NCBI GenBank assembly: GCA_017445205.1
Contig: JAFSUP010000133.1
Location: forward strand, 1-35,555
DNA: 35,555 nucleotides
Source of the DNA: Synergistaceae bacterium
GTDB lineage: Bacteria; Synergistota; Synergistia; Synergistales; Aminobacteriaceae
Direction of reading: 5' to 3'
Below, piece by piece: positions 1-35,555 of the stretch (position 1 is the first letter of the stretch; every line of letters begins with the position of its first letter). The notes under the pieces are model-generated. The model was given only the letters and a program-made list of their open reading frames with translations, had not been told where the DNA came from and made no database searches. The translations under genes were made by a program, and so were the position numbers.

Positions 1-132
1 TGGATTGTCGAAAGAACTTTTGGTTGGCTTGACAAATATCACAGATTTTGGAAAAACTGTGAGCGTCATCTTTATAATACGCTTCAATTGATAAATTTAG
101 TGTTCATACGTCTCATGTTAAGGAGATACTGA
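1..132 (+). CDS. IS5-like transposase, C-terminal fragment (cut by window start)
   Basis: Frame 1 is open from the first base to a TGA at 130-132 and encodes 43 residues. It opens with WIVERTFGWLDKY and ends with LVFIRLMLRRY. The ERTFGWL...R block followed by an IRLMLRR end is the usual C-terminus of IS5-family DDE transposases, where the E of VERTF is the last acidic catalytic residue. The rest of the transposase lies outside the window, so intactness cannot be judged. The stop codon runs directly into a terminal-repeat-like sequence (aacaggctctta, 132-143). Confidence 0.7.
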   Translation, partial: WIVERTFGWLDKYHRFWKNCERHLYNTLQLINLVFIRLMLRRY

Positions 133-217
133 ACAGGCTCTTAGTGATCGGCAAATTCAAAATAAGCGGTCATTTCAGTATTTATCACATTTAGTAAAAT
201 TGTGAAGACAAGCTCTA
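1..217 (+). mobile_element. Right end of an IS5-like insertion sequence
   Basis: The transposase fragment is followed by two end-like sequences. One is aacaggctctta at 132-143, overlapping the stop region. The other is an 18-mer ending in gacaagctcta at 200-217, followed by an A. The 18-mer recurs in inverted orientation at 2377-2394 and, with two changes, at 2477-2494. Which of the two marks the true IS border is unclear; the repeated 18-mer makes 217 the better candidate, with a TA dinucleotide at the junction. The recombinase gene at 175-1485 reads into this end. Confidence 0.5.
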
Positions 218-1485
218 AGACACTCTTCCGCCGCTACCACTTCCCATGTTCCTCTTTGTTTCTGCTGTATCTTCCCACCGTATTTCAACTTTAGCAGCAC
301 ACGATCGAGCTGCTTTCCTGTAATTGCGAAGTGCTCCAGGAGCGTCTTGCGTTGAACACATCCGTTACTGGACAGATATTCCAGCACTTCTTTTTCGCGT
401 TCGTCTGTACTCTCATAGCTCCGATCTTCCAGCAGCCCTATTCGCTTAAGCCTTCTCACACTGGCTTTTTCCTGTGTGATGGTAATTTCTAACCTGTCTG
501 CAATCTCTCTTCCGGACCATCCGTCCTGAACCATGTCGAGAACCATCTGATCCATTTCCTTTGCTGCCGCTTTGTCTTCATATGGCCGATACTTCGCCTT
601 CTGCTCCGCAAGCTTCCTCTGTGCCCTATTCCAGACAGTTCTGTCAATAATCCCTTCATGATGGTCGGTGATATACTTGCTGATCTGCACTTCATCCAGC
701 ATCTTTGTAATCACATTTCTGGATGGATTCTTTTGGATTCGTAAGTCGCCCACATAGACCTCGTTGCTTAAGATATAGCGGATAGTATCCCTCTGCCATG
801 AATTGCCCCATACATTGTGAATTCCGAGGAAATTCAATGCTTCGGCAATCGCAGTCATGGATTCCCCAGCCAGGAAGCTGTTATAGATCATGGAGACGTA
901 TTGTGCATCTTCGTTGGGATGGAACTTCCCATCGTCTGTGTTGTATCCGAAGTACTTTCCTCTATGGGCAACAAAGATGCCTGCCTCCGCCCTGTGCCGA
1001 TAAAGCCATTTCAGGTTCTCGCTGATACCCTCGCTCTCGGTCTGGGCGACCGCCATCGATATGTTCATGATACCGACGCTACCCGGATACCTGGTGTCGA
1101 TTCCTTCTTGCTCAAAGATGATGTGTACACTGTTGCCTGTAAGGGTTCTCACAGCATCCAGGCCATCGACGATGTTTCGCGCCCAGCGGCTTGCGCTCTT
1201 ACAGATGATGAGGTCGATCTTCCGATCCAGAGCGTCCTTGATCATTCGCTGGAACTCCGGCCGGTTATCTGAGCGGGTGCCGGACTGCTTATCGCCATAC
1301 ACACCTACAAAGTCCCATTCCGGATTCGCGCAGATCAGGTTCTCGTAGTATGTTGCCTGAGCCTCGTAGCTTTCGTCCTGACTGCCCTTTTTGCTCGATA
1401 CCCGGATGTATGCCGCCACATAGAGATTTCGCGTGTGGCGTTCTGCCGGGATCTTCCGGACAGTTCGAACTCTTTTTTCTTCCAT
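175..1485 (-). CDS. Large serine recombinase, C-terminus altered by IS insertion
   Basis: The 436-residue protein is a site-specific DNA recombinase of the serine (resolvase/invertase) superfamily. The N-terminal catalytic domain shows AAYIRVSSKKG near residue 25-35 (nucleophilic Ser in RVSS), NRPEFQRMI near 75 and CKSASRWARN near 95-104. A recombinase domain follows, then a coiled region and a winged-helix-like end instead of a zinc ribbon. The start is ATG at 1485 with aaggg just upstream. The last 12-14 residues (from LRACLHNF on) are translated from the IS-like end at 175-217, so the native C-terminus is lost. The segment is visibly richer in G+C than the rest of the window, which suggests import. 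It may no longer be active. Confidence 0.85.
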   Translation of the reverse strand: MEEKRVRTVRKIPAERHTRNLYVAAYIRVSSKKGSQDESYEAQATYYENLICANPEWDFVGVYGDKQSGTRSDNRPEFQRMIKDALDRKIDLIICKSASRWARNIVDGLDAVRTLTGNSVHIIFEQEGIDTRYPGSVGIMNISMAVAQTESEGISENLKWLYRHRAEAGIFVAHRGKYFGYNTDDGKFHPNEDAQYVSMIYNSFLAGESMTAIAEALNFLGIHNVWGNSWQRDTIRYILSNEVYVGDLRIQKNPSRNVITKMLDEVQISKYITDHHEGIIDRTVWNRAQRKLAEQKAKYRPYEDKAAAKEMDQMVLDMVQDGWSGREIADRLEITITQEKASVRRLKRIGLLEDRSYESTDEREKEVLEYLSSNGCVQRKTLLEHFAITGKQLDRVLLKLKYGGKIQQKQRGTWEVVAAEECLRACLHNFTKCDKY

Positions 1486-1526
1486 GTTCCCTTATCCTGT
1501 GTTCACTGTATGCCTTTCCTTTATGG

Positions 1527-1685
1527 CTATTCCGTGGGTGCTTCAAAATAATGGATAATCTCTACCAGTGTGTTTAGAAATTGATATCCACGCTTGTAGG
1601 CAACAATCGTTCTTTTTCCCTTTTCAATCATACTGATAGCGGGGCTGATGTGACATTTGGGGCATATAACTTCTGTTGAACCCTG
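1527..1685 (-). pseudogene. Small CxxC protein, 5'-truncated remnant
   Basis: The minus strand reads an open frame of about 52 residues beginning after an in-frame TAG (1686-1688). It contains CPKCH, then ISMIEKGKRTIVAYKRGYQF and an acidic end, stopping at TAG 1527-1529. The same frame continues upstream of that TAG as about 20 more residues (FSGKIEYPVFVSDEGQ...), so the gene looks broken by a nonsense change. It has no credible start codon in the remaining part. It ends about 40 bases before the recombinase gene, and the two probably belonged to one mobile-element operon. I do not recognise the family. Confidence 0.4.
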
Positions 1686-1713
1686 CTATGGATTTCCGTC
1701 TTGGCCTTCATCG

Positions 1714-2279
1714 CTAACAAATACAGGGTATTCGATTTTCCCTGAAAACTACGTTCGCTCTTTCCATATCCGTAAACTGCTTTGCTCGAAAAATCGCGTC
1801 CAGGACAAGGTCTCTTCGATCAAAATCCGGTTAACCCTGGCATTGTTTGAGCTGCTAGCAGACTTGCCCTACATTCGTCCTCCCAGATTGACGTTGTGTG
1901 ATAGATAGTCGTGCCCTTTCCCCCAATCTGAAAGATACTCTTGTCGATTAGGCCTATGTCCATAATACTCATGTGCAAGAACCGCACCCATGGTATCTCT
2001 TGGGTGTGACGAACCATAAATGGTGTCCGGGAAGACATTTCTTGTGACAAAAACCTTATCCACCTCAAAGTTATAGCATGTACTATCTGATAAATGATAT
2101 GGGTTATTGAATACGAAAACCGATTCGTCCGCTTCAATTCTATGGATTGCTCTCTTCACGAATTCAATTTCATCTTCTGTAAATGGCGTCCTGGACATAT
2201 TCAGCATCCCATTCGCCATGTTCTTGTCATCCAAATCCGCAATGGCATAGCGCTTGAATAATTCCCTTTCCCCGTTCAT
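1714..2279 (-). pseudogene. Metallopeptidase-like gene with two frameshifts
   Basis: The first frame (ATG 2279 to a TAG at 1869-1871) encodes 136 residues including AVLAHEYYGHRPNRQEYL, an HExxxH-type motif that could bind metal. The homologous reading then moves to a second frame near 1890 (WEDECRASLLAAQTMPGLTG) and to a third near 1830 (FDRRDLVLDAIFRAKQF), ending at TAG 1714-1716. From memory, HEYYGH followed by W-x-DE-x-RAS-x(3)-A and a DR-x-x-L-x-x-DA-x-x-RA segment is a pattern of phage or integrative-element proteins of Firmicutes with polymorphic, partly toxin-like modules. Two shifts in a short distance indicate decay. The exact function is not known to me. Confidence 0.55.
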
Positions 2280-2334
2280 TGTATGATGTTTCCCTTCATG
2301 TACTCTTATCTTCGCTCATATTGCTGCCGTCTTT

Positions 2335-2376
2335 TCACCGGGCAGTCATATCAACGGAAATCAATTCCCCGTTTTT
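2335..2376 (-). pseudogene. C-terminal stub of an upstream gene, cut by the MITE-like element
   Basis: Directly beside the end of the 118-bp element the minus strand reads KNGELISVDMTAR and then TGA (2335-2337). It is open up to the element border and looks like the last codons of a gene whose body has been separated or lost. With 13 residues the call is weak and could be chance. Confidence 0.2.
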
Positions 2377-2494
2377 TAGAGCTTGTCTTCACAATCTTAG
2401 TGAATGCTATGCTCACTGTAGTCACAGCTCATATTGAAATTGCTAATTACTCAGGACTTTTGTAACACCAAGAACTTTGTGAAGACTAGTTCTA
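2377..2494. mobile_element. 118-bp MITE-like element with 18-bp terminal inverted repeats
   Basis: Left end 2377-2394 (tagagcttgtcttcacaa) and right end 2477-2494 (ttgtgaagactagttcta) are inverted copies matching at 16 of 18 positions. The left end is a perfect inverted match to the IS end at 200-217. Each end carries TA at its outer edge, compatible with a TA target. The about 80 bases between hold no convincing gene. This is the structure of a non-autonomous element mobilised in trans by the IS at the window start. Confidence 0.5.
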
Positions 2495-2545
2495 ACAGGT
2501 TTATCACATATTTGCTCGTAACGGCTCAATTTATACGCTCTATGA

Positions 2546-3724
2546 CTATAGTCCTACCGTGGTTTCACTCCCATTATTCCAATGGACAGTGAGCACCGAC
2601 TGATTTCTTCTGAAAGTAATTTTGTCAACAGTACAAGAAAGCCACCAGTAATCCACTTTTTTCATAATTGGATACTGATTCTTGAGCTTCTGTAGAATTT
2701 CATTGTCAGATCCCTTTATCTGTTCATAAGCTCTAAGAACTGCTTCTTCGAGGTTTTCTTGTTCAACAGAAAAATTATCTTCGGGACAGTACCAGCAGGA
2801 TTTTTTCTTAATACTTTTCTTTATTAAGTACTTTCCGCAGCAGGGACAAGTCAATAAGCCCATAAACGGATATTGCGCCTTGCGCTTCATTTCATGAATC
2901 TTTTGCACCCGTTGAAACTGCTCCTTCGATATAATGCCGTTATGATGGTTTACAAGATGAATTCTCTCAACCTCTCCTTTGTTTTTTACCAGCTTGTGGG
3001 TCATATGATCGACAATATAATTTGCGTTTGTCAAAATTTCTCCGGCATATTTCAAATTTTTGAGAACGTTTTCGATATTCGCACGATTCCAGTTTTTTCC
3101 ACCTGGCGAAAGGTGTCCTTCCTCATTCAACTGCATTGCAATATCAGTAGGACTTACGCCATGTTCATATTCGTCGAAAATTCTACGAACAACTTTCGCT
3201 TCTTCTTCAACAATGATGTACTCTACACCATCTTTCTTTATAAAACCATAAAGTCTCGTCCAGTTCACATATCCATTTCGTGCCCGCATACGAATTCCTC
3301 GCTTGACTCGTTCAGAGATATTTCGGCTTTCTTCTTGGGCAAAAGCACTCATGATAGTTAGAAACATTTCCGAATACGGTGCGCCGGTGTCAATTTGCTC
3401 TTTTTCAAATTGAACGCTGATTCCCAATTCTTTTAATTTCTTCAGAGTTTCTATAACTAGCACCGTGTTTCTTGCAAATCTTGAAATACTCTTCACCAGA
3501 ATAATATCAAATTTGTGTTTTCTGGCATCTCTCATCATTTTCTTAAACGCTGGTCTATTTGCATTTGTGCCTGTAGCTTCAGAATCTGCATAAATTCCTG
3601 CAAAAATCCATTCGGAATTTTTCATAATTTTTTCCGTTGCAAGCTCAATCTGATTATCCTGGCTTTCTTGCTGGCTATCAAACCCCGTAGAAACGCGACA
3701 GTAAGCACAAACTCGCTTCTTCAT
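2546..3724 (-). CDS. Large serine recombinase with zinc ribbon
   Basis: This is a site-specific serine recombinase of 392 residues from the ATG at 3724. A GTG at 3736 would add four residues, but the ATG follows the upstream gene's stop by one base (TAAAATG), which suggests coupled translation. The catalytic domain has CAYCRVSTG (Ser about residue 12), TNANRPAFKKMMRDA and VKSISRFARN. A recombinase domain follows (about 150-260), and then CPCCGKYL...CWYC (about 290-312) forms a complete four-cysteine zinc ribbon. A long helical segment follows. Length and domain order are those of intact large serine integrases. It forms one operon with the recombinase and the 'virulence-related' gene upstream. 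It probably inserts, excises or inverts its own mobile element; the attachment sites are not identified. Confidence 0.9.
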   Translation of the reverse strand: MKKRVCAYCRVSTGFDSQQESQDNQIELATEKIMKNSEWIFAGIYADSEATGTNANRPAFKKMMRDARKHKFDIILVKSISRFARNTVLVIETLKKLKELGISVQFEKEQIDTGAPYSEMFLTIMSAFAQEESRNISERVKRGIRMRARNGYVNWTRLYGFIKKDGVEYIIVEEEAKVVRRIFDEYEHGVSPTDIAMQLNEEGHLSPGGKNWNRANIENVLKNLKYAGEILTNANYIVDHMTHKLVKNKGEVERIHLVNHHNGIISKEQFQRVQKIHEMKRKAQYPFMGLLTCPCCGKYLIKKSIKKKSCWYCPEDNFSVEQENLEEAVLRAYEQIKGSDNEILQKLKNQYPIMKKVDYWWLSCTVDKITFRRNQSVLTVHWNNGSETTVGL

Positions 3725-3725
3725 T

Positions 3726-4763
3726 TTAACGCGCACTTCGTAGTTCCAGGAGTCTAATATATCGACCTGGCATTCTTGGAATATATTTTTTTACAGCAAA
3801 CAGCAGCGGATCTTCATTTGCAATAGCCTGAACCATATTCACACCGTCGAAGCACTCTTGGCCAGCAAGCTGTTTATCTCGTATCATTTGCGTGATGATT
3901 TTCCAGAGTTCGCGACTTATCATTGGCTCGTGATGATTTTCAATATAATATTGGTCTTCTATTTTATTATTAGGAACACATCTTCGGCCTTTTCCCTCTA
4001 TATTCATTACGACGGTTTTATTAGTAAGAATATCTCCGACATAGACTTCAGAGAGTAGCAACGACTTAACCATATGAGAGTTCCATTTTCGTTTTGTGCT
4101 ATCTATCTGCTCAAATTGGTTTAAACGCCTAGCAATCTCAGTAAAAGAATATCCATTCGCTGCCATAAGATAAGCTAGCTTAACGCGTATAGCCTGAACC
4201 GAAACAATTACCCATTCTTTTTCATCTCGCTTGTAACCATAGGCGGACTTCTGTAAAGGAGTTCCCTTCTGATTCATTGCCCTCAAAATCATCTTCACGT
4301 TAGTAGAGAGATTGGCACTTTCCATTTCTGCAATCGTCGCAAGCGTCGTAAGAATAACATCTCCATATCCACTTAAAGAATCAAGACTTTGTTCAAGAAA
4401 ATAGACTCCAACGCCTAGACTTGTAAGCTTTCGCAAATATTCCAGGGTATCTGAAGCAGAACGTGAAAATCGGGCAATAGATTTTGTTAGAATGTAATCA
4501 ATTTGTCCGTCCTGCGCACGTTTCATTAATTGCTGAAATCCATAACGCCCATCTGTTTGCCTACCTGATTTAGCGTAATCGCCGTAAGCCCCAGCAAAAA
4601 TCCAACCTTCATGATTTTCGATCTCTTTTATAAAAAAAGCTCGTTGGTTCGCATAAGAGCCTTCTTCTCTGTTTTCCTCTTCTTCGATTGAGATTCGACA
4701 ATACGCTGCAACACGGAGATTATTTTTGTTCTTAAAACCGAATTTGTCGCCTAAAATAATCAT
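3726..4763 (-). CDS. Serine recombinase without zinc ribbon
   Basis: The 345-residue protein has a serine-recombinase catalytic domain: AAYCRISIEEEE (Ser about 26), then SGRQTDGRYGFQQLMKRA and TKSIARFSRSASDTL. A DNA-binding recombinase domain follows up to about 300. Unlike its neighbour it ends in PRMPGRYIRLLELRSAR and has no cysteine zinc ribbon. The start ATG overlaps the upstream stop as ATGA (4760-4763), and its own stop is one base from the next start, so the three genes are translationally coupled. Two unlike serine recombinases side by side recall paired systems such as staphylococcal CcrA/CcrB, in which both partners are needed; that role here is an inference. Confidence 0.88.
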   Translation of the reverse strand: MIILGDKFGFKNKNNLRVAAYCRISIEEEENREEGSYANQRAFFIKEIENHEGWIFAGAYGDYAKSGRQTDGRYGFQQLMKRAQDGQIDYILTKSIARFSRSASDTLEYLRKLTSLGVGVYFLEQSLDSLSGYGDVILTTLATIAEMESANLSTNVKMILRAMNQKGTPLQKSAYGYKRDEKEWVIVSVQAIRVKLAYLMAANGYSFTEIARRLNQFEQIDSTKRKWNSHMVKSLLLSEVYVGDILTNKTVVMNIEGKGRRCVPNNKIEDQYYIENHHEPMISRELWKIITQMIRDKQLAGQECFDGVNMVQAIANEDPLLFAVKKYIPRMPGRYIRLLELRSAR

Positions 4764-5623
4764 GAGTTCTCTTTATTGCGTGCTGATTTTTCTTTCAGAG
4801 CGGCCCTTCTCCTTTTCCATTTTTCTTCATGGGCAGGAGTTCTGAACGCCGTATTGCCTTCCAGTTTTTTATACAGAATATTGCGAGACTTTTTATATAA
4901 AGGTCCGTTCATGTCGAGCCTGATTAACCAACTTCGGAACCCGAATTTTTCATTGTCTCCTTCTGTTCGTTTCGCGTGAACATGTCCTTGCTTAATTGCA
5001 GTTTGATTAATTAGTGCAGCTAAGTCCGTCCACGCTTTGATAACGTCAGAGTCATTAGTCTCTGAGAATCCACTGAAAATCACATCTTCGTCATCAAAAC
5101 GCAAGCCAATTAGGCCTTTACCCTCAGCTCGCCTTAGTATATCCAATACATCGTTCATGAAAATCGGACTATCGAAAAGTAATCTTTCAACAAGTTCATC
5201 AGACACCTCAAAACGACCGCCTGTCGCCTTGGAGATCAGACTCCCTTTAGAGTAAATCGTAAAAACTAAATTCTGAAGCGAAGCTGCTCTGTGTTCATTC
5301 AGCGGGAAACGAATTTCTGGCCTGATTATTTTAGGAGGCGACTCGATCAACTCATCATAACGTTCAAAATCCGATTCATGTTCTTGTTCTTCTATATCTG
5401 TTGTTTCTGCCTGAAAATAACCTTCTGACAACAGCAATTCCAGGAGCTGTTCGTCCGCATCGTCTTCGAAGCTTACTGTTCCGTCCCTCTCAAGAACAAT
5501 CCCGCGGATGATATAAGCACATCTGGGCAGCTTTGTATATAGCGCACGCTCACCGGTTACGCCTTCTATATATTCGACAATGCTTTTTCTCGTTTTCTTT
5601 TGAAAAATTTGATTCATATCCAT
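4760..5623 (-). CDS. Conserved 'virulence-related' mobile-element protein, function unknown
   Basis: The 287-residue protein is soluble and acidic in its first half (FEDDADEQLLELLLSEG) and very basic at its end (KWKRRRAALKEKSARNK). The middle and C-terminus, with SLQNLVFTIYSKGSLISKA, ALINQTAIKQGHVHAK and GFRSWLIRLDMNG, resemble proteins of Firmicutes integrative elements labelled 'virulence-related' in databases, as I remember them; no biochemical role is known to me. It is the first gene of an operon with two serine recombinases (ATGA overlap at 4760-4763). The basic tail may bind nucleic acid. No strong Shine-Dalgarno precedes its ATG, but a short ORF with a strong one ends 20 bases upstream. 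Confidence 0.6.
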   Translation of the reverse strand: MDMNQIFQKKTRKSIVEYIEGVTGERALYTKLPRCAYIIRGIVLERDGTVSFEDDADEQLLELLLSEGYFQAETTDIEEQEHESDFERYDELIESPPKIIRPEIRFPLNEHRAASLQNLVFTIYSKGSLISKATGGRFEVSDELVERLLFDSPIFMNDVLDILRRAEGKGLIGLRFDDEDVIFSGFSETNDSDVIKAWTDLAALINQTAIKQGHVHAKRTEGDNEKFGFRSWLIRLDMNGPLYKKSRNILYKKLEGNTAFRTPAHEEKWKRRRAALKEKSARNKENS

Positions 5624-5643
5624 CTAAAGAATTTCGCCACGAA

Positions 5644-5703
5644 TTATAAAAAACGCCCCTGTATTATTATTCCCGACTTTTTATTTACAACAACGCCATT
5701 CAT
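5644..5703 (-). CDS. 19-residue upstream ORF, possible leader peptide
   Basis: On the minus strand an ATG at 5703 is preceded by aaaggag (5714-5720) at a 10-base spacing, the best ribosome site of this operon. It opens a 19-codon frame (MNGVVVNKKSGIIIQGRFL) ending at TAA 5644-5646. The next gene starts 20 bases later without a good ribosome site. The ORF may be a leader peptide that couples translation, a remnant, or chance. Confidence 0.3.
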   Translation of the reverse strand: MNGVVVNKKSGIIIQGRFL

Positions 5704-5831
5704 TTTTTATTTTCTCCTTTCGAGTATATAAATTTTTCTTAATGATAACTTAAAAGGAGTTTGAAATAAAGACATTGCAGGCGTTTATAAGCTATCTTTT
5801 TCCGCAGAGAACCTGCGCTTTAAAAATGTAT

Positions 5832-6302
5832 CTATGATTTTACTTGGAGTTTCTTCAACTTAAATTTTATTTCTTGTCTTATAGTTCCGTCTTCGGCTTC
5901 GTCGTCTTCTATGTCGTAATCCACAAGTTCAAATTGTCCTTGACAATAATATTCATCAGACGATAATTTTATAAACAGCGTGATTGTTTTCCCTTTTTGC
6001 TCGGCTTCTAAGACGGCTCTGTTTCCTCTTATGAGTTCCTGATCTCCGCTTTTGCCCTCTCCAGAATAAATAAACATTCCGTCATCTGTCCAAGTATCAT
6101 GATAAACATAATTTTTGCGTTTAGATTCGGCTGAAGATATTAAAATTACAGATTCGTCGGTGGAATTAATGCCGCGGCCGAACCCCGCTCTTCTGATGTT
6201 AAACTGGTCCTCAATTTCTCGATAATCTTGCCTTCTGCTTGTATCAACGAAGTTGGCTTTGTCGCCAAAAATTTCTTCTAATCTTTCTTTCAGACTTTTC
6301 AC
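5832..6302 (-). CDS. Stand-alone SRA-like domain (ScoMcrA type), putative modified-DNA reader
   Basis: The 156-residue protein starts at GTG 6302, with ggggtg some 10 bases upstream. Residues about 45-130 contain ESVILISS, NYVYHDTWTDDGMFIYSGEG, GDQELIRGNRAV and KGKTITLFIKL. This is the YHD-W-DD-G-F-x-Y-x-GEG-x-x-GD-x-x-x-x-GN-x-A signature I associate with the SRA-like domain of ScoMcrA-type HNH restriction enzymes, which recognise modified DNA. Here the protein stops after the domain and a charged tail; no HNH nuclease (H-x-x-P...H) follows in any frame down to 5640. It may act with a nuclease encoded elsewhere, or sense modified DNA without cutting. It lies beside the recombinase cluster, a typical defence-island position. 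A G9 tract sits in its promoter region. Confidence 0.6.
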   Translation of the reverse strand: MKSLKERLEEIFGDKANFVDTSRRQDYREIEDQFNIRRAGFGRGINSTDESVILISSAESKRKNYVYHDTWTDDGMFIYSGEGKSGDQELIRGNRAVLEAEQKGKTITLFIKLSSDEYYCQGQFELVDYDIEDDEAEDGTIRQEIKFKLKKLQVKS

Positions 6303-6369
6303 TTTTTTTCACCCCCACACTGACTTTAATTTCTTAAACTTAAAGAAGCAACTTACTAATTATCTATTT

Positions 6370-6401
6370 ATTTTACCCCCCCCCAAGAAAAAGTATCTCA
6401 A
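6370..6401 (-). promoter_or_regulatory. Candidate phase-variable promoter of the SRA gene (G9 tract in spacer)
   Basis: On the minus strand TTGAGA (6396-6401) and TAAAAT (6370-6375) are separated by 20 bases whose last nine are G (C9 at 6376-6384 on the plus strand). A 17-base spacer would need G6. Length changes in such a tract would alter spacing and switch transcription of the gene starting at 6302. Inferred from layout only. Confidence 0.4.
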
Positions 6402-6417
6402 AATCGTATCAAATTTT

Positions 6418-6753
6418 TTAGAGATTCGTCGGCGTTACGCTCATGGTCTTATCGATTCCGATCATCTTGAAAATATCCATGACTTCATCGGGAACATTTA
6501 TAATTTTTACACGCGAAGGATATTGTTTCGCAAGTTTGAATAAAATTCTAAGTCCAAGGCTCGAAATATAAAGCAAGTCTTTGAAATCTAAGATTACATT
6601 TTCAAGTTCGGAGTTTTGTTTTGCGAGCGCGTTGTTAATTTTTTCTTCAGCAACTGGACACGTAAGATTATCAAGGCTCCCGGCAACGTAAATTAGACAA
6701 TCATTATTTTCCCTTGCCGTTGTAATTTTAAATTTCAAATTCAACACCTGCAC
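6418..6753 (-). CDS. STAS-domain anti-sigma-factor antagonist
   Basis: This 111-residue single-domain protein belongs to the SpoIIAA/RsbV STAS family, which regulates an anti-sigma kinase by binding it when unphosphorylated. The core is visible: LIYVAGSLDNLTCPVAEEKI, then VILDFKDLLYISSLGLRILF, where the serine pair after YI is the usual phosphorylation site, and a C-terminal helix with IFKMIGIDK. The predicted start is GTG 6753; a TTG at 6738 (five codons in) behind aggtg is an alternative. No partner kinase, phosphatase or sigma factor gene lies nearby, so the pathway is open. It is transcribed divergently from serC, with its own extended -10 promoter. Confidence 0.8.
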   Translation of the reverse strand: MQVLNLKFKITTARENNDCLIYVAGSLDNLTCPVAEEKINNALAKQNSELENVILDFKDLLYISSLGLRILFKLAKQYPSRVKIINVPDEVMDIFKMIGIDKTMSVTPTNL

Positions 6754-6773
6754 TTTATAAAATTTTTATCGAG

Positions 6774-6782
6774 ATTATAACA
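6774..6782 (-). promoter_or_regulatory. Extended -10 promoter of the STAS gene
   Basis: The minus strand reads TGTTATAAT, a TGn extended -10 with a perfect TATAAT, 21 bases before the predicted start. No clear -35 is present. It lies back-to-back with the serC promoter. Confidence 0.45.
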
Positions 6783-6807
6783 TTAAAAAGAGAGCTCGTT
6801 ATCTCAC

Positions 6808-6816
6808 TGATATAAT
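6808..6816 (+). promoter_or_regulatory. Extended -10 promoter of serC-serA
   Basis: TGATATAAT is an extended -10 element with a perfect TATAAT, 34 bases before the serC start and followed by the Shine-Dalgarno aaggag at 6835-6840. Confidence 0.5.
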
Positions 6817-6850
6817 AGCGGCAAAAAATTTTTTAAGGAGACGAGTTATT

Positions 6851-7936
6851 TTGAGCAGAGTTTTCAATTTCAGCGCAGGGCCAGCAGTTTTGCCCGAAGA
6901 AGTTTTGAAGACAGCGCAGGCGGAAATGCTTGAATATAAAAATTCTGGTATGTCCGTCATGGAGATGAGCCACAGGTCGAAAGACTTTGAAGAAATTTTA
7001 GAGACAGCAGAAAAAGACCTTCGCACTTTAATGAACATTCCCGAAAATTATAAAGTTCTCTTTCTTCAGGGCGGAGGCTGCACACAATTCGCTATGGTTC
7101 CGATGAACTTGATGAAAAATAAAGTCGCTGATTATATCGTTACTGGTCAATGGTCAAAGAAAGCCGCGGCCGAAGCAAAAATTTTTGGCACGGTCAACGA
7201 AGTCGCAAGCTCAGCAGACAAAAATTTTTCTTACATTCCTGACTTAAGCGATTTGAACATTAGCGACAACGCTGATTACGTTTATATTTGCCAGAATGAA
7301 ACCGTTCACGGCACCACAATTCGCGAACTTCCTAACACAAAAGGGAAAATTTTGGTCGCGGACGTGTCCTCAATGTTTTTGAGCGAACCTGTCGATGTCA
7401 GCAAGTACGGAATAATTTGGGGTGGCGTTCAGAAAAATGTCGGGCCAGCCGGCGTTACGATTGTCATAATTCGCGAAGATTTGATTCGCGAGGAGGTCTT
7501 GCCGTTTACGCCCACAATGATGAAATATAAAACTCATGCGGATAATAATTCGCTTTACAACACGCCTCCATGCTACAACATTTATATTTGCGGGCTAGTC
7601 TTCAAATGGCTTCTGAAACTCGGCGGGACTTCAGAAATGAAGAAAATTAACGAAGCTAAGGCAAAAATTCTTTACGATTATCTCGACGGCTCAAAAATTT
7701 TTCATGGGACTGTTGAGAAAAAAAACCGCTCGCTCATGAACGTCCCGTTTGTAACAGGAAGCAAAGAGCTTGATGCTGAATTCGTTGCCGCTGCTACTAA
7801 GGCCGGATTAAAAAATATCAAAGGTCATCGTTCAGTCGGAGGCATGAGAGCTTCTCTTTATAATGCGATGCCGATCGAAGGCGTTAAAGCGCTCGTGGAT
7901 TTCATGGCCGAGTTTGAGAAAGGACATGCGAAATAA
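6851..7936 (+). CDS. serC: Phosphoserine aminotransferase
   Basis: SerC converts 3-phosphohydroxypyruvate and glutamate to 3-phosphoserine and 2-oxoglutarate in serine biosynthesis (and acts in pyridoxine synthesis in some bacteria); it is cytosolic and PLP-dependent. The 361-residue length is typical. The N-terminal VFNFSAGPAVLPEEVL, the GGGCTQF loop (74-80), Asp171 in VADVSSMF and the PLP lysine at 195 (GGVQKNVGPAG) are all present. The C-terminal GHRSVGGMRASLYNA is also characteristic. Translation starts at TTG 6851 with aaggag ten bases upstream. The stop overlaps the serA start by one base (TAATG), so the two serine genes form a coupled operon. Confidence 0.96.
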   Translation: MSRVFNFSAGPAVLPEEVLKTAQAEMLEYKNSGMSVMEMSHRSKDFEEILETAEKDLRTLMNIPENYKVLFLQGGGCTQFAMVPMNLMKNKVADYIVTGQWSKKAAAEAKIFGTVNEVASSADKNFSYIPDLSDLNISDNADYVYICQNETVHGTTIRELPNTKGKILVADVSSMFLSEPVDVSKYGIIWGGVQKNVGPAGVTIVIIREDLIREEVLPFTPTMMKYKTHADNNSLYNTPPCYNIYICGLVFKWLLKLGGTSEMKKINEAKAKILYDYLDGSKIFHGTVEKKNRSLMNVPFVTGSKELDAEFVAAATKAGLKNIKGHRSVGGMRASLYNAMPIEGVKALVDFMAEFEKGHAK

Positions 7937-9123
7937 TGATTGAGCCAAAAGAAAGAAAAATTTTGTGCCTCAATAATATCGCGAAGGTCGGACTTGAAAA
8001 ATTTCGCGCCGGGTATTCTGTAACAGAAGATATTAATGAGGCTTCAGGGATTTTAGTTCGTTCGGCGGACATGTTAAATATGAATTTCCCTGACGGACTT
8101 CGTGCAATCGCTCGCGCGGGAGCCGGTGTCAATAATATTCCGATTGATAAATGTTCAGAAGCTGGAATTGTGGTCTTCAATACGCCTGGAGCTAACGCTA
8201 ATTCAGTTAAAGAACTTGTGATAGCGGGGCTGCTCTTGGCCTCACGGGATATTTACGGCGGCATTAAATGGGTCAAAGAAAATTCCGGCGATTCAAATAT
8301 CACAAAGTCTGCAGAGAAAGCAAAGAAAAATTTTGCGGGTCATGAGATAGCGAGCAAGACGCTTGGCGTTATTGGACTTGGCGCTATCGGCGTAAGAGTT
8401 GCTAATGCGGCTGTAGCGTTAGGAATGAATGTTCTTGGCTACGATCCTTATTTGTCGTTGCGTTCGGCATGGATGTTAAGCCCAGCGATTAAACATGCGG
8501 ATACGGTTGAAGAGATTTACGCGGCTAGCGATTTCATTACTATTCACGTGCCAGCCATGGATAGCACGAAGAAGATGATTAACACCGAAGCAATTTCAAA
8601 AATGAAACAAGGAATTAAAATTTTGAACTTCGCGCGCGATATTCTTGTTGACGAAGCTGCACTTAAAGACGCTTTGACCTCGGGGCAAGTCGCAAAGTAC
8701 GTTTCTGATTTTCCGAACTCGTTAAGCGCAAATATGCCGAACGCTATTGTCTTGCCGCACTTAGGAGCTTCCACCGAAGAAGCCGAAGATAATTGCGCAA
8801 TTATGGCGGCCGTTCAGTTACAAGACTATCTCGACAACGGAAATATTACAAACTCCGTGAACTTCCCGGAGCTTAATGCAGGAATTTGCGGGGCTGAAGC
8901 ACGCGTCGAAATTCTTCATCGAAATATCCCGAACATGCTTTCACAAATTACTTCGTTCTTCGGGAGCAACAATCTTAATATTGAAAACTTAATAAACAAA
9001 GCGAAGGGTCAATATGCGTGTACGCTCTTAGACATTTCGCACAAGATGCCTGACGACACGACGGAGCGATTAAAAGAGATTGGCGGAGTTTTGAGGGTCA
9101 GGCGCGTGAAGGAGCGCAGTTAA
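7936..9123 (+). CDS. serA: D-3-phosphoglycerate dehydrogenase with C-terminal ACT domain
   Basis: SerA oxidises 3-phosphoglycerate to 3-phosphohydroxypyruvate with NAD+, the first step of serine synthesis, and supplies the substrate of SerC encoded just upstream. At 395 residues it is the short form, with an ACT domain directly after the catalytic part. Visible elements are the Rossmann motif GLGAIG (147-152), Arg234 in NFARDILVDE and His275 in LPHLGAST. The ACT domain (about 325-395, ITSFFGSNNLNIENLINK) probably binds serine for feedback control. Where E. coli SerA has the catalytic Glu of its Arg-Glu-His triad the sequence reads SDFPNS without Glu; I recall the same layout in short SerA proteins of Firmicutes. 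Confidence 0.95.
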   Translation: MIEPKERKILCLNNIAKVGLEKFRAGYSVTEDINEASGILVRSADMLNMNFPDGLRAIARAGAGVNNIPIDKCSEAGIVVFNTPGANANSVKELVIAGLLLASRDIYGGIKWVKENSGDSNITKSAEKAKKNFAGHEIASKTLGVIGLGAIGVRVANAAVALGMNVLGYDPYLSLRSAWMLSPAIKHADTVEEIYAASDFITIHVPAMDSTKKMINTEAISKMKQGIKILNFARDILVDEAALKDALTSGQVAKYVSDFPNSLSANMPNAIVLPHLGASTEEAEDNCAIMAAVQLQDYLDNGNITNSVNFPELNAGICGAEARVEILHRNIPNMLSQITSFFGSNNLNIENLINKAKGQYACTLLDISHKMPDDTTERLKEIGGVLRVRRVKERS

Positions 9124-9141
9124 AGCCGACTGATTTTAGAC

Positions 9142-9170
9142 AGAGCCGCGCGGGTGGGTGGGAGCGCGGC
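9142..9170. repeat. G-rich palindromic repeat, copy 1
   Basis: GCCGCGC (9145-9151) and GCGCGGC (9164-9170) form a perfect 7-bp stem around the loop GGGTGGGTGGGA. The blocks AGAGCCGCGC and GGGTGGGTGGG recur in inverted orientation at 29140-29191. No T-run follows, so it is not a normal intrinsic terminator. The three G-triplets could favour a G-quadruplex. Confidence 0.5.
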
Positions 9171-9177
9171 AATCATT

Positions 9178-9197
9178 TGCCCCGTATGAATAGGGCA
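9178..9197. other. Second short hairpin downstream of serA
   Basis: TGCCC (9178-9182) pairs with GGGCA (9193-9197) around a 10-base loop, seven bases after the G-rich hairpin. Together they may form a structured 3' end of the serCA message or a small RNA. Only weak support. Confidence 0.25.
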
Positions 9198-9291
9198 TGT
9201 AACCCTCGTAACTCGTCATTAAATTTCAAATTCTTTCAAAATCATATTTATTTTTGCCTTTGGTAGAATATCACAGAAATAAAATTATTTT

Positions 9292-9819
9292 ATGAAGAAG
9301 GTAAAAATTTTGGCACCGAAAAAAAATATCGTGCACGAAATGACACGAAGCGGTTATGAAAGATTGAGCGAAGAACTTACAAATCTTAGAACACAAGGCC
9401 GGCAGGAAGTTGCCCGAAAACTCGAAGAGGCTCGCGCATTTGGCGACTTGAGCGAAAACGCAGAGTATGCTGCCGCAAAAGAAGAACAAGCGAAACTCGA
9501 AGACCGAATCGCCGATCTAGAAGTTACTTTGAGCAAAGTTACCGTTATCGACGAAACAAAACTCGACACTACACGAGCGGGCGTGGGCTTGCGAATTACT
9601 CTCGAAGATTTAGACCACGATGGCAAACAACATACTTACGACTTAGTCGGCTCGGAAGAATTATCTGGCGCGGCGTTCTCTGAAGGCGGCATTCAAAGAA
9701 TTTCTCAAAAGAGTCCCGTCGGTCAAGCTATCTCTGGTCATCTCGTCGGCGACATCGTGCTTGTAAAAATTCCGCGCGGCACTCGAAAATTAAAAATCGC
9801 AGCAATCGAAAAATATTAA
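9292..9819 (+). CDS. greA: Transcription elongation factor GreA
   Basis: GreA rescues backtracked RNA polymerase by stimulating transcript cleavage through the secondary channel. The N-terminal coiled coil carries GDLSENAEYAAAKEEQA, with the acidic tip residues that act at the polymerase active site. The C-terminal FKBP-like domain shows YDLVGSEE, ISQKSPVGQAI and GDIVLVKIP. The length of 175 exceeds the usual about 158 because of about 16 extra basic N-terminal residues before MTRSGYERL. Neither candidate start has a convincing Shine-Dalgarno; a TAGAAT -10-like box lies at 9264-9269. It is the first gene of a tight block with the epimerase, hemB and dapF. Confidence 0.95.
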   Translation: MKKVKILAPKKNIVHEMTRSGYERLSEELTNLRTQGRQEVARKLEEARAFGDLSENAEYAAAKEEQAKLEDRIADLEVTLSKVTVIDETKLDTTRAGVGLRITLEDLDHDGKQHTYDLVGSEELSGAAFSEGGIQRISQKSPVGQAISGHLVGDIVLVKIPRGTRKLKIAAIEKY

Positions 9820-9825
9820 TTAAAC

Positions 9826-10785
9826 ATGATTAATTATCCAGAACTCCCGGCTCGTAAACGCTGGCTTGTAACCGGCGCGGCCGGGTTCATTGGTTCGCAC
9901 TTGGCCGAAGTCCTTTTATCTAAAAATCAAATTGTCGTTGGGCTTGATAATTTCTCTACTGGCAAAATCGAAAACGTAAACGCCGTTGTTAATAACGCGC
10001 AAGAAAATTTTAATTTAATCACTGGCTCGATAACTGACCTTGACACGTGCCGTCGTGCTTGCGAGGGAGTCGATTATGTTCTTCATCACGCCGCTTTAGC
10101 TTCCGTGCCCGCGTCAATGAAAGACCCCGTGAATTATAACGAAGTCAACGTCTCCGGATTTGTGAACATCTTGCAGGCCGCAAAAGAAAATAACGTCAAG
10201 CGCGTAGTCTTTGCTTCGTCAAGCGCGGTGTATGGTGATGATGACGCGACCGAAAAAATTGAAAGTCGAATCGGGAAATTTTTATCGCCTTACGCTATGA
10301 CGAAATATCTTAATGAAGTTTACGCAGAATTTTATACCCGCGTTTACGGTCTTGAATGCGTCGGTTTGCGATACTTCAACGTCTTCGGAAAACGTCAAGA
10401 CCCTAACGGAGCTTATGCCGCCGTTATTCCCAAGTGGATCAGCGCAATTAAGGCCGGAGAACTACCGATTATATATGGCGATGGCACAGCAACAAGAGAT
10501 TTCTGCGCCGTTCAAAATATCGTGAAGGCAAATTTGCTTGCGGCTCTCGAACCTGAAGCCCCGGGGAAAGTTTTTAATATCGGCTGCGGAGTCTCAACGA
10601 GTCTTAACGAATTAATGGAAGTGATTTATGAAGTCGTTGCGCCGGGACAAGAAATTAAATTCAAGCGCGAAGCACCACGCGACGGAGATATTTTGCATTC
10701 GTCAGCGTCGATCGAACAAGCAAAAAAGATTTTGAAGTTTGAACCCGTTTTATATTTGAAAGAAGGCTTGAAATTTTTATTATGA
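9826..10785 (+). CDS. NAD-dependent nucleotide-sugar 4-epimerase (WbpP/TviC-like)
   Basis: This extended short-chain dehydrogenase/reductase of 319 residues has the NAD-binding GAAGFIGSH near residue 18-26, LDNFSTG near 41-47, ASSSAVYGD with the catalytic Ser/Thr site near 127-135, and the catalytic YAMTK (Tyr-x3-Lys) near 152-156. LRYFNVFGKRQDPNGAYAAV and the later RDFCAVQNIV fit UDP-GlcNAc/UDP-GalNAc or UDP-glucuronate 4-epimerases of the WbpP/TviC group, which feed surface polysaccharide synthesis. The exact sugar cannot be told from sequence. It begins six bases after greA with no clear ribosome site, and its end overlaps hemB as ATGA, so it is probably cotranscribed with both. Confidence 0.85.
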   Translation: MINYPELPARKRWLVTGAAGFIGSHLAEVLLSKNQIVVGLDNFSTGKIENVNAVVNNAQENFNLITGSITDLDTCRRACEGVDYVLHHAALASVPASMKDPVNYNEVNVSGFVNILQAAKENNVKRVVFASSSAVYGDDDATEKIESRIGKFLSPYAMTKYLNEVYAEFYTRVYGLECVGLRYFNVFGKRQDPNGAYAAVIPKWISAIKAGELPIIYGDGTATRDFCAVQNIVKANLLAALEPEAPGKVFNIGCGVSTSLNELMEVIYEVVAPGQEIKFKREAPRDGDILHSSASIEQAKKILKFEPVLYLKEGLKFLL

Positions 10786-11744
10786 TTAAACGCCCACGAA
10801 GATTAAGAAAATCACAGGCAATTCGCGACATGGTCAGCGAGACTCGTTTATCGCCGTCAATGTTCGTGTATCCTGTTTTCATTCGCGAGGGGAAAAATAT
10901 AATCGAGGACATTCCCTCAATGCCGGGACAAAAACGTTACAGTCCCGACAAACTCCCGTTAATCCTCGAACGCGCTGCTAAAAGTAAAATCGGCGGAGTT
11001 TTATTCTTTGGAATCCCCGAGCACAAAGACGAAACAGCTTCATCAGCTTGGGACGATAACGGCGTAATCCAACAAGCAATCAGAATTTCAAAAAAAGAAT
11101 TTCCGGACTTGACCGTAATAGGCGACGTATGTTTATGTGAATATACTTCGCACGGACATTGCGGAATTATTAATCACGGAATAATAGAGAACGATCCGAC
11201 TTTAGAAATTTTATCGCGCGTTGCTGTGTCTCAAGCACGAGCCGGAGCCGATATAGTCGCGCCGTCGGATATGATGGACGGACACACCGCCGCGATTAGA
11301 AACGCTCTTGACGCTGAAAACTTTCAAGATACTTTGATAATGTCATACGCAGTCAAATACGCTTCGGCTTTCTATGGCCCGTTTAGAGAGGCCGCCGGGT
11401 CTGCTCCTGCGTTCGGGGATCGAAAAACTTATCAAATGGATTCGCGCAACGTCCGAGAAGCTCTTAAAGAAGCCGCGCTCGATATTGACGAAGGAGCGGA
11501 TATTATAATTGTGAAACCGAGCTTGCCTTATCTTGATGTCTTGCGAGCTGTGAAAGAGTCTTGTAACTTCCCTGTAGCGTCGTATTCTGTCAGCGGTGAG
11601 TATGCAATGATGAAAGCCGCCGCAGCTAATGGCTGGCTGAACGAAAAAAATATCGCTCTCGAAGCGGCGTATTCGATCGCTCGCGCTGGAGCCGATATTA
11701 TAATTTCGTATTACGCTCTTGATTTAGCCGAGTGGCTTTCATAA
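10782..11744 (+). CDS. hemB: Delta-aminolevulinic acid dehydratase (porphobilinogen synthase)
   Basis: HemB condenses two 5-aminolevulinate molecules to porphobilinogen in tetrapyrrole synthesis (haem, sirohaem, corrinoids). The 320-residue length is typical. Cys117, Cys119 and Cys127 in the CLCEYTSHGHCG segment are the three zinc ligands, so this is a zinc-type enzyme. The Schiff-base lysines are Lys192 (SYAVKYASAFYGPF) and Lys245 (IVKPSLPYLD). The C-terminus has YSVSGEYAMMKAAAANGW. The ATG overlaps the epimerase stop by four bases. No other haem gene is in the window. Downstream dapF follows after 12 bases with its own aaggag site. Confidence 0.96.
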   Translation: MIKRPRRLRKSQAIRDMVSETRLSPSMFVYPVFIREGKNIIEDIPSMPGQKRYSPDKLPLILERAAKSKIGGVLFFGIPEHKDETASSAWDDNGVIQQAIRISKKEFPDLTVIGDVCLCEYTSHGHCGIINHGIIENDPTLEILSRVAVSQARAGADIVAPSDMMDGHTAAIRNALDAENFQDTLIMSYAVKYASAFYGPFREAAGSAPAFGDRKTYQMDSRNVREALKEAALDIDEGADIIIVKPSLPYLDVLRAVKESCNFPVASYSVSGEYAMMKAAAANGWLNEKNIALEAAYSIARAGADIIISYYALDLAEWLS

Positions 11745-11756
11745 AGGAGATTTTTA

Positions 11757-12584
11757 ATGCGCTTTACAAAAATGCAAGGCTGCGGGAATGATTACATATA
11801 CGTAAATTGCTTTGAAGAAAAAATTTCTGCTCCTGAAGAACTCGCGATTAAAATTTCAGACAGACACTTTGGGATCGGTGCGGACGGTTTAATTTTAATT
11901 TTGCCGCCGGTTAATGATAAGTCCGATGCTTTCATGCAACTTTATAATGCTGACGGCTCTAAAGCTTCAATGTGCGGAAACGGGATTCGCTGCGTCGCTA
12001 AATATATTTACGCCCCCGTAATAATATCACCGCCCACGCGCGAAACTTAAATCGACACTCCCGCAGGTATAAAAAAAATTTCGCTTGAAGTCAATGATAA
12101 TAAAGTCATCGCCGCCACCGTAAACATGGGACAAGCAAAAATCACAAGCGAAATCCACGAAGAAATTAAAATCGACGACATGAAATTAAAATTTGTCGGT
12201 GTTAATGTCGGAAATCCTCACGCGGTTTATTTTCTTGAAGACAATCCCGAAATCAAAAATATTTTTTCGTGGCCAGAGTCAAAATTTAATATCGAGGGAC
12301 CAAAATTTGAAACTCACAAACGCTTCCCCGAACGTGTTAATTCAGAATTTATTGAAATAATCTCACGCGATGAAATTAAAATGCGAGTTTTTGAACGTGG
12401 CAGCGGTGAAACGATGGCTTGTGGGACAGGAGCGACCGCGGCAGCCTTCGCGGGATTCAAAGCCGGCAAATTAAATTCAAAAGTTCTCGTTCATCTTCGC
12501 GGAGGAGATTTGAAAATTGAAATTCAAAATTATCAATGCTTCATGACCGGCCCGGCCGTCGAAATCTTTTCAGGCGAAATTTAA
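11757..12584 (+). pseudogene. dapF: Diaminopimelate epimerase, reading frame interrupted
   Basis: DapF converts LL- to meso-diaminopimelate for lysine and peptidoglycan. The N-terminal part has [22 protein letters not shown] and [14 protein letters not shown]; after a TAA at 12048-12050 the same frame resumes with IDTPAGIKKISLEV, NVGNPHAVYF and MACGTGATAAAF. Both catalytic cysteines (MCGNG, ACGTG) are kept. The stretch between, about 12017-12047, makes sense only in another frame ([11 protein letters not shown]), so two compensating indels are present, at the C5 run (12013-12017) and at the ttaaatc run. Either the gene is truly broken or, as dapF is normally essential, these are base-calling errors in short homopolymers. 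Start ATG 11757 with aaggaga upstream. Confidence 0.88.
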
Positions 12585-12585
12585 T

Positions 12586-12620
12586 TTTTACTTCCTAACT
12601 CCTACTTTCTAATTCCTACT
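12586..12620 (-). repeat. Heptad repeat array, copy 1
   Basis: The minus strand reads five consecutive 7-mers: AGTAGGA, ATTAGAA, AGTAGGA, GTTAGGA, AGTAAAA. It lies between dapF and the kinase gene with no complementary arm, so here it is not a terminator. Same family as arrays at 16207, 20205, 21937, 25128 and 30652. Confidence 0.6.
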
Positions 12621-12669
12621 TGCCTCTCTTTGTGCTATCATACGTGGAAATTTTCAAGGAGGCTAAAGT

Positions 12670-13608
12670 TTGTCAGCAGTTACAATAGTAGGTTCATTGA
12701 ATATTGACCTCGTTATACGCGCACCACATTGTCCACAAAAAGGCGAAACAATAGTAGGCGGCCCGTTCGGTATGGCCGGAGGCGGCAAAGGTTCTAATCA
12801 AGCCCTCGAAGTCGCAAGACTTAACGCACGTTCACATATGATCGGCTGCGTAGGAGATGACGATTTCGGGCGGCGGCTTCGCTCCGTCCTAACTGAAAAC
12901 GGCGTTGACTGTTCTCACTTACAGACCCGCCGAGAACTTGCTACAGGTACGGCCGTTATAACCGTAACTGACGAAGGCGAAAACTCGATCGTGATAGCAC
13001 AGGGCGCTAATGCCTTGCTCGACGAAAAAGACATCTACGACGCTAAAAAAATTTTTGAGTCTTCAGATTCGGCTCTGTTTCAAATGGAAAGTCCAACCGG
13101 AACAGTAGTAGCAGGTTTGAAACTCGCAAGGCAGACAGGCTGCAAGACTTTTTTATCGGCCGAGCCTCCTTTCTCACTTCCTGATGACGCATGGAAAAAT
13201 ATTGATTACTTGATATTAAATGAAAAAGCTTTGAGCTTCTACGCCGGAAATAAAAATTCAAAAGGCAAAATAGAATCAATGTCGCATGAAATTCTTACGC
13301 GTGGCGTTGGTTGTCTTGTCGTAACGAGAAGCGCGAAAGGCGGAATGATTTTTGAAAATGGCGGCGAGTCGTTCTCGTTTGACGCTTTCAATATTCGTGC
13401 CGTCGATAACACTGGCGCTAGGGACGCTTTCTGTGCGGGGTTCTGCGTAGCGTTAGGCGAAGGACGACCGTTAAGACGCGCGGCGCGATTCGGTTCGGCG
13501 TGTGGTGCTCTTGCATGTACGAAAATCGGAGCTCACCCGTCATTGCCTTGGCGACATCAAGTCGGTGCCCTGCTCGGCGAGGCGTCCGGAGATGACTACG
13601 AGAATTAA
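12670..13608 (+). CDS. rbsK: Ribokinase-like PfkB-family sugar kinase
   Basis: This 312-residue cytosolic kinase of the PfkB family most resembles ribokinase (ATP-dependent ribose to ribose-5-phosphate). The start TTG 12670 is supported by aaggagg at 12656-12662. The N-terminal VGSLNIDLVIRAPHCPQKGE and GMAGGGKGSNQALEVARL are classical ribokinase substrate-site motifs. The second PfkB signature reads DNTGARDAFCAGF: the catalytic Asp of the GAGD anion-hole motif is kept, but the second Gly is Arg (AGG where GGG would give Gly). That change may weaken or alter activity. No ribose transporter is nearby, so the substrate is uncertain. A TATCAT extended -10 (about 12635) precedes it. Confidence 0.8.
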   Translation: MSAVTIVGSLNIDLVIRAPHCPQKGETIVGGPFGMAGGGKGSNQALEVARLNARSHMIGCVGDDDFGRRLRSVLTENGVDCSHLQTRRELATGTAVITVTDEGENSIVIAQGANALLDEKDIYDAKKIFESSDSALFQMESPTGTVVAGLKLARQTGCKTFLSAEPPFSLPDDAWKNIDYLILNEKALSFYAGNKNSKGKIESMSHEILTRGVGCLVVTRSAKGGMIFENGGESFSFDAFNIRAVDNTGARDAFCAGFCVALGEGRPLRRAARFGSACGALACTKIGAHPSLPWRHQVGALLGEASGDDYEN

Positions 13609-13634
13609 AAAATTGAAAGGAAGTAAATTATAAA

Positions 13635-14945
13635 TTGGAAGGCTACAATTATTTACTTAGCCTGTGCGTAATCTTAATGTCAACAAAAATTTTCAGCATA
13701 ATCTCACGTCGTGCGCAGCTTCCTCAAGTTGTAGGCGCTTTGATGGCGGGATTATTTTTTGGGCCGGCTGTGCTTGGAGCATTAACGACAAAATTTTTAG
13801 GTTTTCAATTTTGTCTGATGCCTTCGCAGCTTCTTAGCCGACTTGCTGAACTTGGCGTTATAGTGATTATGTTCAGCGCGGGAATGGAAACGAACCTCGA
13901 AGAATTAAAGGCCGCGGGTAAATCTGGCTTTGCCGTAGCGCTCTCTGGCGTTATCGTTCCCTTAGGAATGGGAGCGGCGTTGATGTACATTTTCGACAAG
14001 AACGCGACGTTTGAATCCGCAATTTTTGTCGGCGCTGTTTTAACGGCTACTTCAGTGTCGATCACTGTCGAGACGTTGAAAGAACTCGGCAAAATGTCAA
14101 CGAAGGTTGGCAACACGATATTAGCAGCGGCGTTGATCGACGATATTTTAGGCTTAGTCTGTCTGACTTTAATAACGGGAATGGCCGGCGAAGAAGTTAA
14201 TTTGATGCTAGTGCTAGCGAAAATTATCGGCTTCTTTGTATTCGTGGCTGTGTCAGGATTTATTTATTATCATTATATGGTCTTGTCGGATCGTATTCAG
14301 GCAGCTAGAAATCTGCGACGTTATCCAGTCATGGGCTTCGCGTTTTGCTTGTTCATGGCGTGGGCAGCGGAAGTTCTCTTCGGGGTCGCGGACATAATCG
14401 GCGCTTTCGCGGCGGGAATGATAATTTCAATTTCGCCTAAGGGCCAATATATCGCGAGCAAGTTCGATACGATAGCTTATCTTTTATTAACGCCGATCTT
14501 CTTTGCAAATATCGGACTCGAAGTAACGCTTCCGGCAATGAGTTATAATCTCGTGTTCTTCACAGTCGCGCTTGTAATCGTCAGTGTAATTTCAAAACTC
14601 GGCGGCTGCGGACTTGGGGCCAAAATTTCAGGCTTCAAAAATCGACAGAGCTATCAAATAGGCTTGGGCATGGTATGTCGTGGAGAGGTTGCGCTAATCG
14701 TTGCGGGCAAAGGCGTAACTATGAACTTGATCAGCGAAGATTATCTCGGGCCGATTATTATAATGATAATCGTTTGTACAATCATAACGCCGATAGTATT
14801 AAAGACCGCGTTCAAAGGTCAAGAAGACGACGCGGGCGATTCAGTCTTTGAAGATAAATTCATGGTCGAAGAACAGGCCGACGAAATCGAAGAAGATCTT
14901 TATTTCCGCAGAAGAATGCTTTTATCAAATCGTTCAATGGAGTGA
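13635..14945 (+). CDS. CPA2-family cation/proton antiporter
   Basis: This polytopic membrane protein of 436 residues has about 12 hydrophobic segments. PQVVGALMAGLFFGPAVLG near residue 30-48, FSAGMETNLEELKAAG near 80-95 and VLTATSVSITVETLKELG near 135-152 are family hallmarks of the Kef/NapA-type CPA2 transporters. ALIDDILGL near 165-173 holds the Asp-Asp pair that marks electrogenic Na+/H+ exchangers. The tail after about 400 is hydrophilic and acidic (EEQADEIEEDLYF) and has no TrkA-N nucleotide domain. The start is TTG 13635 after an aaaggaag site. Its last codons carry the ribosome site (ggag 14939-14942) of the next gene, so the two are cotranscribed. Likely Na+ or K+ against H+. Confidence 0.88.
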   Translation: MEGYNYLLSLCVILMSTKIFSIISRRAQLPQVVGALMAGLFFGPAVLGALTTKFLGFQFCLMPSQLLSRLAELGVIVIMFSAGMETNLEELKAAGKSGFAVALSGVIVPLGMGAALMYIFDKNATFESAIFVGAVLTATSVSITVETLKELGKMSTKVGNTILAAALIDDILGLVCLTLITGMAGEEVNLMLVLAKIIGFFVFVAVSGFIYYHYMVLSDRIQAARNLRRYPVMGFAFCLFMAWAAEVLFGVADIIGAFAAGMIISISPKGQYIASKFDTIAYLLLTPIFFANIGLEVTLPAMSYNLVFFTVALVIVSVISKLGGCGLGAKISGFKNRQSYQIGLGMVCRGEVALIVAGKGVTMNLISEDYLGPIIIMIIVCTIITPIVLKTAFKGQEDDAGDSVFEDKFMVEEQADEIEEDLYFRRRMLLSNRSME

Positions 14946-14951
14946 TATAAC

Positions 14952-15695
14952 GTGAAAAAAATTTTTTTATTATTAGTGTGCTTCTTTGCATTATCATGCG
15001 CAGCGAGTGCGGCTGAAGTCGAAGTGTGGCAAGACCCGGCATTAAATTTTTCGGGGATTAAAAAAATTTTCATCATGCCTTTTGATTCAAAACTTGAGGC
15101 CAAGAGCTCTCTAATGCCAGAAAAGCAACAGAACGCTCAAATAATTTCGTGGGCCGCTGACGGTATAGCCGCGTCAATGGGTAAAGGGAAAATCACGGTG
15201 AAGAGCCTTGAAGATTTGAAAGAGGACATGAAATTTATTTACGGCGAAAAAATTCCCGACGGTGCAGAATTTTTTAAAGCTGCTTCGGAAATGGGCTACA
15301 GTGTTTTCGTAAAGGCGAGCTTGACGCAAAATTTTGTTACACAGCATGTGCCAGAGTCGACCCGCACTTACACGGAATATAAAGAAATTGAGAAGCGTGA
15401 CAAGAACGGCAGAATCATTGAGACGCTACGAATCCCGGAAGAAAAAACTGAAATTATCCCGGCTCATGACGTTACATATTTAAGTACGAACGTTGAGCCC
15501 AAAATTTTCTTGACGTCCGACCCCGAAGGCGATCACGTCGCGGCGGCTAAAGGTTCGATTTATCGCGAGTATCAAGGCGGGCCGGTTATGAAAGTCGTAG
15601 AAAATCTCGTGAAAGCGTCAATGAAAGAAATTTTTAAGCACGACGATAAAATTAAAACTCCAAAAAACAAAAGCAAGTTAAAAAACAGGAGTTAG
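14952..15695 (+). CDS. Exported protein of unknown function
   Basis: The 247-residue protein starts at GTG 14952. Its N-terminus MKKIFLLLVCFFALSCAASA is a signal peptide; cleavage after ASA is likely, and the single Cys does not sit in a good lipobox. The mature start AEVEVW resembles that of the Synerg-CTERM protein (AEVELW). The rest mixes alpha and beta segments (IKKIFIMPFDSKL, GYSVFVKASLTQNFV) with a charged repeat-like region (YTEYKEIEKRDKNGRIIET) and a Lys-rich end. The fold may be like DUF4136-type periplasmic proteins, a guess. The gene ends in aggagttagg, a degenerate copy of the heptad repeat, which provides its TAG stop. Confidence 0.6.
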   Translation: MKKIFLLLVCFFALSCAASAAEVEVWQDPALNFSGIKKIFIMPFDSKLEAKSSLMPEKQQNAQIISWAADGIAASMGKGKITVKSLEDLKEDMKFIYGEKIPDGAEFFKAASEMGYSVFVKASLTQNFVTQHVPESTRTYTEYKEIEKRDKNGRIIETLRIPEEKTEIIPAHDVTYLSTNVEPKIFLTSDPEGDHVAAAKGSIYREYQGGPVMKVVENLVKASMKEIFKHDDKIKTPKNKSKLKNRS

Positions 15696-15703
15696 GTTAA
15701 AAA

Positions 15704-16153
15704 TTAATCCTCGTGTTCTTCATGCTCGATAATGCTCATAGTTTTTTCGTCGATTTGACCGTCAAAAAATTTTTCAAGAACTCGACAAAAGACCGAATCT
15801 TTATCACCTGAAGCATAAGCGAACAACGTCATGCAAGATTTTAATTTTGTAGCGTCGGTTTGTCCGTTCATGAGGGACACGGGATTATTTTTTGAAAGTT
15901 TCAAAATTGCTTCTGAAATTTCAATTAATCTTTTGCTAAGAACAGGGTGAGCTAAATATTCTTTTGCTTCGTCAAGATTTTCGATGCCGTAATACTTAGC
16001 TTTGTCACTTCGTCCTAAATCTTTAAGTTGCGGAAAGATATACCAAATCCAATGGCTCTGTTTTTTACCGGCGCGCATCTCGCTCAAAGCTCGCTCATAA
16101 TTTTCATATGGACTTTCATTTTGCGCTTTTATAAAACGTTCCAACTTATACAT
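15704..16153 (-). CDS. DUF1810 family protein
   Basis: The 149-residue cytosolic protein belongs to the DUF1810 family: LERFIKAQNESPYENYERAL, then GKKQSHWIWYIFPQLKDLG, AKYYGIENLDEAKEYLAHP and a C-terminal FFDGQIDEKT. The strongly conserved SHWIWYIFPQ segment makes the family call safe. The function is unknown; homologues are scattered through bacteria. It is transcribed towards the exported-protein gene, with only 8 bases between the two stops, and starts about 25 bases downstream of the pfk terminator. Confidence 0.85.
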   Translation of the reverse strand: MYKLERFIKAQNESPYENYERALSEMRAGKKQSHWIWYIFPQLKDLGRSDKAKYYGIENLDEAKEYLAHPVLSKRLIEISEAILKLSKNNPVSLMNGQTDATKLKSCMTLFAYASGDKDSVFCRVLEKFFDGQIDEKTMSIIEHEEHED

Positions 16154-16177
16154 TAATAAATTCCCTTCTATCGCTTC

Positions 16178-16217
16178 ATAAATAAAGAGGAGCCAGAAAA
16201 ATTAATTCCTAACTCCT
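16178..16217 (-). terminator. Intrinsic terminator of pfk built on the heptad repeat
   Basis: On the minus strand AGGAGTTAG (16209-16217) can pair with CTGGCTCCT (16188-16196) using two G-U pairs, followed by CTTTATTTA. The 5' arm is part of the heptad array at 16207-16234. Confidence 0.5.
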
Positions 16218-16234
16218 CAGTCCTAATTCCTAAT
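16207..16234 (-). repeat. Heptad repeat array, copy 2
   Basis: The minus strand reads ATTAGGA, ATTAGGA, CTGAGGA, GTTAGGA directly after the pfk stop codon. The last units form the 5' arm of the terminator hairpin. Confidence 0.6.
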
Positions 16235-17463
16235 TAACTATAAAGTCTTTCGACCGCGCCGTGAACTTCTTCGAGCTTTGGAACATACTGCTGACGATAG
16301 CGCCCGAAGCACACGTCCATTTGTTCATAGAAGGCAACTGTTTCGAGGCCTACAAATCTCTGCGCGATTGCTTCGGATGTCGGCATGTAACGAATCTTGC
16401 CATCGTACATCTTAACGACAGTAACGCCGCTGATGCCTTCGTCAAGAAGAATGACCGCCGCCGCGCCGATCTGTTTTCCGAAGTTGACATCATAGGCCGC
16501 TGTTGCTCCGCTTCGAACGATATGGCTCGGAATGACTTCGCGGATTTCCGGAATTTCAAACACGCCGGGGACATACATTCCGGAAGTTTTCATAAATTGT
16601 TTAATTTCCGGGTCTTGCTTCATCATATTCTCAAGAGTTTCTTTGACGAAGCGTCCTGCTCCTGCGAGTTTCGGGTGTCCGAACGAATCGTTAGCCTTGC
16701 CGCCGCCGTCGGAGAATAACTGACCGTCCTCGCCTCTAACGCCTTCGGCTACAACAATTGTGTAAGTTCCGGCGTGCACGTCAGAATTTAAGATTCTTCT
16801 AATATAATAATGTTTCAAGTGAGCGTAAACTGCGTTGAAGTCAACGGGGACTTCAGGAATTAAAATGCAGTCCGCGTCAGCCGCAATTCCGCCTCTGAAG
16901 GCAGTGTGTCCGGCATAGCGTCCGAAAACCTCAATGACCATGATTCGGTTGTGGGTCGTGCCCGTAGTTTTGAGGTCGTCAACGATTGTCGCGATTTTGT
17001 TGATGGCCGAGTCGCCGCCGACTGAATAAGTCTGAAGGTCAAGGTCCATCGTCTTAGGAGCATGAACACAGGGGATTCCGTGCTCTGAAAGGTCAACGAC
17101 TACGCTGCCTGTGTCGTCACCGCCGGAGATTACAAGCCCGTCGAGATTGTGCTTGCGAAGTCCCATCATAATACGATCGTATTTATCAGGGTCATCGATT
17201 TTTGAAATTTTTACGCGGCTGTGTCCTGCGTCGCTTCCTGCAAACTGTGAATTAACATGGTCAGTGCGTTCTTCGTCAAGTTCGACAAGATGATCGAAGT
17301 TCACGAGGTTATAGAGTCCTGCGTAACCGTTTGGGATTGTGAAAGTTCTCATACCGCGCATTAAAGCCGTCTTGGCCGCACCACGAATAACAGCGTTAAG
17401 TCCGCCGCAATCGCCACCGGAAGTAATAATGCCGATGTTCTTCATTTTTTTTCTTTCTTCCAA
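16234..17463 (-). CDS. pfkA: Pyrophosphate-type 6-phosphofructokinase
   Basis: The enzyme of 409 residues phosphorylates fructose-6-phosphate in glycolysis. NIGIITSGGDCGGLNAVIRG (9-28) is the phosphate-donor loop. GGDDTGS (114-120) has Asp117 where ATP-dependent enzymes have Gly, and PKTMD (136-140) has Lys137 where they have Gly; both changes are the accepted markers of pyrophosphate-dependent enzymes. The usual TIDND catalytic motif reads TMDLD: the base Asp140 and Asp142 are kept, the middle Asn is Leu, which is unusual. VIEVFGRYAGHTA and VAEGVRGEDG follow. TTG 17463 fits the gggag site (17473-17477); the ATG six codons later does not. A terminator follows the gene. Confidence 0.9.
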   Translation of the reverse strand: MEERKKMKNIGIITSGGDCGGLNAVIRGAAKTALMRGMRTFTIPNGYAGLYNLVNFDHLVELDEERTDHVNSQFAGSDAGHSRVKISKIDDPDKYDRIMMGLRKHNLDGLVISGGDDTGSVVVDLSEHGIPCVHAPKTMDLDLQTYSVGGDSAINKIATIVDDLKTTGTTHNRIMVIEVFGRYAGHTAFRGGIAADADCILIPEVPVDFNAVYAHLKHYYIRRILNSDVHAGTYTIVVAEGVRGEDGQLFSDGGGKANDSFGHPKLAGAGRFVKETLENMMKQDPEIKQFMKTSGMYVPGVFEIPEIREVIPSHIVRSGATAAYDVNFGKQIGAAAVILLDEGISGVTVVKMYDGKIRYMPTSEAIAQRFVGLETVAFYEQMDVCFGRYRQQYVPKLEEVHGAVERLYS

Positions 17464-17534
17464 AATAAAAAACTCCCTTTTAATAAAATTTTTGGTAAAT
17501 AAGATAATTATAATTAATTTGAAAGAATTTTAGC

Positions 17535-17571
17535 ATAAAAAATCTCTCCTCTTAAATCAAAAGGAGAGATT
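17535..17571 (-). terminator. Intrinsic terminator downstream of the ferritin-like gene
   Basis: AATCTCTCCT (17541-17550) and AGGAGAGATT (17562-17571) form a perfect 10-bp stem with an 11-base loop. On the minus strand the stem is followed by a run of T, so it ends transcription of the gene at 17589-18047. Confidence 0.75.
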
Positions 17572-17588
17572 AGAGAGAAAAAAGACTA

Positions 17589-18047
17589 TTACATTAATGA
17601 AGCGTACCAGTTTTCTTTGCCAATTAGTTTGATGAGTTCAAGCTGCTGCTCGCCCCAATACATGTCGCCTTCCTCGTCCTTGTAATAATCGCTAAGGATG
17701 GCAAACGTCGAAAGGTCTTCTTTGGCGCATTCGACAAGTTCCGCAAGCCACGCAAGCCCGTCTTTTGAAACCTGAAGGTCGTACTTCACGAACTCAAGGG
17801 CGTCTTTGCAAATGGGGCCTTCTTGCTTAGCTTGAAGTTTCACTTCGCCGCCAAGGTCAATGATTCTGTCGATGCACTTCTTGACATAGCCACGTTCGTC
17901 GCTTGCATGTTCGGCATATTTGTCCGCGAGTTTATTGAGACCCTGCGACGCGAAAACTCTTGACTGAATCTCATGGCCGTCTGCCTGCTGAGCGAGGTTA
18001 GTTACGATTGTTTGAAGTCCCTCAATGATTTTTGTTTTGTCTGACAT
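17589..18047 (-). CDS. Ferritin-like four-helix protein with altered metal ligands
   Basis: The 152-residue, mostly helical acidic protein has the layout of bacterioferritin-like domains: helix A IIEGLQTIVTNLAQQADGHE, helix B YAEHASDERGYVKKCIDRI ending in DLGGEV, and the last helix DEEGDMYWGEQQLELIKLIG with the GKENWY end. In canonical members two E-x-x-H motifs supply iron ligands; here they read E-R-G-Y and E-E-G-D, so both histidines are replaced. It may bind iron poorly, bind another metal, or have a structural or DNA-protecting role. It is preceded by gaggaa-type bases and followed by a strong terminator, so it is a single-gene unit. Oxidative-stress function is inferred from the fold only. 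Confidence 0.65.
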   Translation of the reverse strand: MSDKTKIIEGLQTIVTNLAQQADGHEIQSRVFASQGLNKLADKYAEHASDERGYVKKCIDRIIDLGGEVKLQAKQEGPICKDALEFVKYDLQVSKDGLAWLAELVECAKEDLSTFAILSDYYKDEEGDMYWGEQQLELIKLIGKENWYASLM

Positions 18048-18140
18048 AAAAAATTCCTCCTTAAAAATTTAGAATAATAATTCCGGCTCTAAACGAGTTG
18101 TCGGCATATCCGTAATGCTTTTCATTTAAACGTTCATCAT

Positions 18141-18869
18141 TTAGTCAAGCTTCATAGTGATTTTTTCTTCAAGATTCTTATAACCTTCGGGCGTGTGCGT
18201 CGAAAGGTAGATCGTCGGGTTATTTTTGATGAACTCGCGAACTCGATTGAGGGTATCCCTTGCGGCCTCTATGTCCTCGAAAATAATCGAGAGCTTGTTT
18301 CTCTTTAATGCTGTGTCGTTGTACGTAACGTCGCCGTGCATCATGTAAAAAACTCCGTCATCACCTTCAGCTATTACAATGCTGTTGCCTTTCGTATGGC
18401 CGCGTGCCTTAATGAAATAAATTCCGTCGGCGATTTTCTGAGAGTGTTCAAAATTTTTATAAGCTCCGTCGGTGTATTCGCAACGAATAATATTTTCGCC
18501 AGTGAGTTTCAAAGCGTCAGCGTCTTCAGGGCCGATATAAACTTTTGCGTTTGGAAATTCTTTAAGTTCGCCCGTGTGGTCAGGGTGCTTATGAGTTACG
18601 AGAATTTTTGTAACTTGTTCAGGCTTATAGCCGAGCGCCTTGAAAGCGTCCATGTAGTCATTGACTTTTCTATAACCTTTGAACGGCGTTTCGGGTGATA
18701 GTCCGGTGTCAACGAGAATCACTTCGCCGTTTTCCATGTCGATTAAAAAATTCTGAAGGCTCGCTGGATATTTAACATCTGCGCGACCGTCGCTCTTGTT
18801 CTCGCCGCCGAAAAGAAAATCTTCAGCGAATTCGCCATCGTCATAAAGTTTTACAACTTTAATTTTCAT
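18141..18869 (-). CDS. Metallo-beta-lactamase-fold hydrolase (N-acyl homoserine lactonase-like)
   Basis: The 242-residue protein has the full metal-binding set of the fold: THKHPDHTGEL (His93, His95, Asp97, His98), His158 in ARGHTKGNS, Asp180 in MMHGDVTY and His225 in STHTPEG. The N-terminal FLIDMENGEVILVDTGLSP and the overall spacing resemble the AHL-lactonase/glyoxalase II branch. The substrate is unknown; lactone or thioester hydrolysis is possible. A gaggagg site sits just upstream. The gene has a good promoter (18907-18935) and is divergent from an HxlR regulator, which suggests that the regulator controls it. Confidence 0.8.
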   Translation of the reverse strand: MKIKVVKLYDDGEFAEDFLFGGENKSDGRADVKYPASLQNFLIDMENGEVILVDTGLSPETPFKGYRKVNDYMDAFKALGYKPEQVTKILVTHKHPDHTGELKEFPNAKVYIGPEDADALKLTGENIIRCEYTDGAYKNFEHSQKIADGIYFIKARGHTKGNSIVIAEGDDGVFYMMHGDVTYNDTALKRNKLSIIFEDIEAARDTLNRVREFIKNNPTIYLSTHTPEGYKNLEEKITMKLD

Positions 18870-18906
18870 GATTTTATCCTCCTCAAAAATTTTTTATGAT
18901 TTTCAA

Positions 18907-18935
18907 ATTATATTTTCGTGATAAGATTTTTACAA
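18907..18935 (-). promoter_or_regulatory. Promoter of the metallo-hydrolase gene, overlapping the hxlR promoter
   Basis: The minus strand reads TTGTAA (18930-18935), a 17-base spacer and TATAAT (18907-18912). On the plus strand TTTACA (18929-18934), 17 bases, then TACCAT (18952-18957) is a weaker candidate for hxlR. The shared -35 region lets one bound regulator affect both genes. No clear operator dyad was found. Confidence 0.5.
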
Positions 18936-18988
18936 TAACTAAGTTTTTTCGTACCATAAAAAACAAACTCACGAGGTGAAATTTTTTC

Positions 18989-19345
18989 ATGCCTGATAAC
19001 GAAGCTGTCTGTCCTCTGAAATATTTATCGAAAACTTTTGGCGGGAAATGGAAATTATCTATAATCTGTGTGCTTGCGAGTAAAAATTCCCAGCGTTACA
19101 CTACAATTAAACGAAGACTCAGAACAATAACTAATACAATGTTAGCTCAATCGCTTAGAGAACTTGAAGCTGACGGCATAATTAACAGACAAGAATTTTT
19201 TGAGAAGCTCCCTCACGTCGAGTATTCCTTAACTGAACGCGGCGAGCGAGCTTTACCAATGTTGACTGCGGCGGCTGAATGGGCAATAAAAGAAATGGCT
19301 TTCGAGAATGTTAATGTTAATTGTACGAAATGTCAGTCAATTTAA
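18989..19345 (+). CDS. HxlR-family transcriptional regulator
   Basis: The 118-residue winged-helix DNA-binding protein opens with the family signature CPLKYLSKTFGGKWKLSII and continues with RYTTIKRRLRTITNTMLAQS (recognition helix region), LRELEADGIINRQEF and VEYSLTERGERALPML. The Cys at residue 8 corresponds to the redox- or electrophile-sensing Cys of regulators such as YodB and HypR; a second cysteine pair lies at the C-terminus (NCTKC). It is divergently transcribed from the metallo-hydrolase, the usual arrangement for a local regulator. gaggtg precedes the ATG. Inducer unknown; thiol-reactive compounds are a reasonable guess. Confidence 0.88.
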   Translation: MPDNEAVCPLKYLSKTFGGKWKLSIICVLASKNSQRYTTIKRRLRTITNTMLAQSLRELEADGIINRQEFFEKLPHVEYSLTERGERALPMLTAAAEWAIKEMAFENVNVNCTKCQSI

Positions 19346-19389
19346 TCTTTTTAAATCTCGCAAAAATTTCTAATGACAGAAAAAAAAAT

Positions 19390-19398
19390 TGCTATAAA
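19390..19398 (+). promoter_or_regulatory. Extended -10 promoter of the glp cluster
   Basis: TTGCTATAAA contains a TGn extended -10 with TATAAA at 19393-19398. ATGACA (19373-19378) is a possible -35 at a short 14-base spacing that includes an A9 run. It lies about 65 bases before glpF, which has its own aaggagg site. Confidence 0.35.
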
Positions 19399-19461
19399 AT
19401 ATTAAATAATTCAAAATCATTTCAGAATTTTTATTAAAAATTTTAAGGAGGCTTTTTTATA

Positions 19462-20199
19462 ATGTCATTCTTAACACCGGGCCCCGTATGGGGAGAATTG
19501 TTCGGAACGCTTGTCCTCGTGGTTTTCGGAGACGGCAACGTCGCAGCAGCTTCGCTCAAAGATTCAAAAGGTAGCGGCGCAGGCTGGGTTCATATTTGCT
19601 GGGGCTGGGCGTGGGCAGTCGTGCTTGGAATTTTCGCGGCTAACGCAATGGGCTCCGCACAGGCTGACATCAACCCCGCTGTAACTGTCGCGAAATTGCT
19701 CGCGGGAGTTTACACGACAGACCTTGCCATTCAGATTATCATCGCTCAGTTCGTCGGCGGTATTCTTGGCGGCGTTCTCGTATGGCTCGTTTATCTTAAT
19801 CACTGGGAAGGCACGGATCCTGCTTCACAGCTTGGCGTATTCTCAACGGCACCGGCACGCAGAAACTTATTCTGCAACTTCATCACTGAAGCCAGTGCTA
19901 CGTTCTTCCTTGTAACGGTCATCAACTGCATCTTCTCGAAGGGCGCAGGGATCACAACGGCCGGACTTGGCGCATTTATGGTCGGTGGCTTAATCTACGG
20001 CTGCGGCGCAGCACTCGGCGGACCGACTGGTTATGCTATGAACCCTGCAAGAGACCTTGGTCCTCGTATCGCACACTTCATTCTTCCGATCCCTGGCAAA
20101 GGCAGCTCCGATTGGGGTTACGCTTTAGTTCCTGTACTTGGCCCTGTAGCAGGCGCGGTCGTTGCGTTCTTCTTCTGCAGAGCATTCGGAATTATGTAA
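19462..20199 (+). CDS. glpF: Glycerol uptake facilitator (aquaglyceroporin)
   Basis: This inner-membrane channel of 245 residues belongs to the MIP family. The two NPA half-helix motifs are at 71-73 (ADINPAVT) and 194-196 (YAMNPARDLGPR). Arg197 is the selectivity-filter arginine, and Asp198 after it marks glycerol facilitators rather than water channels. Six hydrophobic helices are visible. It lets glycerol diffuse in, to be trapped as glycerol-3-phosphate by GlpK encoded downstream. ATG 19462 follows aaggagg. A terminator-like hairpin of heptad-repeat origin separates it from glpK, so part of the transcripts may end after glpF. Confidence 0.95.
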   Translation: MSFLTPGPVWGELFGTLVLVVFGDGNVAAASLKDSKGSGAGWVHICWGWAWAVVLGIFAANAMGSAQADINPAVTVAKLLAGVYTTDLAIQIIIAQFVGGILGGVLVWLVYLNHWEGTDPASQLGVFSTAPARRNLFCNFITEASATFFLVTVINCIFSKGAGITTAGLGAFMVGGLIYGCGAALGGPTGYAMNPARDLGPRIAHFILPIPGKGSSDWGYALVPVLGPVAGAVVAFFFCRAFGIM

Positions 20200-20204
20200 A
20201 TTCA

Positions 20205-20232
20205 GTTAGGAATTAGAAGTGAGGAGTTAGGA
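20205..20232 (+). repeat. Heptad repeat array, copy 3
   Basis: GTTAGGA, ATTAGAA, GTGAGGA, GTTAGGA follow the glpF stop. Units three and four are the 5' arm of the terminator at 20219-20258. Confidence 0.6.
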
Positions 20233-20258
20233 ATTAAGCTTTCTAATTCCTCACGTTT
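20219..20258 (+). terminator. Intrinsic terminator or attenuator between glpF and glpK
   Basis: GTGAGGAGTTAGGA (20219-20232) pairs fully with TTCTAATTCCTCAC (20241-20254), including two G-U pairs, with an 8-base loop. A short gtttta follows. The T-run is modest, so read-through into glpK is likely. Confidence 0.6.
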
Positions 20259-20278
20259 TATGAAAGGGAGCTGACACT

Positions 20279-20398
20279 ATGTCATTTTTCTCAAAACTTT
20301 TTGGCACAGCGGCTTCATCACCAACAACCACACCACAAACTTCAGAACCTGAAATTAACACACAGACAAATTTAATTATTAAGGAGGAACAATTTTCT
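20279..20398 (+). other. In-frame upstream start and 40-codon extension of glpK
   Basis: An ATG at 20279 with aaaggga eight or so bases upstream opens a frame ([14 protein letters not shown], then Thr/Pro/Glu-rich) that runs without stop into glpK. The extension contains in its DNA the strong aaggagg site (20381-20387) of the internal glpK start. Two GlpK forms, or a leader peptide that couples translation, are possible. Confidence 0.45.
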
Positions 20399-21931
20399 AT
20401 GGCAGACAAGAAATATGTAGCAGCTATTGACCAAGGCACAACCAGCACCCGTTGCATGTTGTTCACAAAGGACGGCCGTCCCGCAGCGTCGTATCAAATG
20501 GAACACGAACAGATTTTCCCGCAGCCCGGTTGGGTCGAACATAACGCGATGGAAATTTGGAGCAGAACTCAGGACGTTATCCGCGGAGCTTTAGCTCAAG
20601 CGAAGGCTGACCCGTCAGAAATCGCCGCAGTTGGAATCACGAATCAGCGCGAGACGACAGTAGTTTGGGACAAAGCTACAGGCAAACCGATTTATAACGC
20701 TATCGTGTGGCAGTGTACGAGAACGCAGGACTTTTGCGCAGAATGGCTCAAGAAGCCCGGCTGGGGACAAAATGAAAAAGGCGAAGGCAAAGTCAAAGAC
20801 ATCACCGGACTTTTAATCAACCCTTATTTCTCGGGAACTAAAATCCGTTGGATTCTTGACCACGTCGAAGGCGCAAGAGCAAAGGCCGAGCGCGGCGAAT
20901 TATTATTCGGCAACACTGACACTTGGCTCATCTGGAACTTAACCGGCGGCGTTAATGGCGGCGTTCATGTTACGGACGTTTCCAACGCTTCACGAACTCT
21001 CTTAATGAACATCAAGACTTGCCAGTGGGACGAAGAAATGATGAAAGAGCTTCAGATCCCGGCATCAATGCTTCCTAAAATCATGCCGTCAAGCTACGTT
21101 TACGGAAAGACCGCCAAAGACGGCCCGTTCGGTGCTGAGATCCCTGTAGCAGGTGACTTAGGCGACCAGCAAGCGGCTTTGTTCGGTCAGGCGTGTTTGA
21201 GTGAAGGCGAGGCCAAGAACACCTACGGCACAGGCTGTTTCATGCTTATGAACATCGGCGACAAACCGATACCTTCAAAGAACGGACTTTTAACAACGGC
21301 GTTCTATTCACGCGAGCCGGGCAAATGCTATTACGCTCTCGAAGGCTCAATCGCAATCGCAGGCGCGGCTATCCAGTGGCTTCGCGACAACCTGAAGATG
21401 ATCGATGATGCTCCTGTCAGCGAGTACTACGCGGGTAAAGTCAAAGACTCCGGCGGAATGTATTTCGTCCCGGCGTTCTCTGGACTTTTCGCTCCGTATT
21501 GGGACATGACCGCACGCGGAGCAATCGTAGGAATGACACGCTACATTCGCAAAGAGCATTTCATTCGCGCAACTCTCGAATCGCTTTGCTATCAGACACG
21601 CGACGTTATCGAAGCTATGGAGAAAGACTCCGGCAAGAAACTTGCGGCTTTGAAAGTTGACGGCGGCGCAGTCGTTAATAATCTTCTTATGCAAATTCAA
21701 GCTGACATTCTCGGAGCTGACGTTGTCCGACCTGTCGTGAACGAAACGACGGCACTCGGTGCTTCTTACGCGGCAGGACTTGCTGTGGGCTTCTGGAAAG
21801 ACGAAGGCGACATTCGCGCAAATTGGGCACAGGATCACAAATTCACGCCCGAAAATGACGAAGCCGACCGCGAGAAAGCCTACGCGGGCTGGAAGAAAGC
21901 TATCGAAAAGTGCCGCAACTGGACAGACTAA
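20399..21931 (+). CDS. glpK: Glycerol kinase
   Basis: GlpK phosphorylates glycerol to sn-glycerol-3-phosphate with ATP. From ATG 20399 it has 510 residues, close to the usual about 500. Hallmarks of the FGGY family are [15 protein letters not shown] at the N-terminus, [44 protein letters not shown] and [18 protein letters not shown] near the C-terminus. This start has an aaggagg site 11 bases upstream and begins exactly where homologues begin; an in-frame ATG at 20279 would add 40 residues without known counterpart. It lies between glpF and the glycerol-3-phosphate-oxidising genes. A terminator of heptad-repeat type follows. Confidence 0.95.
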
Positions 21932-21936
21932 TTTGA

Positions 21937-21964
21937 ATTAGAAATTAAGAAGTAGGAGTTAGGA
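21937..21964 (+). repeat. Heptad repeat array, copy 4
   Basis: ATTAGAA, ATTAAGA, AGTAGGA, GTTAGGA follow the glpK stop; the last two units are the 5' arm of the terminator. Confidence 0.55.
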
Positions 21965-21993
21965 AGTGAAAGCCTGACTCCTCTTTCTTTTAT
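21954..21993 (+). terminator. Intrinsic terminator downstream of glpK
   Basis: AGGAGTTAGG (21954-21963) pairs with CCTGACTCCT (21973-21982) with one G-U pair and a 9-base loop, followed by ctttctttta. The arms are the same as in the terminator at 25145-25179. Confidence 0.7.
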
Positions 21994-22021
21994 TCAAGAT
22001 ACAGAGGGGGAATCGATTTTC

Positions 22022-23491
22022 ATGAACTACGATGTAATTATTATCGGTTCGGGCGTAACGGGAGCAGGTATAGCACGCGAACTTTCAAAATATAAATTAA
22101 AAATCGCTGTGCTTGACAAAGCCTCTGAGCTTCCGTCAGGAGCTAGCCGTGCTAATAGCTCAATGATCCACGGCGGCTTCGATGACAAACCCGGAACTAT
22201 GAAAGCAAAATTCTGTGTACCAGGCAACAAAATGTGGCACAGTCTCGTGAAAGAGCTTGACATTGATTTTAATCATTGCGGCTCTTACGTCTGTGCTTTC
22301 AATGATGACGAGGTTAAACATCTTGAAAAATTATTAGAGCAAGGCAAAATTAACGGCGTTCCCGGGATCGAAATCGTTTCGGGCGACAAAATGCGCGAGA
22401 AAGAGCCTAATGTTTCAAAAGACATCGTCGCGGCTTTGTGGTCTCCTGAAGCAGGAATTATTAACAACTTCGAGGCCGTCAACGCTTTAATTGAAAGTGC
22501 AAAAATTAACGGCGCGGAATTATTTTTAGAGACTCTCGTTACGGGCTTGCTGTTCGATGAGAAAAATAACATTCGCGGCGTAACGACAAACAAAGGCGAG
22601 TTTCTTGCTCCCGTTGTCATCAACGCGGGCGGAACTCATTCGGGCGAAATTTCAAAATGGGCCGGCGATACGAGCTTCAAAATCATTCCGACTAAAGGCG
22701 AGTATTTACTGCTTGACCGAACGACGCAGGGATTTATTCACAGCTTTTTGTTCTCGTGCCCGTCGAAGGCAGGCAAAGGCATAACAGTTTTACAGACCGC
22801 CGAAGGGAATTTGATGTCAGGCCCGACAGCCACCGAGCAGGAAGACCCCGAAGACAGAGCTACGACTCCAGAGGGACTCGCCGAAGTTTTGAAAGGCGCA
22901 CGGCGTTTAGTTCCGGACTTCCCGGTTAGGCTCAACATAACGACATTCGCGGGCGTTCGTGCTAACACAGAGTCAGGCGACTTTGAAATTAAAGCGTTAA
23001 AGACTCCTCGCGGCTTCGTTAACGTCGCTGGAATTAAATCGCCGGGCTTCACGTCTTCACCAGCAATCGCGGCTTATGTTGCGGATTTATTAAAAGAAGA
23101 ACTTGCCGACAGAATCACATTAACGCCGAACGAGAAATTTATTCCAGAGCGAAAAGGCATTCCGAGATTCTTATACTTAAATATGGAAGAACGAGAAGAA
23201 CTCGTGAAGAAAGATCCGGCCTACGCTCAAATAGTCTGCCGCTGTGAAACTGTAACAGAAGGCCAAGTGCTTGAAGCTATCAGACGCGGCGCGAGAACTA
23301 TCACAGCCGTTAAGATGATGACTCGCGCAGGCACAGGGCGTTGTCAAGGCGGATTCTGCTGTCCTAGAGTTGCGGAAATTTTGTCGCGTGAGTTAAACAT
23401 TCCGCTTGACGAAATCACAAGACACGGCGGCGAATCAAAATTGCTCGTCGGAAAAACAAAAGAATTTTTATTGAACAAAGGGGCTGAATAA
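22022..23491 (+). CDS. glpA: FAD-dependent glycerol-3-phosphate dehydrogenase-like protein with BFD iron-sulfur domain
   Basis: The 489-residue flavoprotein probably oxidises glycerol-3-phosphate to dihydroxyacetone phosphate. The N-terminal FAD motif is VIIIGSGVTGAGIARELSKY. ASRANSSMIHGGF and the later TFAGVRANTESGDFEI and VAGIKSPGFTSSPA are typical of the GlpA/DAO branch. The last about 90 residues form a BFD-like [2Fe-2S] domain with VCRCETVTEGQVLEAI and GRCQGGFCCPRV (four or more cysteines). It is cotranscribed with an NAD/FAD oxidoreductase (one base gap) and a DUF1667 gene; this trio is a recurrent operon in anaerobes. The agaggggg site precedes ATG 22022. A 2-hydroxyacid substrate remains possible, but glpF-glpK next door favours glycerol-3-phosphate. 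Confidence 0.85.
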   Translation: MNYDVIIIGSGVTGAGIARELSKYKLKIAVLDKASELPSGASRANSSMIHGGFDDKPGTMKAKFCVPGNKMWHSLVKELDIDFNHCGSYVCAFNDDEVKHLEKLLEQGKINGVPGIEIVSGDKMREKEPNVSKDIVAALWSPEAGIINNFEAVNALIESAKINGAELFLETLVTGLLFDEKNNIRGVTTNKGEFLAPVVINAGGTHSGEISKWAGDTSFKIIPTKGEYLLLDRTTQGFIHSFLFSCPSKAGKGITVLQTAEGNLMSGPTATEQEDPEDRATTPEGLAEVLKGARRLVPDFPVRLNITTFAGVRANTESGDFEIKALKTPRGFVNVAGIKSPGFTSSPAIAAYVADLLKEELADRITLTPNEKFIPERKGIPRFLYLNMEEREELVKKDPAYAQIVCRCETVTEGQVLEAIRRGARTITAVKMMTRAGTGRCQGGFCCPRVAEILSRELNIPLDEITRHGGESKLLVGKTKEFLLNKGAE

Positions 23492-23492
23492 C

Positions 23493-24746
23493 ATGAATAA
23501 CAACATTGACGTTTTAATCATTGGCGCAGGCCCCGCAGGAGTCGCCGCTGGAATCGGTGCTAAGAAAGAAGGCGCGGAGCGAGTCGTAGTGCTTGAGCGC
23601 GATTGGGATTTAGGCGGAATTTTACAGCAGTGCATTCACCCGGGCTTCGGTCTTAGGACATTCAGAGAAGAATTAACAGGTCCGGAATACATGCACAGAT
23701 TCATTCAGCAGGCTCACGAAGCCGGCGTAGAGTTCAGAACTAACACGATGGTGTTTCAGATTGACAAAGACACTAACGCAGTCTGGACGATGAACAAAGA
23801 GCGCGGCATCGAATGTCTTAATCCAAAATCCATAGTCTTAACTATGGGCTGCCGTGAACGTCCCGCCGGCGCGATTAGGATCCCCGGAACTCGTCCCGCC
23901 GGAATTTACACGGCTGGAACGGCTCAAAGATTCGTGAACATGGAAGGCTACATGCCCGGCAAGCGCGCTGTAATTCTTGGCTCGGGCGACATCGGCTTAA
24001 TCATGGCTCGCCGAATGATATGGGAAGGCGCAGAAGTCGAAGGCGTTTACGAAGTAATGTCTTGGCCGGGCGGTTTGCGTCGTAACATTGCACAATGCCT
24101 TGACGATTACGGAATTCCTTTCCATCTTCAAACTACAGTTATGAAAATTCACGGTGCTGATAGACTTGAGGGTGTTACAGTTGCAAAAGTTGATGACAAA
24201 ATGACGCCGATTAAAGGCACAGAGCGATACGTCCCGTGCGATACGCTATTATTAGCTATCGGCTTAATTCCCGAAAACGAACTTTCACGAATGGCCGGTA
24301 TCGACATTCACCCGGTAACGGGCGGCCCTGTTGTCAACGATTTACTTCAGACTTCTAACCCGGCAGTCTTCGCGGCTGGCAACGTCGTTATAGTCTACGA
24401 TTTAGTTGACAACGTGAGCGACGAGGGATTAATCGCGGGAGCTAACGCGGCAAAATTCGCGGCTGGGAAAATTTCTCCTAACGTCAAGCGAATTCCCGTC
24501 AAGGGCGGCGAGAACGTGAGATTATATTCTCCGCAGTTCGTTACGGGCGAAGCAGATACGATTATTTACATGCGAGTAACTCACCCGATCGAACAGGCTT
24601 GCAAAGTCATTGCCGAACCGGGACTTTATACTCAAAGACTTCGTTATGCGCGACCGGGAGAGATGAACGAAGTAAGAATCAAAGCCGCTGACATTCAAGC
24701 AAAGCCGGATTTGAAAGAAATCACCGTTGACATTCAGCCGCTATAA
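23493..24746 (+). CDS. FAD/NAD-dependent oxidoreductase, partner of the GlpA-like protein
   Basis: The 417-residue pyridine-nucleotide-disulfide-type oxidoreductase has an FAD motif VLIIGAGPAGVAAGIGAKK at the N-terminus and a second nucleotide motif VILGSGDIGLIMARRM near residue 150-165. LTMGCRERPAGAIRIPGTRP and VFAAGNVVIVYDLVDNV are typical of the group found beside GlpA-like and DUF1667 genes. QQCIHPGFGL near 45 contains a cysteine of unclear role. It likely passes electrons from the GlpA-like flavoprotein to an acceptor, taking the place of GlpB/GlpC of other bacteria (inference from context). Gene spacing (1 and 16 bases) shows tight operon structure. Confidence 0.85.
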   Translation: MNNNIDVLIIGAGPAGVAAGIGAKKEGAERVVVLERDWDLGGILQQCIHPGFGLRTFREELTGPEYMHRFIQQAHEAGVEFRTNTMVFQIDKDTNAVWTMNKERGIECLNPKSIVLTMGCRERPAGAIRIPGTRPAGIYTAGTAQRFVNMEGYMPGKRAVILGSGDIGLIMARRMIWEGAEVEGVYEVMSWPGGLRRNIAQCLDDYGIPFHLQTTVMKIHGADRLEGVTVAKVDDKMTPIKGTERYVPCDTLLLAIGLIPENELSRMAGIDIHPVTGGPVVNDLLQTSNPAVFAAGNVVIVYDLVDNVSDEGLIAGANAAKFAAGKISPNVKRIPVKGGENVRLYSPQFVTGEADTIIYMRVTHPIEQACKVIAEPGLYTQRLRYARPGEMNEVRIKAADIQAKPDLKEITVDIQPL

Positions 24747-24762
24747 AGGAGTGTGAAAAATC

Positions 24763-25125
24763 ATGAGCGAAGAAAGAAAATTTATTTGCGTTTCGTGTCC
24801 TTTAGGCTGCGGCCTTAATGTTACGCTTGAAAACGGCGAGGTCGTCAACGTTACCGGCAACACTTGCCCACGAGGAGCAGCTTACGCCAAGACCGAAGTC
24901 AGCGACCCGCGTCGAGTTTTTGCTTCGACAGTGAGAGTTTCGGGAGGCAAGCTTCCAGTTTGTCCGATACGAAGCAAGACGCCCGCGCCGAAGGCGAAAT
25001 TAAAAGAAATTGCCCGAGCCGTCGCAGAATTAAACGTGAAAGCTCCGATTAAAATCGGCCAAGTTTTGATTCATAATGTCTGCGGCACTGACGTTGACAT
25101 CGTAGCGAGCAGAGACCTGAATTAA
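24763..25125 (+). CDS. DUF1667 cysteine-rich protein of the glp operon
   Basis: The 120-residue DUF1667 protein has CVSCPLGCGLNV near residue 8-19 and GNTCPRGAAYAKTE near 32-45, a four-cysteine cluster fit for an iron-sulfur centre. It continues with DPRRVFASTVRV and a C-terminal domain containing VLIHNVCGTDVDIVASRD. The family is almost always encoded with GlpA-like and FAD/NAD oxidoreductases, and it is thought to be an electron-transfer subunit; direct proof is not known to me. aaggag precedes the ATG, and a strong terminator ends the operon. Confidence 0.88.
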   Translation: MSEERKFICVSCPLGCGLNVTLENGEVVNVTGNTCPRGAAYAKTEVSDPRRVFASTVRVSGGKLPVCPIRSKTPAPKAKLKEIARAVAELNVKAPIKIGQVLIHNVCGTDVDIVASRDLN

Positions 25126-25127
25126 CA

Positions 25128-25155
25128 ATTAGGAAGTAGGAATGAGGAGTTAGGA
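25128..25155 (+). repeat. Heptad repeat array, copy 5
   Basis: ATTAGGA, AGTAGGA, ATGAGGA, GTTAGGA run in perfect 7-base register after the DUF1667 stop and lead into the terminator. Confidence 0.65.
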
Positions 25156-25179
25156 ATTAAAACGCCTGACTCCTTTTTT
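25145..25179 (+). terminator. Intrinsic terminator of the glp operon
   Basis: AGGAGTTAGG (25145-25154) pairs with CCTGACTCCT (25165-25174), one G-U pair and a 10-base loop, followed by six T (25174-25179). Confidence 0.8.
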
Positions 25180-25228
25180 GTGATAAAGTATTATAGTTTT
25201 GTTGTACATGGCCACACACTAAAAAATT

Positions 25229-25254
25229 CTCCCTCGCTCTGACTAAGCAGGGAG
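25229..25254 (+). other. Hairpin upstream of pilT
   Basis: CTCCCT (25229-25234) and GCT (25236-25238) pair with AGC (25246-25248) and AGGGAG (25249-25254), with one bulged C and a 7-base loop. It lies 28 bases before the pilT start in the 5' leader. No T-run of terminator strength follows; a regulatory or stabilising role is possible. Confidence 0.4.
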
Positions 25255-25282
25255 TTCTTATAAAAAAGAGGAGAGAAAAATT

Positions 25283-26413
25283 TTGCAGGACTTCACTAAC
25301 CCGGCGCTCGAAAATTTGATTCAATTAGCAATCGACAGCGGCGCAAGCGACATTCATTTAAGTTCAGGAACGTTGCCGGCCCTTCGTGTTCACGGCGAAT
25401 TAAATTACGTAAAGACGTCGGCAATCTTTTCGCGCGAGTCGCTTGAGAAATTCATCGGCGAGATTTTGACATCAGCGCAGCTTGAACGCTTCAATCGTAC
25501 GGGCGATTTAGATTTTGCTTTCACGTATGGCACACAGAGATTTAGAGGCAGCTTGTATCGCGAGATGCGCGGCGTGTCGTTGACGTTCAGACTTGTCCCT
25601 ACTGTGATCCGTTCGCTCGACGAGCTAGGACTTCCAGAAATTTTGAAAACGATGGCTTACAAACACCGTGGCTTATTCTTAACGACAGGTCCCACCGGTC
25701 ACGGAAAAAGCTCAACGCTCGCGGCCATAATCAGCGAAATCAATCATCAAATTAAATCTCACATTGTTACAATCGAAGACCCGATCGAATATGTTCACAG
25801 CCCGGCACTTTCTGTAATTCATCAAAGAGAAATCGGAGCTGACACAGAAAATTTTGCTTCGGGCATTCGCCACGTCTTGCGACAAGACCCCGATGTAATA
25901 ATGATCGGAGAAATGCGCGACTTAGAAACTATCTCGGCGGCAATTACAGCGGCTGAAACTGGCCACTTAGTCTTCGGGACTTTGCACACTCAGGACGCTT
26001 CGCAGTCTATTGAAAGAATCGTTGACGTTTTCCCGCCTCATCAACAAAATCAAATTAGATTGCAACTTTCTTACACGCTGCTTGGAATTTGCTCGCAGCA
26101 ATTAATCCCGACGCAAGGAGTTAAAGGCCGAGTCTGCGCTACGGAAATGTTAATAGCGACGCCGGCTATTCGTGCTTCGATTCGCGAAGGCAAAGTCAGC
26201 GGGATTAGAAACTCAATGCTAACGGGAATGTCCGCAGGTATGCACACGATGGAACAGGATTTAGCGCGGCTCGTTCGTGAAGGAAAAATTTCACAAGAGA
26301 CGGCCCAAAATTTTGCGTATGACCGCGCAGAAATTGAAAGACTTTTAGGCATGGGCGGCATGGCCGGAATGAACTTCGCGGGCGCGAGTGGCCTAGCAGG
26401 ATTTAAAAGATAA
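25283..26413 (+). CDS. pilT: Type IV pilus retraction ATPase PilT
   Basis: This hexameric motor ATPase of 376 residues powers pilus retraction (twitching motility, DNA uptake). The N-terminal domain has AIDSGASDIHLSSG. The Walker A motif is GPTGHGKSST (about 136-145; His replaces the usual Ser), then the Asp box ESQ-region IVTIEDPIEYVHS, Walker B DVIMIGEMRD and the His box AAETGHLVFGTLHTQDA. The C-terminus ends in a Gly/Met-rich GMGGMAGMNF segment. TTG 25283 follows gaggaga. No other pilus gene is in the window, so partner genes must lie elsewhere. It is followed by the regulatory region of the Synerg-CTERM gene. Confidence 0.95.
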   Translation: MQDFTNPALENLIQLAIDSGASDIHLSSGTLPALRVHGELNYVKTSAIFSRESLEKFIGEILTSAQLERFNRTGDLDFAFTYGTQRFRGSLYREMRGVSLTFRLVPTVIRSLDELGLPEILKTMAYKHRGLFLTTGPTGHGKSSTLAAIISEINHQIKSHIVTIEDPIEYVHSPALSVIHQREIGADTENFASGIRHVLRQDPDVIMIGEMRDLETISAAITAAETGHLVFGTLHTQDASQSIERIVDVFPPHQQNQIRLQLSYTLLGICSQQLIPTQGVKGRVCATEMLIATPAIRASIREGKVSGIRNSMLTGMSAGMHTMEQDLARLVREGKISQETAQNFAYDRAEIERLLGMGGMAGMNFAGASGLAGFKR

Positions 26414-26437
26414 ATTTTTTGACAAAAATTCTTGATT

Positions 26438-26475
26438 TTGATACCCCCCCCATAAATTATAATTTCGACGCGTCG
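26438..26475 (+). promoter_or_regulatory. Candidate phase-variable promoter of the Synerg-CTERM gene, with operator-like palindrome
   Basis: TTGATA (26438-26443) and a perfect TATAAT (26458-26463) enclose a 14-base spacer beginning with eight C (26444-26451). Eleven C would give the ideal 17-base spacer, so tract length could switch transcription. A perfect 10-bp palindrome CGACGCGTCG (26466-26475) covers the expected start of transcription. Alternative -35 boxes (TTGATT 26432, TTGACA 26419) are at poorer distances. Confidence 0.5.
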
Positions 26476-26528
26476 CCGCTGTAGTTGCACAGTGAGTCGC
26501 TAGTTTTATAATCAAAGGGGGATTTTTA

Positions 26529-28255
26529 ATGTTCAAAAAATTTTTCGTAAGCTTCCTTTTTCTTCTATTGTTAGTTTCGTCTGCGTGTGCTGAAGTCGAG
26601 CTGTGGGTATCTCACGATTCAATCGCAAGTATCACGGACGGACACGCGGATTTTTCTGATGCACGTTTTTCTAATTTGTTTTTCACCGTCATTCACAACG
26701 ATACACCCGTAACGAAAGAAAACGCCGCTCTTACAGGCACGATAAATCTTTCTGGTGGCAATTACTCATTCTGGGACGGAAAAAAGATTCAAAAAAAATC
26801 ACCGGGACTGCACAGACTTTCAAATTAGGGCTTGAGACGTGGCTAGCGTCAGGTGGTGATGAAGCGGCCTATCAACTCTTCACGGACGCGGGCGGCGAAT
26901 TTAGAGCTGCAATCGAAGCCGACGGCGGTCTTAATGGCGTAACTGCAACTTGGAATTTTCCTGACGATCCGTCGCTGAACGGTAGTTTTACATTCCCGAA
27001 CTACAAGACCACGCAATATCAGCTTGAAAATTTTGTGCCGTACTTCGAGTTTATTCGTTCAGGTTCAAACGTAACTGGAATTAATTGGCGAATCGTAAAA
27101 GCTTCTGACACTTCGACAGCAGTCGCTCAAGATTTCGGAATGCGTCTTAACACTTTTGAAGTTTGGAACTACGACGAAGACAAAATTCACAACGGCCGCC
27201 CCAGAGCCGATATTAACGCCAACGAAGCTGGACAAGGCACATATACTTTCGATGAGCCGATCGCAGAAGCCGATATATATCGCGTCAGAATAAGATTGAA
27301 AGCTTACGATGAAGCAACAGAAAAAATTTATTCTTGGAACTTCTACGTAGCCGAACAGCCTGAGCTTTATTTATGGCCTTATCACGCGTCAGAAACGTCG
27401 CTCGTCAATGGCAAGTCCGATTACAGCAACGCGAAATTTTCATACGTCGCCTTCTTGATTGAAAATAAAAATCCCGCGATATGTGAAGAAAAACATTTCA
27501 CGGACGCAGGACGTGTTACAATCCCGGGCGGCGGCTACACATTGAAAAATTTTGAAACAGGCGAAACGCTCAACACCGTAGCGGGTGACACAACTTTCAA
27601 ATTAAAATTTGATGATGAAGGCGCGATCGGCGATGAGTATATCGAATATTGGCCCGTCGATGACAGCGGAACAGATTTAGTTTTCGCAGGCGGTGCAGAA
27701 ACCGGTCTCAACGGAAAAACCATAACTTGGACTTTACCCGCCGAATTAAACTTAAATGGAAACGGCGTAATCCCGACTCACAAAACCACAGCGGCGCAAC
27801 TTGAAACAGGCGTCCCTTATATCGAACTCGTGAGCGCAGACGGATATATCACAGCTGTGAATTATAAAATCGTGAAGTCGTCGGACACTTCGACCGCAAT
27901 AACGCCTTCTTACGATACGGACTTCAGAATTTATCTTGACCGTGCAACCGGTCGGGACGTTTGGGCAAATACTTATCGCTCAAGCTGGTTAAGAAAAACC
28001 GCTTCGGGAACTTATACATTGGACATTCCGCAGCCCGTTGACAACGTGAAAAGAATGCGCGTGAGATTGCGTTCCTATGAAGACGCTTCAAGCCCTGCTG
28101 TTCATCAATGGAGCTTCTATCCTGCCGCAGCTGACACTGAAGAATCGCCCTCAAACGACAACAACACTAACCCCGGTTCATCGAGCGGAGGCTGCAACGC
28201 GGGCGTGACTCTCTTTAGTTTGGCAGCACTTGCAATTTTGAAAAAGAAATCATAA
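26529..28255 (+). pseudogene. Synerg-CTERM surface protein with two repeat domains, frame interrupted at an A8 tract
   Basis: The first frame (ATG 26529 after aaaggggg) gives a signal peptide MFKKFFVSFLFLLLLVSSAC and mature AEVELWVSHDS, then stops at 26826-26828. The continuation (KITGTAQTFKLGL...) is in another frame, joined at A8 (26791-26798). With one more A the product has about 575 residues. The body repeats a beta-rich unit: VSHDSIASITDGHADFSDA in unit one, PYHASETSLVNGKSDYSNA in unit two, each ending in a VPYFEF- or VPYIEL-type block. The C-terminus is a Ser/Asn linker, SSGGCNAGV, a hydrophobic helix and KKKS, matching the Synerg-CTERM sorting signal. It is probably processed and anchored at the surface. 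Function unknown; adhesin or S-layer-like are options. The A8 tract may be a switch, a slippage site or a sequencing error. Confidence 0.75.
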
Positions 28256-28294
28256 AACAAAAGCAGTAATATTTTTTTTCATAACTGTGTTATT

Positions 28295-28339
28295 ATTACC
28301 TCCATCGAAAAAAAATTTTCTTTGGAGGTAATTTTTTTT
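28295..28339 (+). promoter_or_regulatory. Hairpin with U-tract burying the ribosome site of the nickel/cobalt operon
   Basis: ATTACCTCCA (28295-28304) and TGGAGGTAAT (28323-28332) form a perfect 10-bp stem; inside, GAAAA and TTTTC form a second stem. The 3' arm is the Shine-Dalgarno of the next gene, and eight T (28332-28339) follow up to the ATG. The element can act as a terminator and as a ribosome-site blocker. Confidence 0.65.
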
Positions 28340-29125
28340 ATGTTCAAACGTATTATAACAGCCGCGCTTCTCGTTTCATTGTTTGCGGTCCCGGCTTCCT
28401 CTCACGAACTCACGATTAAGAACGTCAAGGGCGACGCTCCAAAAGCTGGCGAGCCATTCGAACTTACTGTTCAATCTGCTCACAAGTTCATAGTCCCAGA
28501 AGAAGTCGAAATTCTTTCACGCGTCAAAGCCGGAATCATTGAGGACGGAAAATTAATCGAGGCCGAACTTAAGGGCAATGACCCAAAACTCTGGATCGAC
28601 TTCACCGTAACGCCGAAGGATTTATCAGGCTCATTTATCGTAACAGCAATTAAAGACGGCGAGTCGTGGTGCCTAACTAACGAGGGCGGAAAATCAGGAG
28701 CAAGAAAAGATTTAGAAGCTCAAGGTCTGAAAGTCTTATCGGCGAACAAATATGACAAATACGCGAAGGCAATCTTCAATGCGTCAACCGAAGATAAAAA
28801 TTTTGCGCAAGTTTTAGGACAGCCGCTTGAAATTATTCCAGTTACAAATCCTGCGGACGCTAAAGTCGGCGAATACTTCGACGTAAAAATTTTATTGAAC
28901 GGTCAGCCTTACACCGGGCCTGTATGGGCGAGCTACGACGGTTTTGTAACTGAATACGAAAACACTTACGCTTATTACACCGAAGCCGAAAACGGTGAAG
29001 CTCACGTGAAAATCACCGCGCCAGGTTGGTGGGGAATCAGAGCGGCTCAATCAGGCTTGCCCGGCGTCGAAGGCGATTATGACAATTTGAACTTACGCGC
29101 GTTCTTGTTATTTGAAGTTAAATGA
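28340..29125 (+). CDS. nikK: DUF4198 / NikK-like periplasmic component of a nickel/cobalt ECF transporter
   Basis: From ATG 28340 the protein has 261 residues; an earlier TTG at 28322 lies inside the Shine-Dalgarno and is not a start. MFKRIITAALLVSLFAVPAS is a signal peptide. Cleavage near SS-HE would leave His close to the mature N-terminus, apt for metal binding. The body is beta-rich with two immunoglobulin-like halves (APKAGEPFELTVQSAHKFI and AKVGEYFDVKILLNGQPYTG), typical of DUF4198, which includes the NikK accessory proteins. It ends by ATGA overlap with the NikL-like gene and leads an operon with CbiM, CbiQ and CbiO. The metal, Ni or Co, is not certain. The hairpin before it probably controls the operon. 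Confidence 0.75.
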   Translation: MFKRIITAALLVSLFAVPASSHELTIKNVKGDAPKAGEPFELTVQSAHKFIVPEEVEILSRVKAGIIEDGKLIEAELKGNDPKLWIDFTVTPKDLSGSFIVTAIKDGESWCLTNEGGKSGARKDLEAQGLKVLSANKYDKYAKAIFNASTEDKNFAQVLGQPLEIIPVTNPADAKVGEYFDVKILLNGQPYTGPVWASYDGFVTEYENTYAYYTEAENGEAHVKITAPGWWGIRAAQSGLPGVEGDYDNLNLRAFLLFEVK

Positions 29126-29643
29126 AAAAAAATTTTCTTAGCCGCACCCTCAACTCTCCCCCCCACCCACCCGAGTTTCGGGCGCGGCTCTTCTTGTTCA
29201 TCGCGATGTTATTTTTTATAAGCGAAAATCCCGGTTTTGCTCACGGAGTGGGCTACCGGGAAATTTCATTAAAGGCCGTGCCGCTGGAATTTTTTTATTC
29301 GACGGGCGAGAAGATGAGCTATTGCGAAACAAAAATTTTTTCACCGAGTGATTCAAAATTCGCAGCACAATCCGGACGCACCGACGAGCAGGGGAGATTC
29401 TCTTTCATTCCTGACGCGTCTGGTGAATGGCGGGCGATCGTTCGCGATAATGAAGGCCATCAATGCGAAGCAAAAATTAACATCACCGAAGAATTTTTGA
29501 AATCAGAAAACGAAATCGAAAACGTTGAACAAAATCACGAAAACGACGCGCCCGAAGGTTTTGAATTATTCATTCGCGCATTGCTCGGCGTGAGTTTGAT
29601 TTTTAATTTTGCATTATTAATAAAAAGCCATGCACATAAGTGA
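29122..29643 (+). CDS. nikL: NikL-like (CbiL-like) membrane accessory protein
   Basis: The 173-residue protein has an N-terminal membrane segment (LFLFIAMLFFISENPGFA) followed by HGVGYREI, a beta-sandwich with MSYCETKIFSPSD and GRTDEQGRFSFIPD-type motifs, and a C-terminal transmembrane helix (LLGVSLIFNFALLI). This is the plan of NikL/CbiL accessory subunits, whose His-Gly start is near the metal path. It overlaps nikK (4 bases) and cbiM (14 bases). Odd: codons 8-23 (RTLNSPPHPPEFRAR) are translated from a G-rich palindromic repeat with a C7 run, so the N-terminus before the helix is an insertion. A shorter form could start at ATG 29206, though without a good ribosome site. Confidence 0.7.
   Translation: MKKNFLSRTLNSPPHPPEFRARLFLFIAMLFFISENPGFAHGVGYREISLKAVPLEFFYSTGEKMSYCETKIFSPSDSKFAAQSGRTDEQGRFSFIPDASGEWRAIVRDNEGHQCEAKINITEEFLKSENEIENVEQNHENDAPEGFELFIRALLGVSLIFNFALLIKSHAHK
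29140..29191. repeat. G-rich palindromic repeat, copy 2, inside the nikL-like gene
   Basis: AGCCGC (29140-29145) pairs with GCGGCT (29184-29189). Read on the minus strand the unit has AGAGCCGCGC and GGGTGGGTGGG in the same order as copy 1 at 9142-9170. It includes a C7 run (29158-29164) in coding sequence. Four G-runs on the minus strand could form a quadruplex. Confidence 0.5.
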
Positions 29644-30229
29644 AGGAATTTTATCGACGCAAATTTTAATCACAGGCTGGGCAGGGACTTGCGCGGGGGT
29701 TGCTCTTGGCCTAAAAAAAACTTCAGATTATAAAATCGTCCGTACTGCGTTGCTTGCGTCAACGTTTTTTCTTGCGTCGCTCGTGAATGTCCGAATCGGC
29801 CCCGGCTCGACTCATTTGTCTTTCATTGCGCCGATGGGATTAATTTTAGGCTGGGGAGCTTTCCCGGCGATTTTCGTTGCGTTATTGCTTCAAGCAATTT
29901 TATTTCACTTCGGCGGCTTGCTAGTTCTTGGCGCTAACACGTTCGCAATGGCTTCGCCGGCGCTTGTCGTTTATTTAATTTTTGGAAAATCAATTCGCGA
30001 GTCTCAAAATAAAATTTCAGTGATGACTCTCTCATTCATAGCCGGAGCTTTGGCCGTGATTATGGGAGCGTCAATCGCGGGAGCGTTTTTAGGCTTGACG
30101 GATAAAAATTTCTTAACTGCCATAAAATTATTATTAGCCGCTCATATTCCGTTGGCTCTGATTGAAGGAGCCGCGACAGCATTTTTAATTACGTGGCTGA
30201 AAAAGGCCGCACCGGAGTTTTTAAAATGA
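29630..30229 (+). CDS. cbiM: CbiM/NikM substrate-binding membrane protein of a nickel/cobalt ECF transporter
   Basis: The 199-residue integral membrane S-component starts MHISEGILS, the invariant N-terminus in which the amine, His2 and a further His bind the metal. RIGPGSTHLSFIAPMGLILG (His near residue 66) and the helix pattern of six to seven segments complete the CbiM/NikM family picture. It is encoded between NikL and CbiQ with overlaps on both sides (14 bases and ATGA). Ni2+ or Co2+ uptake would serve cobalamin enzymes, hydrogenase or urease; the target enzymes are not in the window. The NikK/NikL partners favour nickel. Confidence 0.92.
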   Translation: MHISEGILSTQILITGWAGTCAGVALGLKKTSDYKIVRTALLASTFFLASLVNVRIGPGSTHLSFIAPMGLILGWGAFPAIFVALLLQAILFHFGGLLVLGANTFAMASPALVVYLIFGKSIRESQNKISVMTLSFIAGALAVIMGASIAGAFLGLTDKNFLTAIKLLLAAHIPLALIEGAATAFLITWLKKAAPEFLK

Positions 30230-30726
30230 AAAAATTTTTGCTATCTAATTTAATTGTCATAATCACAATAACTTTAACTTGGCCGAACATGTACGAGGGA
30301 TTTATCACCGGGCTTTCAATAGCTCTCAAGTGCAGCGTGATTTATTTATTCTGTGCCGCATTCATATTCCCGAAAGGACTCGCGGGGATTTATAAAGCTC
30401 TCGTGTTCTTGCACGTTCCAGAGAAATTAAAAATTTTAATTCTGTTGACGTTGCGCGGAATTTTTATATTGAAAGAAAGATTTGAATCGGCGTTAATCTC
30501 TTTAAGACTTCGTGCACCGGCTCAAAAAAATTTTGCAAAATTAAAATCGTTCACTTATATAACCGGCTCGGTGTTGTTGCAAGCGGCTGAACGTTCAGAA
30601 CGAATGGAACGCGCTATAAAATGTCGCGGCGGCTTCGCGGGCTTTAATTCAATTAGGAGTGAGGAAGTAGGAGTTAGGAATGAAAAAACTTTTAGCGGTG
30701 CAGAATCTCTGTTACAAATATCCTGA
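30226..30726 (+). CDS. cbiQ: CbiQ/EcfT transmembrane protein, short form
   Basis: The energy-coupling T-component links CbiM to the ATPase. The ATG at 30226 overlaps the cbiM stop (ATGA). At 166 residues it is well under the usual 220-260. The N-terminal helices are compressed (NLIVIITITLTWPNMYEGF, CSVIYLFCAAFIFP), but the coupling-helix region is kept: LRGIFILKERFESALISLRL, then AAERSERMERAIKCRGGF, which has the conserved A-x-x-x-RG motif contacting the ATPase. The last about 25 residues (IRSEEVGVRNEKTF...) are translated from a heptad repeat array and from the first 47 bases of cbiO in another frame, so this tail is probably not conserved. Confidence 0.82.
   Translation: MKKFLLSNLIVIITITLTWPNMYEGFITGLSIALKCSVIYLFCAAFIFPKGLAGIYKALVFLHVPEKLKILILLTLRGIFILKERFESALISLRLRAPAQKNFAKLKSFTYITGSVLLQAAERSERMERAIKCRGGFAGFNSIRSEEVGVRNEKTFSGAESLLQIS
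30652..30679 (+). repeat. Heptad repeat array, copy 6, at the cbiQ-cbiO junction
   Basis: ATTAGGA, GTGAGGA, AGTAGGA, GTTAGGA run in exact register and end directly before the cbiO ATG. Their AGGAG/AGGA cores serve as the only ribosome site for cbiO. Confidence 0.65.
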
Positions 30727-31384
30727 CGGCCACGAAGCATTAAAAAAATTAAATTTTGAAATTAATCACGGCGAAAAAGTTGCGCTCGTCGGTGCGAACG
30801 GCTCGGGAAAATCTACGCTCTTATTATTAATCGCCGGTGCTATGGAACAAACTGACGGAAAAATTTTTTTCAGTGGCTCCGAAGTTTCAGAATCGCGCCG
30901 CCGTAAAACAGGATTAATTTTTCAAGATGCCGATGATCAAATTTTAATGCCGAGCGTAATTGAAGATGTTGCTTTCTCACCCGTGGCCGACGGAATGAAA
31001 GTTGAAGAAGCTCATGCGCTCGCTATGAAAATTTTAGAATCTCTTGGAATATCGCACTTGGCTGACAGAGTGCCGCATAAATTATCAGGTGGTGAAAAAC
31101 GAATGGTAACTTTCGCAGGGACTTTGGCCGCCGAGCCTGAATTACTTTTGCTTGATGAACCGACTGCGGCTCTTGACCCGGCAGGAAGACGGCGCGTAAT
31201 AAAATTTCTTAAAGATACAAACACGGCAATGCTTCTCGCGACTCACGATTTAGATATGGCTATCGAAATTTGCGAACACGCTTTAATAATGTCGCACGGA
31301 GAAATCGCTGCACAAGGTGCACTGCCGGGAATTTTCGATGACGAAAAACTTTTAGCCCGTTATAATCTTGCTGCCTTTGATTAA
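30680..31384 (+). CDS. cbiO: CbiO/NikO ATPase of the nickel/cobalt ECF transporter
   Basis: The 234-residue ABC ATPase energises metal uptake together with CbiQ and CbiM. Walker A GANGSGKST (about 38-46), Q-loop LIFQDADDQILMPSV with the double-Asp/Gln pattern of EcfA-type ATPases, signature LSGGEKR, Walker B LLLLDEPTAALD and H-loop THDL are all present. It starts at ATG 30680 within the end of cbiQ. Its last 33 bases overlap pgsA on the opposite strand, so the two stops are convergent and no terminator fits between them. It is slightly shorter than the usual about 250-275 residues. Confidence 0.93.
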   Translation: MKKLLAVQNLCYKYPDGHEALKKLNFEINHGEKVALVGANGSGKSTLLLLIAGAMEQTDGKIFFSGSEVSESRRRKTGLIFQDADDQILMPSVIEDVAFSPVADGMKVEEAHALAMKILESLGISHLADRVPHKLSGGEKRMVTFAGTLAAEPELLLLDEPTAALDPAGRRRVIKFLKDTNTAMLLATHDLDMAIEICEHALIMSHGEIAAQGALPGIFDDEKLLARYNLAAFD

Positions 31385-31912
31385 ATAATCCATTCCTGAC
31401 CACACTGTTAAAATCATTGCGATCCACATTACGATCATTCCGCCGGGAATATTTAATATAAGCATTGTGAGGGCGATAATCTGAGTTACGGTTTTCAATT
31501 TGCCGCCTTTTGAGGCCGCTATTACGATCCCTTCAGCTGCTGCCACAAGTCGCAAACCCGTAACAATAAATTCACGCGTGATTATCACCATGACGATCCA
31601 CGCCGGCAATCTTTGAAACTCAATCAAAGCTAACATTGCCGCAATGACGAGAACTTTATCGGCGAGCGGATCAATAAATTTTCCAAGGTTAGTAACAAGT
31701 TTGTACTTTCGCGCTATAAGTCCGTCGAACATGTCCGTCAACGCGGCAATTATAAACACGACAGCCGCAAGCGCATCTCCCCAACTGACATCAGGAAGGG
31801 ACGGAATTAATTTGTTATCAATCCTCAATGATAAAAATAATAAAACTAGCGGAGCAAGAAACACACGGATTAAACTAAGCGTGTTAGGAACATTAAAAAT
31901 TTTTGAGCGCAA
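31352..31912 (-). CDS. pgsA: CDP-diacylglycerol--glycerol-3-phosphate 3-phosphatidyltransferase
   Basis: PgsA makes phosphatidylglycerol-phosphate from CDP-diacylglycerol and glycerol-3-phosphate in the inner membrane. The CDP-alcohol phosphotransferase motif D-x2-DG-x2-AR-x8-G-x3-D-x3-D is complete: DMFDGLIARKYKLVTNLGKF followed by IDPLAD. The N-terminal NVPNTLSLIRVFLAP is also typical. About five hydrophobic helices are visible in 186 residues. Translation starts at TTG 31912 with a strong ggaggtg site. The 3' end overlaps cbiO by 33 bases on the opposite strand. Confidence 0.93.
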   Translation of the reverse strand: MRSKIFNVPNTLSLIRVFLAPLVLLFLSLRIDNKLIPSLPDVSWGDALAAVVFIIAALTDMFDGLIARKYKLVTNLGKFIDPLADKVLVIAAMLALIEFQRLPAWIVMVIITREFIVTGLRLVAAAEGIVIAASKGGKLKTVTQIIALTMLILNIPGGMIVMWIAMILTVWSGMDYLIKGSKIITG

Positions 31913-31968
31913 AATTATTCACCTCCGAAGTTGGATAGAAAAAATTATATACTCTCACGCAAAAATTT

Positions 31969-32865
31969 CTAACCTAATTTCGCAAGCTCTTGCCATAAAT
32001 CTTTTTGCTTTGTCGTTAAGCGCTTCGGGATTTCAATTTTTATTCTCACATATAAATCTCCGTTCGTGCCGTCGCGCTTCGGCATTCCTTTACCGCGGAC
32101 TCTTAATTTCTGACCGTCTTGAAGTCCCGCAGGCATTTTTATCATGACTTCGCCGTCAAGAGTTTTTATAGCTAAGTCTTTACCGAGTACGGCGTCCCAC
32201 ACAGGCACTTTTATTTCGCAAGTTAAATCGTGGTCATTGACTTCAAAAATTTTATGCGGTGCTACGTGAATATTTATGTAAATGTCGCCACCGCCGTCGG
32301 CCTTTCCAGGGAGTCGAATCTGCGAGCCTTCGGTCATGCCTTTTGGAAGATTAACGTTAAGCGTGCGTTTGCCTTTGGCACCGTTGAGAACGAAATTATG
32401 ATTCCCGCCTCTTACAACGTCTTCAAGCGATAATGTTACGGCGACTTCACTGTCGCGTTTTATCGACTGTCCTTGATTAGTAAAGTTCACACCGCTGAAG
32501 ATGTCTTGAAAGCCGCCAAAATTTCTAGCGCCATGTCCGAAGAGGCTTTCAAAGAAATCGCTGAAGGCTTCGCCATCTCCTCCACTGCTGCCGAAGTCAA
32601 CATGTTGCCACCCCGGAGGCGGTGTGAAGTCTTGGCCGTTTTGCCAGTTCATTCCTAACGTGTCATACTTTTTTCTTTTATCCGGGTCTTTAAGAACTTC
32701 ATAGGCTTCGTTAATCTCTTTATATTTTTCTTCGGCGTTTTTTTCTTTCGATACGTCAGGGTGATATTGCTTCGCGAGTTTTCTGTAAGCCTTGCGAATG
32801 TCATCGGCGCTAGCCTCGCGCGACACTCCTAAAATTTGATAATAATCTTTATATTGAACTCCCAT
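31969..32865 (-). CDS. cbpA: DnaJ-like curved-DNA-binding protein (CbpA type)
   Basis: The Hsp40 co-chaperone has a J-domain at residues about 5-68 with [20 protein letters not shown] (HPD motif), a Gly/Phe-rich linker ([25 protein letters not shown]) and two C-terminal beta-barrel domains ([56 protein letters not shown]). It lacks the zinc-finger repeats of DnaJ, hence CbpA/DjlA-type. I chose ATG 32865 (298 residues) because aaggag (32875-32880) is nine bases away; an upstream ATG at 32874 abuts the Shine-Dalgarno. It stimulates DnaK. No dnaK is nearby. Confidence 0.92.
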
Positions 32866-32972
32866 TGAGCACATCTCCTTAAAAATTTTCGTTGACTAAT
32901 TTTAACCTTAAATATTCGCAAGTCAAATTTTTATGTTATATTAAAAAATATTGAGAAGGGAGAAAATTTTTT

Positions 32973-33692
32973 TTGGAAGCCTGTACGCTCGACGAAATTA
33001 ATAACTTGAAAATCATTCAGCCTTCGACAGGCCCGCGCGTCAACATGGATACGATTTTGCTTGCGTCATGGGTGAAAAAACTTCGCGGCGATTCAAAATT
33101 TTTAGAAGCGGGCTGTGCTGCGGGAGCTGTGTCGCTGATACTGGCGTCAAAATTCAAAAAAAATTTTCACATAACCGGCCTTGATATTCAAAGCGAGCTT
33201 ATCGAAATTGCAAACACAAATGCAAAGAATAATAATCTCGATGAACGTGCAAATTTCATCGCGGGCGATCTTCGTGATAAAAATCTTTTCGCGCGAGAGA
33301 GTTTTGACGGACTTGTCATAAATCCTCCTTACTCTTCAATATCGGCAGGGCGTGAGAGTGATAACGCTTCACGTTCCACAGCGCGACTTGAAACGACTTG
33401 CACGCCGGACGACGTTAGCGAATTTGCTTTCAGAGTTTTGAAAAGTCGCGGGCGATTATTCGCAGTGTTCACGAGTTCGCGGCTCGACGTTTTCATGAAC
33501 GCGATGACAAAACATAAAATCATTCCTAAGAGACTAAAACTCGTTTATCCAAAATTAAATTTTAATTCTGGAATTTTTTTAATCGAATGCGTCAAGAATG
33601 GCGGCGCGGGTCTTATCGTTATGCCTCCGCTGATAGTCCGTGATGAAAATGACGATTACACGGCCGATTTATTAGACGCGTATAAATTTTAA
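32973..33692 (+). CDS. trmN6: tRNA1(Val) A37 N6-methyltransferase-like enzyme (TrmN6/YfiC family)
   Basis: This SAM-dependent N6-adenine methyltransferase of 239 residues has FLEAGCAAGAVSLILASKF (motif I; C-A-A-G replaces the usual G-T-G-x-G pattern), TGLDIQSELIEIANTNAKNN, and the catalytic INPPYSS of N6-adenine enzymes. The N-terminal DEINNLKIIQPSTGPRVNMD is typical of the YfiC family. The start is TTG 32973 with gaaggga upstream; the 5' end is preceded by 90 bases without a gene. It precedes a metallophosphoesterase by 12 bases. Homology to YfiC is good, but the exact tRNA or rRNA target is not provable here. Confidence 0.85.
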   Translation: MEACTLDEINNLKIIQPSTGPRVNMDTILLASWVKKLRGDSKFLEAGCAAGAVSLILASKFKKNFHITGLDIQSELIEIANTNAKNNNLDERANFIAGDLRDKNLFARESFDGLVINPPYSSISAGRESDNASRSTARLETTCTPDDVSEFAFRVLKSRGRLFAVFTSSRLDVFMNAMTKHKIIPKRLKLVYPKLNFNSGIFLIECVKNGGAGLIVMPPLIVRDENDDYTADLLDAYKF

Positions 33693-33704
33693 GGAGATTA
33701 ATTT

Positions 33705-34772
33705 ATGTTTGAAATTCTTTCAATCGGAACACAATATTTTATTTATAAGAAACTCAAGGCCGCGGGCGTTTCTAAAATCGTTCGGGCAATTTTTATATTT
33801 TGGGCAGCGTTTTGGATTTTAGCTGGCGCAGTGTGCGGTTATGATTTAATTCACGTTGAGTATGATTGGTTTTCAATGCGCACTAATGAAATTTTCCGTG
33901 CCGTGTCTTTAACTTGGACAATAATAACGCTCTTGGCCTTCTTCTCGTTCTTTATGATTGACGCCTTGACACGTTTCAGCGCGTTCACAAAGAAAAAATT
34001 ATTTTTTGCGACGTTAATCACGATTTTAATATCGTTATATTCAATCGGCGAAGCGTTTTTTGTCCGTGAACGTCATGTTGTAATCCTGACAAACAAAATC
34101 AGCGTTGACAAAATCCGACTGACTTATATCACTGACGCCCATATAGGCGGACTTTCGACACATTGGCACTTTGAACGCGCCATGAAAATTGTAAATGATT
34201 CAAGCCCGGATATTTTTATTTTGACTGGCGACATCATAGACGGCGATATGAATTTCAGAGACGCGGAAAAAAATTTATTGCGAGAAGCCGCCGCGCGTGC
34301 TCCGTTAGGTGCGTTCGCAGTCAATGGGAACCACGAACATTATTTTATTCTTGATGAAGACGTCGAAGGCATAATCAGGGACTGCGGTTTTAATTTATTG
34401 ATAAACGAGCGAATCGAAATCCCCAACACTAATATCACAATACTTGGTCTCGACGATACCAAGAACGGTTGGATAAAAATTTTTCTTGCCCCAGAAGACA
34501 AAGATAAATTTGTATTAATCTTAAAACACCGGCCCGGACTTCCATTTGACGCAGATAATAATTTCGATTTACAGCTCTCCGGCCATACTCACGGCGGACA
34601 ATTTTGGCCACTCGGATTTTTCAAGAGCATCGCCGCGGGAGTTCCGCAAGGATTGTCGCACAAGAACGGCGGTTTAGTTTATGTCAGCAACGGTTCGGGA
34701 TTTAATGGCGCGATGATGAGATTGTTTGTGCCGCCGGAAGTTACTGTGATTGACATTGTGAAGGAGAAATAA
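33705..34772 (+). CDS. Membrane-anchored metallophosphoesterase
   Basis: The 355-residue protein has four hydrophobic N-terminal helices (about 1-120), then a calcineurin-like phosphoesterase domain with all metal motifs: ITDAHIGG (D-x-H), LTGDIIDGD (GD-x-x-D), VNGNHEHY (GNHE) and SGHTHGGQFWP (GHTH). It resembles YkuE/YaeI-type enzymes, some of which hydrolyse UDP-2,3-diacylglucosamine or phospholipids; the substrate here is unknown. aaggag precedes the ATG. The neighbours trmN6 and rsmI are on the same strand with gaps of 12 and 3 bases, so it is probably in one operon. Confidence 0.87.
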   Translation: MFEILSIGTQYFIYKKLKAAGVSKIVRAIFIFWAAFWILAGAVCGYDLIHVEYDWFSMRTNEIFRAVSLTWTIITLLAFFSFFMIDALTRFSAFTKKKLFFATLITILISLYSIGEAFFVRERHVVILTNKISVDKIRLTYITDAHIGGLSTHWHFERAMKIVNDSSPDIFILTGDIIDGDMNFRDAEKNLLREAAARAPLGAFAVNGNHEHYFILDEDVEGIIRDCGFNLLINERIEIPNTNITILGLDDTKNGWIKIFLAPEDKDKFVLILKHRPGLPFDADNNFDLQLSGHTHGGQFWPLGFFKSIAAGVPQGLSHKNGGLVYVSNGSGFNGAMMRLFVPPEVTVIDIVKEK

Positions 34773-34775
34773 ATC

Positions 34776-35555
34776 ATGCCGCTATATCTTGTGCCGACCC
34801 CGATCGGAAATTTAGAGGACATAACGCTAAGGGCCTTGCGCGTTTTGCGAGAAGCGGATTTAATCGCCTGTGAAGACACTCGGACTTCGGGAATTTTGTT
34901 GCGACATTATGAAATTAATAAGCCGCTCACGTCTTTTCATATTCACAACGAGAACGAAAAATTAAATTTTTTGTTGGACAAGTTGCGCGACGCTAAAAAA
35001 ATTGCGGTGATCTCTGACGCGGGCACGCCGGGAGTATCTGACCCGGGTTGGATTTTGTTGAAGCACGCCATCGATGAAGGAATTGAAGTTGACGTTTTGC
35101 CGGGGCCAAGTGCAATTTTGCCTGCGGTGTTGATGTCAGGAATTTCGCCGCAGCCGTTTGTATTTTTGGGATTCCCTCCTGAGAAGCCGGGCGAGCGTGA
35201 AAAATTGTTGAACGAAATTAAAAATTTTCCTTTTACAATTTGTTTTTACATGTCGCCGCACAAGATTGAAAGACAAATTTCAGACATCTTAAAAATTTTA
35301 GGCAACCGGCGAGCGGCTCTTGTGCGTGAAATTTCTAAAATTTATCAGGAGGCCATACGCGGCGCATTATCCGAAGTGCTTGAGCGATTGAAAGACGGCG
35401 TGAAGGGCGAGCTAGTTTTGATTATCGAAGGTCAATCGCAAAATGAAATTAATGAATTGTGGCGCGAAGAAGCAAAAAAAATTTTCGCCGACGGTGCGAG
35501 TGTCAAGGACGTCGTAAACATCATCAGCGAAAAATATAAAATTTCAAAAAATGAA
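34776..35555 (+). CDS. rsmI: 16S rRNA C1402 2'-O-methyltransferase RsmI (cut by window end)
   Basis: RsmI methylates the ribose of C1402 in 16S rRNA using SAM. The tetrapyrrole-methylase-like fold is seen in LYLVPTPIGNLEDITLRALR, ACEDTRTSGILLRHY, VISDAGTPGVSDPGW, VDVLPGPSAILPAVLMSG and FLGFPPEKPGER, with the C-terminal EISKIYQEAIRGALSEVL and KGELVLIIEGQ. 260 codons are present with no stop, against a usual total of about 280, so only a few residues are missing. ATG 34776 follows aaggag (34761-34766), three bases after the previous stop. Confidence 0.95.
   Translation, partial: MPLYLVPTPIGNLEDITLRALRVLREADLIACEDTRTSGILLRHYEINKPLTSFHIHNENEKLNFLLDKLRDAKKIAVISDAGTPGVSDPGWILLKHAIDEGIEVDVLPGPSAILPAVLMSGISPQPFVFLGFPPEKPGEREKLLNEIKNFPFTICFYMSPHKIERQISDILKILGNRRAALVREISKIYQEAIRGALSEVLERLKDGVKGELVLIIEGQSQNEINELWREEAKKIFADGASVKDVVNIISEKYKISKNE

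Follow-up and report, generated by a model that had tools for sequence, protein, structure and literature searches.

A C8 tract in the spacer of a putative promoter upstream of a Synerg-CTERM-type gene: a candidate phase-variable promoter in a Synergistaceae genus

A run of eight C residues lies in the spacer of a putative sigma-70-type promoter upstream of a Synerg-CTERM-type secreted-protein gene in the stretch of Synergistaceae DNA analyzed here (35,555 nt; referred to below as the window). We think that this C8 promoter probably belongs to a class of phase-variable promoters with a homopolymer in the spacer, through which slippage would vary the expression of surface proteins. The class looks phase variable in the manner of Neisseria meningitidis porA because the search patterns found no match in the controls, because it is associated with Synerg-CTERM genes, and because the tract differs between sister species at one such promoter. 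The strongest competing explanation is a promoter type that does not switch and has a C-rich spacer of 20 bp.

The C8 site and the gene downstream

The genome assembly to which the window belongs as contig 103 (G000) comprises 1.92 Mb in 133 contigs and is 80% complete. The C8 site sits within the 115-bp gap between a PilT/PilU-family ATPase gene (pilT; positions 25283 to 26413, plus strand; TIGR01420, E = 1.8e-131, above the cutoff), which bounds the intergenic region on its 5′ side, and the Synerg-CTERM-type gene (26529 to 28255, plus strand). From 26438 to 26463 the plus strand reads TTGATA, CCCCCCCC, ATAAAT, TATAAT, and this match of TTGATA, C8, and TATAAT is unique within its own genome. 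An earlier note on this DNA had described precisely this arrangement, counting the eight C's and ATAAAT as a 14-base spacer, and its description is exact.

That note took TTGATA (26438 to 26443, plus strand) as the −35 element. TTGATA is the better hexamer but lies only 14 bp from the −10 hexamer, TATAAT (26458 to 26463, plus strand), and would be a possible alternative −35 were the tract longer. The −35 hexamer that we prefer, which the earlier note missed, is TTGATT (26432 to 26437, plus strand), which is weak but gives a spacer of 20 bp, the most frequent length in the poly-C class described below. The C tract itself (26444 to 26451, plus strand), the candidate slippage site, begins after a 6-nt gap from TTGATT, slightly outside the 1 to 5 nt of the class, and the ATAAAT preceding the −10 hexamer resembles the ATAACG or ATAAAG of class members. 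With either hexamer, a pure homopolymer stands between a recognizable −35 and a recognizable −10 element, as in promoters of the porA type. The standard sigma-70 spacer is 16 to 18 bp, and a generic scan for sigma-70 promoters and terminators omits the C8 site because 14 and 20 bp both fall outside that range. On the opposite strand, the poly-C at this site has no good −35 element, and an Rfam search of the window gave no match.

Tracts of at least eight C's are overabundant in the source genome, with ~25 maximal tracts (43 overlapping 8-mers) against ~6 expected from the dinucleotide composition of the window, an ~4-fold excess. The pattern TTGA..C8..TATAAT occurred in 0 of 300 shuffled windows. 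Together with the recurrence of the pattern in related species described below, these sequence counts indicate that the arrangement at the C8 site is not a product of chance. The window also holds a second promoter-like homopolymer site, again missed by the earlier note, on the minus strand (6401 to 6370), which consists of TTGAGA, a 20-bp spacer ending in G9, and TAAAAT; it lies 67 nt before the GTG start of a hypothetical gene (5832 to 6302, minus strand) that has GGGGGTG as its ribosome-binding site.

The gene downstream of the C8 site starts with an ATG at 26529, preceded by a ribosome-binding region (AAAGGGGG, 26511 to 26523, plus strand), and encodes a predicted signal peptide, a repeated domain, and the C-terminal sequence GSSSGGCNAGVTLFSLAALAILKKKS. 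Its product would therefore be surface exposed, as predicted from the signal peptide and the CTERM tail. Like members of the Synerg-CTERM family (TIGR04564), it has a signal peptide and a C terminus built of GC-x-x-G, a hydrophobic stretch, and a basic tail, and this motif is visible by eye and common to the homologues; unlike those members, it scores below the curated cutoff (17.3 versus 22.5 bits; E = 0.0038). Furthermore, the frame is broken at an A8 tract (26791 to 26798, plus strand), also missed by the earlier note: frame 1 stays open to 26828, and homology resumes in another frame, in which coding continues to 28255. The assembled allele would yield no full-length protein even if transcribed, since the frame is broken at A8, although a read or assembly error at that position is possible. 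Homologues in congeneric genomes, with protein identities of up to 69%, are intact there. No related solved structure was found.

The segment from 26414 to 28280 (plus strand; right edge approximate) is missing in the closest relative, G039, an absence that the earlier note did not record. There, a DUF4198 gene directly follows pilT, the neighboring genes align at 94 to 95%, and the whole gene is missing together with its promoter. This adjacency of pilT and the DUF4198 gene implies that the gene is an accessory unit, present or absent, that carries its own promoter. In the window, the DUF4198 gene is followed by NikL-like and CbiM-type nickel/cobalt uptake genes (29122 to 30229).

Homologues of this gene family have a poly-G tract just upstream in seven genomes, G005, G007, G016, G019, G035, G038, and G039 (loci L137, L139, L140, L141, L218, L219, and L220). 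The closest homologues (in G041, G010, and G023) have no homopolymer promoter, which we count against the phase-variable reading. Homologues without a homopolymer have a common leader upstream (at L003, L006, L009, and L010), in which CCACAAG-type repeats stand in tandem and a hairpin resembling a terminator immediately precedes the start codon; this arrangement may be an attenuator.

Homopolymer-spacer promoters in related species

In 43 congeneric genomes, each from a different species, the pattern TTGA..C7+..TATAAT gave 35 matches (~32 distinct promoters), and the reversed control gave none. The poly-G form, TTGAC..G7+..TANNAT, has ~32 distinct sites in the genus, again with none in the control, so that the two forms together amount to about 60 switch-like promoters in related species. 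We define the poly-C class here by a TTGAC-type −35 element, a tract of C7 to C15, TATAAT, and a spacer of 19 to 21 bp, a range within which the window site falls at 20 bp with TTGATT. The stricter TTGAC form of the poly-C pattern, which misses the window site because the −35 element there is TTGAT, gave 28 matches in the congeners versus 3 in the remaining 145 genomes of Synergistota, and those 3 carry different flanks. The poly-C class thus appears to be largely restricted to the genus. A search of viral contigs gave four matches to the class pattern.

Flanks are partly conserved in the class, with ATAACG before TATAAT, and where genes could be called, their starts lie mostly 30 to 80 nt past the −10 element and have a ribosome-binding site. 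The genes concerned encode Synerg-CTERM proteins, putative lipoproteins, small secreted proteins, a glycosyltransferase, and a NeuD-type sugar acetyltransferase. The earlier note had argued that a cell-surface protein is just what such switches control, and the genus bears this out: by a pattern of our own for the C-terminal signal, 10 of 37 ORFs behind class promoters are Synerg-CTERM ORFs, versus 3 of 277 other ORFs at the same loci (Fisher's exact test, P = 3e-8). A few poly-G loci had entered this comparison because they hold homologues of the window gene, but nearly all poly-G matches were covered. One of the three control CTERM ORFs (L139) also lies behind a poly-G promoter, its start having been called too far upstream. 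As judged from predicted ORFs, the link between the class and Synerg-CTERM surface proteins is strong. Signal peptides were predicted for 16 of 35 proteins behind class promoters and for 2 of 13 behind plain promoters, a difference that is suggestive only and not significant (P = 0.09).

The spacing of the poly-C class is distinctive. Among 145 listed TTGACA..TATAAT sites of plain promoters in six genomes (G001 to G006), spacer length peaked at 18 bp, with 68% of sites at 16 to 18 bp and 9% at 19 to 21 bp, whereas 28 of the 32 poly-C spacers measured 19 to 21 bp and 18 of the 32 exactly 20 bp (Mann-Whitney test, P = 2e-9). One poly-C spacer is an outlier at 11 bp, and the 14 bp from TTGATA is otherwise outside the range of the class. 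Tract length and flank length compensate for each other (r = −0.56; permutation P = 9e-4), the variance of the whole spacer is 3.5 versus 8.2 predicted from its parts, and where a T or an A interrupts the tract, the spacer still measures 19 to 20 bp. The compensation, together with the spacing kept by interrupted tracts, implies that total spacer length is constrained. Poly-G spacers are spread over 15 to 21 bp, and the difference in spread from the poly-C class is borderline (P = 0.06).

Variation in tract length was found between sister species at a class promoter other than the window C8 site, in the one close pair compared. Locus C112 of the source genome and its orthologue in G039, locus C140, align over 1,788 bp at 94.4% identity with a single 3-nt gap, which lies inside the G tract and changes the distance from TTGACA to GATAAT from 15 bp (source genome) to 18 bp (G039). 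The gap consists of two G's and one T and is therefore not a pure G slip. Within G042, promoters of similar build range from G7 to G13, with spacers of 15 to 21 bp.

The source genome also has coding homopolymers, within genes or close to where genes start (L018, C8; L019, G9; L149, G8; L152, C9). Some are out of frame with the long ORF and others are in frame (L026, L028, and L042), and they are candidate coding contingency loci. Tracts of at least eight C's are mostly preceded by TA (19 TACCCCCCCC versus 1 CCCCCCCCAT in the source genome, for example at L018, L042, L025, and window position 26442), and the same preference holds across the genus (431 versus 110), in promoters and coding regions alike; the −10 box that follows poly-G accounts for only part of it. 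We rejected the idea that the recurring TACCCCCCCC marks the terminus of a mobile element, as its flanks are not shared beyond a few bases. At several loci (C9 and C123 of G008, C44 of G003, C57 of G009, and C93 of G006), poly-C is followed within a few bases by a recurring GTAATTTTACG-like stretch, and at similar loci of different species these tracts range from 9 to 13 C's.

Slippage, fixed spacing, or decay

In the mechanism that we favor, the Synerg-CTERM-type gene would be transcribed from the sigma-70-type promoter whose spacer holds the C8 tract. Slipped-strand mispairing would alter the length of the tract and with it the distance from −35 to −10, and as a result of the changed spacing, cells may differ in their expression of the surface protein, as they do with Neisseria porA. 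The A8 tract in the coding sequence breaks the frame and leaves the assembled allele off at the level of translation. The earlier note had proposed a candidate phase-variable promoter whose tract is set short (OFF or weak) and would be restored by C10 to C12. The general proposal gains from the genus-wide class, the CTERM link, and the tract difference between sister species elsewhere; the proposed setting has to be given up, as the poly-C class has spacers of 19 to 21 bp and TTGATT with C8 already gives 20 bp, whereas C11 with TTGATT would give 23 bp, out of register. Because its spacer with TTGATT equals the poly-C mode, the C8 tract is more likely to be active than to represent a short OFF setting.

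The tight 20-bp spacing nevertheless counts against switching, because the same would be seen with a stable, nonswitching promoter type whose C-rich spacer is 20 bp long and whose C run, of fixed length, serves DNA shape or a bound regulator. Such a promoter would account for poly-C spacers tighter than their parts predict, for interrupted tracts that keep the spacing, for the partly conserved flanks, and for a mode of 20 bp in a genus whose plain promoters peak at 18 bp. We still consider it unlikely, though deserving of serious attention, because the poly-G promoters of the same genus, in front of the same kind of gene, are spread over 15 to 21 bp and because the sister-species pair differs by 3 bp in the tract only. 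Moreover, point mutation erodes long pure runs that are neither renewed nor selected, and a link to surface proteins is in keeping with contingency genes.

The broken frame at A8 and the absence of the gene from this place in the closest relative could also mean that an accessory gene, inactivated by the frameshift, is decaying and that the C tract is the relic of a once-functional promoter. This seems to us quite improbable, as the 1.7 kb holds one frame break only, with the remaining frame, the ribosome-binding site, and the C-terminal signal intact. The run of eight A's is itself prone to slippage, and porA variants arise in this way, through a tract going from 7A to 8A (PMC3639595); the possible assembly error at A8 weakens the case further. 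It strikes us as very unlikely that the tract is unconnected with transcription of the gene and that the promoter lies elsewhere, with transcription arising, for example, by read-through from pilT or at a second TATAAT near the start codon. The weak −35 element of the proposed promoter would favor it, but the second TATAAT sits too near the ribosome-binding site and lacks a good −35 element, the C8 arrangement recurs across the genus with no matches in controls, and the gene is an accessory unit with its own upstream region.

Beyond the reading of the C8 site as a member of a phase-variable class, a wider picture can be sketched that, taken whole, we regard as speculative and rather unlikely. 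The genus would vary its Synerg-CTERM surface proteins through an extended set of homopolymer-spacer promoters, with the poly-C branch working at 20 bp, ~2 bp past the norm of the genus, because a dC·dG tract alters spacer geometry, and some novel process would seed the tracts preferentially beside a TA step.

Known systems and implications

In Neisseria opc and fetA and in Bordetella fim, tract length tunes the transcription of surface proteins. The same is described for Helicobacter sabA, which has tracts both in its promoter region and within its coding region. These systems, compared by description and not by sequence, belong to other phyla and have their tracts at other positions. N. meningitidis porA is closer to the window site, with a homopolymer (poly-G) in a sigma-70 spacer and a surface protein as the product. 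Switching has been observed for porA (9G, 10G, and 11G variants), whereas here we infer it, and, unlike porA, the Synergistota genus has poly-C spacers centered on 20 bp, dozens of such promoters, and a link to Synerg-CTERM proteins. Within the accessible parts of the literature that names Synergistetes together with phase variation, no source appears to concern homopolymer promoters, and PMC5903667 deals with DNA inversions. A literature search for the term Synerg-CTERM found no paper.

If the phase-variable reading is correct, contingency promoters built on simple sequences, which are familiar chiefly from human pathogens, would extend to a rumen-associated, uncultured Synergistota lineage, where they would form a promoter set the size of a regulon tied to one surface-sorting signal. 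The 20-bp rule of the poly-C promoters would open the influence of spacer geometry on sigma-70 promoters to direct tests. The set would also give a reason for cell-to-cell variation of the surface in a gut commensal, which may serve the avoidance of phage, protozoa, or competitors.
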